Below are positions 1-64,000 of a stretch of DNA of 64,000 nt, one piece after another. The position numbers were made by a program, and so were the translations under genes. Numbering within the stretch: the stretch's first letter is position 1; each line of letters starts with the position of its first letter. Below the pieces are notes generated by a model. It had not been told where the DNA came from, did not search any database, and worked only from the letters and a program-made list of their open reading frames with translations. Source of the stretch: Rhizobium sp. 32-5/1 (GTDB lineage Bacteria; Pseudomonadota; Alphaproteobacteria; Rhizobiales; Rhizobiaceae); NCBI RefSeq assembly GCF_029537235.1, contig NZ_CP120638.1, forward strand, positions 2,656,501 through 2,720,500. The letters are read 5' to 3'.

Positions 1-735
1 TCCGATCTCATCTTGCGTATATCGGCGCGGTGCGGCAGGGACCTCGGTCGAGGCGGTTCGATTGCCAGGCGGATACTTCATAAGCTTTTTGGGCGTCAGC
101 AAATTGACGGTGCCGGGCAGCCGGAGAACGCGGTCGATATTCTGGACAGCGTCGCCGCGCAGCGCCTTCGCCAAGGCTTTCCCGCATCCTTCTGCCCATT
201 GCCCCTCGGCGCCCGCGTCAATGCTCTCTGCAGCCAGCCAGATATGTTGCAAACCGTTGCCGGTATCGATCGTCAGCGATGGCGGGAATTGTGCGGCGTC
301 GGGCAGCTGGCGTGACCGAAGTTCGGCGCGTGCCTCGGCGAACTCGGAAGGGGTCAGCGGCCGGTCGTCATGCTTGATCGGGTCGAGATCAACACCCACT
401 CCACGGATGCGGGCGATATCAGCTTTTTCGAGCTTTTTGTTCGGCGCATCCGGCCGCGGCTCGTTCAACGAAAAATAGCAGTTCGCTTTCGCGTTGTTGC
501 GATCGACCCAATCGGCGATTTCGTGCCAGCTGTTTGGCGGAAATGTCCGCCCGGTCGGCGCTTGGTTCGGCCCTATCGCAACGACATTGTGCCATCCATG
601 CAGGTCCAGAGCCTGAAGGAAAGCCACGGCATCCCGAGCGGCTGGCGACCGCTCCGGAACATTGGCAACCACGTCGCCAAAGCAAGCATTGCCTTGCGCG
701 GAAGGGCCGTCATGCTGTATATAAGCGCTGTGCAT
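1..735 (-). CDS. RepB/AEP-like DNA primase of the element (partial, runs off left edge)
   Basis: An open frame of 245 codons runs from ATG at 735 to position 1 without a stop. The start has a good ribosome site (GGAG, six bases before ATG). Readable motifs are VDLDP near residue 127, which fits the metal-binding DxD of archaeo-eukaryotic-type primases, IDTGNGLQHIW, which resembles the GNG(Y/L)H stretch of plasmid RepB-type primases, and RLPGTVN shortly after. These suggest the N-terminal primase domain of an island replication protein; the helicase or PriCT part, if any, lies outside. It follows the 92-codon HTH gene by 40 bases. Family assignment is from motifs only and the enzymatic role is inferred. 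Confidence 0.72.
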   Translation of the reverse strand, partial: MHSAYIQHDGPSAQGNACFGDVVANVPERSPAARDAVAFLQALDLHGWHNVVAIGPNQAPTGRTFPPNSWHEIADWVDRNNAKANCYFSLNEPRPDAPNKKLEKADIARIRGVGVDLDPIKHDDRPLTPSEFAEARAELRSRQLPDAAQFPPSLTIDTGNGLQHIWLAAESIDAGAEGQWAEGCGKALAKALRGDAVQNIDRVLRLPGTVNLLTPKKLMKYPPGNRTASTEVPAAPRRYTQDEIG

Positions 736-775
736 ACTGATCTCCAAGGCGGACCGTTCCAGCGGGCCGCCTTAT

Positions 776-1054
776 TCATTTGAGGGGATTGGAAGCCACC
801 AGCGCCAGGCGCGTTGGCGGGGCCTTGACGTCAGCCGGCGCGACAGGCTCCACGGCAGCGACATAGGCGATCAGGCTCGGAACCGAGACGACAAGCGGGG
901 CACCTTGCTTGATGCGGTGCCCGATCAGCATTCCGCTTCCGATGCGCCGGCGCACCCATCCAGGCGAGCGAGCGGTAATTTCGGCGGCTTCCTCAAGCGA
1001 TAGAAAAGCCCGATCCCGCCAAGGGATGTAGGGCGCTTTTCGTTGCGACTTCAT
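776..1054 (-). CDS. Small helix-turn-helix protein, excisionase-like
   Basis: A 92-residue protein. Residues about 18-45 (FLSLEEAAEITARSPGWVRR and following) read as a winged HTH of the MerR/excisionase type, with the usual 'LSLEEAAEIT..S..WVRR.I..G.L' spacing. The start at 1054 is preceded by AGGAG eight bases upstream. It lies between a 200-residue unknown gene (24-base gap) and the primase gene (40-base gap) on the same strand, so it is probably co-transcribed. It may act as a recombination directionality factor or a repressor. The C-terminal half is low complexity (Ala/Pro/Val) with no recognised domain. Confidence 0.7.
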   Translation of the reverse strand: MKSQRKAPYIPWRDRAFLSLEEAAEITARSPGWVRRRIGSGMLIGHRIKQGAPLVVSVPSLIAYVAAVEPVAPADVKAPPTRLALVASNPLK

Positions 1055-1078
1055 GGGATGGTCTCCTGGTTGAGCTCA

Positions 1079-1681
1079 TCACCCTGCCGCGAAGCGTTCC
1101 GCCGAAATAGGGCTGGCATGCCGAGATGCGAAGCGCTCGCGCTTTTCATCGTCCGCTGCGACACGCTGCCGGATCTCGATTTCGTCGATCACCAACATGG
1201 TTTTCGCAAGGGCGCCAAGCAGGGATCGCGCCCGGCTGGCCGCCTTCAAAATGCGAGTATGCCCCTTTTCTACTAAGTCCAATTGATCAGGAATACCCAA
1301 ACGCGCGGCGGCTTTCACAATTGCGGCGCCTTTTGTCGGTTCCGTCACCATGGCCTCAAACACGGCCGCGGCACACACCCAAGCCCCCATATCCTTCCGG
1401 GGGCGCCCAACCCGGGAATAGTTCTTCCCGTGTTCCTCGGGTAAGAGCTCCGCAACCGACGCAGCGATATCGGAGTAGACGGTCATGGATTTTGCAACGG
1501 CCAGCTGTTCGGCCCGCGTCCTCTTTTCGCTGGCCGCCGTCATCCAGTAGAGATGAAAGGCGACGTCCTTGGGATCGCCTACGGCCACGGCCCACCTATC
1601 GAATTCGCTCTCGCTCTCCGCAAGTTGAGCGGCATAGGCATTCAACTCGGCTACGGCTAGGTTCAGCAACGACGTCATCAT
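1079..1681 (-). CDS. Unknown element protein with GRPRK motif
   Basis: 200 residues starting at the tandem ATGATG that overlaps the stop of the AlpA-like gene (ATGA), so translational coupling is likely. I do not recognise the family. The N-terminal half is acidic and helical (residues 1-80). A VGRPRKD stretch sits near residue 92, followed by an Ala-rich helical region, and the C-terminus is charged. GRPRK resembles an AT-hook core and also occurs in the protein encoded at 2031-2456. Because of its place between two HTH genes it may be a DNA-binding or regulatory protein, which is inference. Confidence 0.6.
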   Translation of the reverse strand: MMTSLLNLAVAELNAYAAQLAESESEFDRWAVAVGDPKDVAFHLYWMTAASEKRTRAEQLAVAKSMTVYSDIAASVAELLPEEHGKNYSRVGRPRKDMGAWVCAAAVFEAMVTEPTKGAAIVKAAARLGIPDQLDLVEKGHTRILKAASRARSLLGALAKTMLVIDEIEIRQRVAADDEKRERFASRHASPISAERFAAG

Positions 1682-1920
1682 TGAGCCCCTGTTGCAGACC
1701 CGGCGACCCAAGCGCGGACGTCCGCAGCGCGGTAGCGGGGGCGCCCCTCGACATGAGTGATCGTAGGACCGCGGCCGACCTTCGCCCATTTTTTGAATGT
1801 CTGGACAGCAAATCCGGACATGAAGGCGACTTGCTTACGAGTGAGAAATGCACTGTCGGGCAACGCGTCGATGTCGAGTTTTGCGCCCAGTGCCAAAAAA
1901 TCAGGTGTGTCCTTCTGCAT
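1678..1920 (-). CDS. AlpA-like HTH regulator/excisionase
   Basis: 80 residues. The segment 'LTRKQVAFMSGFAVQTFKKW' (about residues 26-45) followed by 'GRGPTITHVEGRPRYRAADVRAWV' is the classic layout of AlpA/excisionase-like MerR-superfamily proteins: HTH, a basic wing, then 'RY...DV..W'. The start at 1920 has GGAG seven bases upstream. It is the first gene after a 110-base intergenic region, so it probably heads the operon that leads to the primase. In P4-like elements AlpA controls integrase and excision. The same role here is inference. Confidence 0.78.
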   Translation of the reverse strand: MQKDTPDFLALGAKLDIDALPDSAFLTRKQVAFMSGFAVQTFKKWAKVGRGPTITHVEGRPRYRAADVRAWVAGSATGAQ

Positions 1921-2030
1921 TCGTGTTCTCCAGTTGATAACCCTCTATGCCCCCAAGGGTAGGCAATGGGTGTCAAGCGGTCACGGAAACCAACAGACAA
2001 AACATACAAGTTTGAATTAACTAGCTTATT
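1921..2030 (-). promoter_or_regulatory. Probable promoter/operator region of the AlpA-like operon
   Basis: This is the only intergenic gap between the integrase pair and the AlpA-like operon. On the minus strand TTGACA (1973-1968) could be a -35 box, but no good -10 is found at 17 bases. An imperfect inverted repeat, TGCCTACCC-TT-GGGGGCA on the minus strand (about 1965-1948), lies between it and the start codon and is a candidate operator. The + strand copy contains GGGTAGGCA (1957-1965), close to the GGGTAGCAC pair next to the integrase start. Confidence 0.35.
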
Positions 2031-2456
2031 TCAGATATTTGGCTTTGATTTTTGTAGGTTTCCTGGCCCTCGGTTTTCGCAAACGCCTCTTCTCAGGGGA
2101 GGAAACTCGGAACGGGGCGGATCTTCCAACCACTTCAATACCGCTTCAATGTTCTCTGCCGTCTGCTCGGGTCGCGGAAACAGTCCGCATACGATCGCGC
2201 TGGCGACCGCAAAACCGCCTTTGAAGGCATCCTTCATTGAGCCGTTCTCATCGGCGCAACCGTATTTGCCGTACGCGAAGAGCGCGAATTTGTGGATGTA
2301 ATCCGATCTAAGCATGAGACGCTCAACGATCTTCACCGTCTCTGGCAATTTTTTGTCTTCGACAGGGAGTTCTACGGCCCAGTCGTCGTGCTTTCTCGGC
2401 CGTCCGCGCGCATCCGGCACTCGGTATCTAAAGCCTGCCGTCTTGCCTGTCGTCAT
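2031..2456 (-). CDS. Unknown element protein coupled to the integrase
   Basis: 141 residues if started at ATG 2456, whose ATGA overlaps the integrase stop. A longer upstream reading would lie inside the integrase and is not preferred. The N-terminus carries RGRPRKHDDW (about residues 16-25), an AT-hook-like basic motif. The middle is predicted helical ('ETVKIVERLMLRSDYIHKFA'), and the C-terminus is rich in Pro, Arg and Lys. No family is recognised. The coupling suggests production together with the integrase, possibly as an accessory or directionality factor. Confidence 0.6.
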   Translation of the reverse strand: MTTGKTAGFRYRVPDARGRPRKHDDWAVELPVEDKKLPETVKIVERLMLRSDYIHKFALFAYGKYGCADENGSMKDAFKGGFAVASAIVCGLFPRPEQTAENIEAVLKWLEDPPRSEFPPLRRGVCENRGPGNLQKSKPNI

Positions 2457-3683
2457 GCGAATGCCCCGAGCTGTGCTGCATCTTTGGCGATAATCGCAGC
2501 GACATGCTTCGCCCAATTGCTGAAGGCGCCGCGAAGCTGATCTTCCGCGTCGTCACGATTGTAGACGGCCTCCAGGTCTTCCCGCGCGTGCCCGAGCGCC
2601 AGCTCGGCAGTGTCCTTGTCCACGCCCAGCCGGGACAGGCCAGTGCGGAACGTGCGGCGCAAATCGTGCAGCGTGAAGCTGACGCCGGAAGCTTTCACCA
2701 GTTTGGCCAACATTTTATTCCAGCCGCTCATTTTGCCGCCGGTGCGCGAAGATGGGAAGACCAGATCAGAGCGCGCATCGACCTTGCAGGCCGCCAGGAG
2801 GTCGGAAAGCATGTCGTGGACATAGACTGTGTGTCCTCGCGCCTGTTTGGTGAACGTGGGGGCAGATCGATCGCCGAGGCCGCCTTGTTCAACATTTCTC
2901 GGAGAAGGCCGGCTCCTCGCTGCGGCGGCAGCCAGTAAGGATCAAGAAGCGGATGTAGCGACCAAACACTTGATCGGGATCGGCGGCCTTCCAAACCTTC
3001 AGCAGTTCAGCGTCACTCAACGCCCGTCCGTGCTGTTCCTTTTCAAGCTTCTCCTGGCGCGTGCCTCGCCCCTTCTGGTAGCCGGCAAGGGGATTGCTGT
3101 CCAAGACCTTCTGCTCAAACACACACCAGCCCAGAAACGTCCTGCAGCGGGATCTGAACGCATCGGCGGCGCCGTTCTGACCTTCCCGCTCCAGCTTCTT
3201 GATAATCGCTGCGAAGTCGGACCCCTTCATCTCGCGGACGTCTTTGCTGAGATGAGCCGCCAGACGCCGGCGGAGAAGGCTCATAACCATGCTTGTCGCG
3301 ACATACTTTCGCCGCTTCAAGTCGAGCTCATACGTGTCGAGAAGGTCGGATATCCTGGCTTTTTCGCTGCGCCGACTTTCCGCTCTATCGCGGGCCGGGT
3401 CGCCGCCGGCCGCGACCTTGCCCAACATCGCAAAGGCGATCTTGCGAGCCTCGGCGGCTGTCTTAATCGTGTCGGGACCGCCGATCTTGACCTTCTTCAT
3501 GTTGGCGGCCCGGCCGGCACCCGACGGCCTATAGCTGACGATGTAGCTTTTGGAGGTGCCGCGGATACGAAGACCGAAGCCGGTCACTTCAGTATCCCAG
3601 ATAATCACTTCGGATTTTGCCTGCGGGAGCGATGCGCCCTTGACGACGACGTCCGTAATTTTCACTTTGTTCGGGGATGACAT
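2453..3683 (-). CDS. Phage-type tyrosine integrase (two frame breaks)
   Basis: About 410 residues when two single-base deletions are bridged, near 2909-2917 and in the G5 run at 2858-2862. The N-terminal part (from MSSPNKVKITD) is the arm-binding DUF4102-like domain with 'VTGFGLRIRGTSKSYIV'. A core-binding SAM-like domain follows. The catalytic part has LTGCRRSE (first Arg), HDLRRT (His-x-x-Arg) and LGHA...VYNRDD (second His and the Tyr). ATG 3683 has GGAG upstream. The gene points away from the tRNA-Gly fragment 140 bases off, the standard arrangement for islands that integrate in tRNA genes. The breaks may be sequencing errors, given the same pattern elsewhere, or the gene may be truly dead. 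Confidence 0.88.
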
Positions 3684-3692
3684 TCACGCTCC

Positions 3693-3820
3693 GGGTAGCA
3701 CAGGGGTAGCACCATTATTGCACCCGCTCTTATACCCATATACCCAAAAAATGGCAAATATTAAATGAAGTCAGCCGGTTAATCGGAGCCGCATACCCCT
3801 TAGGATACCTACAGATACCC
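3693..3820. repeat. Short repeats flanking the integrase: candidate arm-type sites
   Basis: Between the integrase start and the tRNA fragment there are two direct copies of GGGTAGCAC (3693-3701 and 3704-3712). There are also five ATACC(C/T) hexamers (3732-3737, 3740-3745, 3793-3798, 3805-3810, 3815-3820). Clustered short direct repeats beside the att core are typical of integrase arm sites, but binding is inferred. Confidence 0.45.
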
Positions 3821-3877
3821 TAGACCATGACCTTGCCAAGGTTGGGGTCGAGCGTTCGAATCGCTTCACCCGCTCCA
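3821..3877 (+). other. attR-like remnant: 3' part of tRNA-Gly(GCC)
   Basis: From 3828 the sequence folds as the anticodon arm (5-bp stem with two G-T wobbles, loop TTGCCAA, anticodon GCC at 3835-3837), the variable loop, the T arm with TTCGAAT, the acceptor 3' strand CACCCGC and the encoded CCA at 3875-3877. The D arm and acceptor 5' strand (expected GCGGGTG...) are absent. Similarity to tRNA may start at 3821 (TAGAcCATGACC). This is what integration into the anticodon region leaves on the displaced side. The intact tRNA should be at the other end of the element. Confidence 0.85.
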
Positions 3878-4022
3878 TTTTCTCTTCCGGACTTTATCGC
3901 CGATGCAATTGCGGTTTTTGAGCCGTATGAGGCTTCGTCTTTAGCCGTTGCGGCGCTTCCATTTGATGATAGCTCTCCTTCTTCGACCAATGCGACGGTA
4001 CGGCTTATTGGTAGGATGAGCC

Positions 4023-4038
4023 GGCAGGTTGCCCTGCC
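4023..4038. terminator. Weak hairpin between att site and uup
   Basis: GGCAGG-TTGC-CCTGCC is a 6-bp stem just downstream of the uup stop. There is no T run on the uup transcript, so it is a weak terminator at best. The rest of 3878-4044 holds nothing I recognise. Confidence 0.35.
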
Positions 4039-4044
4039 AGCATT

Positions 4045-5871
4045 TTATCCCTCGATTTCTTCGCGCAACATTTCCAGTTCCAGCCATTCTTCTTCCATCT
4101 TCGCAATCGAGGCGCGCAGTTTTTCCATCTCGGTGGCGAGCGCGGAGAAGCGGGTGGGGTTCTTGGCAAAGAGGTTTGGGTCGGCCATTTCCTTTTCGCG
4201 TTTGGCGATTTCGGCTTCGGCCTTCTGCATGTCCTTCGGCAGGTTTTCGAGCGCGAATTTCTGCTTGAAGGACAGTTTGCCCTTGGCGGTCTTGGGTGTG
4301 GCGGTTGAGCCGCCGGCGTCGGAGGATCTGGCTTTCTCCGCCTTGTCGGCTCGCTTCTTTTCGTCGGCCATGCCTTTGCGCTGCGCCATCATGTCGGAAT
4401 AGCCGCCGGCATATTCGATCCAGCGGCCATCCGGCGCATCCGGGTTGGCCGGTGCGATGGTCGAGGTGACGGTGCGGTCTAGGAAGTCGCGGTCGTGGCT
4501 GACGAGGATGACGGTGCCGGAAAAGCCGGCGACGATTTCCTGAAGCAGATCCAGCGTTTCGATGTCGAGGTCGTTGGTCGGCTCGTCGAGGATCAAAAGG
4601 TTGGTCGGGCGCGCGAGAATGCGGGCCAGCATCAGCCGGGCGCGCTCGCCGCCGGACAGGTTCTTGATCGGAGTTCTGGCCTGCTCGGGCTGGAACAGGA
4701 ACTCCTTCATGTAGCCGGTGACATGGCGCTGTTCGCCGTTGACCAAAAGGTTTTCGCCGCGGCCGTCGGTGAGATAGTGGGCCAGCGTATCCTCGAGGTT
4801 CAGGTCCTCGCGGCGCTGGTCGAGCGTGGCGATCTCGAGATTGGTTCCGAGCTTGACTAAGCCTTCGTCCGGCTCGATCTGCCCGGTCAGCATTTTCAGG
4901 AGTGTCGTCTTGCCGGCGCCGTTCGGGCCGACGAGGCCGATGCAGTCGCCGCGGTGCACACGGATCGAAAACGGGGCAACGATGGTGCGGTCGCCATAGG
5001 CCTTGGTGATCTTTTCGGCCTCGATGACAAGCTTGCCGGAATCACGCGCGTCGGAGACGGTCGCCTGCACCGAGCCCTGCGGGCCGTTGTGGCCGCGGTG
5101 TTTGGCGCGCAGGTCCTGAAGCGCGCCCAGCCGGCGCATGTTGCGCTTGCGCCTCGCGGTGACGCCGTAGCGCAGCCAGTGTTCCTCGCGCTCGATTTCC
5201 TTGCCGAGCTTGTGCTGCTCGATTTCTTCCTCTTCCAGCATCTTGTCGCGCCAGGCTTCGAAGAAGGCGAAACCCTGGTTGAGCCGGCGCGACTGGCCGC
5301 GATCGAGCCAGACGGTGGCATTGGAAACCTTTTCGAGGAAGCGACGGTCATGGGAGATGACCACAAGCGCCGAGCGGCTCTTGATCAGTTCCCCTTCCAG
5401 CCATTCGATGGTCGGCAGGTCGAGATGGTTGGTCGGTTCGTCGAGCAGCAGGACATCAGGCTCCGGCGCCATGACGCGGGCAAGGGCCGCACGCCGGGCT
5501 TCGCCGCCGGAAAGCTGCGCCGGATCTTCCTCGCCGGTCAGGCCCAGATGTTCGAGCAGATAGGCGACGCGGTAGGGATCGTCGCTCGGGCCAAGGCCGG
5601 CTTCCGCATAGGCAAGCACGGTGTCATAGCCCTCGAAATCCGGTGCCTGGTGGAGATAGCGGATCGTTGTCGAGGGATGGCGGAAGATTTCGCCCGTCTG
5701 CGGCTCGGCAAGGCCGGCTGCCATCTTCATCAGGGTCGATTTGCCCGAGCCATTGCGGCCGACCAGGCAGATGCGGTCGCCGGGCTCGACCTGCAGGTTT
5801 GCGCCGGCCAGCAGCGGCGTGCCGCCGAAGGACAGGAAGATGTCATCGAGTTTCAGAATGGGTGGCGCCAA
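4045..5871 (-). CDS. uup: ABC-F ATPase, Uup type
   Basis: 608 residues with two ABC domains and no membrane segments. Walker A GRNGSGKST is at about 38-46, signature LSGGE at 120-124 and Walker B LLLDEPTNHLD after it. The second domain has GPNGAGKTT near 317, LSGGERARLML and LILDEPTNDLD. A C-terminal coiled coil rich in Lys/Glu (from about 515) is the mark of the Uup branch. ABC-F proteins act on ribosomes, and Uup is also linked to transposon excision and replication intermediates. The start is TTG at 5871 with GGGAG seven bases upstream, only two bases after the thiamine pyrophosphokinase stop, so the two are co-transcribed. It is the first chromosomal gene beyond the integrated element. 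Confidence 0.9.
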   Translation of the reverse strand: MAPPILKLDDIFLSFGGTPLLAGANLQVEPGDRICLVGRNGSGKSTLMKMAAGLAEPQTGEIFRHPSTTIRYLHQAPDFEGYDTVLAYAEAGLGPSDDPYRVAYLLEHLGLTGEEDPAQLSGGEARRAALARVMAPEPDVLLLDEPTNHLDLPTIEWLEGELIKSRSALVVISHDRRFLEKVSNATVWLDRGQSRRLNQGFAFFEAWRDKMLEEEEIEQHKLGKEIEREEHWLRYGVTARRKRNMRRLGALQDLRAKHRGHNGPQGSVQATVSDARDSGKLVIEAEKITKAYGDRTIVAPFSIRVHRGDCIGLVGPNGAGKTTLLKMLTGQIEPDEGLVKLGTNLEIATLDQRREDLNLEDTLAHYLTDGRGENLLVNGEQRHVTGYMKEFLFQPEQARTPIKNLSGGERARLMLARILARPTNLLILDEPTNDLDIETLDLLQEIVAGFSGTVILVSHDRDFLDRTVTSTIAPANPDAPDGRWIEYAGGYSDMMAQRKGMADEKKRADKAEKARSSDAGGSTATPKTAKGKLSFKQKFALENLPKDMQKAEAEIAKREKEMADPNLFAKNPTRFSALATEMEKLRASIAKMEEEWLELEMLREEIEG

Positions 5872-5873
5872 GA

Positions 5874-6540
5874 TCAGGCTCCCGAAAGGTCATAAGGCCG
5901 GGCGAGAATGATTGCGCGGCCTGAGGAAAGGAAAAGCGGACGGCGCCTTCGGCGACATTGGATATCGTGCGCGAGGAACCGAACGGCAGATGGAAATCGG
6001 TGAGCGGGTAACGGGCATTGGCGATGGTCAGCCCTGTCAGCGTATCGAGCCCGAGGATCGAGAAAAGGCTGCCTTTCGGCAGGTCAATGGTGCGGCTGCC
6101 GGGCAGCAGCGGATAGGCCTCTTCCTCGCCGGAAGTCAGAAGCACGTCGATACCGTCTTCGGCGAGCTTTGCCGCATGCAGCAGGTGCATGAAGGCGTGG
6201 TCGCTGCGTTCGCCACCAAGCGCACCGGCCAGAAGCAGCTTTTTGCGCCAAGCTCCAGCGCAGCACTGACGGCGATCGCGCCATCGGTCTCGTTCTTGGC
6301 TGGCGGGTAGGGCTCCCGCTCGATGCCGGGCCATTGCTCAATCAGCGCCCGAGGGGTGGAATCGAAATCGCCCAACCAGCGCTCTGGGGTCACGCCGAGG
6401 GTTTTTGCATGCCGCATGCCGCCGTCGGCCGCAATCACACGCATTCCGTCGATATGCCGCCGCAGCCGTTTGGTCGGCGTCAGTTCGCCGCCCATCAGGA
6501 TTGCAAAGGCCGGCTCTGTCATGGCGTCCCGTTCGTTCAT
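5874..6540 (-). CDS. thiN: Thiamine pyrophosphokinase (two frame breaks)
   Basis: Phosphorylates thiamine to thiamine diphosphate with ATP. About 222 residues after bridging two one-base deletions: the run at 6240-6244 (A5 for A6 in the coding strand) and around 5930. Readable landmarks are AADGGMRHA, GDFDS (metal-binding), NETDGAIA, GALGGERSDHAFMHL and a C-terminal SNVAEGAVRFS followed in the corrected frame by SGRAIILARPYDL. The start may be ATG 6540 or ATG 6522. Its stop is two bases before uup. It makes functional sense with the thiamine importer at 9000-12366, although no riboswitch is seen in front of this gene. Confidence 0.88.
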
Positions 6541-6621
6541 GGCGCAAGGCCATAGCTTAAACAGGGGGATGAGGGGAAGAGGTTCCGGCCGATTTGCCGC
6601 TTTTGCATAAACTGTGCGGGA

Positions 6622-7173
6622 TCAGGCTTCAGGCTTTCCGGGCGGCGTTTGCGGAGCCTCTTTCTCGCGTGCCAGATAGACCTTCTCGAAACCGGTGACG
6701 AAACGGTCGAAGAGACCGGAAAAGACGGCGACGTCTTCCTCCGGCCAGTCGGAGAGGATGCTCTCGATGACACCGCGTTTGACCGCCTTCACCTCGAACA
6801 TCAGCTGTCGTCCGAGATCGGTCATGACGACGATGATGCGCCGTGCGTCTGTCTGCGAGGCTTCGCGCCGGAGTGCGCCGCGCGCCACCATATCGGCGAC
6901 AATGCGGCTGGCGCGGGAGGGATCGATCATCATCAGTTCGGCGATCGTGCCGACGGTCACTTCGCCCTCCGGCTCGCCGCGCGATACGGCATCTAGCACG
7001 TCGAGATGGGTAATTTCGAGATCCGGTGCGACATTCTTGATGGCAAGGCGGGCCAATACGCGCCGTCCGATCAGCAGACGCCAACGGCCCATCGAACGGC
7101 CGATCGCGGCACGGTTCGCCTCGGCTTCATCAGTGTCTGCAGGGGGCTCGGTTTTCAAAGCTGCGTGTTCCAT
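6622..7173 (-). CDS. MarR-family transcriptional regulator
   Basis: 183 residues. A winged HTH core occupies about residues 50-145: 'EITHLDVLDAV', 'VGTIAELMMIDPSRASRIV' as the recognition helix, then the wing 'LRREASQTDARRIIVVMT'. A longer C-terminal helix follows. The gene is transcribed away from the MFS exporter at 7295, and the 121-base gap contains a consensus promoter and palindromes. Divergent MarR/MFS pairs usually repress the exporter until a ligand binds. That role and the unknown ligand are inference. Confidence 0.88.
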   Translation of the reverse strand: MEHAALKTEPPADTDEAEANRAAIGRSMGRWRLLIGRRVLARLAIKNVAPDLEITHLDVLDAVSRGEPEGEVTVGTIAELMMIDPSRASRIVADMVARGALRREASQTDARRIIVVMTDLGRQLMFEVKAVKRGVIESILSDWPEEDVAVFSGLFDRFVTGFEKVYLAREKEAPQTPPGKPEA

Positions 7174-7224
7174 CGCATCACAATAGCAAGACGGTGGCCA
7201 TTCAGGAAGATGGAATATGCGTTA

Positions 7225-7236
7225 CACATAAATGTG
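7225..7236. promoter_or_regulatory. Candidate MarR operator (12-bp palindrome)
   Basis: CACAT-AA-ATGTG is a perfect inverted repeat just upstream of the exporter -35 box. A second small inverted repeat, TGCT-AAT-AGCA (7252-7262), lies inside the promoter spacer. Both fit the size of MarR-type operators, and occupancy of either would block the exporter promoter. Confidence 0.55.
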
Positions 7237-7239
7237 CCG

Positions 7240-7268
7240 TTGACATTGATATGCTAATAGCACATAAT
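7240..7268 (+). promoter_or_regulatory. Sigma-70-type promoter of the MFS exporter
   Basis: TTGACA (7240-7245), a 17-base spacer, CATAAT (7263-7268). This is a near-consensus housekeeping promoter 27 bases before the ATG at 7295. Confidence 0.7.
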
Positions 7269-7294
7269 TTGATAAACGCAATCGGATCTTCCCT

Positions 7295-8794
7295 ATGGAC
7301 ATGCAAACCACCCCGGCGCCGCTCGTTTCGAGCAAGGCGCTCCGACTGACACTTTTCGGCTTCCTGATGGCTGCGCTGTTCATGGCCACGCTCGACAACC
7401 AGATTGTCTCCACCGCCCTGCCGACGATCGTCGGCGAGTTCGGCCAGATGGAGCGTTTCGGCTGGATCGGATCTTCCTATCTGCTCGCCACCTGCGCGGT
7501 GATGCCGCTCTACGGCAAGCTTGGTGATCTCTTCGGCCGAAGATATGTGATGATCGCAGCCGTGACGATCTTCACGCTAGGGTCGATCGCCTGCGGCCTG
7601 GCCGTCTCGATGAATACGCTGATCGCTGCCCGTGTGTTTCAGGGGCTTGGCGGCGGCGGCATCATGGTCTCGATCTTTTCGATCAATGCCGATCTCTTCG
7701 AGCCGCGGGAGCGCGCCCGTTACCAGAGCTATTCCAGCCTGATGCTGATGGCGTCGGGCGCTATCGGTCCGGTGCTGGGCGGCACGATGAGCGACCTTTT
7801 CGGCTGGCGCTCGATCTTCCTGATCAATATCCCCATCGGCGCCATTGTCCTTGCCGGCCTGTTCGTCTTCCTGCCCTATCGCCGACCGACGCGGCAACCG
7901 AAGATCGATTATGCCGGTGCCTTGCTTCTGGCGGGGGCTGTCACCAGTGTCGTGCTGCTTGCCGATGGCCCGGAACTGTTCGGCTCGCTTCTGTCGCCGG
8001 GCGGCCTGTCCGTCATTGCTTTCGGCCTGGTCTGTGCAATCGCCTGGGTGCTGGTCGAGCGCCGCGCGCCGGAGCCGATCGTACCACTGTCGCTGTTTGC
8101 CAATCCGTCCTTCAGCCTGTTTCTCGTCATTTCGCTGGCAAGCGGCGCGATCGGCATCGGCATGGTCAACTATTTCGCATTGTTCCTGCAAACCACCACC
8201 GGTCTTTCACCGTCGTCGGCCGGGCTACTGTTCATCATGCTGACGGGCGGTATCGTCTGCGGTTCGCTGTCCGCCGGCCGGATGATTTCTATGACCGGTC
8301 GCTACAAGCCTTTTGCCATTGCAAGCGCCAGCATGGCCGTCATCGCCATGCTGCTGTTCACCTTGATTCATCCCGGCACGCCGATCGTCTTGATTGCCCT
8401 CGCAATGGGTTTCCACGGTATCGGCATCGGTCTTGGCCAACAGGTGCCGATCACCGGCGTGCAGAACATGGTGTCGCGCGGCGATGTCGGAGCAGCGACA
8501 GGTGCCGTCACCCTGTCGCGCATGGCCGGTGCATCGATCGCGATCTCGCTCTATGGCGCAACGATCGCGGCGGGCCTGGCGCGGCACGGCGGCGTCATTG
8601 CCGGGGTCGAGGATATCGAAAAGCTGACACCGGCCATGCTCTCCGCCTTGCCCGCGTCGGTGCAGCAGGCGGTTGCTGCAAGCTATACGGCTGCCTTCCA
8701 CCCGCTTTTCCTGACGGCGGCGGGTATAGCGGCGGTTGCGCTGGTGTCGGCTGTGCTTCTCAAATCCGTTCGCCTGCCGTCTGCCAAGGGGTAG
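7295..8794 (+). CDS. MFS drug exporter, 14-TM DHA2 (EmrB/QacA-like)
   Basis: 499 residues, about 14 hydrophobic segments. The first helix carries LDNQIVSTALPTIVGEFG, matching the 'LDxTIVNVALP' motif of DHA2 exporters. GKLGDLFGRRYVM is motif A after TM2, and GPVLGGTMSDLFGWR is the exporter-specific motif C in TM5. It is a proton-driven exporter of the inner membrane with unknown substrate. It is divergent from the MarR gene and probably under its control. Confidence 0.9.
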   Translation: MDMQTTPAPLVSSKALRLTLFGFLMAALFMATLDNQIVSTALPTIVGEFGQMERFGWIGSSYLLATCAVMPLYGKLGDLFGRRYVMIAAVTIFTLGSIACGLAVSMNTLIAARVFQGLGGGGIMVSIFSINADLFEPRERARYQSYSSLMLMASGAIGPVLGGTMSDLFGWRSIFLINIPIGAIVLAGLFVFLPYRRPTRQPKIDYAGALLLAGAVTSVVLLADGPELFGSLLSPGGLSVIAFGLVCAIAWVLVERRAPEPIVPLSLFANPSFSLFLVISLASGAIGIGMVNYFALFLQTTTGLSPSSAGLLFIMLTGGIVCGSLSAGRMISMTGRYKPFAIASASMAVIAMLLFTLIHPGTPIVLIALAMGFHGIGIGLGQQVPITGVQNMVSRGDVGAATGAVTLSRMAGASIAISLYGATIAAGLARHGGVIAGVEDIEKLTPAMLSALPASVQQAVAASYTAAFHPLFLTAAGIAAVALVSAVLLKSVRLPSAKG

Positions 8795-8815
8795 GGAGAC
8801 TGCGCTTGCCCCTTG
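8785..8815 (+). terminator. Possible terminator of the MFS gene
   Basis: CAAGGGG (8785-8791) can pair with CCCCTTG (8809-8815) across a 17-base loop that includes the stop codon. No T run follows, so confidence is low. Confidence 0.3.
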
Positions 8816-8850
8816 CCAAGCATTTCACTCCCATCTAAATCTCATCTCGC

Positions 8851-8947
8851 TCTAACGGGGTGCCTGGTTCGAATGTCGGACAATGGGCTGAGAGGCGAAA
8901 GCCGACCCGCAGAACCTGATCCGGTTTGTACCGGCGGAGGGATTAGA
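8851..8947 (+). ncRNA. TPP (THI-element) riboswitch
   Basis: The conserved core is visible: P1 5' strand TCTAAC (8851) pairing with TTAGA (8943-8947), ACGGGGTGCC, GGGCTGAGAGG (8885-8895) and the second conserved strand ACCCGCAGAACCTGATC (8905-8921). The short P5-like CCGG...CCGG (8921-8934) and GGAGGGA follow. It lies directly in front of thiBPQ and should shut the importer off when thiamine diphosphate is plentiful. Confidence 0.95.
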
Positions 8948-8959
8948 CGGCTCAATTCA

Positions 8960-8997
8960 GCGCCCTCTTCCCAATTTTGGATGTTTAAAGGAGGCGC
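8960..8997 (+). promoter_or_regulatory. Expression platform: stem that masks the thiB Shine-Dalgarno
   Basis: GCGCCCTCTT (8960-8969) can pair with the strong SD region AAGGAGGCGC (8988-8997), nine pairs with one bulged C. The SD AAAGGAGG lies at 8987-8994, before ATG 9000. There is no T run, so control by blocking translation start is more likely than transcription termination. The alternative partner that frees the SD without ligand was not worked out. Confidence 0.6.
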
Positions 8998-8999
8998 CG

Positions 9000-10009
9000 A
9001 TGCGCAAGATACTTCTCTCGATGGCAGCGGCTCTGGCCGCGTTGGTGTCTGCCGGTCCGGTGGCCGCGCAGGAAAAAGTCCTCGTTGTTTATACCTATGA
9101 GAGTTTCGTCAGCGAATGGGGACCTGGCCCCAAGGTCGCCGAAGCCTTCGAAAAGCAATGCGCCTGCAAGGTCAACTATGTCGGTGTCGCCGATGGCGTC
9201 GAACTGCTGACCCGGTTGAAGCTCGAGGGGAGGGAACCAAGGCGGATATCGTACTTGGTCTCGATACGAACCTTATCTCTGAAGCCAAGGCGACCGGCCT
9301 TTTTGTGCCGCATGGGCTGGATGTTTCGGCCGTCAAGGTTCCGGGTGATTTCTCCGATGATGTCTTCGTGCCCTATGATTATGGCCACTTCGCCGTGATC
9401 TACGACACCGAGACAATCAAGACGCCGCCCACCAGCCTCAAGGACCTTGTCGAAGGCGATCCGTCGCAGAAGATCGTCATCGAGGATCCGCGCACGTCGA
9501 CGCCCGGTCTCGGCCTGCTGCTCTGGGTGAAGTCGGTCTATGGCGATGAGGCAGGAACTGCCTGGGCCAAGCTCAAGGACCGAGTTCTGACCGTCACGCC
9601 CGGCTGGTCGGAAGCCTATGGCCTGTTCACGAAAGGCGAGGCGCCCATGGTTCTGTCCTATACGACGTCGCCGGCCTATCATATGGTTGCGGAAAATACG
9701 GATCGTTATCAGGCGGCCGCGTTTTCGGAAGGCCACTATATCCAGATCGAGGTAGCCGGCATGATCAAGACTGCCAAGGACCCAGCACTTGCCAAGCAGT
9801 TCATGGCCTTTGTCATCGGATCGCAATTCCAGACGATCATCCCGACAACCAACTGGATGATGCCCGTTGGCCCCCTGGACGCGCCGCTGCCGGAGGCATT
9901 CGGCAAGCTCGTCCAGCCGGCGAAGACCTTCCTGATGTCGTCGGAGGATGTTGCGTCCAACCGCAAGGCCTGGATCGACGAGTGGCTCGCCGCCATGAGC
10001 ATGAACTGA
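9000..10009 (+). CDS. thiB: Thiamine ABC transporter, periplasmic binding protein (one frame break)
   Basis: About 336 residues when a missing G in the run at 9227-9230 is restored ([17 protein letters not shown]). It has a Sec signal peptide, residues 1-24, ending AQA-type '[17 protein letters not shown]'. Binding-protein landmarks are the mature start [17 protein letters not shown], '[11 protein letters not shown]', '[13 protein letters not shown]', '[19 protein letters not shown]' and 'TTSPAYH'. It captures thiamine/TPP in the periplasm and hands it to ThiPQ. It starts six bases after a perfect SD under riboswitch control and overlaps thiP. Confidence 0.93.
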
Positions 10010-11654
10010 GTCGCGATGGGGGCATTGAACGCAGATTGACGCTGGCCGCCGGGGCGCTCTGCCTCGTCGGCATTCTGCTGTTCGTTGCCCTTGCGGCCCT
10101 TGCGCTCGTGACATTTGAGCAGGCGGGAGCAGCGCGAACCGTCTCCTTCGATGCCTATATCTGGCGGGTCACGCGGTTCACCCTGTTGCAAGCCACACTT
10201 TCGACCGGCCTTTCGGTGCTTCTCGCCATTCCCGTGGCAAGGGCTTTGGCGCGGCAAAGTCGCTTTCCCGGTCGCGTCTGGGTCATCCGGCTGATGGCGC
10301 TACCGCTCGGGCTGCCGGCACTGGTTGCAGCGCTGGGTTTGATCGGCATCTGGGGACGGCAGGGTGTTCTCAATGGCGGGTTGGCATGGCTGGGGCTTGA
10401 GCAGCCGGTCAGCATCTACGGGCTTTCCGGAATTCTTCTGGCCCATGTCTTCTTCAATATGCCGCTTGCCGTCCGGCTGATGCTCACGGGCCTTGAGCGC
10501 ATACCAGGCGAATACTGGCTTGTCGGCGCCAATCTCGGCATGCGGTCCTGGTCGATTTTCCGTTTTGTCGAGTGGCCTGTTATTCGCGGTCTTTTGCCGG
10601 GCATTGCCAGCCTGATCTTCATGCTGTGTGCTACGAGTTTCACGTTGGTGCTGACGCTGGGCGGCGGACCAGCGGCAAGCACGATCGAGGTGGCGATCTA
10701 CCAGGCGCTGCGCTTCGATTTCGATCCGCCGCGCGCGATCGCGCTCTCGCTGCTGCAGATCGCGATCACCGGCCTGCTTCTGCTTACCCTGCGGCGACTG
10801 GCGCCGCCATCGGCTGATGGCCCGACCTCCGGCCGGAATGTGCGTCGTTTCGATGGCCGTGTCGGTGTCAGAAGAATGGGCGATTTTACGGTGATCGGTC
10901 TTGCGGCGATCTTCACGCTGCTGCCGCTTGGCTCCGTTGTCGTCTCGGGCTTGCTGGCGGATCTTTCCGGCCTTGCCCTTGATCCGATGGTGCAGCGCGG
11001 GCTTGTGACGAGCCTTGCGATCGCTCTGTGTTCAGCCGTGTTTTGTGTGGGGGAACGGCGGCGATGATCCGCGCGCGGCAAATGGCGCTTTCACCGCGCA
11101 GGCCGGGAACCGCGGCGCGCGGGCTGGCCGCATCGGTGTCCGTCTCGACGTCGCTTGTTCTTCTCGTGCCGCCGGTTGTGCTAGGGTCCGGCTGGTTCCT
11201 GCTGTTGCGGCCTTTCGGCGACGTCAGCCGTTTCGCGCCCTTCCTGGTCATCATCATCAACGTCCTGATGGCCTTGCCCTTTGTCTATCGGGTTCTCCAG
11301 CCAGCCATGGAAACCCATTGGGGGCGAACCGCGCGGCTTTCCGCAAGCCTTGGTCTTGGCGGATGGAACCGTTGGCGGGCCATCGACTGGCCGGGCCTTC
11401 GCAAGCCGATCCTGATGGCGATGTCGTTTGCCGCTGCGCTGTCTCTCGGTGATCTCGGGGCCGTTGCACTTTTTGGTTCGCAGGATATGGTCACTCTGCC
11501 CTGGCTGCTCTACAGCCGGATGGGCAGCTATCGCTCGACGGACGCGGCCGGGCTGGCGCTGTTTCTGGGGCTGGTCTGCCTTCTTCTGACAATTTTCGGA
11601 ACGGCCGCGCAAACACGGGAACGTGGGGATGAGGATATCGATGGCAGACGCTGA
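9982..11654 (+). CDS. thiP: Thiamine ABC transporter permease (one frame break)
   Basis: A fused permease of about 555 residues with roughly 12 membrane segments and two binding-protein-dependent transport domains. EAA-type loops are at '[19 protein letters not shown]' (first half) and '[19 protein letters not shown]' (second half). The reading frame breaks in the G run at 11049-11053, where one extra G gives [12 protein letters not shown]. The start is uncertain: GTG 9982 overlaps thiB by 28 bases, and an ATG at 10016 would be in frame if the G5 run at 10018-10022 were also one base short. It lies between thiB and thiQ in the riboswitch operon. Confidence 0.9.
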
Positions 11655-12366
11655 AAATACAGGTTCGGCGATTGGCCTTAGAGATGTCCATGTCTGCTAT
11701 CCGAATGCGCATTTGCAGTTTGATTGCACTATCAGGCGCGGTGAGATCGCTGCGATCGTCGGAGTTTCCGGTTCGGGAAAATCGACTTTGTTCAACGTCA
11801 TTGCCGGTTTTGAAACGCCGGACGCAGGACGGGTCGAAATCTTCGACGAGAATGTGAAGGAAACTGGGCCATCCGAACGACCGGTCTCGGTGATCTTTCA
11901 GGACCACAATCTTTTTTCGCATCTGGACGTTGCTACCAATATCGGTCTCGGTATCAGTCCCGCGCTGCGCCTCGGGGTCAAGGAGCGCGGCAAGATCGCC
12001 GGCGCTCTGATGCGCGTCGGGCTGGAAGGGTTTGGCAAGCGCCTGCCGCCGACGCTTTCCGGCGGCGAGCGGCAGCGGGTTGCCTTGGCGCGCGCGCTGG
12101 TCAGGCGCAAACCTATCCTGTTGCTCGATGAACCTTTTGCGGCCCTTGATCCCGGCTTGCGCGCCGGGATGAGCCAGCTTCTGCTCGATCTGCACGACCA
12201 GGAGCAAAACACGATCCTGATCATCACCCATCATCCCGATGACCTCAGGCGGCTCGCCGACAGCGTGGTCTTCCTGGATGGCGGGCGGATCGTCGCGCAT
12301 CAGCCGACGACTGAATTCCTGGCTCGGCGCGATGACCCGGCAATCAACGCGTTTTTGGGCAATTGA
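11641..12366 (+). CDS. thiQ: Thiamine ABC transporter ATPase
   Basis: 241 residues from ATG 11641, chosen because GAGG lies six bases upstream and the start overlaps the thiP stop. Walker A is GVSGSGKST (about residues 35-43), Q-loop 'VSVIFQDHNLFSHL', signature LSGGERQRVALARAL, Walker B ILLLDEPFAALDP, and the switch His is in ITHHPDD. The short size and 'FQDHNLF.HL' are typical of ThiQ. It energises uptake through ThiP. It is the last gene of the operon and is followed by about 300 non-coding bases. Confidence 0.93.
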   Translation: MADAENTGSAIGLRDVHVCYPNAHLQFDCTIRRGEIAAIVGVSGSGKSTLFNVIAGFETPDAGRVEIFDENVKETGPSERPVSVIFQDHNLFSHLDVATNIGLGISPALRLGVKERGKIAGALMRVGLEGFGKRLPPTLSGGERQRVALARALVRRKPILLLDEPFAALDPGLRAGMSQLLLDLHDQEQNTILIITHHPDDLRRLADSVVFLDGGRIVAHQPTTEFLARRDDPAINAFLGN

Positions 12367-12663
12367 ATGTCCCGAGCGGCAAACTTCCAGCCTTTGCCAC
12401 AATTTAAACGTCGGCCCGTGCGACGGCCCGGATTGCGGCGGGCCTATGGTTCTGGTTTCCCGTGTCCGTTGCCGTGATGCCACGCGGCAACTATTTCTAT
12501 AGGTGTATGCTAGGCACGAACGGCGGGAATGGGTTACAGCAGGGCCATTGCAGAAACGGTCGCTGCGACTATTTACTCGGCTGTTATGAATAGCGAATTT
12601 GCGGCAGGATGAATGCCGCGAGCCCTTTCAGGGCTGGCACGAGAGACTGGGACGAGCTGAGGG
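12367..12663. other. Intergenic region between thiQ and the M48 protease
   Basis: 297 bases without a credible gene. A GC hairpin, GGCCCG-loop-CGGGCC (12425-12444), sits about 60 bases after thiQ, without a T run. No consensus promoter stands out. The M48 ATG at 12664 is preceded by GAGGG. Confidence 0.5.
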
Positions 12664-14175
12664 ATGAACAGGAAGACAGGCATAGAACGCGCGCTCCCGG
12701 CCAGACGGACTGGCGGCGCTCTGCGTGCCACGGCCGGATTGCTGGCCTGTCTGCTGCTGCCCGCATGCCAGTCGCTTGTCGAGCAGACTTATGAACCGAG
12801 CGTATCGCCCTCGCAAAATCCGCAGATCGTCGATGAGGTCCAGAAGAACGACCCGCGGGCCCAGGTCGGAGCACGGGAGCACCCGCGCATCGTGGCGAGT
12901 TATGGTGGCGAATACAAGGATGCACGCACCGAGCGTCTTGTCGCCCGCATCGCGGGGGCGCTGACGGCCGTTTCGGAAAATCCGAACCAGTCCTACCGCA
13001 TTACCATTCTCAATTCGCCTGCCATCAACGCCTTTGCGTTGCCAGGTGGCTATCTCTACGTGACGCGCGGCCTGCTGGCACTTGCCAATGATGCCTCGGA
13101 AGTTGCCGCCGTGCTGTCCCACGAAATGGCACACGTCACGGCCAATCACGGCCTCGAGCGTCAGCAGCGCGAAGAGGCGGAGGTCATTGCCAGCCGTGTG
13201 GTCTCCGAGGTTCTTTCGAGCGATCTCGCCGGCAAGCAGGCGCTTGCCCGCGGCAAACTGCGTCTCGCAGCATTCTCACGCAATCAGGAACTTCAGGCAG
13301 ACGTGATCGGCGTGCGCATGCTAGGCGAGGCCGGGTACGATGCCTATGCCGCCGCCCGCTTCCTGGATTCCATGGCTACCTATGCCCGCTATTCCTCGGT
13401 CGATCCGGATTCCGACCAGAGCCTCGACTTCCTGTCCAGCCATCCGAACGCACCGCAACGCGTCGATCTGGCACGCCGTCACGCACGGGCTTTTGGCCCC
13501 GAAGGCGCGACGGGCGATCGAGGTCGCGACTATTATCTGGCCGGCATCGACGGGCTTCTTTATGGCGATAGCCCCCAGGAAGGTTATGTCCGCGGCCAAA
13601 CATTCCTGCATGGCAAGCTCGGCATCCGCTTCGACGTGCCGAACGGCTTCCAGATCGACAACAAGGCGGAAGCTGTACTTGCAACTGGGCCGGGTGATAT
13701 CGCCATCCGCTTTGACGGTGTCGCCGATCCGAAGCGCCGCAGCCTGACGGAGTATATTGCCAGTGGTTGGGTCACCGGCCTGCAGCCAGATACGATCCGG
13801 CCGACCACGATCAATGGCCTGGAGGCAGCAATCGCTCGGGCTTCCGCCGACCGCTGGGATTTCGACGTGACCGTGATGCGCATCGATACCCAGATCTATC
13901 GCTTCCTCACCGCCGTACCCAAGGATTCTCCCGCGTTGGAGCCGACGGCAAATGCATTGAGGGCCTCGTTCCGGCGGATGACGCCGCAGGAAACGGCTGC
14001 ATTGAAGCCCTTGCGGGTGCGCATCCTAGTCGCGAAACCCGGCGATACACCGGCTACGCTGTCGGCGCGTATGATGGGAACGGATCGTAAGCTCGATCTT
14101 TTCCGGTTGATCAATGCCATGCAGGTCACCTCGACTGTCAAGCCGGGTGATAAGGTCAAGATCATTTCCGAATAG
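12664..14175 (+). CDS. M48 family metalloprotease, lipoprotein, with LysM-like C-terminus
   Basis: 503 residues. The N-terminal signal ends in a lipobox, LLPAC with Cys35, so it is probably an envelope lipoprotein. The M48 zinc site HEMAH is at residues 153-157, preceded by 'NAFALPGGYLYVTRGLL', and the second zinc region 'NQELQADVIGVRML' follows. The C-terminal 'VRILVAKPGDTPATLSARM' and what follows resemble a LysM-type fold. It is a relative of BepA/LoiP-type outer-membrane quality-control proteases. It stands alone and ends at a strong terminator shared with rpoH. Confidence 0.88.
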   Translation: MNRKTGIERALPARRTGGALRATAGLLACLLLPACQSLVEQTYEPSVSPSQNPQIVDEVQKNDPRAQVGAREHPRIVASYGGEYKDARTERLVARIAGALTAVSENPNQSYRITILNSPAINAFALPGGYLYVTRGLLALANDASEVAAVLSHEMAHVTANHGLERQQREEAEVIASRVVSEVLSSDLAGKQALARGKLRLAAFSRNQELQADVIGVRMLGEAGYDAYAAARFLDSMATYARYSSVDPDSDQSLDFLSSHPNAPQRVDLARRHARAFGPEGATGDRGRDYYLAGIDGLLYGDSPQEGYVRGQTFLHGKLGIRFDVPNGFQIDNKAEAVLATGPGDIAIRFDGVADPKRRSLTEYIASGWVTGLQPDTIRPTTINGLEAAIARASADRWDFDVTVMRIDTQIYRFLTAVPKDSPALEPTANALRASFRRMTPQETAALKPLRVRILVAKPGDTPATLSARMMGTDRKLDLFRLINAMQVTSTVKPGDKVKIISE

Positions 14176-14208
14176 GGCGTTTCAGCAGAGGCCCAAACCT
14201 GTCGTTCC

Positions 14209-14247
14209 GACGTACCAAGCCCGCTAAATCCGCAGGCTTGGTACGTC
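14209..14247. terminator. Bidirectional terminator between the M48 gene and rpoH
   Basis: GACGTACCAAGCC (14209-14221) pairs perfectly with GGCTTGGTACGTC (14235-14247): a 13-bp stem with a 13-base loop, between two convergent genes. Confidence 0.85.
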
Positions 14248-14265
14248 TCTATCTATCGCATGCCT

Positions 14266-15134
14266 TCAGTGCGCCATTATCGCTAGAACTGGCGCCTGCG
14301 CAACAAGCGCGACCTTCAGCTTTTCCAGCGCACGTGTCTCGATCTGGCGGACGCGTTCCTTGGAAATACCAAGATTGACCCCGAGCTCTTCGAGCGTCGC
14401 GCCTTCATCGGAGAGGCGGCGGGCGCGGATGATCTTCATTTCACGCTCGTTGAGCTGTTCGAGAGCGTTGCCCAGCCATTGCCGGCGCCGCTCCTGATCG
14501 ATCATCTCGCTGACCTGTTCGTCTGGCAGGGGGCGTTGCAGGCGAGCAGGTCGAGTTTCTCGCCGCCGTCGGTCTCTCCACCTGTTGAAATCGGCGCTTG
14601 AAGGGAAGCGTCGTTGCCGGAAAGCCGCGCATCCATGGTCTGGACGTCGGACAAACTGACGCCCAGCGCCACGGAAATTTCCTCGTGAATTGCCTGCGCG
14701 GTCAGTTGCCGATCGCCCTGTGCGAGTTTAGCGCGTAACCTGCGGAGATTGAAGAACAGAGCTTTTTGGGCAGAACTCGTGCCGCCGCGTACGATCGACC
14801 AGTTGCGCAGGACATAATCCTGCATGGAAGCCCGGATCCACCAGGTTGCATAGGTGGAGAAGCGCACTTCGCGGCTGGGTTCAAAGCGAGCCGCAGCTTC
14901 TAGAAGGCCGATATGGCCTTCCTGTATTAGATCGCTCATCGACAGGCCGAAATTCCTGAATTTCCCTGCCATAGAAATCACCAGGCGCATATGGGCCATG
15001 GCGATCTTGTTGCGCGCGTCCTGATCGTCATTGTCCTTCCAGGCGTGAGCCAAAGCCTGTTCTTCATGGCGCTCCAGGTAGGGGGCGGCCATGGCAATCT
15101 TGATCATGCGCCGGTCTGCAGAGAGATTCTTCAT
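14266..15134 (-). CDS. rpoH: RNA polymerase sigma factor RpoH (one frame break)
   Basis: About 289 residues after adding one base in the run at 14529-14533. Region 2 has 'NKIAMAHMRLVISMAGKFRNFGLSMSDLIQEGHIGLLEAAARFEP' and 'RFSTYATWWIRASMQDYVLRNWSIVR'. The RpoH-specific box appears as QKALFFNLRRLRAKL. Region 4 is 'LEELGVNLGISKERVRQIETRALEKLK'. Rhizobia carry two RpoH paralogues; the length and divergent box suggest the RpoH2-like one, but I cannot be sure without alignment. It directs heat and stress gene transcription. AGGAG lies six bases before ATG 15134, and a GC palindrome sits in the leader. Confidence 0.9.
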
Positions 15135-15150
15135 AGGCTACTCCTGACAG

Positions 15151-15164
15151 GGCACCGCGGTGCC
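15151..15164 (-). promoter_or_regulatory. 14-bp GC palindrome in the rpoH leader
   Basis: GGCACCGCGGTGCC is a perfect palindrome about ten bases upstream of the SD of rpoH. It could form a small hairpin near the ribosome site or be a protein site. Confidence 0.4.
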
Positions 15165-15348
15165 GTTTGAGCGTTCCGTCGATCAGTGTTGGGCATTTCT
15201 CTGTCTTGCCGTTGACGCGTGAGGGAAGCGCCCTATATCGTGATTATCGGCCTGACATGAAGCCCGTTACGGACCTGATGCAAAAGTGGATCGAAGGGGT
15301 TTAAAACCGATCTGCCTGGGATAAACACACGCACACCGGACGCTGGAC

Positions 15349-15372
15349 AACGCGCGACCTGAAAAAGGTTCC
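15349..15372 (-). promoter_or_regulatory. Possible EcfG/RpoE2-type promoter upstream of rpoH
   Basis: On the minus strand GGAAC (15372-15368) is followed after 15 bases by CGTT (15352-15349). Alphaproteobacterial general-stress promoters have GGAAC and CGTT separated by about 16-17 bases. The spacer here is one short, but contains a 5-base homopolymer of the kind that is undercalled elsewhere in this window. It lies about 215 bases before the rpoH start. The remainder of 15135-15594 (460 bases) contains no credible gene. Confidence 0.35.
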
Positions 15373-15594
15373 GCGTTTCGTTCACGCTTGATCGTTTTCC
15401 GTAAAGATCCAATTGTTGTGACGCGCGGATGGGCCTCGCCGGGATTTTCTGTGCGTGCCGGATTTTTCGCGCTTGCCGCAAAAGTTAAAAAGCGTTAACT
15501 TTTGATCATGCTCCCCAAAAGTCACCTGTGGGAAGTCGAACATCGGTGGCTGCATGGGATTCCTGTAGGTGCGGCACGAGTCTAGAGTTTCGCT

Positions 15595-16101
15595 ATGAAA
15601 ACACTATCAATTGATGTCCGTCCGGGGGAGCCGAGAGACGCCTTCGCAATTTCGGATGTTCACCGCGTCTCTTGGCTGCAGGCCTATGGGGGGCTGATTC
15701 CGCACAAACCCTTGAACCAGATGGTCGACCGCCGCAATGAGAGTTGGTGGCGTAAGGCAACACGGGGACCGGCGACGCTTCTGGTCGTCGATGTCGCGGG
15801 GGTGATTGCAGGCTATGCGACGCTTGGTCTGAACCGCGCCCGCGCCCTGCCGCAGGAGGGCGAGATCTACGAAATCTACTTCCGCCCGGAATATCAGGGG
15901 ATCGGACTGGGTCGCATCCTGTTCGGGGAAGCCAAAAGCCTTTTGCGTTCGCTCGGCTGCAAGGGGCTGGTCGTCTGGTGCCTCGAGGACAGCCATCATG
16001 CCGACCGTTTCTTCCGTTCTGCCGGCGGACGGGACCTATGCGAGGGTATGGAAGATTTCGGCGAGAAGAACCTCAAGAAAATCGGCTATATATGGGACTG
16101 A
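15595..16101 (+). CDS. GNAT family N-acetyltransferase
   Basis: 168 residues with the GNAT fold. Beta strands 'LLVVDVAGVIAGYATLGL' are followed by motif A 'EIYEIYFRPEYQGIGLGRILF', with the Q-G-I-G-L-G acetyl-CoA pyrophosphate loop, then 'GLVVWCLEDSHHADRFFRSAGG' (motif B). The substrate is unknown and the neighbours give no clue. It is transcribed away from rpoH. Confidence 0.82.
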   Translation: MKTLSIDVRPGEPRDAFAISDVHRVSWLQAYGGLIPHKPLNQMVDRRNESWWRKATRGPATLLVVDVAGVIAGYATLGLNRARALPQEGEIYEIYFRPEYQGIGLGRILFGEAKSLLRSLGCKGLVVWCLEDSHHADRFFRSAGGRDLCEGMEDFGEKNLKKIGYIWD

Positions 16102-16280
16102 ACACGCCCAGTCGGGCGCATGATGGGACGGTTCGCCGGCCTTGGCTCGCGTGTGCCGTGATTGACAGACTCATCCGTTCCGATTGACCAATTTCGGCTC
16201 GGTAGCGAAAGTCGTGTTGCGTTGCCGCATGTTTCGCTTTATCGGATTTCCAGCTTTTACTGCTGATCTGGGAGACACCT

Positions 16281-16817
16281 ATGCGTATTGACGCAATTTC
16301 CATCGGAAAAAATCCACCGGAAGATATCAACGTCATTGTCGAGGTGCCCGTCGGTGGCCATCCGATCAAGTATGAAATGGACAAGGAAGCCGGCACGCTG
16401 GTTGTGGATCGCTTCCTCTACACGCCGATGACCTATCCGGGCAATTACGGTTTCGTGCCGCACACTCTGTCCGATGACGGCGACCCGATCGACGTGCTGA
16501 TCGCGTCGACCCGCCCGCTGGTGCCTGGTTGCGTCATCAATGTCCGCCCGATCGGCGTGATGATGATGGAAGACAATTCCGGCAAGGACGAGAAGATCAT
16601 CGCCGTGCCGAGCTATCACCTGACAAAGCGCTATGACAAGGTGAAGGATTATACCGACCTGCCGGAAATCACCCTGCAGCAGATCGAGCACTTCTTCGAG
16701 CATTACAAGGATCTGGAGCCCGGCAAGTGGGTGAAGATCTTCGGCTGGAAGGATGCCGACACGGCCCGCCAGCTGATCGTCGAGGCGATCGAGCGCGCCA
16801 AGACAGTCAAGAAATAA
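16281..16817 (+). CDS. ppa: Inorganic pyrophosphatase, family I
   Basis: 178 residues, the normal length for the bacterial family I enzyme that hydrolyses PPi in the cytoplasm. The metal-binding signature DGDPID is at residues 66-71. '[32 protein letters not shown]' and '[19 protein letters not shown]' carry the other conserved Lys, Glu, Tyr and Asp. GGGAG precedes ATG 16281. It is monocistronic, ending at a strong intrinsic terminator. Confidence 0.96.
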
Positions 16818-16842
16818 GCGTTTCTATCTAACGACCTCACAA

Positions 16843-16879
16843 AAAACACCTCCGGCTCGGTCGATCCGGAGGTGTTTTT
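16843..16879 (+). terminator. Intrinsic terminator of ppa
   Basis: AAAACACCTCCGG (16843-16855) pairs with CCGGAGGTGTTTT (16866-16878), followed by T. It may serve the convergent YggT gene too, because the A run gives a T run on the other strand. Confidence 0.9.
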
Positions 16880-16938
16880 GTTTCGGGCTCTTGCCGATAG
16901 CTGCCCGCGTCATAATTCAAGCTGACAACCGTCGGCGA

Positions 16939-17238
16939 TCAGTTCACGCCGAGCAGAGCCGGTGCGATCGTCGTGTTGAGGAAGAGCTGCAGGAAATACA
17001 GAATGACCAGAACGACCAGCGGCGAAAGGTCAACACCGCCCATGTTCGGCAAAATGCGGCGGATTGGGCGGTAGAGCGGCTCGGTCAGCTGATACAGCGA
17101 GCGCCCGATCATGTTGATCGCCTGGTTGTTCACGTTGATCACGTTGAAAGCGTAGAGCCAGGAAAAAATGGCTGATGCGATGATCAGGAACCACGCGATG
17201 TTGATAATGAAGTTCAGTGTGCCAATGACAGCAATCAT
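16939..17238 (-). CDS. YggT family membrane protein
   Basis: 99 residues from ATG 17238, chosen because GGAG lies six bases upstream and the family starts here. Two hydrophobic blocks (about 4-25 and 68-92) flank 'INMIGRSLYQLTEPLYRPIRRILPNMGGVDLSPL', the hallmark YggT stretch with its P-x-R-R-x-(I/L)-P. It is an inner membrane protein linked in other bacteria to osmotic shock and cell division. Function here is not deduced. Convergent with ppa. Confidence 0.88.
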   Translation of the reverse strand: MIAVIGTLNFIINIAWFLIIASAIFSWLYAFNVINVNNQAINMIGRSLYQLTEPLYRPIRRILPNMGGVDLSPLVVLVILYFLQLFLNTTIAPALLGVN

Positions 17239-17372
17239 GCCAGTCTCCAATTCGTTGTTGACAGACATGTAGACATTGCCGCGTAAACCGGCAAGTCCGA
17301 GCCTTTGTACCGGTCGAAACATGTTTAATGGGGCTGGCGGCCTGCCGCATCCCGAAAGAAAGAGACTGCCGC

Positions 17373-18650
17373 ATGTCCCTCGTTCAAGGCGAAGACCGGT
17401 TCGCCGCTTTCCGCCATATCTCCTACACTCGTTTCTTTTTCGCCCGCTTCCTTGCCTCGTTTGCGATCCAGATCGTCAGTGTCTCTGTCGGCTGGCAGAT
17501 GTACGAGCAGACGCAAAACACGCTCTATCTCGGCCTGATCGGGCTCTTCCAGTTTCTTCCGGCGCTGGTTCTCATCTTGGTGACCGGCTCTGTTGCCGAC
17601 CGCTACAATCGCCGGGCCATCGTGTCGATCTGCATGGTCATCAGTGCGCTCTGCGCGGCCGCCCTTCTGGCGCTGACGATCGCCGATGCTTTTTCACCCT
17701 GGCCGGTCTTTGCGATCCTGATCGTCTTCGGCATCGAACGCGCCTTCATGGCGCCGGCCGTGCAATCGCTGGCGCCGAATCTCGTTCCGACGAAGGACCT
17801 GTCAAATGCCGTCGCGTGGAATTCATCGTCCTGGCAGACGGCTGCCATTCTCGGGCCGGTCGCCGGCGGGCTGCTCTATGGGGCAAGTGCTGTCGTTGCC
17901 TATTCGGTGGCGCTCGGCTTTCTGGTGCTGTCATCCATTCTCGTTCTGATGATCGAAAAGCCGGTGCAGCGGACATTGCGTGAAGCAACCAGCTGGTCGT
18001 CTATTCTTGCCGGCTTCCGCTTCATCCGCTCGGAAAAGGTCGTGCTGGGGGCAATCTCGCTTGATCTTTTCGCCGTCCTGCTCGGCGGTGCCGTGGCATT
18101 GATGCCCGTTTTTGCCAGCGAAATCCTCGTGCTCGGCCCGCTCGGACTTGGCCTCTTGCGCGCCGCGCCGGGTATCGGCGCCATCATCGTCGCCGTCCTG
18201 CTGGCGACCTATCCCATCCGCCACCACGCGGGCGTGCTGATGTTCACGGGGGTTGCCTTGTTCGGTGTCGGAACGATTGTCTTCGGGTTGTCGGAAGTTG
18301 CCTGGCTGTCGATTGCAGCCCTGATGCTGATGGGCGCTGCCGACATGATCTCCGTTTATGTCCGCGAGACATTGATCGCGCTGTGGACGCCGGACGCGGT
18401 TCGCGGCCGTGTCAATGCCGTCAACATGGTCTTCGTCGGCGCTTCGAACGAGCTTGGCGAGTTTCGCGCCGGAACCATGGCGCATGTGATCGGCGCAGTT
18501 CCAGCGGTCGTCATCGGCGGTCTCGGAACGCTGGCCGTCTCGGTTGTCTGGGCGTTGGGTTTTCCGCAGTTGCGCAAAATCGATTCGCTCGATGCGCCGG
18601 CCCATGTGATCGAACGGCCGGAAGCCGCCGATCTGACGGCGGTGCTTTAA
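17373..18650 (+). CDS. MFS transporter, EntS/DHA3-like exporter
   Basis: 425 residues from ATG 17373 ('MSLVQGEDRFAAFRHISYTRFF'). Twelve hydrophobic segments, with 'GSVADRYNRRAIVSICM' as motif A and 'NAVAWNSSSWQTAAILGPVAGGLLYG' as the motif C-like helix. This 'F..Y.RFF.AR..SS.A..I..V.VGWQ.Y' opening is typical of the MFS_3/EntS group, which includes siderophore and other exporters. Substrate unknown. A longer N-terminus from 17328 has no ribosome site and is not preferred. Confidence 0.85.
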   Translation: MSLVQGEDRFAAFRHISYTRFFFARFLASFAIQIVSVSVGWQMYEQTQNTLYLGLIGLFQFLPALVLILVTGSVADRYNRRAIVSICMVISALCAAALLALTIADAFSPWPVFAILIVFGIERAFMAPAVQSLAPNLVPTKDLSNAVAWNSSSWQTAAILGPVAGGLLYGASAVVAYSVALGFLVLSSILVLMIEKPVQRTLREATSWSSILAGFRFIRSEKVVLGAISLDLFAVLLGGAVALMPVFASEILVLGPLGLGLLRAAPGIGAIIVAVLLATYPIRHHAGVLMFTGVALFGVGTIVFGLSEVAWLSIAALMLMGAADMISVYVRETLIALWTPDAVRGRVNAVNMVFVGASNELGEFRAGTMAHVIGAVPAVVIGGLGTLAVSVVWALGFPQLRKIDSLDAPAHVIERPEAADLTAVL

Positions 18651-18699
18651 CCGCCGCCATAAGATCAGGCTGACGTTTTCTCGCCCCTGCGCTGGAAGA

Positions 18700-19392
18700 T
18701 CAGGAGAGAAAATTATCCATCCAGGCGCGTAGCGGGCCATCGTGCTGCAAGCGCCCATCGAGATGGGCCTTGCCCATCTGGGCACCCGGCAGTTCGAACC
18801 TGTGTGCGCCATGCACGACCCAGCGGTGCATCATGGCCCGGGTCAGTTCGCCATGGAACTGGATGCCCCAGGCATTCTCGCCGTACCGGAAGGCCTGATT
18901 GGGATAATACCGCCCGGACGCGAGAAGCTCGGCACCCTTTGGCAAATCGAAGCCCTCCCGGTGGAACTGGTAGACCATATCAGGCCAGTCGAGCAGGGCG
19001 CGCCCCTTTTCCGTCGCTTGAAGCGGATACCAGCCGATTTCGGTCAGGCCTTCCTGATGCGGCGCGACGGTGCCGCCGAGATGGCGGACCAGCATCTGGG
19101 CACCAAGACAGATGCCGAGGAACGGGCGATTTTCGGACAGCGGCACGGACAGCCAATCGATTTCCCGGCGCACATAGTCATCATCGTCATTGGCGCTCAT
19201 CGGCCCGCCAAAAACGACGGCTCCGGAGTGGGCTTCAAGCGTGGCGGGCAGGGGGTCTCCGAGGACCGGCCGCCTGATATCGAGGTTCAGGCCCTTTTCC
19301 AGGAGCAACTGCCCGACACGGCCCGGGCTTGAGCGCTCCTGATGCAGAATGATGAGGACGGGCCTCTTGGTATCGCGGTGGTCGAAAAGCAT
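18700..19392 (-). CDS. Class I glutamine amidotransferase-like protein (GMP synthase-type domain)
   Basis: 230 residues. The catalytic triad is complete: Cys95 in GICLGAQ, His180 and Glu182 in IQFHGE. 'SGAVVFGGPMSAND' is the oxyanion-strand region. It is a free-standing GATase of the COG0518 type that may act as a gamma-glutamyl hydrolase or unassigned amidase. No synthetase partner is adjacent. It follows the TerB gene by six bases on the same strand, so the two are probably co-transcribed. Confidence 0.87.
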   Translation of the reverse strand: MLFDHRDTKRPVLIILHQERSSPGRVGQLLLEKGLNLDIRRPVLGDPLPATLEAHSGAVVFGGPMSANDDDDYVRREIDWLSVPLSENRPFLGICLGAQMLVRHLGGTVAPHQEGLTEIGWYPLQATEKGRALLDWPDMVYQFHREGFDLPKGAELLASGRYYPNQAFRYGENAWGIQFHGELTRAMMHRWVVHGAHRFELPGAQMGKAHLDGRLQHDGPLRAWMDNFLS

Positions 19393-19398
19393 GTCGCC

Positions 19399-19890
19399 TT
19401 ACGTTTCCTGTTGCCCCGCCCCTGTTTCCTCCACGACGTCGAGCTTTGCCGCCACTTCCTGGCGCTTGATGATCCGGTCCCGTCCGGATACGCCGAGAAG
19501 ATCGGCGATCCGCCAAATCACATGGTCTTCCATCTCGCTGCGTTTCCCGTCCGCATAGACAATTTCCCATAGCATGCCGATCAGATCGATCCGCTGCTCC
19601 TCGGAAAAGTGACGCTTGATATCGGAGGTGAAGCGGAAGAAATCGATGGCCTGGCTTTCCGCAGTCTCGCCAGCGGCGATCAGGGCATCCAGCGTCTGAT
19701 CGTCGAGCTGGTAATGATCCTTGATCATGCTTCGCACCTTCTTGCGCTCCGAATCCACTGTTTCCCCGTCTGCATCCATTACCTGGATGCAGAGCGCCAT
19801 GACGGCAATGCGGGGATCGCCGGCCTCGATCACAGTTGGAGATGAAGCTTCCGTCAGGCTTTCGAGAAAAGCACGAAATCGTTCAAACAT
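19399..19890 (-). CDS. TerB family protein
   Basis: 163 residues with the TerB-like helical fold: 'IAVMALCIQVMDADGETVDSERKKVRSMI' and 'IDLIGMLWEIVYADGKRSEMEDHVIWRIADLLGV', two repeats that each carry the acidic 'ADG...E' site. Cytoplasmic. No other tellurite-resistance genes are near, so this is the housekeeping COG4103 branch rather than a ter operon. It lies just downstream of the heme/Mic60/HemY series. Confidence 0.83.
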   Translation of the reverse strand: MFERFRAFLESLTEASSPTVIEAGDPRIAVMALCIQVMDADGETVDSERKKVRSMIKDHYQLDDQTLDALIAAGETAESQAIDFFRFTSDIKRHFSEEQRIDLIGMLWEIVYADGKRSEMEDHVIWRIADLLGVSGRDRIIKRQEVAAKLDVVEETGAGQQET

Positions 19891-19919
19891 GGTGATCCAA
19901 AAATTGGGAACTCAACAAA

Positions 19920-21587
19920 CTAGAAAAGGCGGAATGTCGTTTTTTCAAGCGGCTTGTCTTTCCGGACGCCCGGATCGTCGGGCGCATGGCCGAAGAAAGG
20001 TTCGGTTACCGATGCTTCCGGTTTTTTCCGCTCGCCGACCGCATCGGTGATGACCGTTTCCGGTGGTTTTTCGATCTCGATGCTGGTTTCCGCTTTTACG
20101 ACAGGCTGTTGTACGACCGTAGTCGTCACAGGCTGCGGATCGGGCATTTCCTCCACAACTTCAACAACCTGCGGCTTGAGCGGTTCTTCTTCCACCCGGA
20201 CGGGGGTAATGGAGACTACCGGGGTGGTGGAGACCGGCGGCAAGGCACGGATGGCAGCATCGATGCTGCTGAGGGTACCTTCTTCGACTGGTCCCGAGAG
20301 CTGGCTGACCGGAGCCTTCCACTCGAAAGCGTCGAGCTGGCCGCTGACCGGCGATACCGGCAGCCAATCCGGTGAAGTCACACCGTCTGCCGTCCAGGCC
20401 GGGTCACGCGGGCTCTTCAGCGCCTGGTTCATCCAGTGGCGAATGCGGCCATCGTCACCGGTATCGGCTTCTTCGATATCGGCAAGCAGCAGGAACACGC
20501 TTTCGCTTGGTGCAAGCCGTGCCGCGGCTTCTGCCTTGCTGCGGGCAAGCGACAGTTCGCGCGCTTCGAGTGCGGCTTCTGCAACGGTTGCCAGCGATAT
20601 GGCGTTGTTTGGCTTCAGGGCTTCGAGCTTGTTGGCGCGCTTCAGCCGGTCGAGTGCCGAATCACCGTTGCGGGCGCGAACATAGAGACGCGCCACTTCC
20701 GGATGCGGCTCGTGCTTCCAGAGTTTTTCGAGAATCGACGCGCCCTTGCGCAGATTGTCTTCGCGAAACAGGGCTTTTGCGGCAATCAGGCCGGCAGGCA
20801 TAAGTGTTTCCGCCAGTTTCAGCGCAGCGGTCGCGTCATCGCGTGCGCCCTTTGGATCGGCTTCCAGCTTGTCGGAAGCCCGAGCCGTCAAAAGCACGGC
20901 CTTCTTGCGGTCGGCTTCCTTGCGGTCCAGCACATGGGCAGCGCGGCTCTGGTCGATAAGGCGGATGGCTTCGTCCCACTGGGCCGTCTGGCCGCGATAA
21001 TCGAGCGCGGCAAGCGTAGCCCAGGGAAGGTGTGGCGCCTTGTCAGCGGCGCGTTCGGCATATTGCCGGGCGGCCTCATTGGCACCCAGCCGCTTTGCTT
21101 CGAGATAGAGCCCGCGCAGGCCGAGTTCACGGGTTTCGGGATCGTCGGCCATCAGCTCGAATTTCTTGCGGGCGTCGTCATACTTGCCCTCGATCAGCGC
21201 CGTCTGTGCCTCCAAGAGGTGGATCAACGGTTCCTGATCGGCGCTGAGCAGGCCCTTTGTGCGCGCTGTCATCTTGCGGGCCAGATTGGCATCCCCGGCA
21301 CCGGCGGCGATCAAGCCGGTCGACAGCGATTGATAACCACGGTCACGCTTGCGGGCGCGGAAATAACGGGAGATCGAATGCGGCGAAAGCCAGACGACGC
21401 GAATGATCCAGATGGTGATGAGGACTGCAGCGATCAGCGAGGCGAGCAGCGTTGCCGCCACCATCAGGCTCATCTCGATGCGTTGTCCCTGCCAGATCAG
21501 CGAGAGTTCGCCCGGACGATCGGCAAGCCAGGAGAAACCGGCGCCCAGCGCCAGAATGATGAGGATGAAAAACAGAATACGGATCAT
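19920..21587 (-). CDS. HemY-like TPR membrane protein
   Basis: About 555 residues. Two N-terminal membrane helices ('ILFFILIILALGAGFSWLAD' and 'MVAATLLASLIAAVLITIWI') are followed by the HemY_N signature 'PGELSLIWQGQRIE' between them, and then TPR-like helical repeats (about 80-400). The C-terminal 130 residues are Pro/Val/Glu-rich and look disordered. HemY of this type is encoded with late heme genes, though its exact role is unresolved. It begins ten bases after the Mic60-like gene in the hemC-hemD-Mic60-hemY order. Confidence 0.88.
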   Translation of the reverse strand: MIRILFFILIILALGAGFSWLADRPGELSLIWQGQRIEMSLMVAATLLASLIAAVLITIWIIRVVWLSPHSISRYFRARKRDRGYQSLSTGLIAAGAGDANLARKMTARTKGLLSADQEPLIHLLEAQTALIEGKYDDARKKFELMADDPETRELGLRGLYLEAKRLGANEAARQYAERAADKAPHLPWATLAALDYRGQTAQWDEAIRLIDQSRAAHVLDRKEADRKKAVLLTARASDKLEADPKGARDDATAALKLAETLMPAGLIAAKALFREDNLRKGASILEKLWKHEPHPEVARLYVRARNGDSALDRLKRANKLEALKPNNAISLATVAEAALEARELSLARSKAEAAARLAPSESVFLLLADIEEADTGDDGRIRHWMNQALKSPRDPAWTADGVTSPDWLPVSPVSGQLDAFEWKAPVSQLSGPVEEGTLSSIDAAIRALPPVSTTPVVSITPVRVEEEPLKPQVVEVVEEMPDPQPVTTTVVQQPVVKAETSIEIEKPPETVITDAVGERKKPEASVTEPFFGHAPDDPGVRKDKPLEKTTFRLF

Positions 21588-21599
21588 CAAATTCTTTCC

Positions 21600-22840
21600 T
21601 CAGCCCTGATTGGTCATCGCGCCGGCCACAGCACCGTCAATCAGCCCCTCGACGCGGATACGCTGGTCGAGCTTCGTCTTGAAATCGGCACCCGCCGTCT
21701 TGGCTTCTTCCGGCAGCGCCTGCCATTCGAGGCTTGCGCCCTTGAAATCGCCATTGGTCAGCTTGTTCTCGATCCGCGCCACGACGGCAGCCGGGCCTTC
21801 TCCTCTACACTGCCGACCGGGCGAACCCGGATGGCGGACGATGCGCTGTCGATCAGCCGCGAGAAGATACCCTGGTTCGGATCCTTGTATGTGGTCGCCT
21901 CCAGCATTGCGTCGGCGACTGCAGGGAAATCACGCACCATGTCGGCACGCGAGGCAACGCCAGTTGCGGCATCGTCGGCAAGCCCCGTCACGGCCGGATC
22001 GGCGGCGGCGATGCTCTTCAAGGCGTCGAGTTCGGCGAGGAATGGCCCGCCGCGATCGATCGCGGTCTTCAGAGCCGTCACGGCAACGGCGCGGGCCAGT
22101 TGCACGTCGCTTGCGGGCTCGTCAATCTTCTTTTCCGCAGCGTCGATGCGGGTCGATAGTTCGGTGGTCGCCGTCTGCGTCGAAGCCTGCGCATCCGCGA
22201 GTCCGGATTTCAGGGCGGCGAGTTCATTGGTCAGATTGCTGATGCTGGCCTCAAGCCCAGACACATCGGCTGCCGTGCCGCTGCCGGTCTCCGTGGCCGC
22301 CTTTTCGAGGGCGGCGAGGCGCGTTTCGAGGGGCGCTAGATCGATCGGGGCCGACGTTTGCGAGGTCGAGGCCAGCTGAGCCTTGAGTGCCTCGACGTCT
22401 GCGGCCAGCGCTTGGCTGACATTGCTGCCGCTCTCCGGCGTGAGCGATGGCAGAATGCCGGCATATTGCAGGCCGCCTGCGCCAAGAAGCGTAATCAAAC
22501 CGCCGACGATACCGGCTGCCAGAGCGCCCGCATTCGATGCGGGTTTTGCCGGGCTGCCTGCATTCTGCACCGGTTCCTCGACACGAGCCGGCTCTTCCGC
22601 AAAGGCCGCGGATGCGGATTCAGCCCTCGCGTCGCTGTCCCTGCTCTCGATATTTTCGGCCGTGTCGTCCGCTGGAGCAGGCTCAGCTACGTTTTCCGAT
22701 GCGGCGACAGGCTCTTCAGCCGGCGTTTCGGGAACGGCCGCGCTATCAACCTGATCCGGTGCCGGGCTGTTGGCTTCCAGCTCGATCGTCAATGGCTCCT
22801 GCTCAGCTTTCGAACGGCGCGGCGGGGTTTCGGGTACCAT
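21600..22840 (-). CDS. Mic60/mitofilin-like inner membrane protein (one frame break)
   Basis: About 413 residues after adding one base at about 21802 (VEGEGPAAVVARIENKLTNGDF). The N-terminal 95 residues are acidic and Pro/Ala-rich. A single membrane helix is 'AGALAAGIVGGLITLLGAGG', followed by a long coiled-coil segment (about 140-250) and a C-terminal helical mitofilin-type domain ending 'GLIDGAVAGAMTNQG'. In alphaproteobacteria Mic60 homologues are encoded between hemD and hemY and shape intracytoplasmic membranes; the gene order here matches. The start was taken at ATG 22840 (SD GGGAAGAG). Assigned by architecture plus context. Confidence 0.82.
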
Positions 22841-22952
22841 GATCATCTCTTCCCGTTGAATTGCATTGCATAAATTCGCGGTCCAGCCCTAAACCTAGAC
22901 ACGCAGGTGGCCTAGGGAAAGCCCCTTGGCTGCGATTAGGCGCAAAACCTTT

Positions 22953-23660
22953 TTAGAGAAGCCTTAACAGGCTGTCTTCGTCAGACGTGGCGGCAACCGC
23001 GACATTCCGTATCGTGGCGGGAAGAATGCTGGCAATGGCGGAGCTAAGGCAGAGATAACGCAAGTCGGTTAAGTCGTCTGCGGAGGGCAGATTGAGGAAT
23101 CGGTGGGCCGTTTCGCTGGAATAAAGCAGCACGGCATCTGGCGGTGTCTTGGTCAGAATTGATTGCAGCCGATGCTCGGCGTTGTCCAAAGGCACCATGC
23201 GGTAGATTTGGGTCACTCTGAAGTCGACTGCAAGGCGATGAAGACCGGCCTCGAATTCCGGCGAGCGTGGATCCCCGGCAAGATACAGGATCCGGAGTTT
23301 CGGATCTGCGGCAAGCTCTACAGCGATCCGTTCTGCAAGGCCCTCGCCGGTACCCGGCCCTGTGATAATCTTGCGGAAGCCCAGCAGACCCGCCGCGTTG
23401 GCCGTCGCTGCACCCACACAGAAGACCGGGATATCGAGATAAGGGGCAAGGTCGCCCGCCAGCAATGCCAAAGTATGCACTGCTTGGGCGCTGGTCAGCG
23501 CCAGCGCGGTGAAGCGTTCTTGCAGTAGGGCTTCGCGAACGGCGTCAGGCTCGGAAATGCCCTTCGTCAGGGGAAGAACAAGCGGCTCATGCCCCAGCAC
23601 CCGCAGCCGCGCAGCCGTCTTTTCAGCGGCCGGTTGCGGGCGGGTGACGAGGATGCGCAT
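22953..23660 (-). CDS. hemD: Uroporphyrinogen-III synthase
   Basis: 235 residues. Cyclises hydroxymethylbilane to uroporphyrinogen III. The family is poorly conserved, but 'RILVTRPQPAAEKTAARL', 'ALALTSAQAVHTL', 'VFCVGAATANAAGLLGF', 'LYLAGDPRS' and 'DAVLLYSSETAHRF' follow the HemD pattern. It starts three bases after hemC, its pathway predecessor. Confidence 0.9.
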   Translation of the reverse strand: MRILVTRPQPAAEKTAARLRVLGHEPLVLPLTKGISEPDAVREALLQERFTALALTSAQAVHTLALLAGDLAPYLDIPVFCVGAATANAAGLLGFRKIITGPGTGEGLAERIAVELAADPKLRILYLAGDPRSPEFEAGLHRLAVDFRVTQIYRMVPLDNAEHRLQSILTKTPPDAVLLYSSETAHRFLNLPSADDLTDLRYLCLSSAIASILPATIRNVAVAATSDEDSLLRLL

Positions 23661-23663
23661 GGA

Positions 23664-24592
23664 TCAGGTCCAGCTCGAAAAGAATTCTGCCCCGGCGATG
23701 ACGCGGATTTCCTCACCGGCCTTTCGGCCCAGGCTTTCGGCATTACTTGCCTTGCCCTCTGCCGAAATCCGGTAGTGCATGGTGCCGTCGGGTGTCAGAA
23801 TCATGCCGGAAAAACGCAGCGCATCGCCGTCCGAGACCGCGTAACCGGCGATCGGCGTGCGGCACGAGCCGTCGAGTGCTGCGAGAAAAGCGCGTTCGCA
23901 GGTGACGGTTTCGTGGGTGCGGGCATCATTGATCGCTTCGAGCAGCCGGTTCACTTTGTCGTCGCCGACACGGCTTTCGATGCAGATCGCGCCTTGGGCC
24001 GGTGCTGGCGGAAAGGCATCCAGATCCATAATCTCTGTCGGCACGCTCTCCTTGCCAAGCCGCTTCAGGCCGGCAAAGGCAAGCAGCGTCGCATCGACCT
24101 GTCCTTCGGCGAGCTTGCGCAGGCGGGTATCGACGAGGCCGCGATAGGTGATTACCTCGATATCCGGGCGCAGGCGGCGGATCAGCGCCTGACGGCGCAG
24201 CGAGGAGGAACCAACGACAGCGTTTTTCGGCAGGTCGAGCAACTTCTCGGCGGTCCGGCCGATGAAGGCGTCGCGGATGTCTTCACGGGGGAGGTAGGCG
24301 GAAAGAAACAGCCCGTTCGGCAGCTTCGTCGGCATGTCCTTGGAGGAATGCACGGCGAAATCGAGGCCTTCCGACAGCAGAAGGTCTTCCAGTTCCTGCG
24401 TGAAAAGGCCCTTGCCGCCGATCTCGGACAGCGAGCGGTCGGTAATCCTGTCGCCCATGGTCGAAAGCACGACGATCTCGAACATCTCCAACGCCATGCC
24501 GTGCGCCGCCATCAGCCGGTCGCGTGTCTCATGTGCCTGAGCCAGCGCCAAGGGCTGCCGCGCGTGCCGATCCGGAAAGGTTTTGTTTGCAT
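23664..24592 (-). CDS. hemC: Porphobilinogen deaminase (one frame break)
   Basis: About 309 residues after adding one base in the run at 24552-24554. The authentic N-terminus is [14 protein letters not shown] from ATG 24592, which in the corrected frame joins [13 protein letters not shown]. Conserved features are '[15 protein letters not shown]', 'AVHSSKDMP', '[10 protein letters not shown]', '[12 protein letters not shown]', and Cys in '[13 protein letters not shown]', which holds the dipyrromethane cofactor. It polymerises four porphobilinogens. First gene of the heme operon and divergent from tsaD, with a gap of 76 bases. Confidence 0.93.
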
Positions 24593-24668
24593 CCATGGCG
24601 ATCCGTTGTTACCGGGTTCCGTGTAAACGCCTTTCCCGGCGACCGCAATCTTTAGAGTGAACGGCCCC

Positions 24669-25765
24669 ATGTCCGCGCCCCTGCTTATCCTCGGCATCGA
24701 AACCAGCTGCGACGAAACCGCCGCTTCGGTCGTTGCGCGTGATGCCGACGGCAAGGGCACAATCCTGGGCGATGTCGTGCTGAGCCAGATGGAGGAGCAC
24801 AGCGCCTATGGTGGTGTCGTGCCGGAGATTGCGGCGCGCGCCCATGTCGATGCGCTCGATACGCTGATCGAGGAGGCGCTGATGCGCGCCGGCGTGACTT
24901 TGAAGGATATCGATGCGATTGCCGCAACAAGTGGTCCGGGGCTGATCGGCGGATTGCTGGTCGGGCTGATGACCGGCAAGGCGATCGCGCGGGCGTCCGG
25001 CAAGCCGCTCTATGCCGTCAATCATCTCGAGGGCCACGCGCTGACGGCGCGGCTGACGGATAATCTCGCCTTTCCCTATCTCATGCTGCTGGTATCCGGT
25101 GGTCATACGCAACTGGTGCTGATCAAGGGCATCGGCGACTATGAGCGCTGGGGCACGACGATCGACGACGCGCTCGGCGAAGCCTTCGACAAGACGGCAA
25201 AGCTGCTGGGCCTGCCTTACCCCGGGGGCCTGCCGTCGAGCGGGCGGCGAAATCAGGCAATCCCGACCGGTTCGTTTTTCCGCGGCCGCTGGTTGGCGAA
25301 GCGCGGCTCGATTTCTCCTTCTCCGGTCTGAAGACGGCGGTGCGCCAAGCGGCGCAATCGATCGAACCGGTAACGGAACAGGATATCGCAGACATCTGCG
25401 CTTCCTTCCAGAAGGCGATCTCGCGGACGCTTAAGGACCGTATCGGCCGTGGCCTTGCGCGCTTCAAGGCTGAGTTCAGCGGGCAGAGCACGCAGCCCGT
25501 ACTCGTGGTCGCTGGCGGCGTCGCTGCCAATCAGGTGCTGCGATCGACCCTGCAGGAGCTCTGCGATACCAATGGTTTCCGGTTTCTCGCGCCGCCGCTT
25601 GACCTGTGCACCGACAACGCCGCGATGATCGCCTGGGCCGGAGCGGAGCGCATGGCGGCGGGCCTTCCCGCCGATGGTCTTGAGGTCGCGCCGCGCTCGC
25701 GCTGGCCGCTGGATGCCGACGCGCAGGCCTTGATCGGATCGGGAAAACGCGGAGCCAAATCATGA
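24669..25765 (+). CDS. tsaD: tRNA N6-adenosine threonylcarbamoyltransferase (one frame break)
   Basis: About 365 residues when the G5 run at 25224-25228 is read as G6 ([14 protein letters not shown]). '[14 protein letters not shown]' is the ASKHA phosphate-1 loop, 'HLEGHALTA' holds the two metal-binding His, '[11 protein letters not shown]' and '[13 protein letters not shown]' follow, and '[13 protein letters not shown]' ends the fold. It transfers threonylcarbamoyl to A37 of ANN-decoding tRNAs and is essential in most bacteria, which argues that the break is artefactual. Start ATG 24669 is preferred over 24657. It overlaps gpsA by ATGA. Confidence 0.94.
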
Positions 25766-26751
25766 CGGATCATGCGCCGAAGATCGTTGTCGTCGGGTCC
25801 GGTGCCTTCGGCACGGCGCTGGCCGCCGTTGCGGCCGCAAACGGCAACCCCAATGTGGTGCTTCTGGCGCGGCGCGAAAGCGTGGTTGAGGACTTCAACG
25901 AAACCGGCCGCAATGACGATGCTTTGCCCGGCATTGAACTGCCGCAAACGCTTAAGATGACGGTCGATCCGGCCGTGCTTTCCGGCGCCGGCATCGTGCT
26001 TTTCGCCATGCCCTCGCAGGCGCAGCAGGAAGCGGCGCGTTCACTTTCCGCCTTCATCGACAGGGATATCGATGTCGTGACCTGTGCCAAGGGCATGGAG
26101 CGCGCCAGCGGACGGATGCTGACCGAGGTGCTGGAAACAGAACTGCATCACCAGCGCATCGGTGTTCTCTCGGGGCCAGGTTTTGCCGCCGATATCGCCA
26201 AGGGTCTGCCGACGGCCATGGTCGTCGCCGCGTCCGATATCGAACGGGCATCGTTTCTCGCGGAGGCCCTTTCGGGCAAGACCTTCCGGCTCTACCCGTC
26301 CGCAGACCGAATAGGCGTGCAGCTTGGCGGCGCATTGAAAAACGTGTTGGCGATAGTCTGCGGTATCGTCGAAGGTGCTGGCCTGGGCGATTCCGCCCGT
26401 GCCGCGCTGATCTCGCGCGGGCTCGCGGAAATGTCGCGTTTCGTATCCGCCCATGGCGGCGATCCCGATACGGTGCGGGGCTTGTCCGGGCTCGGCGATC
26501 TCGTTTTGACGGCCACCAGCCACCAGTCGCGAAACCTGCGCTTCGGCATAACGCTCGGCCAGCGCGGCAGCGCCTCAGGCAAGGCGGAACTGGTCGAGGG
26601 CGCCTTTGCCGCGTCGGTTGCGGCGCAGGTGGCGGAGCGGCTCGGCGTCGATATGCCGATAACCCAGGCCGTTGCCGCGATCATCGACGGAAAGATTGAC
26701 GTGCCGACGGCGCTGGAACAGTTGATGTCCCGGCCGATCACTCAGGAATAA
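25762..26751 (+). CDS. gpsA: Glycerol-3-phosphate dehydrogenase [NAD(P)+]
   Basis: 329 residues. The Rossmann motif [10 protein letters not shown] is at about residues 12-21. '[14 protein letters not shown]', '[15 protein letters not shown]', '[20 protein letters not shown]' and '[35 protein letters not shown]' with its catalytic Lys are all present. It reduces dihydroxyacetone phosphate for phospholipid synthesis. The start overlaps the tsaD stop by four bases, so the two are translationally coupled. Confidence 0.96.
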
Positions 26752-26780
26752 AATCGAAGCCTTTGAAACAGGAGACTGTC

Positions 26781-27074
26781 ATGCTTTTTGCCGTTTTGTG
26801 CACCGACAAGCCGAATGCACTGCAACTGCGTCTGGACACCCGCCCGCCGCATGTCGCCTTCCTCACCGACCTCAATACCAACGGCAAGCTCGCAATGGCC
26901 GGCCCGTTCCTCGACAGTGATGGCAAGCCGAACGGCAGTCTGGTCATCCTCAAGGCCGAAACGATTGAGGAAGCCCGCGCCATCGCCGCGGAAGATCCAT
27001 ACGCCAAGGCCGGGCTTTTCGCTTATGTCGAGATCAAGCCCTACAATTGGGTCTTCAACAATCCGGAGGCCTGA
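26781..27074 (+). CDS. YciI family protein
   Basis: 97 residues from ATG 26781 (GGAG upstream). 'MLFAVLCTDK', 'RPPHVAFL', 'LAMAGPFLDSDGKPNGSLVILKAETIEEARAIAAEDPYAKAGLF' is the ferredoxin-like YCII fold with the conserved His and the 'DPY.KAG.F' end. The enzymatic role of stand-alone YciI proteins is not settled. It lies between gpsA and the EVE gene with short gaps. Confidence 0.88.
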   Translation: MLFAVLCTDKPNALQLRLDTRPPHVAFLTDLNTNGKLAMAGPFLDSDGKPNGSLVILKAETIEEARAIAAEDPYAKAGLFAYVEIKPYNWVFNNPEA

Positions 27075-27080
27075 GGCGGC

Positions 27081-27512
27081 ATGGCATACTGGCTTTACAA
27101 GTCCGAGCCCTTCAAATGGTCCTGGGCCATGCAGAAGGACGCCGGCGACAAGGGCACCGAATGGACCGGCGTGCGCAATTATCTGGCGCGCAACAACATG
27201 CGGGCCATGCAGATCGGCGACAAGGGCTTCTTCTACCATTCGAACGAGGGGCTGGAGATCGTCGGGATCACCGAGGTCTGCGCGCTGTCGCATCCGGACT
27301 CTACTGCAGAGGGGGATCCGAAATGGGATTGCGTCGATATCCGCGCCATCTGCGATCTGTCGAAACCGGTGTCCCTGAAGGATATCAAGGCCAATCCGAA
27401 ATTCGAGAAAATGGCTCTGGTGACGTCGATGCGGCTCTCTGTGCAGCCGGTGACGGAAGAGGAGTATCTGGAAATCTGCCGTCTCGGCGGGTTGGATAAT
27501 CCGCCGCGATGA
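27081..27512 (+). CDS. EVE domain protein
   Basis: 143 residues forming one EVE (PUA-like) domain: 'YWLYKSEPFKWSW', 'WTGVRNYLARNNMRAMQIGDKGFFYHSNEGLEIVGITEV', 'WDCVDIRAI', 'ALVTSMRLSVQPVTEEEYLEICRLGG'. EVE domains bind modified bases in DNA or RNA; eukaryotic THYN1 is the nearest well-known relative. It begins six bases after the YciI stop and is followed by a methyltransferase. The target is unknown. Confidence 0.92.
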   Translation: MAYWLYKSEPFKWSWAMQKDAGDKGTEWTGVRNYLARNNMRAMQIGDKGFFYHSNEGLEIVGITEVCALSHPDSTAEGDPKWDCVDIRAICDLSKPVSLKDIKANPKFEKMALVTSMRLSVQPVTEEEYLEICRLGGLDNPPR

Positions 27513-27522
27513 TCCAACTGTC

Positions 27523-28173
27523 TTGAAAACCGATCCTGAAACCTTCATCCGCGCCAATACGGACATCATGACGCCGCCGCATGTGCCGGAGATACAGCTG
27601 TATCTGGCAAGCGAAGCGCATGATCTCTGGCTGAAGACGGAAGACGAACTGCAGGAAATTGGCCTGCCGCCGCCATTCTGGGCCTTTGCCTGGGCCGGCG
27701 GGCAGGGACTTGCCCGGCATGTGCTTGATCACCCCGAACTGGTCCGTGATAAGCGTGTGGTCGATTTTGCCGCGGGGTCTGGTCTAGTGGCGATTGCTGC
27801 GATGAAGGCAGGAGCGGCAAGCGTTCTCGCGGCCGATATCGATCCCTGGGCGGAAACCGCCGTTCGACTGAATGCAGCGCTTAACGCGGTCGACCTCCGC
27901 TTTTCAGGTGAGGACCTGATCGGCAAGGACGACGGGTCGGCGGTTCTGCTGGCGGGCGATGTGTTCTACGACAAGGCTTTCACTGAGCGACTCATTCCCT
28001 GGTTTGCAGAACTTGCGGCACGTGGGGTGATCGTTATCGTCGGCGATCCCGGCCGGTCCTATTGTCCCAAGGACCGGATGCAGGCCTTGGCCAGCTACGA
28101 GGTCAAGGTGACGCGCGCGCTCGAAGACAGTGAGGTCAAGAAGACGACGGTCTGGCGGTTCAACGCCGGATGA
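27523..28173 (+). CDS. Class I methyltransferase, ETF-beta lysine methyltransferase-like
   Basis: 216 residues from TTG 27523. The N-terminal 'FIRANTDIMTPPHVPEIQLYLASEAHDLW' is characteristic of the Nnt1/COG3897 group to which the alphaproteobacterial electron-transfer-flavoprotein beta methyltransferase belongs. The SAM site is 'VVDFAAGSGLVAIAAMKAGAASVLAADIDPWA', and 'AGDVFYD' replaces the usual motif IV. I infer a protein lysine methyltransferase role; ETF itself is not encoded here. It overlaps the convergent secreted-protein gene by 14 bases. Confidence 0.8.
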   Translation: MKTDPETFIRANTDIMTPPHVPEIQLYLASEAHDLWLKTEDELQEIGLPPPFWAFAWAGGQGLARHVLDHPELVRDKRVVDFAAGSGLVAIAAMKAGAASVLAADIDPWAETAVRLNAALNAVDLRFSGEDLIGKDDGSAVLLAGDVFYDKAFTERLIPWFAELAARGVIVIVGDPGRSYCPKDRMQALASYEVKVTRALEDSEVKKTTVWRFNAG

Positions 28174-28687
28174 CGCAGACGCCGGCCTCGTAGGAGCAGG
28201 AACGATCCGGCCGTGACGGGTTTACATAAATGATCTTGCCCCGGCGGCGGTAATCGTCTCGACTGATGTCGCTGTCATATCCGTAGGCATCATAGCCATA
28301 ATTTTCGCGGCTGAAATAGATGCCGTTGGCACCGTCGCGCCATGCGGAAAGACCACCGAAGTAAACGTCGCCCTGGATGTTCGACGGAAAGTCGTCCCTG
28401 CGATGATTGCGGTCATGCCGCCGGTGGTTCCGGACGATGCGACGATCGTCTCGCCGGTCGTGATGGCGCCAGTCGCGACGAACATACCGCCGGTCGACGC
28501 GCGTGCGTTCCTTGTTGTAAATCGGCCTCTGGAGCTCCGGCCGCCGGTCGTGATTGCGGCTGTGGTTTTGCTGCTTGCCGTGGTGTCGTCCGCGATCCGA
28601 TGCTTCCGCGAAACCGACGAAAGAGAACGCAAGAAGGCAAAGGGCGATCAAGACTTTCGTTGCATGCAATGGCTGAAATGCGCGCAT
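28160..28687 (-). CDS. Secreted Arg/His/Asp-rich basic protein
   Basis: 175 residues from ATG 28687. A signal peptide 'KVLIALCLLAFSFVGFAEA' is followed by about 75 residues made almost only of R, H, D, N and Q in patterns such as HHDRRDDRR, then a Tyr/Gly/Asp-rich part and a C-terminal CSYEAGVCVIRR with two Cys. It is similar in layout to small rhizobial exported proteins of unknown function. It could bind metals or polyanions, but nothing proves this. An upstream TTG (28717) is possible but not preferred. Confidence 0.65.
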   Translation of the reverse strand: MRAFQPLHATKVLIALCLLAFSFVGFAEASDRGRHHGKQQNHSRNHDRRPELQRPIYNKERTRVDRRYVRRDWRHHDRRDDRRIVRNHRRHDRNHRRDDFPSNIQGDVYFGGLSAWRDGANGIYFSRENYGYDAYGYDSDISRDDYRRRGKIIYVNPSRPDRSCSYEAGVCVIRR

Positions 28688-28990
28688 GGTGGCTGCCTTT
28701 CGGATGACGCTTAACAAATCCTTAACGGCAATCTGGGGCAGGCCGCGGCAAAAGTCACGGAATTTGCTGAATTTTCAGGTCGTATCGTTAACGCGGAAGT
28801 TGAAGCGAAGGCGATTTGTCGCAGCGCTTTCGCCTAATCGATTAAATTGCTTTTGCAGTGCAAACACACTTGTCGTTAATCGTTATGGTGATTAAACGTC
28901 ACAAAGACATAATTGTGCACAATCGGGTGCATAACCGGATAATATTAGTCCAGTTTTTGGGCAATCTGCCGGTTGATCCGTGGGGTTCCG
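28688..28990. promoter_or_regulatory. Upstream region of sdhC with a 12-bp palindrome
   Basis: 303 AT-richer bases without a gene. ATTGTGCACAAT (28912-28923) is a perfect palindrome. TGCACA within it, 18 bases and TAATAT (28942-28947) could be the sdh promoter, so a protein on the palindrome would cover the -35 box. The sdhC start at 28991 follows a GGGG ribosome site. Confidence 0.45.
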
Positions 28991-29386
28991 ATGACGAATG
29001 TCACCAAAAGCCGGCCGCTTTCGCCGCACTTACAAATCTACAAGCCGATCCCGACGATGATCATGTCGATCGTGCACCGCATCACCGGCGGCGCGCTCTA
29101 CTTCGGCACCATTCTCGTCGCCTGGTGGTTGATCGCCGCGGCAAGCGGCCCTGCCTACTATGAATGGGTCAGTTGGGCGTTCGGAACGATCCTTGGACGA
29201 CTCGTCCTGTTCGGCTATACGTGGGCACTCATCCACCATATGCTCGGCGGTCTCAGGCATTTCCTTTGGGATCTGGGCTACGGCTATGAGAAACATTTCG
29301 CCACCAAACTCGCCATCGCCAATGCAATCGGCTCGATCGTGATCACACTTCTGATCTGGGTCGTCGGTTATGCGATCCGGTTCTGA
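28991..29386 (+). CDS. sdhC: Succinate dehydrogenase cytochrome b556 subunit
   Basis: 131 residues with three membrane helices. '[27 protein letters not shown]' is the SdhC signature, with the quinone-site Ser/Arg region. The heme-ligand His is in '[19 protein letters not shown]'. It anchors complex II in the inner membrane and reduces ubiquinone. First gene of the sdh operon, 14 bases before sdhD. Confidence 0.95.
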
Positions 29387-29399
29387 GGGAGACAGTCTG

Positions 29400-29779
29400 A
29401 TGGATATGCGCACCCCTCTCGGCAAGGTTCGTGGCCTCGGCTCCGCCAAGGATGGCACGGAGCATTTCTGGCGCCAGCGGCTGACCGCCGTCGCCAATGT
29501 GCCGCTGATGATCTTCTTTGTCTTCTTCGTCGTAAGATATGCCGGCGCCCCGCATGCGGAGGTGCTGTCAGCCCTGTCCAATCCCTTCGTGGCTGTGATC
29601 ATGGGGCTGGTGGTGATTTCCGGCCTCGTTCACATGAAGCTCGGGATGCAGGTGATTATCGAGGACTATGTGCATTCGGAAGGCGCCAAGGTTGTCGCCG
29701 TGATGCTCAACACATTTTTGCGATCCTGGTGGGCGGGCTCTGTCTTTTCGCCATCCTGAAGATCGCGTTTGCAGGGTAA
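29400..29779 (+). CDS. sdhD: Succinate dehydrogenase membrane anchor (one frame break)
   Basis: About 126 residues when T5 at 29715-29719 is read as T6, which turns the C-terminus into [21 protein letters not shown] ending at TAA 29777-29779. Without that it ends early at 29759. '[20 protein letters not shown]' and '[20 protein letters not shown]', with the heme-pocket His, mark SdhD. Three membrane helices. It lies between sdhC and sdhA. Confidence 0.92.
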
Positions 29780-29785
29780 GTCAAC

Positions 29786-31630
29786 ATGGCCTTCAATTCG
29801 TCAGCGACCATCAACGGCAGAGCCTATACCTACGTCGATCATGCCTATGACGTGATCGTCGTCGGCGCCGGCGGTGCGGGTCTCCGCGCCACGCTCGGCA
29901 TGGCCGAGCAGGGTTTCAAGACCGCCTGCATCACCAAGGTCTTCCCGACGCGCTCCCACACGGTCGCCGCACAGGGCGGCATCGCGGCCTCGCTGCAGAA
30001 CATGACGCCGGACTCGTGGCAGTGGCATCTTTACGACACCGTCAAGGGCTCCGACTGGCTCGGCGATGTCGATGCCATGCAGTATCTCGCCATGGAAGCT
30101 CCGAAGGCGGTCTATGAGCTCGAGCATTACGGCGTTCCCTTCTCGCGCAATGCCGAAGGCAAGATCTACCAGCGGCCGTTCGGCGGCCACATGCAGAACT
30201 ACGGCGAAGGCCCGCCGGTACAGCGCACCTGCGCTGCCGCCGACCGCACCGGCCACGCCATCCTGCACACGCTGTACGGCCAGTCGCTGAAGCACAATGC
30301 CGAATTCTTCATCGAGTATTTCGCGCTCGACCTGATCATGTCCGACGATGGCAGCCGCTGCACCGGCGTTGTCGCCTGGAACCTCGATGATGGCACGATC
30401 CATCGCTTCGCCGCCAAGATGGTGGTGCTGGCGACCGGGGGCTACGGCCGCGCCTATTTCTCGGCAACCTCCGCCCACACCTGCACCGGCGACGGTGGCG
30501 GCATGATTGCCCGCGCCGGACTGCCGCTCCAGGATATGGAGTTCGTTCAGTTCCATCCTACCGGCATCTATGGCGCCGGCTGTCTGATCACCGAAGGTGC
30601 GCGCGGCGAGGGCGGTTATCTCGTCAATTCCGAGGGCGAGCGCTTCATGGAGCGTTACGCGCCGTCGGCCAAGGATCTTGCGTCGCGCGACGTGGTATCG
30701 CGCTGCATGACGCTGGAAATCCGCGAGGGTCGTGGCGTCGGTAAAGCCAAGGACCATATCTATCTGCATCTCGATCATCTCGATCCTGCGGTTCTGCATG
30801 AGCGTCTGCCGGGTATCTCGGAAAGCGCCAAGATCTTTGCCGGCGTCGATGTGACGCGCGAGCCGATCCCGGTTCTGCCGACCGTGCATTACAACATGGG
30901 CGGCATTCCGACGAACTATTGGGGTGAAGTCCTCGACGCTGACGGCGCCAATCCGGAGCGGATCATTCCGGGTCTGATGGCTGTGGGCGAAGCCGGTTGC
31001 GCCTCGGTGCATGGCGCTAACCGCCTCGGCTCCAACTCGCTGATCGATCTCGTGGTCTTCGGCCGCGCCGCTGCTATCCGCGCCGGAGAGGTCATCGACC
31101 GCGCCTCCGCGATCCCGGCGATCAACGAAAAGGCGTCGGATAAGATCATGACGCGCTTCGACCGGCTGCGCCACGCCAACGGCCAGACGCCGACCGCGAT
31201 CCTGCGCGAAAAGATGCAGCGCACCATGCAGGAAGATGCCGCCGTGTTCCGCACGCAGGAATCGCTGGAAAGCGGCTGCAAGCGCATGAGCGCGATCTGG
31301 AGCGAACTGCCTGATATCAAGGTCACCGACCGTTCGATGATCTGGAACTCCGATCTGGTGGAAACGCTTGAGTTGGAAAACCTGATGGCCAACGCCATCA
31401 CGACCGTTTACGGCGCCGAGGCCCGCAAGGAAAGCCGCGGGTCCCATGCGCGCGAAGACTATGTCGACGGCCCGTTTGCTGGCCGCGACGATGTCAACTG
31501 GCGCAAGCATACGCTGTCCTGGGTGAACGAAGCAGGCGCAGTGAGGCTCGATTATCGCCCGGTCCATACGGAACTGTTGCAGCCCGGTATTGATCCGTAC
31601 AAGATCGAGCCCAAGGCGCGTGTGTACTGA
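29786..31630 (+). CDS. sdhA: Succinate dehydrogenase flavoprotein subunit
   Basis: 614 residues, full length. The FAD-binding GAGGAG is at 27-32, and [10 protein letters not shown] contains the covalent-FAD His58. '[21 protein letters not shown]' and '[18 protein letters not shown]' complete the fumarate reductase/SDH fold. It oxidises succinate in the TCA cycle on the cytoplasmic face. The DUF3052 gene follows after two bases. Confidence 0.98.
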
Positions 31631-31632
31631 TT

Positions 31633-32097
31633 ATGGCAGGGGCGGCGTCAGGTTATTCCGGCACGCCGCTTCCAAAGAAGCTGGGTTTCAAATCCGGAAT
31701 GTCGGTCGCCTTTGTGGCGCTTCCCGACACTCTTGAGGAACTTGCCTCTTCGGTCGAGTTTTCTGTCCGCGATCGGTTTTCCTCATGGGATGCGATGGCA
31801 GGGGCAGACAAGGGTTACGAGACGATCCATGCCTTTACATGTGTGAGGGCGGAGATCGAAGATTGGCTCTCCGGTCTGCAGGACAGGATCACGCCGGATG
31901 GCATGATCTGGGTGTCCTGGCCGAAGAAGGCGTCTAAGATAAAGACGGACGTGACGGAGGATGTCGTACGCGATGCCGCCCTTCGGATCGATCTGGTGGA
32001 TGTGAAGGTGGCCGCGATCGACGAGATCTGGTCGGGGCTGAAGCTGGTTATACGCAAGGACCGGCGCAAGGAAAGAACGGACAGGTCGCATGGTTGA
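31633..32097 (+). CDS. DUF3052 protein inserted between sdhA and sdhB
   Basis: 154 residues. '[25 protein letters not shown]' and '[54 protein letters not shown]' are the DUF3052 landmarks, a small alpha/beta protein of unknown function seen in many bacteria. It starts two bases after sdhA and overlaps sdhB by eight bases, so it is made with complex II. A link to SDH assembly is a guess from position only. Confidence 0.85.
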
Positions 32098-32869
32098 ACT
32101 CGCTCTCCCCAAGAATTCGCAGATGACCGAAGGCAAGGTCTGGCCGAAGCCGGCTGGTGCCACGAATACGCGCGAATTGCGCATCTATCGCTGGAGCCCT
32201 GACGACGACAAGAACCCGTCGATCGATACATTCACCATCGATGCCGATGATTGCGGGCCGATGGTTCTCGATGCGCTGCTTTACATCAAGAACAAGATCG
32301 ATCCGACGCTGGCGCTGCGCCGCTCCTGCCGCGAAGGTATCTGCGGTTCCTGCGCCATGAATATCGACGGCACCAACACGCTTGCCTGCACCAAGGGGCT
32401 GGACGAGGTTTCGGGGACCGTCAAGGTCTATCCGCTGCCGCATATGCCTGTCGTCAAGGATCTCGTGCCTGATCTGACGAATTTCTACGCCCAGCATCGC
32501 TCGATCGAACCCTGGCTGAAGACCGTTTCGCCGACGCCGGCGAAGGAATGGAAACAGAGCCATGACGATCGCCAGAAGCTTGACGGCCTCTATGAGTGCA
32601 TTCTTTGCGCCTGTTGTTCCGCCTCGTGCCCGAGCTATTGGTGGAACGGCGACCGCTATCTCGGCCCGGCCGTGCTGTTGCAGGCCTATCGCTGGCTGAT
32701 CGATTCCAGAGACGAAGCCAAGGGCGAGCGTCTCGACAATCTGGAAGATCCCTTCCGCCTCTATCGCTGCCACACGATCATGAACTGCGCGCAGACCTGT
32801 CCTAAGGGCCTCAATCCGGCCAAGGCCATCGGCGAGATCAAGAAGATGATGGTCGAGCGCCGCGTCTGA
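32090..32869 (+). CDS. sdhB: Succinate dehydrogenase iron-sulfur subunit
   Basis: 259 residues. The [2Fe-2S] ligands are in '[16 protein letters not shown]...LAC', and the [4Fe-4S] and [3Fe-4S] ligands in '[17 protein letters not shown]' and '[21 protein letters not shown]'. It passes electrons from SdhA to the membrane quinone site. The operon ends at the terminator 24 bases downstream. Confidence 0.98.
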
Positions 32870-32892
32870 CGATACCAGAGATTATGATAATC

Positions 32893-32923
32893 AAAGAGGC
32901 CGGGCACATTGTCCGGCCTCTTT
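32893..32923 (+). terminator. Intrinsic terminator of the sdh operon
   Basis: AAAGAGGCCGG (32893-32903) pairs perfectly with CCGGCCTCTTT (32913-32923), with a 9-base loop. Confidence 0.9.
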
Positions 32924-33016
32924 CGTTCAACAGGCGATCACGCGCGCGTGCCTTTCATTTGAATTGAAACTTTTCGGCCTTCCGATAGGTATGATTGCCA
33001 AACGGGAGAGATGCCT

Positions 33017-33612
33017 ATGCTGCGAACAGTCCTTGTGTTTCTGGTTCTTGGTCTTGGGGCTATTGTCGCGCGGGCGGCCGAGCCGGAGGTCGCGATATTC
33101 GCAGGTGGCTGCTTCTGGTGTGTCGAAAGTGATTTCGACCAGGTGCCGGGTGTAATCGAGACCACGTCTGGTTATGCCGGGGGCAGCAGCGAAAACCCGA
33201 CCTACGAAAGCTATATTGCAGGCGGTCACCGCGAGGTGTTGGAGATAAAGTTCGATCCGGACAAGGTTTCCTATGGCGCGCTCGCCGATATTCTTTTCGC
33301 ACCACGGACCCGACTGATGGTGGCGGCCAGTTCTGCGACCGTGGATTTGCCTATTCGACGGCAATCTATGCGCTGAGCCCGGAACAGGCGACGCAGGCCG
33401 AGGCAGCAAAGGCGAAGGCCCAAGCGGAACTCGGCAAGCCGATCGTGACGCCGATCGAGCCGGCGGCAAAATTCTGGCCAGCCGAGGACTACCATCAGAA
33501 TTTCGCAAGTCGGAACGCAATTCGATATTGGTATTATCGCAACGGCTGCGGTCGCAACGATGCTGTTGAAGCGCTATGGGGTGCCAAAGCCTATGCCGGT
33601 GTCAATCATTGA
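33017..33612 (+). CDS. msrA: Peptide-methionine (S)-S-oxide reductase, exported (one frame break)
   Basis: About 198 residues when one C is added near 33298, which restores 'LFRTTDPTDGGGQFCDRG' and the rest to TGA 33610-33612. An N-terminal signal peptide, 'LRTVLVFLVLGLGAIVARA', precedes 'VAIFAGGCFWCVESDF', whose Cys32 is catalytic. 'DYHQNF' is the usual late motif. Repairs oxidised methionine, here presumably in the periplasm. ATG 33011 is an equally possible start. Confidence 0.9.
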
Positions 33613-33791
33613 CGCCTGAATGCGGAGTGTGGCGGAGGCTTGCAACCTTTACCGAAGCCTTGGCTAAGCGTTTCAATCATGTCACAGGTCTTAAAGATTT
33701 CCCTCTCTTGATTTGACAGGTGGTTTTACGGTAATTCCGCCTATAATGTCCTGTAACGCAGGCGTTGAATGAGAAGAGCAGGAGTAAAGAC

Positions 33792-34349
33792 ATGCGGGTT
33801 GTACATGCGGTGGCGGGGCTCGCCGTCATGCTGGCTCTGACGGGATGTCAGAGAACGTCCATGAACGAATTCAGCACGCAGAATGTGTCTCCCGCTCCGC
33901 TTCAGGCGCAGCCGGTGGCGACGGTACAGTCGGGCCAGCTATCGGACCCGACGACCTCGACGACCGATACATCGCAATTTCCGGCCGCACCGGTGAGCGG
34001 CACGGGTATTGCAGGGGTGGACGGCACGCAGCCGGTGGGCACGAACGTCGCTGCAGCGACCACGGGGCTCGACGTCACCAAGGAGTCGATGGTTGGCAAC
34101 TGGCGTGTATCGAGCGGCGCGAGTTCCTGTGACATGTTCCTGACCTTGACCAACCTTGGCAGCGGATCGCGCGGTGGCACCCGCGGCTGTGCCGGTGAAC
34201 TGACAGCCATGGGTTCATGGGAGGTGGCCGGCAAGCAGGTGGTGCTCAAGGATCGCAACGGCAATCCCCTCGGTCGCCTGTTCAAGACCGCCGAAAAGCG
34301 CTTCGATGGCTCGACCAATAGCGGTCAGCCGCTCAGCCTCAGCCGCTGA
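33792..34349 (+). CDS. Outer-membrane lipoprotein with AprI/Inh domain (Omp10-like)
   Basis: 185 residues from ATG 33792 (AGGAG seven bases upstream). Signal peptide with lipobox LALTGC. After a Pro/Thr/Gln-rich linker of about 90 residues comes an Inh-type beta-barrel domain, '[22 protein letters not shown]' to the end, with the disulfide pair Cys...'RGCAG'. Brucella Omp10 has this layout. Inh proteins inhibit metalloproteases, but in rhizobia the role is not established. A perfect TATAAT lies at 33742-33747. Ends at a strong terminator. Confidence 0.83.
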
Positions 34350-34358
34350 GGATGTGAG

Positions 34359-34384
34359 GCCCGGCTTTATAGCCGGGCTTTTTT
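34359..34384 (+). terminator. Intrinsic terminator
   Basis: GCCCGGC (34359-34365), loop TTTATA, GCCGGGC (34372-34378), then six T (34379-34384). Confidence 0.93.
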
Positions 34385-34408
34385 GTATTCGCCGTTTACG
34401 GCCTTGCC

Positions 34409-35571
34409 TTGGTGCAACGCGTGCCCAATACCGAAGACAGTATTTCCCGAAAGCTCCAGTCCCTGATCGCAACAGGCGAATTGAGGCCTGATCCCGCCCA
34501 GATGGTTATCGCCCGGCGGCTCGATCACTTGGCTGCGGAACTCGTAGCTGGCCGTGCCGCCCGCAAATCCAATGCTCTCGGCTGGCTTTTTGCTTCGAAG
34601 AAGAAGGATCATCCGCCGGTCAAAGGCCAGTATATCTATGGCGGTGTCGGACGCGGGAAGACCATGCTGATGGATCTGTTCTTCGATCAGGTGCCGATCC
34701 AGCGCAAGCGCCGGGTCCATTTCCATGCCTTCATGGCCGATGTGCATGACCGGATCTTCAAACACCGGCAGAAATTGAAGAGCGGCGAAACCCGCCAGGC
34801 GGATCCGATGCCGCCGGTTGCCTCCGAAATCTATGCCGAGGCCCGGCTGCTCTGCTTCGATGAGTTTTCGGTAACGGATATTGCCGATGCGATGATCCTG
34901 TCGCGCCTGTTCAGTGAGCTATTTGCCAAGGGCTGCGTCGTCGTCGCAACCTCAAACGTCGCGCCGGATGATCTGTACCGGGACGGCCTTAACCGTGAGT
35001 TGTTCCTGCCGTTTGTCGCCATGTTGAAGGCGCATGCGGATATCGTTCCGCTCGATACGCAGACGGACTACCGGCTGGAAAAGACGGAAGGATTGCCGGT
35101 CTGGCGTCATCCTTTGGGTCCTGAGACGGACATGGCGATCGAGCGGGTGTGGAACCGCGAGACTGCGGGCGTTGTTGCTGCACCGTCGGAAGTGGCCTTT
35201 CGCGGCCGCAAGATTGCGGTGCCCCTTGCTGCCGGTCCATGCGCGCGATTTTCCTTCACTGATCTTTGCGAAAGGCCGCTCGGGGCCGCGGATTACCTCG
35301 CCATCTTGTCGCGCTACAGGACCGTGTTCGTCGAGCATATCCCGCATCTGGGGCCGGAGCGCCGCAACGAGACAAAGCGTTTCATCATGCTGGTCGACAC
35401 GCTTTATGACGCCGGTGCTCGGCTGTTTGCCTCCGCGGTGTCGGAACCTGCCGACCTGCTGACGGCCAAAAAGGAACCGAGGGCTTCGAGTTCGACCGGA
35501 CAGTATCGAGGCTCATCGAGATGCAGAGTGCGGAGTACGCCCGAATCCACCAAGCACAAAATGTGGATTGA
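34409..35571 (+). CDS. zapE: AFG1/ZapE-like cell division ATPase (one frame break)
   Basis: About 387 residues when one G is added at 35473-35474, giving KKGTEGFEFDRTVSRLIEMQS and a stop at 35569-35571. Walker A is GGVGRGKT (78-85), Walker B 'LLCFDEFSVTDIADAMIL', sensor 'VVVATSNVAP', and 'RFIMLVDTLYD' is typical of the family. The AFG1 relatives bind FtsZ (ZapE) or handle mitochondrial proteins. The start is unclear: TTG 34409, GTG 34412 or GTG 34421. It lies just after the terminator of the lipoprotein gene. Confidence 0.9.
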
Positions 35572-35589
35572 TGACGTTTTGGTGACAGA

Positions 35590-35615
35590 AATTCTTACGT
35601 TTACGTAAGAATTTT
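35590..35615. promoter_or_regulatory. 10-bp inverted repeat between zapE and mdh (terminator or operator)
   Basis: AATTCTTACG-TTTA-CGTAAGAATT, followed by TT. It starts 18 bases after the corrected zapE stop and could end that transcript. The inner TTACGTTTACGTAA also looks like a protein site, since MerR-type LiuR operators are built on TTTACG..ACGTAAA. It lies about 150 bases before mdh. Confidence 0.6.
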
Positions 35616-35730
35616 ATGATCTAACCGATTGAAATTGTTCTGCCCAAAAGTATTGGTTGATATTTTAGTTTTTCAAGCTTAATTCCTTGCCCCGAAAAGG
35701 TTTGGCGTTTTGCCGCGTTTCAGGCCTTGA

Positions 35731-36723
<993 letters not shown>

Positions 36724-36754
36724 TTGCCGTTCGGCTCCCAGACAGGAAAATCCC

Positions 36755-37951
36755 ATGAACATTCATGAATATCAGGCCAAGGCTCTGTTGAAGACCTTTG
36801 GCGCGCCGGTTGCCGAAGGTGTCGCCATCTTCTCGGCGGACGAAGCGGAAGCGGCTGCGAAGTCGCTCCCGGGCCCGCTCTATGTGGTCAAGAGCCAGAT
36901 CCATGCCGGCGGCCGCGGCAAGGGCAAGTTCAAGGAGCTTGGCCCCGATGCCAAGGGCGGCGTTCGCCTGGCTTTCTCCATCGACGAAGCCAAGGCGCAT
37001 GCCAAGGAAATGATGGGCAATACGCTGGTGACGGCGCAGACGGGCGAAGCCGGCAAGCAAGTCAACCGTCTCTACATCGAAGACGGCGCCGATATCACCC
37101 GCGAACTCTATTGCTCGCTGCTGGTCGACCGCTCGGTCGGCCGCGTTGCCTTCGTGGTTTCCACCGAAGGCGGCATGGACATCGAGGCTGTCGCCCATGA
37201 CACGCCGGAGAAGATCCACACCATCGCGATCGATCCGGAAGCCGGCGTGACGGCTGCCGATATCGCAGCGATTTCCAAGGCGCTGGAGCTTACGGGTACG
37301 GCCGCCGAAGACGCAAAGTCGCTCTTCCCGCTGCTCTACAAGGCCTTCAACGAGAAGGACATGGCGCTGCTCGAGGTCAATCCGCTGATCGTCATGAAGG
37401 ACGACCACCTGCGCGTTCTCGACGCCAAGATGTCGTTTGATGGCAATGCGATCTTCCGTCACGACGACGTCAAGGCGCTGCGCGACGAGACCGAAGAAGA
37501 CGCCAAGGAAATCGAGGCCTCCAAGTGGGACCTCGCCTATGTGGCACTCGACGGCAATATCGGCTGCATGGTCAATGGCGCCGGTCTCGCGATGGCGACG
37601 ATGGATATCATCAAGCTCTACGGCAAGGAGCCGGCGAACTTCTGTGACGTCGGCGGCGGCGCCGGCAAGGAAAAGGTTGCTGCAGCCTTCAAGATCATCA
37701 CGGCCGACCCGAAGGTCGAGGGCATCCTCGTCAACATCTTCGGCGGCATTATGAAGTGCGACGTCATCGCCGAAGGCGTTGTCGCAGCCGTTCAGGAAGT
37801 CGGTCTCAAGGTTCCGCTCGTCGTGCGCCTCGAAGGCACCAATGTCGAGCTCGGCAAGAAAATCCTCAACGAATCTGGTCTCGCGATCACGGCAGCCGAC
37901 GACTTGGACGACGCGGCCAAGAAGATCGTCGCGGCGATTGAGGGTGCATGA
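36755..37951 (+). CDS. sucC: Succinyl-CoA synthetase beta subunit
   Basis: 398 residues with an N-terminal ATP-grasp domain ('[17 protein letters not shown]', '[24 protein letters not shown]') and a C-terminal CoA-ligase domain ('[15 protein letters not shown]', '[16 protein letters not shown]'). With SucD it makes ATP from succinyl-CoA. Its stop overlaps the start of a small membrane ORF, not sucD directly. Confidence 0.98.
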
Positions 37952-38154
37952 TGAATTCAGAGTCTCTCGGGTCGGTTGTGGCTCTGCTGCCTTTCGTTGT
38001 GTTCCTGATTATTTATGTGATGGCGCTTCGAAGATCTAAGCAGAACATGGCCGAAGTTACCCGCATAAACGAGGCTCTCCTTTCAGCAAATTTAGAAATG
38101 GTCAAAAAGCTTCAAAATATTGAAGCTATGCTCCAAAAAGATAGGCAAGATTGA
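37948..38154 (+). CDS. Small single-TM protein coupled between sucC and sucD
   Basis: 68 residues. ATG 37948 overlaps the sucC stop (ATGA) and its TGA overlaps the sucD ATG by one base. GAGGG lies before the tandem ATGATG. Residues about 8-27 are a membrane helix ([20 protein letters not shown]), followed by RRSK and a helix with a heptad-like Leu/Ile pattern to the end. Codons (TTA, ATA, AGA, TCA) are visibly more AT-rich than in sucC and sucD, which suggests a later acquisition. I do not recognise a family. sucD has only a weak ribosome site, so this ORF may drive its translation. Confidence 0.72.
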
Positions 38155-39056
38155 TGTCGATCCTCGTCAACAAAGACACAAAGGTCCTCGTGCAGGGCCT
38201 GACCGGCAAGACCGGCACCTTCCACACCGAGCAGGCGCTTGCCTATTACGGCACGCAGATGGTCGGCGGTATCCACCCGAAGAAGGGTGGCGAAACCTGG
38301 ACAGGTTCGAAGGGCGAAAGCCTGCCAATCTTCGCAACGGTTGCCGAAGCCAAGGAACGGACGGGCGCCAATGCATCCGTGATCTACGTTCCGCCGGCTG
38401 GCGCAGCCGACGCGATCATCGAGGCGATCGAAGCCGAGATCCCGTTCATCACCTGCATCACCGAAGGCATCCCGGTCATGGACATGGTTCGCGTCAAGGC
38501 TCGCCTCGACCGCTCCAAGTCGCGCCTGCTGGGTCCGAACTGCCCCGGCATCATGACCCCGGAAGAGTGCAAGATCGGCATCATGCCGGGCTCGATCTTC
38601 CGCAAGGGTTCGGTCGGCATCGTGTCGCGGTCGGGCACACTGACCTATGAAGCCGTGTTCCAGACATCGAACGAAGGCCTTGGCCAGACGACGGCTGTCG
38701 GCATCGGCGGCGACCCGGTGAAGGGCACAGAGTTCATCGATGTGCTGGAAATGTTCCTCGCCGACCCTGCCACGACTTCGATCATCATGATCGGCGAAAT
38801 CGGCGGTGCGGCGGAAGAAGACGCAGCGCAGTTCCTGATCGACGAAGCCAAGAAGGGTCGCAAGAAGCCGATGGCTGGCTTCATCGCCGGTCGCACGGCG
38901 CCGAAGGGCCGGACCATGGGCCACGCAGGTGCTGTCGTCTCCGGCGGCAAGGGCGATGCAGAGTCGAAGATCGCTGCCATGGAACAGGCCGGCATCAGGG
39001 TTTCGCCGTCCCCGGCACGCCTCGGCACCACGCTGGTCGAAGTTCTCAAGGGTTGA
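38154..39056 (+). CDS. sucD: Succinyl-CoA synthetase alpha subunit
   Basis: 300 residues from ATG 38154. The CoA-binding Rossmann domain has '[19 protein letters not shown]' and '[31 protein letters not shown]'. '[12 protein letters not shown]' and the phosphohistidine loop '[21 protein letters not shown]' follow. The start overlaps the stop of the small membrane ORF, and re-initiation is likely because no strong SD is seen. Confidence 0.97.
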
Positions 39057-39072
39057 GACATCAATGTGATGA

Positions 39073-39092
39073 GGCGGGCCTTGCAGCCCGCC
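39073..39092 (+). promoter_or_regulatory. GC hairpin between sucD and sucA
   Basis: GGCGGGC-CTTGCA-GCCCGCC, a perfect 7-bp stem 16 bases after sucD without a T run. It may stabilise the upstream mRNA or act as a partial terminator. Confidence 0.5.
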
Positions 39093-39118
39093 TGCGTTGC
39101 ACCATCTGAGAGGGAGCG

Positions 39119-39253
39119 ATGACGCAAACCGGCGCCGTCCTCCAGCAAAAACCGACCGGGAAGAGCCCGGCGCATCCAACAAGTCGGGAGGCGGACGGAC
39201 AGGTCCGCGGAACACCATGGCAAGGCAAGAAGCCAACGAGCAATTTCTGCTGA
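39119..39253 (+). CDS. Possible leader ORF overlapping the sucA start
   Basis: 44 codons (MTQTGAVLQQKPTGK...) from ATG 39119, preceded by AGAGGGAG, a better ribosome site than that of sucA. It reads through the sucA ATG in another frame and stops 37 bases inside sucA. The sequence has no known domain. A hairpin GCGGAC...GTCCGC (39191-39208) sits just before the sucA start. It could couple or modulate sucA translation or be chance. Confidence 0.35.
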   Translation: MTQTGAVLQQKPTGKSPAHPTSREADGQVRGTPWQGKKPTSNFC

Positions 39254-42213
39254 CATCGTTCCTTGACGGCGCGAACGCCAGCTATATCGAACAGCTCCAT
39301 GCGCGCTACGAAAGCGATCCATCGTCGGTTTCCGGCGAGTGGCAGTCGTTCTTCAAGGCGCTGCAAGACGCGCCCGAAGATGTGGTGAAGGCAGCCAAGG
39401 GCGCCTCCTGGAAGAAGGCCAACTGGCCGATCCCAGCCGGTGGCGACCTCGTTTCGGCGCTCGACGGCGATTGGGGTACAGTCGAAAAGGTCATCGAAAA
39501 GAAGGTGCAGGCGAAGGCCGAGGCACAGGCTGCCGTAACCGGCGTCGTGACATCACCTGCCGACGTTCACCAGCAGACCCGCGATTCGGTTCGCGCCATC
39601 ATGATGATCCGCGCCTATCGCATGCGCGGCCACCTGCATGCCAAGCTCGACCCGCTCGGCATCGCCGCACCGGTCGAAGACTATAACGAGCTGTCGCCGA
39701 AGTCCTACGGCTTCGAGGAAAGCGATTATGATCGCCGCATCTTCCTCGACAACGTGCTGGGCCTTGAATACGGCACTCTGCGCGAGATGCTTGAAATCCT
39801 TGAGCGTACCTATTGCTCGACGCTCGGCGTCGAGTTCATGCACATTTCCGATCCGGAAATCAAAGGCTGGGTTCAGGAGCGCATCGAAGGCCCGGACAAG
39901 GGCGTTGAATTTACCCCTGAGGGCAAGAAGGCGATCCTGCAGAAACTGATCGAGGCGGAAGGCTTCGAGCAATTCATCGACGTCAAATACAAGGGCACGA
40001 AGCGCTTCGGTCTTGATGGCGGCGAATCGCTTATCCCGGCGCTGGAGCAGATCATCAAGCGCGGCGGCCAGGAAGGCCTGAAGGAAATCATCTTCGGCAT
40101 GGCCCACCGCGGCCGTCTGAACGTGTTGACCAACGTCATGGGCAAGCCGCATCGGGCCGTGTTCCACGAATTCAAGGGCGGCTCGGCTGCGCCTGATGAC
40201 GTGGAAGGCTCGGGCGACGTGAAGTACCATCTGGGTGCTTCCTCCGACCGCGAGTTCGACGGCAACAAGGTGCATCTGTCGCTGACGGCCAACCCGTCGC
40301 ATCTGGAAATCGTCAATCCAGTCGTCATGGGCAAGGCCCGTGCCAAGCAGGACCAGATGGCCAAGGTCTTCGAAGGCGATATCATTCCGCTTTCTGAGCG
40401 CGCTCAGGTCATGCCGCTGCTTCTGCATGGCGATGCGGCCTTTGCCGGGCAGGGTGTCACGGCTGAAATCCTCGGGCTGTCGGGCCTGCGCGGCCATCGC
40501 GTTGCCGGCACCGTTCATTTCATCATCAACAACCAGATCGGCTTCACCACCAATCCGGCCTTCTCGCGCTCGTCGCCCTATCCGTCCGACGTCGCCAAGA
40601 TGATCGAAGCGCCGATCTTCCATGTCAACGGCGACGATCCGGAAGCGGTGACTTACGCTGCCAAGATTGCCACCGAATTTCGGATGAAGTTCCACAAGCC
40701 GGTCGTCATCGACATGTTCTGCTATCGCCGCTTCGGCCATAACGAGGGCGATGAGCCGTCGTTCACGCAGCCGAAGATGTACAAGGTCATCCGCGCCCAC
40801 AAGACGGTCGTTCAGATCTACGGCGAACGCCTGATTGCCGAAGGCCTGATCTCCGAAGGCGATCTCGAAAAGATGCGCGCCGACTGGCGGGCTCATCTCG
40901 AGCAGGAATTCGAAGCGGGCCAGGCCTACAAGCCGAACAAGGCCGACTGGTTGGACGGCGTGTGGTCCGGCCTTCGCGCTGCCGACAATCAGGACGAACA
41001 GCGCCGTGGCAAGACCTCGGTGCCGATGAAGATGCTGAAGGACGTCGGCCGCAAGCTTTCGGAGGTTCCGGCAGGCTTCCACGCGCACAAGACCATCCAG
41101 CGCTTCATGGACAACCGTGCCGCCATGGTGACATCCGGCGACGGTATCGACTGGGCCATGGCAGAAGCGCTTGCCTTCGGCACGCTCTGCATGGAAGGCA
41201 CGAAGATCCGCCTGTCGGGCCAGGATTGCGAACGCGGCACGTTCTCGCAGCGCCATTCGGTACTCTACGACCAGGAAACCGAAGACCGCTACATTCCGCT
41301 TGCCAACCTGTCGCCGACGCAGGCCCGCTACGAAGTCATCAATTCGATGCTTTCGGAAGAGGCCGTGCTCGGTTTCGAATATGGCTATTCGCTCGCCCGT
41401 CCGAATGCGCTCACGCTTTGGGAAGCCCAGTTCGGTGACTTCGCCAATGGTGCACAGGTCGTCTTCGACCAGTTCATCTCGTCGGGCGAACGCAAGTGGC
41501 TGCGCATGTCCGGCCTCGTCTGCCTTCTGCCGCATGGTTATGAAGGCCAGGGTCCAGAGCACTCCTCGGCCCGCCTCGAGCGCTGGCTGCAGATGTGCGC
41601 CGAAGACAACATGCAGGTCGCCAACGTCACGACGCCGTCCAACTACTTCCACATTCTGCGCCGCCAGATGAAGCGCGACTTCCGCAAGCCGCTCATCATG
41701 ATGACGCCGAAGTCGCTGCTGCGCCACAAGCGTGCGGTGTCCTCGCTGTCGGAAATGGCTGGCGAAAGCTCGTTCCACCGCCTGCTGTGGGACGATGCCG
41801 AAGTCATCAAGGACGGCCCGATCAAGCTTGCCAAGGACGCCAAGATCCGTCGCGTCGTACTCTGCTCCGGCAAGGTCTATTACGATCTCCTGGAAGAGCG
41901 CGAAAAGCGCGGCATCGACGATGTCTACTTGCTGCGCGTCGAGCAACTCTATCCGTTCCCGGCCAAGGCGCTGATCAACGAACTCTCGCGCTTCCGCAAT
42001 GCGGAGATGGTCTGGTGCCAGGAAGAGCCGAAGAACATGGGCGCCTGGTCGTTCATTGACCCGTATCTCGAATGGGTGCTGGCGCATATCGATGCCAAGT
42101 ACCAGCGGGTGCGCTATACTGGCCGTCCGGCCGCCGCCTCGCCGGCGACGGGCCTGATGTCGAAGCACCTGGCGCAGCTCGCTGCGTTCCTCGAAGACGC
42201 GCTTGGAGGCTAA
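39217..42213 (+). CDS. sucA: 2-oxoglutarate dehydrogenase E1
   Basis: 998 residues from ATG 39217; the family begins at 'MARQEANEQFLLTSFLDGANASYIEQL'. The TPP domain contains 'FGMAHRGRLNVLTNVMGKPH', 'HGDAAFAGQGVTAEILGLS' and 'INNQIGFTTNP'. The C-terminal transketolase-like part has 'SGQDCERGTFSQRHSVL' and 'LPHGYEGQGPEHSSARLERWLQ'. Decarboxylates 2-oxoglutarate with TPP, which ties it to the thiamine genes upstream in the window. sucB follows after 78 bases. Confidence 0.98.
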   Translation: MARQEANEQFLLTSFLDGANASYIEQLHARYESDPSSVSGEWQSFFKALQDAPEDVVKAAKGASWKKANWPIPAGGDLVSALDGDWGTVEKVIEKKVQAKAEAQAAVTGVVTSPADVHQQTRDSVRAIMMIRAYRMRGHLHAKLDPLGIAAPVEDYNELSPKSYGFEESDYDRRIFLDNVLGLEYGTLREMLEILERTYCSTLGVEFMHISDPEIKGWVQERIEGPDKGVEFTPEGKKAILQKLIEAEGFEQFIDVKYKGTKRFGLDGGESLIPALEQIIKRGGQEGLKEIIFGMAHRGRLNVLTNVMGKPHRAVFHEFKGGSAAPDDVEGSGDVKYHLGASSDREFDGNKVHLSLTANPSHLEIVNPVVMGKARAKQDQMAKVFEGDIIPLSERAQVMPLLLHGDAAFAGQGVTAEILGLSGLRGHRVAGTVHFIINNQIGFTTNPAFSRSSPYPSDVAKMIEAPIFHVNGDDPEAVTYAAKIATEFRMKFHKPVVIDMFCYRRFGHNEGDEPSFTQPKMYKVIRAHKTVVQIYGERLIAEGLISEGDLEKMRADWRAHLEQEFEAGQAYKPNKADWLDGVWSGLRAADNQDEQRRGKTSVPMKMLKDVGRKLSEVPAGFHAHKTIQRFMDNRAAMVTSGDGIDWAMAEALAFGTLCMEGTKIRLSGQDCERGTFSQRHSVLYDQETEDRYIPLANLSPTQARYEVINSMLSEEAVLGFEYGYSLARPNALTLWEAQFGDFANGAQVVFDQFISSGERKWLRMSGLVCLLPHGYEGQGPEHSSARLERWLQMCAEDNMQVANVTTPSNYFHILRRQMKRDFRKPLIMMTPKSLLRHKRAVSSLSEMAGESSFHRLLWDDAEVIKDGPIKLAKDAKIRRVVLCSGKVYYDLLEEREKRGIDDVYLLRVEQLYPFPAKALINELSRFRNAEMVWCQEEPKNMGAWSFIDPYLEWVLAHIDAKYQRVRYTGRPAAASPATGLMSKHLAQLAAFLEDALGG

Positions 42214-42291
42214 AGGGAAGGCTGAACAAGCCTTTCCTCCTCTCCCGAAACAGTCATCAGAACGACACCTGATCAACGGACATTAAACATC

Positions 42292-43532
42292 ATGGCCACA
42301 GAAATCCGCGTTCCCACCCTCGGCGAATCCGTCAGCGAAGCCACCGTCGGCACCTGGTTCAAGAAAGTCGGAGACACCATCAAGGCCGACGAGCCGCTGC
42401 TCGAGCTCGAAACCGACAAGGTGACCATCGAGGTTCCAGCGCCGGCTGCCGGCGTGCTTTCCGAAATCGTTGCCGCCGCCGGTGAAACGGTCGGCCTCGG
42501 CGCGCTGCTCGGCAATATCAGCGGTTCGGGTGCAGCCGCTGCACCGGCTGCTGCCGAGAAGAAGGTTGCTGAGCCAGCCGCTGCCGCTCCGGCCGCCGCT
42601 GCTGCAACCCCGGCCGCTCCGATCGTTGCCTCCGCCATGCCGGCGGCCCTGCGGCTGCCAAAATGCTGGCCGAGAACAACATGTCGGCCGATCAGGTCGA
42701 CGGTTCCGGCAAGCGTGGCCAGGTCCTGAAGGGCGACGTGATTGCCGCCGTCACCAAGAGCATTTCCGTGCCGGCCGCTGCCGCCGAGCCGGTCAAGGCC
42801 GTATCGCGTGGTCCGTCGGCTGCCGAAGATGCACCGCGCGAAGAGCGCGTGAAGATGACGCGCCTGCGCCAGACGATCGCCAAGCGCCTCAAGGATGCCC
42901 AGAACACAGCCGCCATGCTCACCACCTATAACGAGGTGGACATGAGCGCGGTGATGAGCCTGCGGACCAAGTACAAGGACATTTTTGAGAAGAAGCACGG
43001 CGTAAAGCTCGGCTTCATGGGCTTCTTCACCAAGGCCGTGACGCATGCGCTGAAGGAAATCCCTTCCGTAAACGCCGAGATCGACGGCACCGACATCATC
43101 TACAAGAACTTCTGCCACATCGGCATGGCCGTCGGTACCGACAAGGGCCTCGTCGTTCCGGTCATCCGCGACGCGGACGAGATGTCGATCGCCGAAATCG
43201 AGAAGGATCTCGGTCGCCTTGCCAAGCTCGCCCGCGACGGCCAGCTCGGCATGGCCGACATGCAGGGCGGCACGTTCACCATCACCAATGGCGGCGTCTA
43301 CGGTTCGCTGATGTCCTCGCCGATCCTCAATGCGCCGCAGTCCGGCATTCTCGGCATGCACAAGATCCAGGATCGTCCGGTCGTCGTCGGCGGCCAGATT
43401 GTCATCCGTCCGATGATGTATCTCGCGCTCTCCTATGACCACCGCATCGTTGACGGCAAGGAAGCCGTGACCTTCCTCGTTCGCGTCAAGGAAAGCCTCG
43501 AAGATCCGGAACGTCTCGTTCTCGATCTGTAA
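42292..43532 (+). CDS. sucB: 2-oxoglutarate dehydrogenase E2, dihydrolipoyl succinyltransferase (one frame break)
   Basis: About 413 residues when one C is added at 42647-42649, so that '[22 protein letters not shown]' continues the frame. One lipoyl domain with Lys43 in [10 protein letters not shown], an Ala/Pro linker (about 80-118), the E1/E3-binding domain '[20 protein letters not shown]', and a catalytic domain ending '[18 protein letters not shown]', with the active His. It forms the core of the complex. Next are accessory genes, then lpdA. Confidence 0.96.
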
Positions 43533-43544
43533 GGAGAAATTGCA

Positions 43545-43958
43545 ATGGACGTAGCAGGACTGGCCGCATCTCCCTTCGCTGCGATGGTGGCGTGGAGCGT
43601 TGCCCTGCTCGTCTTTCATGTCAGCCTGCAGGGCATGCTGGCGACGCGGGAACTCGGATCGGCATGGAATGCCGGTCCGCGGGATGACGACAAGAAACCG
43701 TCCGGTGCGCTCGCCGGGCGTGCGACGCGCGCTTCGGCGAATTTTCAGGAAACCTACCCAGCGTTTGTGGGGCTCGCATTGGCGCTTGCCATTGTTGGCG
43801 ACCCTTCCGGCTGGGGGCTCATTGGCGCCTGGATCTGGCTCGCTTGCCGGCTGGTTTACATCCCGCTCTATCTTGCTGGCATTCCCTATATCCGATCGCT
43901 CGTCTGGTGCGGCTCGCTGGGCGGCTTGCTCGTCATGGCCGGAACCGTCATCCTATAA
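43545..43958 (+). CDS. MAPEG family membrane protein
   Basis: 137 residues with four hydrophobic segments. 'RATRASANFQETYPAFVGLALAL' and 'WLACRLVYIPLYLAGIPYIRSLVW' match the MAPEG pattern (the conserved R..R...N..E and the R..Y...Y..G). Bacterial MAPEG proteins are related to glutathione-dependent membrane enzymes; the reaction here is unknown. It follows sucB by 12 bases, so it is read with the suc operon. Confidence 0.85.
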   Translation: MDVAGLAASPFAAMVAWSVALLVFHVSLQGMLATRELGSAWNAGPRDDDKKPSGALAGRATRASANFQETYPAFVGLALALAIVGDPSGWGLIGAWIWLACRLVYIPLYLAGIPYIRSLVWCGSLGGLLVMAGTVIL

Positions 43959-43997
43959 GCGTCACAGCCTGGCCGCAGTGATATCAGGAGAAGTGTC

Positions 43998-44645
43998 TTG
44001 CATCCTTACCTCTTCGAACTCGCGTCGCTGATGGCCATCTTTTCCTTTGCCATCATCTCCCCTGGCGCTGATCTTGCGATGGTCATGCGCCAGTCGATCG
44101 TCAACGGCCGTCGCGCGGCGATCATCACCTCGTTCGGCGTGGGCACTGCGCTGATGGTTCATGTGACCTACACGATCCTCGGTCTCGGCCTCGTCATCTC
44201 GCAGTCCATCTACCTCTTCAACATCGTCAAATGGTGCGGCGTCGCCTACCTGATCTATATCGGTGTCAAGGCCCTGCGCGCAGGCAAGACAGATGTGTCG
44301 GCCGCGGCGCAGGAAGGGATCGAGCAAGCCCAGGTCTCGCAGTCTGCGCTGAAAGCCTTCGGTCTCGGTTTTGCCGCCAATGCGCTCAACCCCAAGGCTG
44401 TGTTCTTCTTCCTGTCGATCTTCTCGACGGTTGTGCACGCGCACACACCGATCCCCGTCAAGTTCGGCTATGGCCTGGTTATGGCGAGCTGCCTCATCCT
44501 CTGGTTTGTCGGCGTCAGCCTGTTCATGACGACGCCCAGGATGCGCGCTGCCTTCTCGCGTGCCAGCCAGTGGATCGATCGTTTGAGCGGTGTCGTGTTC
44601 ATCGGCCTCGGTCTCAAGCTCGCCAACGAAAAGGCGGGGGGATGA
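43998..44645 (+). CDS. LysE family exporter
   Basis: 215 residues from TTG 43998, chosen because AGGAG lies upstream. Six hydrophobic segments. 'FAIISPGADLAMVMRQSIVNGRRAAIITSFGVGTALMVHVTYTILGL' is the LysE/RhtB opening with its S-P-G-(P/A), and 'GFAANALNPKAVFFFLSIF' is the second signature. Exports amino acids or related compounds; substrate not predictable. A paralogue lies at 47948. Confidence 0.92.
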   Translation: MHPYLFELASLMAIFSFAIISPGADLAMVMRQSIVNGRRAAIITSFGVGTALMVHVTYTILGLGLVISQSIYLFNIVKWCGVAYLIYIGVKALRAGKTDVSAAAQEGIEQAQVSQSALKAFGLGFAANALNPKAVFFFLSIFSTVVHAHTPIPVKFGYGLVMASCLILWFVGVSLFMTTPRMRAAFSRASQWIDRLSGVVFIGLGLKLANEKAGG

Positions 44646-45139
44646 TGAGGCGCCTGTTTCCGGCAACTGTAGCAGTCCTGCTTTCGGCTTTCGGGCCGGC
44701 AGATGCCGCCGGCTGCCTGCAGGAGCAGGCGATCTACGTCGATCCGGATGGTGCCTACGAACTGCGCTTCGAGCCGGTGGGTTCCGCAAGCGCTGCAACC
44801 AGCAATCATTTCAAGCTCGCGGTGTTGAAAACGGACCTGCTGCTGGACGGCGTCGTCATGGAAGCGGGCGATCCGCCGCGTCCGGCCGGCATGATCATGA
44901 ACAATTGCCCGGAGGGTGATAACACCGGCGCCGAGATTGCCGCCTGCACCATATGGGAAGGCGTTGTCTACGCCGCGGATGCCAGCGGCAAGATCGGCCT
45001 CCTGCCGCCGGAAGGTACGGAGGCTGCGACGCAGATCCTGCTGCCCGATCTTGGCCCGGCGATCCGTAGTTCTGCGATCTGGGGCAAGGCGACGGTTGCC
45101 CCTTTCGATGTCCTCTCGCTGAAGGGATGCAAGCCGTGA
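44642..45139 (+). CDS. Secreted protein of unknown function
   Basis: 165 residues. ATG 44642 overlaps the LysE stop (ATGA). Signal peptide 'LFPATVAVLLSAFGPADA' cleaved before AGCLQEQ. The mature part contains Cys in 'GCLQEQ', 'NNCPEGDN', 'AACTIWEG' and 'LKGCKP', suggesting two disulfides. No domain recognised. It lies in the accessory block between sucB and lpdA and overlaps the SDR start. Confidence 0.7.
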   Translation: MMRRLFPATVAVLLSAFGPADAAGCLQEQAIYVDPDGAYELRFEPVGSASAATSNHFKLAVLKTDLLLDGVVMEAGDPPRPAGMIMNNCPEGDNTGAEIAACTIWEGVVYAADASGKIGLLPPEGTEAATQILLPDLGPAIRSSAIWGKATVAPFDVLSLKGCKP

Positions 45140-45890
45140 ACGCCGAAAAACCTGTGCTTCTCGTCACCGGCGGCAGCCGCGGCATCGGCGCCGCCGTCCG
45201 CCTGGGCGCCGCCCTGCAGGGTTGGCGTGTCGCCGTCAACTATGCGTCGAATGCACAGGCAGCCGAGAAGGTGGTTGCGGAAATTTTGACGGTCGGCGGC
45301 GAGGCGATGGCCGTTCAGGGCGATGTCGGCAGCGAAGCCGGGATTGCCACCATGTTTGCCGCGGTCGATGAAACGTTCGGTCGCCTCGATGGCCTGGTCA
45401 ACAATGCCGGCATTGTCGATGTGCCGGCCCGGATCGACGAGATGTCGGCCGAACGGCTGGAGCGCATGTTCAGGATCAACGTCACCGGCTCGATCCGCTG
45501 CGCTGCCGAAGCGGTGCGGCGCATGTCCAACCGGTATAGTGGCAAAGGTGGGGTGATCGTTAATGTATCTTCCATGGCCGCTGTGCTCGGATCCGGCGGT
45601 CAATATGTCGATTACGCTGCCTCGAAAGGTGCGATCGATACGTTCACCCTCGGGCTTGCCCGCGAAGTGGCAACCGAGGGCATCCGCGTCAATGCGGTGC
45701 GCCCCGGCGTCATCGATACCGATATCCACGCATCCGGCGGTCTGCCGGACCGCGCGCGCGACATGGCTTCCTCGATACCGCTGCAGCGCGCGGGTGAGGC
45801 CAGCGAAGTCGCGGATTCCATTCTCTATCTTCTCTCCCTTCGGCATCCTATGTCACGGGTGCCATTCTCAATGTCAGCGGCGGACGCTAA
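45127..45890 (+). CDS. Short-chain dehydrogenase/reductase (one frame break)
   Basis: About 254 residues when one C is added at 45836-45838, which restores the family end 'LLSPSASYVTGAILNVSGGR' and TAA 45888-45890. 'LLVTGGSRGIGAA' is the NAD(P) loop, 'LVNNAGIVD' the NNAG motif, 'NVSSMAA' the catalytic Ser, and 'YAASKGA' the Tyr-x-x-x-Lys. 'NYASNAQAAEKVV' after the second strand suggests NADP preference. Substrate unknown. ATG 45127 or GTG 45136 may be the start. lpdA follows after 25 bases. Confidence 0.9.
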
Positions 45891-45915
45891 GTGCTCCTGA
45901 AGGAAGGACAATATC

Positions 45916-47322
45916 ATGGCTTATGATCTCATCATTATCGGCAGCGGCCCCGGAGGTTATGTCTGTGCGGTCAAGGCGGCACAGCTCGGCCTGAAGGTCG
46001 CCGTCATCGAAAAGCGCGCGACCTATGGCGGCACCTGCCTCAACATCGGCTGCATTCCGTCCAAGGCGCTGCTGCATGCCTCGGAAGTCTTCCACCAGAC
46101 CGGCCACAGCATCGCCGAACTCGGCGTTGACGTCGGCAAGCCGACGCTCAACCTCGAAAAGATGATGGCGCACAAGGATGCGACCGTTAAATCCAACGTC
46201 GAGGGCGTCTCCTTCCTGTTCAAGAAGAACAAGATCGACGGCATCCAGGGGACAGGCAAAGTGCTGGGCGAGGGCAAGGTCTCCGTCACCAATGACAAGG
46301 GCGAGGAACAGGTTCTCGAGGCCAAGAACATCGTGATTGCCACCGGCTCCGACGTTGCCGGTATTCCCGGTGTTCAGGTCGAGATCGATGAGAAGGTGAT
46401 CGTATCCTCGACCGGCGGCATCGCGCTTGAAAAAGTACCGGCCACCATGGTCGTGGTCGGCGGCGGTGTCATCGGGCTCGAGCTCGGCTCGGTCTGGCAG
46501 CGTCTCGGCGCCAAGGTCACGGTCGTTGAATATCTCGACACGATCCTCGGCGGCATGGATGCCGAAGTCTCCAAGCAGTTCCAGCGCATGCTGGCCAAGC
46601 AGGGTTTCGATTTCAAGCTCGGCGCCAAGGTGACCGGCGTCGAGAAATCCGGTTCCGGTGCGAAGGTGACCTTCGAACCGGTCAAGGGCGGCGATGCTGC
46701 GACCATCGATGCGGACGTGGTTCTGATCGCGACCGGCCGCAAGCCGTTCACTGAAGGCCTCGGGCTTGCTGAGGCGGGCGTTGCTCTGGACCCGCGTGGT
46801 CGTGTCGAGATCGACGGCCATTTCCGCACCAATGTTCCCGGCATTTATGCGCTCGGCGATGTCGTGCGTGGTCCGATGCTCGCTCATAAGGCCGAAGACG
46901 AGGGTGTCGCGGTTGCGGAAATCATCGCCGGCCAGGCCGGGCATGTGAATTATGATGTCATCCCGGGTGTCGTCTACACCCAGCCGGAAGTCGCCTCCGT
47001 CGGCAAGACCGAGGAAGAGCTGAAGGCGGCGGGCGTTGCCTACAAGGTCGGCAAGTTCCCGTTCACCGCAAACGGCCGGGCACGTGCCATGCTGGCGACG
47101 GATGGTTTCGTCAAGATCCTTGCCGACAAGGAAACCGACCGGGTGCTTGGCGGCCACATCGTCGGCTTCGGTGCCGGTGAGATGATCCACGAGATTGCCG
47201 TGCTGATGGAATTCGGCGGCTCCTCGGAAGATCTCGGCCGCACCTGCCACGCCCACCCGACCATGTCGGAGGCCGTCAAGGAGGCCGCGCTCGCGACCTT
47301 CTTCAAGCCGATCCATATGTGA
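45916..47322 (+). CDS. lpdA: Dihydrolipoyl dehydrogenase (E3)
   Basis: 468 residues. FAD loop '[19 protein letters not shown]', redox disulfide Cys41/Cys46 in '[13 protein letters not shown]', NAD loop '[16 protein letters not shown]', and the C-terminal '[14 protein letters not shown]', with the His/Glu pair. Reoxidises the lipoyl group of SucB. Placed at the end of the suc cluster after four accessory genes, it is probably the E3 dedicated to 2-oxoglutarate dehydrogenase. Confidence 0.97.
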
Positions 47323-47406
47323 TCCGCACGCGGCTGTGACAAACGGCCACCTGTCATCCCCCGGAATGTCGGCGCATTCTTGCGTAGCTATTTCGGGGGA
47401 TTTTTT

Positions 47407-47886
47407 ATGAAGCCGCATCGCGTTTCCGCCGTCTTGCCGGACGAACACCTTCTGCGTGCCGACTGGGCGGATCGTTACGAGATCGATCTTGCACGTGCCC
47501 AATTGACGCCGATCGAGGCTGCGGACCGTACGCTCGCCCAAGCACCGGCCTGGGTCCGCCATCTGCTGGCACTGCGCAACAGGATTGTCGTCCTGTTCGG
47601 GCTCAAAGGCGCCGAGATGCGTCTGGGTGACAGGAACACCATCGGCATTTTTCCTGTACTGAGCCATGACGAACAGGAGGCGGTTCTCGGCTTTGACGAC
47701 AGCCACCTCGATTTTCGCATCGTCGTGGATGTACGACCCAATGGTTCATCCGGGCAGACGGTCGGCGTTACGACGCTGGTGTTCCGAAAGAACCTGTTCG
47801 GCCGTTTCTACATTGCCGCCATCACCCCGTTTCATCGCCTGATCGTACGTACGCTTCTGTCCGGTCTTGCCCGGCACACTGCCTGA
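47407..47886 (+). CDS. DUF2867 protein
   Basis: 159 residues from ATG 47407. 'LRADWADRYEIDL', 'PAWVRHLLALRNRIVVLFGLKG', 'EAVLGFDDSHLDFRIVVDV' and 'FGRFYIAAITPFHRLIVRTLL' match the DUF2867 layout, a soluble SRPBCC-like protein of unknown function. It follows lpdA by 84 bases. Confidence 0.8.
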   Translation: MKPHRVSAVLPDEHLLRADWADRYEIDLARAQLTPIEAADRTLAQAPAWVRHLLALRNRIVVLFGLKGAEMRLGDRNTIGIFPVLSHDEQEAVLGFDDSHLDFRIVVDVRPNGSSGQTVGVTTLVFRKNLFGRFYIAAITPFHRLIVRTLLSGLARHTA

Positions 47887-47947
47887 CTTGTCTTTGCGGC
47901 GCAGGCGTTGTCTATTGCAGGCAGTTTGAAATGCGCTGGAGCAAGAC

Positions 47948-48580
47948 ATGCCCTCGACCGAATTGCTGATTGCCTTTTTCATCACGACAGCGGTCTTTGC
48001 TTATATTCCCGGCCCCGCGATGCTCTATGCCGCAGCCCAGACGGTCGCCCGCGGGCGCTGGTCCGGCCTGATGGCCTCGCTCGGCATTCATATTGGTGGT
48101 TACGTGCATGTTTTTGCCGCTGCCGCCGGTCTGTCCGTGCTTTTCCATGCCGTGCCTGTTCTCTACATGGCGGTGAAATTTGCCGGCGCTGCCTATCTCG
48201 TCTGGCTTGGTATCTCGCTGTTTCGTTCGAAGATCGAAGGGCAGGGGAATCTACCTGTCGTCACGCAGAAATCCGCCCGGCGGGCTTTCTTCGAAAGCAT
48301 CACCGTCGAGGTGCTCAATCCGAAAACAGCAATCTTCTTCATGGCCTTCCTGCCGCAATTCATTGATGCGTCGGCGGCTTTCCCGGTCTGGCTTCAGTTC
48401 GTCATCCTTGGAACGCTGGTCAACCTGATGTTTTCCTCGGCGGATATCGTTTGCGTCTTTCTCGCGGGCGCATTGCTCGGGCGCCTGCGGAAATCCAGTC
48501 AGGCGCGCCGGATGATGCAGCGGGCAGGGGGCAGTCTGCTTGTCGGCCTAGGCCTGCATCTGGCTTTCCAGAAAAGCTGA
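47948..48580 (+). CDS. LysE family exporter
   Basis: 210 residues, six hydrophobic segments. 'FAYIPGPAMLYAAAQTVARGRWSGLMASLGIHIGGYVHVFAAAAGL' is the LysE/RhtB start with P-G-P, and 'ESITVEVLNPKTAIFFMAFLPQFID' the conserved middle. Substrate unknown. Paralogue of the protein at 43998. Confidence 0.92.
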   Translation: MPSTELLIAFFITTAVFAYIPGPAMLYAAAQTVARGRWSGLMASLGIHIGGYVHVFAAAAGLSVLFHAVPVLYMAVKFAGAAYLVWLGISLFRSKIEGQGNLPVVTQKSARRAFFESITVEVLNPKTAIFFMAFLPQFIDASAAFPVWLQFVILGTLVNLMFSSADIVCVFLAGALLGRLRKSSQARRMMQRAGGSLLVGLGLHLAFQKS

Positions 48581-48707
48581 TCAAAAGTTTTCCGGAGCTG
48601 GTCTGGGGCCTGTTCCATGCGAAACAGCGCGCATCTGAACGCCATGGCATTGTCGGGTCAATGGATGAGACGACCTCATTCGCAACCCGGATCAAAGGAT
48701 AAACCCC

Positions 48708-48890
48708 ATGCGCAAGATCGTTCTCTCCGCCGCCATCGCAACTGTTGCCGCGCTCTCCTTTGCCGCTCCCTCGCAGGCTGGTGGCTACGGCTACAACGGT
48801 TATCACCAGCAATATTGCTTCATCAAGAAGATGAAGTCCTACGACTACTACGGCAATCTCGTCATCAAGAAGATCCGCATCTGCAAGTAA
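48708..48890 (+). CDS. Small secreted Tyr/Lys-rich protein
   Basis: 60 residues: signal peptide 'KIVLSAAIATVAALSFAAPSQA', then a 36-residue mature part, rich in Gly, Tyr and Lys, with Cys in 'QQYCFIKK' and 'IRICK' that could form one disulfide. AAAGGAT precedes the ATG, and a terminator follows. The short basic mature peptide resembles small periplasmic proteins of rhizobia; no function known. Confidence 0.75.
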   Translation: MRKIVLSAAIATVAALSFAAPSQAGGYGYNGYHQQYCFIKKMKSYDYYGNLVIKKIRICK

Positions 48891-48926
48891 TGCAATCGCC
48901 GGTTCATCGAACTGATCTCCTCCCCG

Positions 48927-48955
48927 AAACCCGGTCGTCCCTGCGGCCGGGTTTT
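48927..48955 (+). terminator. Intrinsic terminator
   Basis: AAACCCGG (48927-48934) pairs with CCGGGTTT (48947-48954), followed by T. Ends the small secreted gene. Confidence 0.85.
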
Positions 48956-48999
48956 CTTCTTCTCCCCTGGGGAGAAGTGGGGTTCAGCCAAAAGCCGCC

Positions 49000-50085
49000 T
49001 CAGTTCGTAGCAGTCACCGTAAAACCGTCCTTGCGCAGCAGTTCTATGACACCCTCTTCGCCCGGCAGGTGCAGAGCCCCGACGGCCATGAAGACGTTGC
49101 CGCCGTCGAGAATGGGTTTGGCGCGGCTGGCCATCACCTTGTTGCGGTCGATGATGATGCGCTGCTCGAAATCAGCATAGCCAGCTTCGGTGCTCGCGCT
49201 CTTTTCTTCGGAGACAACCTTCATCATCGGCATGATCATGCCGATGTCGCCGGAGAGATAGAGGTCAGTCGTGGTCGACATGACGTCCTTGATGGTGTCG
49301 CCCAGCGCCAGCGTTTCGATCAGCGCATCCAAGTGAAACGCGGTCGGCAGGGCATCCATGGCTTTCAACTGCTCGACCAGCGTTTCCAGCCCTTTCAGCG
49401 ATTTCCCCTTCTTCAAGGCGTCTTCGGCGAGCTTCTTGTCGAGGAAGGAGGCGCCTGCCGCCTTGCGGCTCATTTCGCAGGCCGGCAGGGCCACGAAGCT
49501 GGCGATCATCCATGGCTTCATCCTGGCGACCAGCGCCAGGGGAATGCCGCGCGCCTTGAGGTCGGCAGCGAGCTTCTGTTCCTGGTCGTCGTCAAGGAAA
49601 TCCTTGATCGTCTTGCCATCAGCAAACATCGTCAGGTCCGGTCGCATCATCAGCGCTGCCGCCGCCTTGCGATCATCGACGATCTCGTCGGATTCGACGA
49701 TCACGGTTGCGGCTTTTTCATAGGCGGCGTCCGCACCCTTTGGCATGGCCAGCACGCGGGGATCGGTCACATGCATGGTGCCGAGCAGATAGGAAGGCTC
49801 AACACCCGCCTTTTCAATCTTCCAGAATGTTCCCTTGCCGTTCGGAACGGCGGCGGCTTCCTTTTCGAGCGCTGCGAATTTGGCCGGGTCGGACAGCTTG
49901 TAATCGGCCATAAGGTTTCTGCCGCCGCAGGCTGCGTCTTCGGCGCGGGCTTGAGAAACGGAGAACAGAACGGCGATCAGGCTGGCGGCGAGCGCCATGG
50001 GCAGGGCGGCCATCAGCCAAAGCAGACTGTCGCCGGCTCTCGCGGTCCAGGCGCGCATTGGCGCAGCCATCTGTTGTATCGTCAT
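49000..50085 (-). CDS. TraB/GumN family protein, membrane-anchored or secreted
   Basis: 361 residues. The N-terminal hydrophobic segment 'LLWLMAALPMALAASLIAVLFSV' is a signal or anchor. 'GVEPSYLLGTMHVTDPRVL' contains the conserved G-T-x-H, and 'VFMAVGALHLPGEEGVIELLRKDGF' the second G-x-x-H of the TIKI/TraB/GumN fold, whose members include metal-dependent proteases. The substrate is unknown. GGGAG six bases before ATG 50085 supports this start. Confidence 0.88.
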   Translation of the reverse strand: MTIQQMAAPMRAWTARAGDSLLWLMAALPMALAASLIAVLFSVSQARAEDAACGGRNLMADYKLSDPAKFAALEKEAAAVPNGKGTFWKIEKAGVEPSYLLGTMHVTDPRVLAMPKGADAAYEKAATVIVESDEIVDDRKAAAALMMRPDLTMFADGKTIKDFLDDDQEQKLAADLKARGIPLALVARMKPWMIASFVALPACEMSRKAAGASFLDKKLAEDALKKGKSLKGLETLVEQLKAMDALPTAFHLDALIETLALGDTIKDVMSTTTDLYLSGDIGMIMPMMKVVSEEKSASTEAGYADFEQRIIIDRNKVMASRAKPILDGGNVFMAVGALHLPGEEGVIELLRKDGFTVTATN

Positions 50086-50181
50086 TGCAGTCTCCCGGGC
50101 GAATGCTTTTGCGCAGACCCTAAGGCCTGAAGCCTGAGGGCCTATTTAAGGAATATGGTTAACCTCTGTGATCGGCGACAA

Positions 50182-51117
50182 TCAGGCGCGCGGATGAGCC
50201 CGGTCGTAGATTTCCAGAAGCCGCGCCGAATCGACGCCGGTATAGACCTGCGTCGTTGAAAGGCTGGCATGGCCGAGCAATTCCTGGATGGTGCGCAGAT
50301 CGCCGCCGCCGGCCAGAAGATGGGTGGCAAAGGAATGGCGTAGCGCATGCGGTGTCGCGGTGTCGGGCAGGCCAAGGGCGCCGCGCAGCTTTTGCATGTC
50401 GCGCTGGATGATCGCCGCTTGCAGCTTGCCGCCGCGGGCGCCGCGAAACAGCGGGCCGTCTGCGGCAAGATGGTAGGGGCAGAGTGACCGGTAGGCATTC
50501 ACGGCCTCGATCGCCGGGCCGATCAGTGGCACGATCCGGGTCTTGCCGCCCTTGCCGTTGATTCTGAGCGCTGTCGGTGTGCCCTCGAAATCGGCGGGCG
50601 TCAGGTCGAGTGCTTCGGAGATGCGCAGGCCGCAGCCGTAGAGCAAGGTCAGCACCGCCGCATTGCGCGTTGCGATCCAGGGCTCGTCGTTCAGCTGGGC
50701 CTCTGATGTCACGACGTTCAACGCGTCTCGGTCGGTCAGCGGTTTCGGCAGGGATTTCGGCTGTTTCGGCGAGCGTACCGCACTGGCGCCGGCGGCATTG
50801 GCAAGCCCCTTCTTCTCAAGATGCCGCAGGAAGGAGCGCAGGCCGGCCAAACCTCGCCCGAGCGTGCGGGCGCCGGCACCATCACGGCGGCGGGCCGCAA
50901 GAAAGCCACGCAGGTCGCCGGGGCGCAACGCATGGATGTCGGATAGCTTGGCCGGGCCGGCAAGATGGCCGGTCAGGAAGGTCAGGAACTGCCGGCTGTC
51001 GCGCTCATAGGCTTCGACCGTCTTTCCCGACAGCCGCCGCTCCTGCGCAAGGCTGTCCAGCCATCGCTGCCGCTCGCTCATGAGCTCTGAATTGCCGATC
51101 ACCAGTAATTCGTTCAC
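50182..51117 (-). CDS. xerC: Tyrosine recombinase XerC
   Basis: 311 residues. N-terminal SAM-like core-binding domain, then the catalytic residues: Arg in 'LLYGCGLRISEAL', Lys in 'NGKGGKTRIVPL', 'PHALRHSFATHLL', 'LLGHASLSTTQVYT'. It resolves chromosome dimers at dif with XerD. It is chromosomal housekeeping and unrelated to the element integrase at 2453. Divergent from the acyltransferase. Confidence 0.93.
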   Translation of the reverse strand: MNELLVIGNSELMSERQRWLDSLAQERRLSGKTVEAYERDSRQFLTFLTGHLAGPAKLSDIHALRPGDLRGFLAARRRDGAGARTLGRGLAGLRSFLRHLEKKGLANAAGASAVRSPKQPKSLPKPLTDRDALNVVTSEAQLNDEPWIATRNAAVLTLLYGCGLRISEALDLTPADFEGTPTALRINGKGGKTRIVPLIGPAIEAVNAYRSLCPYHLAADGPLFRGARGGKLQAAIIQRDMQKLRGALGLPDTATPHALRHSFATHLLAGGGDLRTIQELLGHASLSTTQVYTGVDSARLLEIYDRAHPRA

Positions 51118-51252
51118 GTCCTGCTCCGCAGCCTTTAATCTCTGTCCACTCTGCGGTTTGCGCGTTATGTTTTTGATAACGCCATCTTGGAATCTGTCAT
51201 TCCGGGATCATATTCAGCTGTCATAGCAGGGCCAGACAAGGCGGAAGTAACG

Positions 51253-52179
51253 ATGGACAGACGGGTTTCGGCAACCGGTTTCGCGCAGTTCGCAGAAGCG
51301 CTCGCCCTGGTCTCCCAGGGGCAGCCCGGCCATATCGTCGATACGCTGATTGCTGAGCGCGGGCGCAAGATCGCCACCCATCCGCTCTGGCCGGTAATGC
51401 GGCCATTTATCTACACGCTGCTCAATTATCGCAAGGCGATCGATCTCGCCGATTCGGTCTCCAACATGCCGGGCTTCCAGGCATTCGAGCATCTGAGCAG
51501 CCTCCTTTCGCTGGATATCCAGGTGCGCCATGCCGATCGGATTCCAGAGAAGGGCGGCTTTCTGCTGGTCAGCAATCACCCGACCGGTATCGCCGATGGC
51601 ATCGCGGTCTTCGATCTCCTGAAGACCCGTCGTCCCGACATGATGTTCTTTGCCAATCGCGATGCTATCAGGGTCAATCCGCGTTTCATCGAGATGGTCA
51701 TTCCAGTTGAATGGCGCGAGGAACACAAGAGCAAGCTGAAGGCGCGCGAGACGTTGCAGGTGACAAACCGGGCGATCGCCCAAGAGAAAGCCACGGTGCT
51801 GTTTCCCTCCGGCCGCATCGCCTACTGGGCGAATGGCAGGCTGAACGAGCGCCCGTGGAAAACCTCGGCCGTCGGCTTTGCCCGCAAATACAATCTGCCG
51901 ATCCTCCCGGTCCACATGACGGCGCGCAATTCCGGACTGTTCTACTGGTTTGCCAAATGGTCGACGGAGCTGCGGGATATGACCGTGTTCCACGAGCTTT
52001 TGAACAAGAAGGGCGACCTCTTCGATTTCACCATCGGCAATCTGATCCAGCCGGACGTGCTGGACGGCGATCCCGCCGAGGTGACCCGGGCGCTGGAGCG
52101 ACACACCGTGCATGATCTGGCGCAGGATGGAGATGCGACGTTTCGCAACGCGGTTCCGTTACCGGAGGCGTTCGGGTAA
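51253..52179 (+). CDS. 1-acylglycerol-phosphate acyltransferase-like protein (PlsC fold)
   Basis: 308 residues from ATG 51253. 'GGFLLVSNHPTGIADGIAVFDLL' is the acyltransferase motif I, with N-H-P-T-G instead of N-H-x-x-x-x-D; the Asp follows as 'IADG'. 'MMFFANRDAIRVNPRF' and 'TVLFPSGRIAYW' are motifs II and III. A soluble or peripheral lipid acyltransferase. Acceptor unknown; in rhizobia such genes can serve ornithine lipids or phospholipids. Confidence 0.83.
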   Translation: MDRRVSATGFAQFAEALALVSQGQPGHIVDTLIAERGRKIATHPLWPVMRPFIYTLLNYRKAIDLADSVSNMPGFQAFEHLSSLLSLDIQVRHADRIPEKGGFLLVSNHPTGIADGIAVFDLLKTRRPDMMFFANRDAIRVNPRFIEMVIPVEWREEHKSKLKARETLQVTNRAIAQEKATVLFPSGRIAYWANGRLNERPWKTSAVGFARKYNLPILPVHMTARNSGLFYWFAKWSTELRDMTVFHELLNKKGDLFDFTIGNLIQPDVLDGDPAEVTRALERHTVHDLAQDGDATFRNAVPLPEAFG

Positions 52180-52204
52180 ATCTGCCTCATGCAGATCTCG
52201 CTCC

Positions 52205-53323
52205 ATGTTCGCCGCCAATTATCGCTCGCTGAAGTCCATCCGCATGGATATGGCCGGCGTCAACCTGTTCATCGGTGAAAACGGCGTCGGAAAATCCAAC
52301 CTCTATCGTGCGCTGCAATTGGTCCAGGCCGCTGTTCGTGGCCGGCTCGCCCATGAGATCGCCCGCGAAGGCGGCATGGCCTCGGCGCTGTGGAGCGGCA
52401 AGCGCCGAAGCGGCGAGCCGGTGCGTATCAAGCTTCAGGTGGAGCTTCTCGACGAGGAGCGGGCGTTGAACTTCCACTACCGGGTAGAGGCCGGATTGAG
52501 GCCGCCGATCGACGCCGCCGGGTTCGTCTTCGAACCGCAGGTCAAGGAAGAGGAACTGAAGGTCGATGCCGGACGGCCGGTCACGATGATGAAGCGGGCA
52601 GGGCCGGGGATCTTCGTCAGAAACGGTGCCGGTCGGATGGAGGACTATCCGGAGCAGGCGCTGACGTCGGAAACGGCTATCGCGCTTCTCGGCGATGCCG
52701 GGCATTATCCGGAAATCGGGACGTTCCGCCGCGCGGTCGATGGCTGGCGCTTTTTCCACGGATTTCGGACCGATCGCGATTCGCCGCTGCGCTCGCCCTG
52801 CCTTGCCGTTACCGCGCCGATGCTGGACGAGGATGGCTCCAATCTTGCGGCCGTTTTTGCAACGCTCGCTCACACGCGACAGGATACGGTCGATCTGGCT
52901 CGGGCCATTGCCGATGCCTTCGGCGGTGCCCGGCTGGTGGTTCCCGAGCCGGAGGAGTTCGCCGAGTTCTCGCTGGTCTTTCCGGATTTCCCGCAACGGC
53001 GGTTTTCGCCGCGCGAACTTTCCGATGGCCAGATGCGGTTCCTTGCTCTCGCCGGCGCGCTGCTTTCCTATCGCACGCCGCGCTTCATTGCCCTCAACGA
53101 GCCGGAAACCAGCCTGCATCCGGATATGCTGCCGGCCCTTGCCGCGATGATCGCAACCGCATCCGCCGACAGCCAGATCTGGATCGTCACCCATTCGGAA
53201 ATCCTGGCGGCGGAAATTCACAAGCGCTGCGACATCCGCCCGAAGCGCGTCATCCGCAAGGATGGCGCCACATGGATCGAGGGCATGCGGCTTACCGGAA
53301 TGGTGGATGAGGACGACGACTGA
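52205..53323 (+). CDS. RecF/SMC-like AAA ATPase (COG4637 type)
   Basis: 372 residues from ATG 52205. Walker A 'LFIGENGVGKSN' (about 22-32), ABC-type signature 'RELSDGQMRFLALAGALLS', Walker B 'FIALNEPETSLHPDM', and 'IWIVTHSEIL' with the switch His. No TOPRIM or nuclease domain fits. An alternative start is ATG 52189 (MQISLHVRR...), which joins NYRSLKSI if one extra C near 52212 is removed and would match the usual 'L.V.NYRSL' opening. Role unknown. Confidence 0.82.
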   Translation: MFAANYRSLKSIRMDMAGVNLFIGENGVGKSNLYRALQLVQAAVRGRLAHEIAREGGMASALWSGKRRSGEPVRIKLQVELLDEERALNFHYRVEAGLRPPIDAAGFVFEPQVKEEELKVDAGRPVTMMKRAGPGIFVRNGAGRMEDYPEQALTSETAIALLGDAGHYPEIGTFRRAVDGWRFFHGFRTDRDSPLRSPCLAVTAPMLDEDGSNLAAVFATLAHTRQDTVDLARAIADAFGGARLVVPEPEEFAEFSLVFPDFPQRRFSPRELSDGQMRFLALAGALLSYRTPRFIALNEPETSLHPDMLPALAAMIATASADSQIWIVTHSEILAAEIHKRCDIRPKRVIRKDGATWIEGMRLTGMVDEDDD

Positions 53324-53331
53324 AAAGCAAA

Positions 53332-53356
53332 AGCCCCGCGATCATCTCGCGGGGCT
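53332..53356. terminator. Terminator between the ATPase and transaldolase genes
   Basis: AGCCCCGCGA (53332-53341) pairs perfectly with TCGCGGGGCT (53347-53356), loop TCATC. Convergent genes on both sides. Confidence 0.85.
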
Positions 53357-53382
53357 CTTCGTTTATTCCATTCCCGAAAAAA

Positions 53383-54036
53383 TCAGGCGATCTTCTGGCC
53401 GGTCTTGGCCCAGTCGGCGAGGAAGGTTGCGAGGCCGGCGTCGGTCAGCGGGTGCTTGACGAGGGCCTTGAGCGTTGCCGGCGGTGCGGTGATGACGTCG
53501 GCGCCGATCAGGGCTGCTTCCTTGACGTGGTTGACCGTGCGGATCGAGGCGGCGAGGATTTCGGTCTCGTAGCCGTAATTGTCGAAGATCTGGCGGATTT
53601 CGCGGATCAGTTCCATGCCGTCGAAGGCGATGTCGTCGAGGCGGCCGACGAAGGGCGAAACGAAGGTCGCGCCGGCCTTGGCGGCGAGCAGGGCCTGGTT
53701 GGCCGAGAAGCACAGGGTCACGTTGGTCTGGTGGCCGTCCGAGGTCAGGTTCTTGCAGGCCTTGAGGCCGTCGAGCGTCAGCGGCAGCTTGATGCAGATG
53801 TTATCGGCGATTTTCGCGATCACCGCCGCTTCCTTCATGATCGTCTCATAGTCGGTGGCGGCGACTTCGGCCGAGACCGGGCCTTCGACGATGCCGCAGA
53901 TTTCCTTGGTGACTTCGACGATGTTGCGCCCGGACTTCAGGATCAGCGAAGGATTGGTTGTCACGCCGTCGACGAGACCAAGGTCGTTCAGTTCCTTGAT
54001 TTCCTTGACGTCGGCTGTATCAACAAAAAATTTCAT
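53383..54036 (-). CDS. Transaldolase / fructose-6-phosphate aldolase, small type
   Basis: 217 residues, the short TalC/FSA class. '[32 protein letters not shown]' is the family start, the Schiff-base Lys83 is in 'NICIKLPLT', and '[11 protein letters not shown]'-like '[16 protein letters not shown]' follows. In rhizobia these proteins are annotated as transaldolase and may complete the pentose phosphate pathway. GGGAGAGAG precedes the ATG. Divergent from priA. Confidence 0.92.
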
Positions 54037-54117
54037 GGCTCTCTCCCTTGGGACGCGCGGGCTGCTTTGATGTTTCGGGGTTTTCTTTAACGCAATCCGA
54101 AGGCAAGGTCACGGGCG

Positions 54118-56320
54118 ATGACAGAAGATTCGACCGATTTGTTTGGGGAGCTGTTCGCTCGCCGCGTTGTGCCCGTCCTCGTGCCCATGCCGGCCCCAAA
54201 ACCCTATTCCTATGCCGTTCCCGAGGGCATGGCGGTCGAGCCGGGATCGATCGTCCAGGTGCCGCTCGGCCCACGTCTCGTGGTCGGTGTCGTGTGGGAC
54301 GGTGCCGATGATGGCGCGGTTGATCCGAAGAAGCTGAAGGCGATCGAGCTGGTGTTCGATTGCCCGCCCCTGACCCCCGATATGCGGGCCTTTATCGACT
54401 GGGTGGCGTCCTATACCGTTTCCCCGCCCGGCCTTGTCGCCCGCATGGCGCTGCGGGCGCCGGCGGCCTTCGATCCGGAGCCGATGATTGAGGGCCTGCG
54501 GCTGACGGAAACCCGGCCGGAGCGCATGACGCCGGCGCGCGCGCGAGTGATCGAGACGGCCGACAATGGTTTTGCCTGGACGCGCTCGGGCCTTGCCCAT
54601 GCAGCCGGCACATCCTCCAGCGTCATCGACGGGCTGACGGCGCAGGGCGTGTTCGAAACGATCTTCATGTCGCCGCCGCCGGTCGTGGCGGCGCCCGATC
54701 CGGATTATGTCGCGCATCGGCTGGAGGGACCACAAAAGCAGGCAGCGCAGGACCTTCTCGAAAGTGTGGCGGCCGGCGGCTTCTCCGTCTCGCTGATCGA
54801 CGGCATTACGGGGTCGGGCAAGACCGAGGTCTATTTCGAGGCGATCGCAGCCACGCTGAAAGCCGGCAAGCAGGTGCTGATCCTCCTGCCCGAGATCGCG
54901 CTGACGGCGAGTTTCCTCGAGCGCTTCCAGGATCGCTTTGGCGCAAAGCCGGCAGAGTGGCATTCCGACCTTGCGCCCCGCACCCGCGAAAAGGTTTGGC
55001 GGCAAGTGACGGAGGGTGGAGTCAAGGTCGTTGCCGGTGCGCGCTCGGCGCTATTCTTGCCATTCGAAAATCTCGGCCTGATCGTCGTCGATGAGGAGCA
55101 TGATCCGGCCTACAAGCAAGAAGACCGGGTTTTTACAACGCCCGCGACATGGCCGTGGTGCGCGCCCGCATCGCCGATTTCCCGGTCGTGCTGGTATCAG
55201 CGACCCCGTCCGTCGAAAGCCGGGTCAATGGCGAGATGGGCCGCTACAAGCCGATCCACCTACCGACCCGCTACGGCGATGCCGCTTTGCCCGATCTCGG
55301 CCTCATCGACATGCGGCGCCACCCCCGGAGCGCGGCGGCTTCCTGTCGCCGGTTCTGCTCAATCAGGTCGGCAAGGCTGTGGCGCGGGGCGAGCAGGCTC
55401 TGCTCTTTCTCAATCGCCGGGGCTATGCGCCGCTGACGCTCTGCCGGGTCTGCGGCCATCGCTTCCAGTGCCCGGATTGCTCCAGCTGGCTGGTCGAACA
55501 CCGGTTTCGTGGCCAGATTCAGTGCCATCATTGCGGCTACGCGGAAAAGACGCCGGAAGCCTGCCCGGAATGCGGAACCTTCGATCATCTTGTTGCCTGC
55601 GGTCCCGGCGTCGAGCGCATCGCGGAAGAAGTCGATCGGCATTTTCCGGATGCGCGCACCATCGTGCTGTCGTCTGACCTGATGGGCGTCAAACGTCTGC
55701 GGCTGGAGCTGGAGGCGATTGCCCGCGGCGAAGCGGATATCGTCGTCGGCACGCAGCTGGTCGCCAAGGGCCACAACTTTCCGATGATGACCTTTGTCGG
55801 TATTGTCGATGCCGATATCGGCCTTGCCAACGGTGATCCGCGCGCGGCCGAGCGAACCTTCCAGCTGCTCAGCCAGGTGACCGGACGCGCCGGGCGCACC
55901 GGGTTGAAGTCACTTGGGCTGCTGCAGACCTATCAGCCGCAGCATCCGGTGATGCAGGCGATCGTCTCCGGCGATTCCGATGCCTTCTATGATCGCGAAA
56001 TCCATGAACGGGAAAAAGCGCTTTTGCCACCCTTCGGTCGGCTTGCCTCCGTCATCGTCTCCGCAGAAACGCGCGCCGACGCCGAGGGGCATGCACGGGG
56101 ACTGAGACTTACCGCACCCCGCGTGAGCGGCATCAGCCTGCTCGGTCCGGCCGAGGCGCCACTCGCTCTCATTCGCGGCCGCCACCGGTTCCGGCTGCTG
56201 GTCCATGGCCGGCGCAACAGCGACATGCAGGCTTTCGTCAAGGCGATGCTCGCCGCCGGCCCCAAGGTCCGCGGCTCCGTCCAGGTTCAGCTCGACATGG
56301 ATCCGCAGAGCTTTCTGTGA
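54118..56320 (+). CDS. priA: Primosomal helicase PriA (two frame breaks)
   Basis: About 734 residues after adding one T at 55130-55134 (RVFYNARDMAVV) and one C at 55322-55326 (RRHPPERGGFL). N-terminal DNA-binding domain, Walker A 'DGITGSGKTEVY', DEEH in 'VVDEEHDPAYK', 'LVSATPSVESRVNGEMGRY', the zinc region 'CRVCGHRFQCPDCSSW' to 'CHHCGYAEKTPEACPECG', and 'GTQLVAKGHNFPMMTFVGIVDAD'. It restarts stalled replication forks. Two breaks within 200 bases of such a gene argue for sequence errors. Confidence 0.94.
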
Positions 56321-56403
56321 GCCCAGAGATAATATGCGCTGCCGATTCCCTTTCATCAGGACTTGCGCTAGATCAGTTCAAGTGCGCGAACGGGAGACAG
56401 GCC

Positions 56404-56790
56404 ATGGAGTTCTACATTCCGACGGAGACGGGAGAGTTCCTGGCGTTCTGTGCGGCGGCGGTCACAGCCCTGCTTGGGCTTGTGTTCCTGTTTGCCCCCG
56501 GTCTTGCCTTTCGCGCGCTCGGTATCGATCTGCGCGAAGGCCGGCGTGGCGGGTATGCCGAGGCCCGGTCCACCATGGGCGGCTTCCATCTGGGCGTGGG
56601 TCTGGCGGCCCTGCTGCTCGCCCAGCCGATGGTCTATCTGGCGCTCGGTGCCGCCTTTGCGCTTGCCGCTTTCGGGCGCATTCTGTCGATGCTTTCAGAT
56701 GGCGGCAACACGCTGCTCAACTGGTTTTTCATCGGCGTTCAGATCACGCTTTCCGCCCTGCCGCTGGCCTATGTTTTCGGCTTCATCTAA
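56404..56790 (+). CDS. DUF4345-like four-helix membrane protein
   Basis: 128 residues from ATG 56404 (GGGAGA upstream). Four hydrophobic segments; 'ARSTMGGFHLGVGLAALLLA' and 'AFGRILSMLSDGGNTLLNWFFIGVQI' match the small DUF4345 pattern (GG..L..G...L and GR..S...DG). Inner membrane, function unknown. It lies between priA and the ATP synthase genes. Confidence 0.72.
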   Translation: MEFYIPTETGEFLAFCAAAVTALLGLVFLFAPGLAFRALGIDLREGRRGGYAEARSTMGGFHLGVGLAALLLAQPMVYLALGAAFALAAFGRILSMLSDGGNTLLNWFFIGVQITLSALPLAYVFGFI

Positions 56791-56840
56791 AGGCCCGAAA
56801 ACTGTGGGCAGAGACCGCAGGTGACACCAAAAACCTCATT

Positions 56841-56860
56841 TTCGGCAAAATTTAGCCGAA
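56841..56860. promoter_or_regulatory. Near-perfect 20-bp palindrome upstream of atpH
   Basis: TTCGGC-AAAATTTA-GCCGAA, 18 of 20 positions symmetric. It lies about 50 bases after the DUF4345 gene and 190 before atpH. Could be an operator or a weak terminator (no T run). The rest of 56791-57052 shows nothing clear. Confidence 0.4.
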
Positions 56861-57052
56861 GGATGCGTTCTTATGGCGCATTCGTGCTGTTCGCGTGTTG
56901 CGAGTCCAGATATCCTATGCTAGACGAACCGCGACTTGTGGGGGAAACAGGCCGCCCGGCTTGTATTACCTTTAAAATATAGCAACAAATTCAAGATGTT
57001 GGGTTTACGGTTCTCCGCAGACATCGCCCTTGGATTAAAATGAGAGAAGCTT

Positions 57053-57619
57053 GTGCCCGTGGCAGACACATCCCAGCTTATTTCCGGTGTTGCAGAAAGG
57101 TACGCGTCTTCGCTTTTCGATCTCGCACTTGAAGCGGGCTCGGTGGAGAGCGTAGGGTCTGATCTGGATACGTTCCAGCGCATGATCGATGACAGTGCCG
57201 ATCTGAAGCGTCTCATCGTTAGCCCGGTCTTTTCCGCCGACGACCAGTTCAAGGCCATTTCCGCGATCATCGCGAAGGCCGGAATGTCGGGTCTGGTCGG
57301 AAACTTCCTGAAGGTTGTTGCGCGCAATCGCCGCCTGTTTGCGGTTCCCGGCATCGTCAAGTCCTACCGCGCAACTGCGGCCCGTCATCGGGGTGAAATT
57401 TCTGCCGAGGTTACCTCGGCCCATGCGCTGTCAGCAGCGCAGGAAACTGAATTGAAGGCGGCGCTCAAGAGCGTCACCGGCAAAGACGTGACGGTTGCCG
57501 TCACTGTCGATCCGTCTATTCTCGGTGGTTTGATCGTCAAGGTCGGGTCCCGCCAGATTGACACTTCCCTTCGCACAAAGCTCTCGAGCCTTAAGCTTGC
57601 ACTGAAAGAGGTCGGCTGA
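57053..57619 (+). CDS. atpH: ATP synthase F1 delta subunit
   Basis: 188 residues from GTG 57053 (GAGAGAAG upstream; a second in-frame GTG is at 57059). '[23 protein letters not shown]', '[21 protein letters not shown]' and '[30 protein letters not shown]' are the OSCP/delta landmarks. It connects F1 to the b stalk. Its stop overlaps the atpA ATG by one base. First gene of the F1 operon; Fo genes are elsewhere, as usual in alphaproteobacteria. Confidence 0.95.
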
Positions 57620-59148
57620 TGGATATCCGCGCCGCGGAAATTTCCGCAATTCTTAAAGATCAAATCAAAAATTTCGGCCAGGAGGCAGAAATCTCCGAAG
57701 TCGGCCAGGTGCTTTCCGTCGGTGACGGTATTGCCCGCGTCTACGGTCTGGACAACGTCCAGGCCGGCGAGATGGTTGAATTCCCGGGTGGAATTCGTGG
57801 CATGGCGCTGAACCTTGAAGCCGACAACGTCGGTGTGGTTATCTTCGGTGCCGACCGTGGCATCAAGGAAGGCGACACCGTCAAGCGGACCGGTGCCATC
57901 GTGGATGTTCCGGTTGGTCCGGAACTGCTCGGCCGCGTCGTTGACGCGCTTGGCAACCCGATTGACGGCAAGGGCCCGATCAATGCTACGCGCCGTTCGC
58001 GCGTTGACGTCAAGGCTCCGGGCATCATCCCGCGCAAGTCGGTTCATGAGCCGATGTCGACCGGCCTCAAGGCCATCGATGCTCTGATCCCTGTTGGCCG
58101 CGGCCAGCGCGAGCTGGTCATCGGCGACCGCCAGACCGGCAAGACCGCGATCATTCTCGACACGATCCTCAACCAGAAGGCCATTCACGACAATGGCCCG
58201 GATGCTGAAAAGCTGTATTGCGTCTATGTCGCCATCGGCCAGAAGCGTTCGACGGTTGCCCAGTTCGTCAAGGTGCTCGAAGAGCGCGGCGCACTGAAGT
58301 ATTCCATCATCGTTGCTGCGACGGCGTCCGACCCGGCTCCGATGCAGTATCTCGCGCCGTTCGCCGGTTGCGCGATGGGTGAATATTTCCGCGATAACGG
58401 CATGCACGCCCTTATCGGCTATGACGATCTGTCGAAGCAGGCTGTTTCCTATCGCCAGATGTCGCTTCTGCTGCGCCGCCCGCCGGGCCGCGAAGCCTAT
58501 CCGGGCGACGTTTTCTATCTGCATTCGCGTCTCCTCGAGCGCGCTGCAAAGCTCTCCGACGCCAATGGCGCTGGCTCGCTGACGGCTCTGCCGGTCATCG
58601 AAACGCAGGGCAACGACGTTTCGGCGTTCATCCCGACCAACGTGATCTCGATCACCGACGGCCAGATCTTCCTTGAAACCGACCTGTTCTACCAGGGCAT
58701 CCGCCCGGCGGTGAACGTCGGTCTGTCGGTTTCCCGCGTGGGTTCCGCCGCTCAGGTCAAGGCGATGAAGCAGGTTGCAGGTTCGATCAAGGGCGAGCTT
58801 GCCCAGTATCGCGAAATGGCCGCCTTTGCCCAGTTCGGTTCGGACCTTGACGCTGCAACGCAGCGCCTGCTGAACCGCGGAGCACGCCTGACCGAACTTC
58901 TGAAGCAGCCGCAGTTCTCGCCGCTGAAGACGGAAGAGCAGGTCGCCGTGATCTTCGCCGGCGTCAATGGCTATCTCGACAAGGTTGCGGTCAACAAGAT
59001 CGGTGCCTTCGAACAGGGTCTGCTTTCGTACATGCGTTCGGAAGGTAAGGACATTCTCGAAGCTATCCGCAAGGACAAGGCCATCAGCGACGACGTCAAG
59101 GGCAAGCTCAAGGCTGCCATCGACACGTTTGCGAAATCCTTCGCCTGA
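57619..59148 (+). CDS. atpA: ATP synthase F1 alpha subunit
   Basis: 509 residues. Walker A '[10 protein letters not shown]', '[48 protein letters not shown]' and '[18 protein letters not shown]' identify the alpha subunit, which carries the non-catalytic nucleotide sites. It overlaps atpH by one base and is followed by atpG after 33 bases. Confidence 0.98.
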
Positions 59149-59181
59149 TCGGGTTCCATTTAGGACTAGGACGGATAACGG

Positions 59182-60060
59182 ATGCCTTCACTAAAGGATC
59201 TGAAAAACAGGATCGCCTCCGTCAAGGCGACGCAGAAGATCACCAAGGCGATGAAAATGGTCGCCGCGGCGAAGCTTCGGCGTGCGCAGGAGGCGGCCGA
59301 GGCGGCTCGGCCATATTCCCAGCGGATGAGTGCTGTTCTGTCGAACATCGCTCAGGCTGTGGGTGCGGACGACAGCGCGCCTCGCCTGATGACGGGCACT
59401 GGCCGCGATCAGACGCATCTTCTGGTCGTTTGCACGGCGGAGCGTGGCCTTTGCGGCGGTTTCAACAGCCAGATCGCCCGTTTTGCCCGTGACCACGTGC
59501 GCAAGCTCTTGGTCGAAGGCAAGACGGTCAAGATCGTCTGCGTCGGCAAGAAGGGTTTCGATATCCTGCGTCGCGAATTCGCTTCGCTGATCATCGATCG
59601 TGTCGACCTGCGGGAAGTGAAGAAGATCGGCTTTGAAAATGCCGACCAGATCGGCAAGAAGATCATCGGCCTGTTCGAAAAGGGCGAGTTCGATGTCTGC
59701 ACGCTGTTCTACTCCGAATTCAAGTCGGTGATTAGTCAGGTGCCAACAGCGCTTCAACTGGTTCCGGCAGCCGTTTCGACGGATGCAGCGGATGCTGGTG
59801 CAGCGGCGATTTATGAATATGAGCCAGATGCGGGCGAGATCCTCAGCGATCTCATCCCGCGCAACATTTCGGTGCAGGTTTTCCGGGCTCTGCTCGAAAA
59901 TGTTGCCGGTGAAATGGGTGCCAAGATGAGCGCGATGGACAACGCCACGCGCAATGCCGGTGAGATGATCAACAAGCTGACGCTGTCCTACAACCGCCAG
60001 CGTCAGGCTCAGATCACCAAGGAACTCATTGAAATCATTTCGGGCGCGGAAGCGCTCTAA
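59182..60060 (+). CDS. atpG: ATP synthase F1 gamma subunit
   Basis: 292 residues. N-terminal helix '[33 protein letters not shown]' and C-terminal helix '[43 protein letters not shown]' form the rotor shaft. '[17 protein letters not shown]' is the conserved middle. Between atpA and atpD in the standard order. Confidence 0.98.
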
Positions 60061-61608
<1,548 letters not shown>

Positions 61609-61739
61609 TTTGACTTTGATCACGGGCGCACGGCGCCCGTGATCGTCAAGCGTTGCAATGAAACTGCTGTTTGTGTTGCATCGAATGGACTTATCTGCCG
61701 GCGTCTTCAGGCCGGCGGCGCCAAAAGAAGCGAATGATC

Positions 61740-62144
61740 ATGGCTGATTTCAATTTTGAACTCGTTTCTCCGGAACGTCTCCTGCTCTCCGAGCGGGTCA
61801 CCGAAGTCGTTATTCCGGCCGCCGAAGGCGAGATGACCGTCATGGCCAATCACGCGCCGACGATGACCACGATCAAGCCGGGTGTAGTTACCGTCAAGGC
61901 GACCGATGGCAAGGTGACACGCTACGTCGTGTTTGGCGGCTTTGCCGATATCCTGCCGACAGGTTGCACCCTGCTGGCCGAATCGGCCGTGCCGGTTGGT
62001 GAACTCAGCCGTGCCGCGATCGAAAAGCGTATTGAGATCGCCCGTGCCGAACTTGAAAATGCGAGCGCGGATGAACACAAGACCGGTATCGAGCAGTTCA
62101 TTGCCTCGATGACTGCGCTGAACGGCATTGTCGTCGCCGCGTAA
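61740..62144 (+). CDS. atpC: ATP synthase F1 epsilon subunit
   Basis: 134 residues from ATG 61740. 'FNFELVSPERLLLSERVTEVVIPAAEGEMTVMANHAPTMTTIKPGVV' is the N-terminal beta barrel, and a shortened helical C-terminus follows. Regulates and couples F1 to the c ring. Last gene of the operon, 131 bases after atpD, ending at a strong terminator. Confidence 0.96.
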   Translation: MADFNFELVSPERLLLSERVTEVVIPAAEGEMTVMANHAPTMTTIKPGVVTVKATDGKVTRYVVFGGFADILPTGCTLLAESAVPVGELSRAAIEKRIEIARAELENASADEHKTGIEQFIASMTALNGIVVAA

Positions 62145-62163
62145 GCGGCCTGACGTTTCGGAC

Positions 62164-62188
62164 AAAACCCGCTTCGGCGGGTTTTTTT
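62164..62188 (+). terminator. Intrinsic terminator of the atp operon
   Basis: AAAACCCGC (62164-62172), tetraloop TTCG, GCGGG (62177-62181), then seven T (62182-62188). Also likely to serve the convergent gene. Confidence 0.95.
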
Positions 62189-62346
62189 GTGCCTGGTTTT
62201 GGGAGAGGCTCCAGTCGGACAGGGGTGGCCTTTCTCCGGCGGGCTGGCATGAATACAATGTTGATGAGACGAAACCGCCCGGAACGTGAAGGTCCCGGGC
62301 GCCGCGGTGGATGGTCTTGATCTTGTTGCCGGCGTTTCCCCGCAGG

Positions 62347-63450
62347 TCAGCTTGCCATTTTTTCCGCGTTTGACTTTTGTTCGTAGTGATGGCCGAAGCG
62401 GCTGGCGAGGAAGGCATCGAGGCGAATTTCCTCCTGACGGACGAAGCCCCTGGCCGGCAGTTCGCTATGGGCCAGCATATCGAGCACGGCGCAGATGCTG
62501 GCGGCGGTGGTGATCTGGATGGCGCTCAGCATGCGACCGGCGATTACGCTGCTGTAGACCTTGTTTGCATAGGTTTCTTGCACCAGGCGGCCTTCTCTAC
62601 GGCCGGAAACGGTAACGAAGATGATGACCACGTCCTGTGTTGTCGAGGGCAGGGCGTTCTCGAGAATATCCTTGAGAACGTCGCGGCGATGGCGCAAGCC
62701 AAGGTCGTTGAGCAGCGCCTTCATGATCGCGGCATGGCCGGGATAGCGGATCGTGCGATAGTTCAGCGTGCGAACCTTGCCCTTCAGCGTCTCGCAGAGC
62801 GTGCCAAGGCCGCCGGACGTGTTGAAGGCTTCGTAGGTAACACCGTCGAGCGAGAACTCCTCGCGCTCCTCCAGCGCCGGGACCTCGATCAGATGGCCTT
62901 CGACGATGGCCTCGCAGGGCTCGATATATTCGTTGATGACGCCGTCCGTGCTCCAAGTCAGATTGTAGTTCAGCGCATTCGACGGATATTGCGGCAGGGC
63001 GCCGACGCGCATGCGCACGCTGTCGAGCGTATCGAAGCGGCTGGCGAGGTCATTGGCAACGATCGAGATGAAGCCCGGGGCAAGGCCGCATTGGGGAATG
63101 AAGGCCGTTTCTGCCTGCTCCGCGATCGCCTTGACGCGGCGCGTCGATTCGACGTCTTCCGTCAGATCGAGATAGTGAACTCTGGCCGCGGCGGCAGCTT
63201 CGGCAATGGCGATCGTCAGGTGGAACGGGGCAGCGCTCAGCACGGCAAACTTGCCCGTCAGCAGGGTAACCAGAGCGTTATGGTCGCCGATGTCGATCTC
63301 GGCGACGGAGATGGCGTCATGCTTCTCGATCTGGTCGAGTTGCTCCTTGCTGCGGTCTGCGACAGTGACGCTGTAGTCCCCGGAATGCGCGAGCAAGCGG
63401 GCAATGGTCGATCCGATCTTGCCGGCGCCGATGACGACGATGTTCTTCAT
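62347..63450 (-). CDS. Saccharopine dehydrogenase-like oxidoreductase, possible lysine 6-dehydrogenase
   Basis: 367 residues. The N-terminal Rossmann site is 'IVVIGAGKIGSTIARLLAHSGDY', followed by 'VLSAAPFHLTIAIAEAAAAARVHYLDLTED' and a C-terminal substrate domain with 'NTSGGLGTLCETLKGKVRTLNYRTIRYPGH'. The length and this core match the saccharopine dehydrogenase/lysine 6-dehydrogenase group, which is known from Agrobacterium. An Lrp/AsnC gene is divergent 127 bases away, which fits control by an amino acid. Substrate assignment is inference. Confidence 0.82.
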   Translation of the reverse strand: MKNIVVIGAGKIGSTIARLLAHSGDYSVTVADRSKEQLDQIEKHDAISVAEIDIGDHNALVTLLTGKFAVLSAAPFHLTIAIAEAAAAARVHYLDLTEDVESTRRVKAIAEQAETAFIPQCGLAPGFISIVANDLASRFDTLDSVRMRVGALPQYPSNALNYNLTWSTDGVINEYIEPCEAIVEGHLIEVPALEEREEFSLDGVTYEAFNTSGGLGTLCETLKGKVRTLNYRTIRYPGHAAIMKALLNDLGLRHRRDVLKDILENALPSTTQDVVIIFVTVSGRREGRLVQETYANKVYSSVIAGRMLSAIQITTAASICAVLDMLAHSELPARGFVRQEEIRLDAFLASRFGHHYEQKSNAEKMAS

Positions 63451-63577
63451 TTTTGTTCCCCTCAGGTCATGTCACTATGATTACCGTGAGTGTCTCGCCA
63501 TTTTCGGTTGATTTGAAGCGTTGATGTGACGAATATGACGTCAGACTTTTAGCGGTTTGACGGAAAGATTTTGCGAA

Positions 63578-64000
63578 ATGACGTTGGTAGACAAGGATAG
63601 GCAGCTTATTTCGCTTTTGAGCGAAAATGCCCGCATGCCGACAGCCATGATTGCACGCCGTCTCGGCCTTTCCCGCACGACAGTGCAGACCAAGATAGAG
63701 CGTCTGGAGCGTGACGGTGTCATCACCGGCTACGGCGTGCGGCTGTCGGATGATTTCGAAAGAGGCATTGTCAGGGCGCATCTGCTGATCACGCTGGCGC
63801 CAAAGGCGCTTGGCCGGGTGACCCCTGCGCTGGATGCGATCCGCGAGGTGCAGACGGTGCATTCCGTCAGCGGCAGCTTCGACCTGATCACCATCGTGGC
63901 GGCAGCGTCGATCAGCGAGCTGGACCTGATCATTGACCGGATCGGCGAAATTGACGGCGTCGAGCGAACGTTGTCATCAATTATCCTATCGACCCGCATC
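63578..64000 (+). CDS. Lrp/AsnC family regulator (partial, runs off right edge)
   Basis: 141 codons from ATG 63578 to the window end without a stop. N-terminal HTH 'LVDKDRQLISLLSENARMPTAMIARRLGLSRTTVQTKIERLERDGVITGYGV' is typical Lrp/AsnC, followed by the RAM ligand domain 'RAHLLITLAPKALGRVTPALDAI' and 'VHSVSGSFDLITIVAAASISELDLIIDRIGEIDGVERTLSSIILS'. Only about ten residues are likely missing. Divergent from the dehydrogenase it probably controls. Confidence 0.93.
   Translation, partial: MTLVDKDRQLISLLSENARMPTAMIARRLGLSRTTVQTKIERLERDGVITGYGVRLSDDFERGIVRAHLLITLAPKALGRVTPALDAIREVQTVHSVSGSFDLITIVAAASISELDLIIDRIGEIDGVERTLSSIILSTRI

Follow-up and report, generated by a model that had tools for sequence, protein, structure and literature searches.

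A putative phage satellite in tRNA-Gly(GCC) of Rhizobium sp. 32-5/1 with a headless small terminase and an ejection-type gene

Introduction

An integrase, an AlpA-like regulator, a second HTH protein, a primase and two proteins with a GRPRK motif stand together on the minus strand, beside a tRNA remnant, at the start of a 64,000-nucleotide stretch of Rhizobium sp. 32-5/1 DNA (contig NZ_CP120638.1, positions 2,656,501 to 2,720,500; hereafter the window). What kind of element ends here, and how might it travel between cells? A first, sequence-only reading had proposed a satellite-like integrative element in tRNA-Gly(GCC), with its cargo beyond the left edge of the window, and had listed the gene complement just given, all of which we found.

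Results

The first 3.9 kb of the window is the right end of an element integrated in tRNA-Gly(GCC). The presence of a tRNA remnant was confirmed: 48 nt from the 3' part of the tRNA gene, followed by TTTT (window 3830..3881, plus strand), make up the right attachment-site copy, an exact 52-nt repeat whose left partner lies 22,161 bp away on the same contig (C1:2638169-2638220). Extension to the left, as the sequence-only reading had advised, led both to this second att copy and to an intact tRNA-Gly(GCC) 22.1 kb left of the remnant (C1:2638142-2638216). Empty sites were found in two of the 16 same-genus intervals examined, and the att pair, the empty sites and the combination of integrase, HTH and primase genes support the proposed satellite-like integrative element. 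A uniform size across members was rejected, since spans range from 11.6 kb in a reduced AFS091992 relative, through 14.7 kb (G714) and the 22,161 bp seen here, to 23.6 kb (G549) and 23.7 kb (G654) between tRNA-like repeats; that of G024 is about 22.0 kb, summed over two contigs, if these abut. The sequence stretches examined from R. tibeticum, R. aethiopicum, S152, Alsobacter, G619 and G638, and those from two IMG/VR records, revealed no convincing att pair.

The integrase is present, but not as one ORF: the N-terminal part of this tyrosine integrase, with the arm-binding domain and a frame interrupted in the assembly, occupies 2889..3683 (Pfam PF13356, E=1.8e-10; PHROG integrase, E=3.5e-20), and its C-terminal catalytic part lies in a second ORF at 2453..2812 (Pfam PF00589, E=1.5e-9). 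Further left on the same minus strand are a small GRPRK-motif protein (2031..2456), whose motif we take to be AT-hook-like; an excisionase/AlpA-like HTH protein of 80 aa (1678..1920; PHROG excisionase phrog_66, E=8e-7), 65% identical over 65 aa to its G024 counterpart; a second GRPRK protein of 201 aa (1079..1684); an HTH_17-like protein of 92 aa (776..1054; Pfam HTH_17, E=0.0095), which shares 46% identity over 76 aa with the protein in the same place in satellite L129; and the N-terminal third of a primase-helicase (1..747), encoded by an ORF of 733 codons (C1:2655046-2657247). Both HTH_17-like proteins (776-1054 and 1678-1920) scored under the Pfam cut-off. The two GRPRK proteins, singled out at first as unfamiliar, indeed could not be placed in any family of Pfam, PHROGs or NCBIfam; since the compared stretches of the closest relative element gave no match either, we dropped them as a hallmark.

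The element extends leftward to C1:2638169, and its hallmarks, an ejection-type protein, a headless small terminase and an HGGxTG protein, all lie left of the window. From the primase outwards, we listed the HGGxTG protein (C1:2653900-2654484), the headless small terminase (C1:2653541-2653903), HTH98, a resolvase and a toxin-antitoxin-like HTH/Gp49 pair, then DUF262 and FRG, a 97-aa fragment from another integrase in mid-element (C1:2646786-2647079), DUF5131 and TcmP, the 768-aa ejection-type protein (C1:2640050-2642356) and a MauJ-domain protein (C1:2638501-2639940). The cargo expected to the left is thus there, in the form of defence-type genes alongside the hallmarks: TcmP/DUF5131 match PADLOC PDC-M41, FRG matches PDC-S15 and DUF262 is NsnA-like, while other members carry AbiD (R. 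tibeticum) or PDC-S20 (G024). The fragment of a second integrase suggests that this cargo may be compound. Of capsid, terminase and conjugation genes, only the headless small terminase was found: 27 element ORFs compared with Pfam and 20 compared with PHROGs gave no capsid, portal, tail or large terminase, and the Pfam scan of the 27 ORFs gave no relaxase or T4SS, on which ground an ICE or IME moved by conjugation was rejected. The resolvase, the toxin-antitoxin-like pair, the second integrase fragment and the defence-type cargo would also suit an unremarkable integrative island that travels by conjugation or general transduction and happens to contain a few stray phage genes; given the lack of relaxase and T4SS matches and the recurrence of the phage-derived genes as a set, we find this hardly credible.

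The 768-aa protein is 58% identical (708 aa) to a protein of the P22-like ejection cassette of Rhizobium phage RHph_N65 (N65), the only one of 66 N65 ORFs to match the element in the ORF comparison. Of the four genes in this cassette the element has just one, and an intact prophage was rejected because the virion gene set is missing. The assignment of the 768-aa protein to ejection rests on gene order and on the N65 record, which names the product of a neighbouring gene injection protein; this neighbour's protein has a marginal similarity to P22 gp20 (E=0.0098, 28 columns), and in a G199 prophage run phrog_598 DNA ejection and phrog_578 head closure are close by. The ejection-type protein itself had no Pfam, PHROG or PDB match, its similarity to P22 gp16 was not significant, and a fold search with the R. 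tibeticum copy (pLDDT 69.6) gave no PDB match at E<=0.001. It probably helps to push DNA into the new cell. The dN/dS values of its gene (0.08-0.26 in five satellite pairs) point to purifying selection between satellites, with the caveat that dS approaches or exceeds 1 in several of the comparisons; the second cassette gene, EJ2, is less constrained (0.24-0.49 in three satellite pairs), and its protein has partial matches in two plasmid records. Satellite and phage copies interleave in the ejection-gene tree, with five changes, four of them forced.

The small terminase of the element consists of the C-terminal half only. In all five N65-type phage small terminases an N-terminal part of about 50 aa, where the DNA-binding part of a small terminase is expected, precedes the C-terminal part that phages and satellites share. 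Each of the 14 satellite proteins that we read begins after it, and not one has it. The element's protein is 43% identical to the R. tibeticum copy (E=6e-17) and 32% to the N65 terminase (E=6e-5). When a profile built from satellite terminases only was run against 177,635 PDB sequences, the two top-ranked matches were small terminases (E=0.0011 and 0.010). A search with the predicted fold of the R. tibeticum copy (pLDDT 71.5) was of no use, its best small-terminase match coming only at rank 27 (E=6.3). The terminase half and the HGGxTG gene are positioned after the primase. In 12 of the 14 pairs the stop of one gene and the start of the other share 4 nt, and in the remaining two the genes are 9 and 12 nt apart; in G540 they are fused in a single ORF. 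The HGGxTG protein has an invariant C-C-C-H pattern, from which one can only guess that it may bind DNA. Its gene had no match among N65 ORFs in the ten elements compared, the fused protein was unmatched in the phage collection, and a scan of viral contigs with one headless terminase revealed no relative. A C-terminal tail, -[GD][IVLA]F[GDSE], is common to HGGxTG proteins and headless terminases (background 38 of 393 ORFs, many from these two families). We rejected it as a docking tag for the large terminase: it also occurs on several primase-helicases, integrases and N65 DNA enzymes, is thus not terminase-specific, and was not used as evidence.

Loss of the N-terminal domain is the expected look of a dominant-negative small terminase and, like the defence-type cargo here and in relatives, would agree with a phage-interference island, whose headless terminase and ejection protein would jam the helper's packaging and spoil virion infectivity, with transfer only secondary. 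We regard this as quite improbable, since the G540 fusion and the tight coupling of the two genes suggest that the recognition domain was replaced, not lost, and since the N65-type cassette genes of S152 and G626, three in each, exceed the needs of a poison.

The pairing of HGGxTG protein and terminase occurs at 15 loci (14 pairs and the G540 fusion), 13 of which have N65-type ejection genes; the exceptions are G679, without an ejection gene, and G540, with a 48-aa match only. Because 12 of the 15 loci were discovered via the ejection gene, this count carries a selection bias. A scan with the terminase profile, which matched in 12 of 297 genomes, is less biased: six of its eight matches at E<1e-9 have N65-type ejection genes, the other two being the same exceptions, and the two inspected among four weaker matches (G534 and G671) lack the satellite layout. 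Other members match N65 also by two more cassette proteins, the primase-helicase and the integrase. An N65-type large terminase was absent from the nine host genomes searched, so that no resident helper is known.

That the primase-helicase, the terminase half and the ejection genes of several members all have N65 relatives would equally be expected of a decaying N65-like prophage, now immobile, that by chance retained an integrase, replication genes, part of a small terminase and one virion gene. Some copies are incomplete or interrupted: G015 has only an ejection-gene remnant at the same site, R. aethiopicum only the C-terminal half of this gene, and in the present copy the frames of the primase, DUF5131 and FRG genes are split besides that of the integrase. 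Frame breaks are, however, common in other genes of this assembly as well; since four of the 12 ORFs of the relative G023 that match the window are split there too, and assembly completeness is 87%, base-call errors and decay cannot be distinguished. Moreover, the same reduced gene set, in the same order and mostly with the 4-nt overlap, recurs in several families of the order, and neither the apparent constraint on the ejection gene nor an HGGxTG gene without N65 counterpart in the ten elements compared is readily explained by chance retention. We thus consider a decaying prophage unlikely; an ancient reductive origin from a prophage is possible.

Discussion

Our analysis makes it fairly probable that the element belongs to a family of Hyphomicrobiales phage satellites that parasitise RHph_N65-like, P22-type podoviruses, with induction, packaging and transfer inferred. 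The best reading is that these satellites re-specify the loading and delivery of DNA and borrow the rest from N65-like podoviruses, transfer again being an inference. Upon infection by an N65-like phage, the element would excise and replicate, although neither excision nor induction has been observed. Its headless small terminase may dock on the large terminase of the helper, with new DNA recognition provided by the HGGxTG protein, the two forming a split small terminase, and satellite DNA would thereby be loaded into helper heads (no particle has been observed). The satellite's ejection protein is predicted to enter the helper virion and aid delivery of the satellite DNA, and the defence-type cargo might then shield the new host. 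More tentatively, and without committing ourselves to it, we propose that satellites across the order reprogramme only the two ends of virion traffic, with a split terminase on the way in and their own ejection gene or cassette on the way out, that head, portal, tail and motor are borrowed from N65-like podoviruses, and that ejection genes have been swapped between satellite and phage.

If true, the division of a small terminase between one subunit for recognition and another for docking would be a novel means of re-targeting the phage packaging motor. Why a satellite should own a virion ejection protein is open, and the N65-type family makes the question testable. Against our reading stands that in 80alpha/SaPI, according to the abstract of the study, the satellite can be transferred without the ejection protein gp44 (PMC7290940). 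By retaining no more than a loading factor and an unloading protein, satellites of this kind would show which virion functions are specific to the cargo DNA. The family also seems to carry defence-type genes among Hyphomicrobiales.

The element meets those general criteria for phage satellites that sequence alone can show, having att repeats, its own integrase, regulators and replication genes, and lacks particle-building genes, yet has one virion-type gene. P4-like satellites have Psu, Delta/Ogr, Sid and the P4 alpha primase. The early gene set that had suggested a P4-like satellite or island was confirmed as to integrase, HTH and primase genes; membership of the P4-like group was rejected, because no P4-specific family appeared among the Pfam and PHROG matches of the scanned element ORFs. 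The trio of integrase, AlpA-type HTH and primase is shared with PICIs and SaPIs, and redirection of packaging via a small terminase is a known PICI route, as stated in the available part of one report (PMC10690885). A PICI is also expected to have a packaging module after the primase; the HGGxTG gene and the terminase half do follow it here, but their part in packaging is inferred. The differences are that the small terminase of the N65-type satellites has no N-terminal part and accompanies an HGGxTG protein, to which it is fused in G540, and that these satellites have ejection-type genes. Like a cf-PICI, the element supplies some of the virion genes itself. In the same partial source, the genes of cf-PICIs include those for capsid, portal and connectors as well as for both terminases (PMC10690885), none of which was found in the element; as no capsid, portal or large terminase of its own came to light, we rejected cf-PICI membership, and ten scanned G714 ORFs likewise gave none of the three. 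EcCIMP1 of E. coli MP1 is a transferable PICI whose helper Kapi1 is a P22 relative. It carries DNA-transfer-like genes, as far as the consulted section of its description goes (PMC11773190), so that ejection-type genes in a satellite have a precedent and the element is not of a new kind; EcCIMP1 differs in host class, and that section does not mention a pair of HGGxTG protein and headless terminase (PMC11773190). RHph_N65 (MN988536) resembles the element in the one cassette protein (58%) and, weakly, in the C-terminal half of the small terminase, and differs in that its small terminase is full-length and that it also possesses a large terminase and other virion genes; none of its 66 ORFs corresponds to the HGGxTG protein. 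Compared with P22 genes 7-20-16, the N65 cassette includes a fourth, intervening gene, EVC08_009, and its largest protein is without significant sequence similarity; its EVC08_008, 010 and 011 products (205, 496 and 708 aa) nevertheless follow the same rising order of size as those of the adjacent P22 genes (229, 471 and 609 aa).

Integration site and gene content

The host assembly comprises 5.6 Mb in three contigs, with a completeness of 87%, and the window corresponds to positions 2656501-2720500 of contig NZ_CP120638.1 (C1). The sequence-only reading had placed a tRNA remnant beside the integrase module and had called for a search leftward for a second att copy at an intact tRNA-Gly(GCC). 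Both proved correct: the 52-nt remnant (window 3830-3881) is exactly repeated at C1:2638169-2638220, 22,161 bp away, and this left copy covers and trails the 3' part of an intact tRNA-Gly(GCC) (C1:2638142-2638216). The site is empty in genomes G023 and G013, where the tRNA is followed by about 0.2 kb of unalignable sequence and then by the flank found to the right of the element in the host. A flank-and-tRNA query matched in all 26 genomes of the genus. Among the 16 tRNA-to-ABC-F intervals compared (host excluded), two were empty, one, in G015, retained part of the same ejection gene along with a second att copy, and the other 13 had no match to the element's proteins except the flanking ABC-F gene. 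Where both genes lie on one contig, the distance from tRNA-Gly(GCC) to ABC-F (window 3900-5871) varies across the genus from an empty site to more than 20 kb, and the region thus looks like an insertion hot spot. The G015 remnant (L061:17312-18730), at the same tRNA-Gly site and poorly alignable in its middle, adjoins what we take to be an IS21-like gene pair.

From its left end, the element encodes a MauJ-domain protein (C1:2638501-2639940; Pfam, 8.5e-14), an ejection-type protein on the minus strand (C1:2640050-2642356), a 162-aa protein, and TcmP (NCBIfam, 9.5e-51) and DUF5131 (1.2e-45), which together make up the candidate defence pair PDC-M41 (PADLOC). A 97-aa tyrosine integrase fragment in mid-element (C1:2646786-2647079, or L006:12787-13080; PHROG, 1.2e-10) is perhaps a trace of an older or nested insertion. 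There follow an FRG gene with a broken frame (PDC-S15), an NsnA-like DUF262/GmrSD-N gene, a toxin-antitoxin-like HTH/Gp49 pair, a resolvase, the excisionase-like HTH98, a 120-aa headless small terminase, i.e. the C-terminal half only (C1:2653541-2653903), its partner, the HGGxTG protein (C1:2653900-2654484; NCBIfam NF041373, 6.4e-8), and a primase-helicase whose C-terminal end is in another frame (C1:2655046-2657247). The right end, inside the window, carries HTH92, GRPRK, HTH80, GRPRK and the integrase, in that order. The expectation that cargo lay left of the window was met by the PDC-M41, PDC-S15 and NsnA-like genes; the suggested check for capsid, terminase and conjugation genes between the att copies, with 27 ORFs scanned against Pfam and 20 against PHROGs, gave no match to capsid, portal, tail, large terminase, relaxase or T4SS families. 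Two HTH proteins have weak secondary matches to the small-terminase HTH family phrog_57 (E=0.0017 and 0.02); excisionases match better and we read both as putatively excisionase-like, a packaging role not being excluded. Within the window, comparison of 12 genes with G023 showed four to be divided between reading frames (window 5877-6540, the first, presumably thiamine-pyrophosphokinase-like; 9000-11648; 21603-22876), which suggests base-call indels in the assembly.

The ejection-type protein

Only three of 50,697 phage records matched the ejection-type protein by tblastn, the best being Rhizobium phage RHph_N65 (N65; 58.4% over 91% of the protein; 58% over 708 columns). The N65 homologue, EVC08_011, lies between a lysin and EVC08_010, which directly precedes it and is listed in the N65 record as a putative injection protein. 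The G199 prophage carries this gene after a P22-like series, in which head-closure Hc3 (phrog_578, 3.5e-84) and two unknown genes come first, then a 'DNA ejection' protein (phrog_598, 5e-7) and a gene in the place of EVC08_010 (best PHROG a tape-measure family, 1.9e-9); a tail protein follows. This order is comparable to that of P22 genes 7, 20 and 16 (229, 471 and 609 aa). Since similarity to P22 gp16 is not significant, that of the EVC08_010-type neighbour to gp20 is marginal, and no solved structure matched, the designation 'ejection protein' rests on gene order; it is fairly strong but not proven, and the function is inferred.

For the ejection gene, five satellite pairs gave dN/dS values of 0.147 (host-G024), 0.26, 0.08, 0.09 and 0.20, and two phage pairs 0.32 and 0.23; for the second cassette gene, three satellite pairs gave 0.49, 0.34 and 0.24. 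Several pairs have a dS close to or exceeding 1, which makes these values rough. A tree built from 12 satellite proteins and 10 from phages or prophages does not group the satellites in one clade and places N65-type phages between satellite groups; the five satellite/phage changes that it requires (four of them forced by starred branches) are fewer than the mean of 7.5 in shuffles. The G015 ejection gene aligns poorly in its middle, which looks swapped. Both patterns fit repeated exchange with N65-like phages.

The HGGxTG/headless terminase pair

The headless terminase is 43% identical to the R. tibeticum copy over 72 aa (E=6e-17) and weakly similar to N65 EVC08_056 (32% over 65 aa, E=6e-5); the R. 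tibeticum protein aligns with the C-terminal half of EVC08_056 (E=1e-13), as does the satellite profile (1.3e-12). The first 60 residues of EVC08_056 resemble small-terminase families (phrog_51, 1.9e-4; Pfam Terminase_2, 0.012, below cut-off and ranked behind the also sub-threshold DUF1542, 0.0016). The small terminases of five N65-type phages have an N-terminal part of about 50 aa, after which the 14 satellite proteins begin. A profile of 13 satellite proteins alone found small terminases 6w7t (0.0011) and 7joq (0.010) as the best of 177,635 PDB sequences, at residues about 60-139 of 152 and 157, respectively; including N65 improved the match to about 7e-5.

The HGGxTG gene lies upstream, and all 13 aligned proteins retain Cys46, Cys57, Cys67 and His70. 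Of 14 pairs, 12 have a 4-nt overlap between the HGGxTG stop and the terminase start (from ORFs and junction sequence in G549 and G626), and in R. tibeticum and R. aethiopicum the two genes are 9 and 12 nt apart; the near copies G549/G654 and S152/L088 are not independent. In G540 the two form a single 307-aa ORF. We interpret the pair as a small terminase made of two subunits, with a replacement for its recognition part; DNA binding by the HGGxTG part is inferred.

Related elements

The ejection-protein profile matched in three of 26 genomes of the genus and 15 of 397 of the order. Seven of these 15 have the satellite layout (the host, G296 from R. aethiopicum, G549, G619, G638, G654, G714), four have virion or large-terminase neighbours (G580, G650, G697, G759), and four with partial sequence were left unclassed (G591, G680, G712, G777). 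A scan of named genomes gave eight loci: the layout in AFS031141 (G024), R. tibeticum, S152, R. aethiopicum (G296 above) and Alsobacter, a reduced form in AFS091992, and two phage-like loci. Of 30 IMG/VR loci, L088 has the full layout; L080 combines ejection genes with an integrase and cargo, and its available stretch shows no virion genes; in 26 there are virion genes of the type seen in N65 or G199; and two are undecided (L085, L103). The common layout runs from integrase and HTH through primase-helicase, HGGxTG and headless terminase to an inverted resolvase, then one to three ejection genes of N65 type and cargo such as AbiD (R. tibeticum) or PDC-S20 (G024). Nine further elements compared with the 66 N65 ORFs matched only ejection-cassette proteins, primase-helicase, small terminase and integrase. 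The G714 element has clear boundaries, 52-nt repeats of tRNA-Glu(TTC) that enclose 14,682 bp, and none of the 10 ORFs compared with PHROGs matched a family of head, tail or terminase proteins.

A C-terminal tail, -[GD][IVLA]F[GDSE], occurs on HGGxTG proteins and headless terminases, and also on two integrases and a number of primase-helicases and N65 proteins (L007:5541-6484, L070:13805-15928 and L068:15821-17137, among others). Separately, about 15 kb beside tRNA-Pro(GGG) in G759 (L133:736-15797) has a large terminase of its own (phrog_38, 1.2e-94) together with a short integrase, ejection genes of G199 type, and genes resembling those for a primase and a tail protein, and is perhaps another satellite class.

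Proposed mechanism and comparison with known satellites

Integration site, gene content, homologies, recurrence and selection have direct support. We infer from them that the element would be excised by the integrase and an excisionase-like HTH protein, replicated by the primase-helicase, packaged by a helper re-targeted by the HGGxTG/headless terminase pair, and delivered with its own ejection protein, its cargo protecting the host. No N65-type large terminase was found in the nine host genomes searched, nor in those of R. tibeticum or S152 (Alsobacter has a 27% match), so a helper would come from outside, as far as a search for this terminase alone can indicate.

A limited, mostly open-access literature search (satellites with ejection-type or internal virion proteins, HGGxTG proteins, and satellites or islands in Rhizobium, Rhizobiales and Alphaproteobacteria) found no description of this family; in the accessible portions of PMC13216270 and PMC6893505 the searched term occurs only in the reference list. 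The available text of PMC11389934 lists the satellite families recognised by 2024 and defines none of them by ejection genes. Redirection of packaging via the small terminase is known from SaPI TerS and from Rpp, which binds TerS (PMC10690885, in the part available), and this class of mechanism is therefore established. The dispensability of the 80alpha ejection protein gp44 for SaPI transduction (PMC7290940, accessible in part) is a caution. The accessible part of PMC11773190 describes EcCIMP1 as a functional PICI that is mobilised by Kapi1, a relative of P22, and has DNA-transfer-protein-like genes after its primase; this lowers the novelty of a satellite with ejection genes and supports the idea itself.
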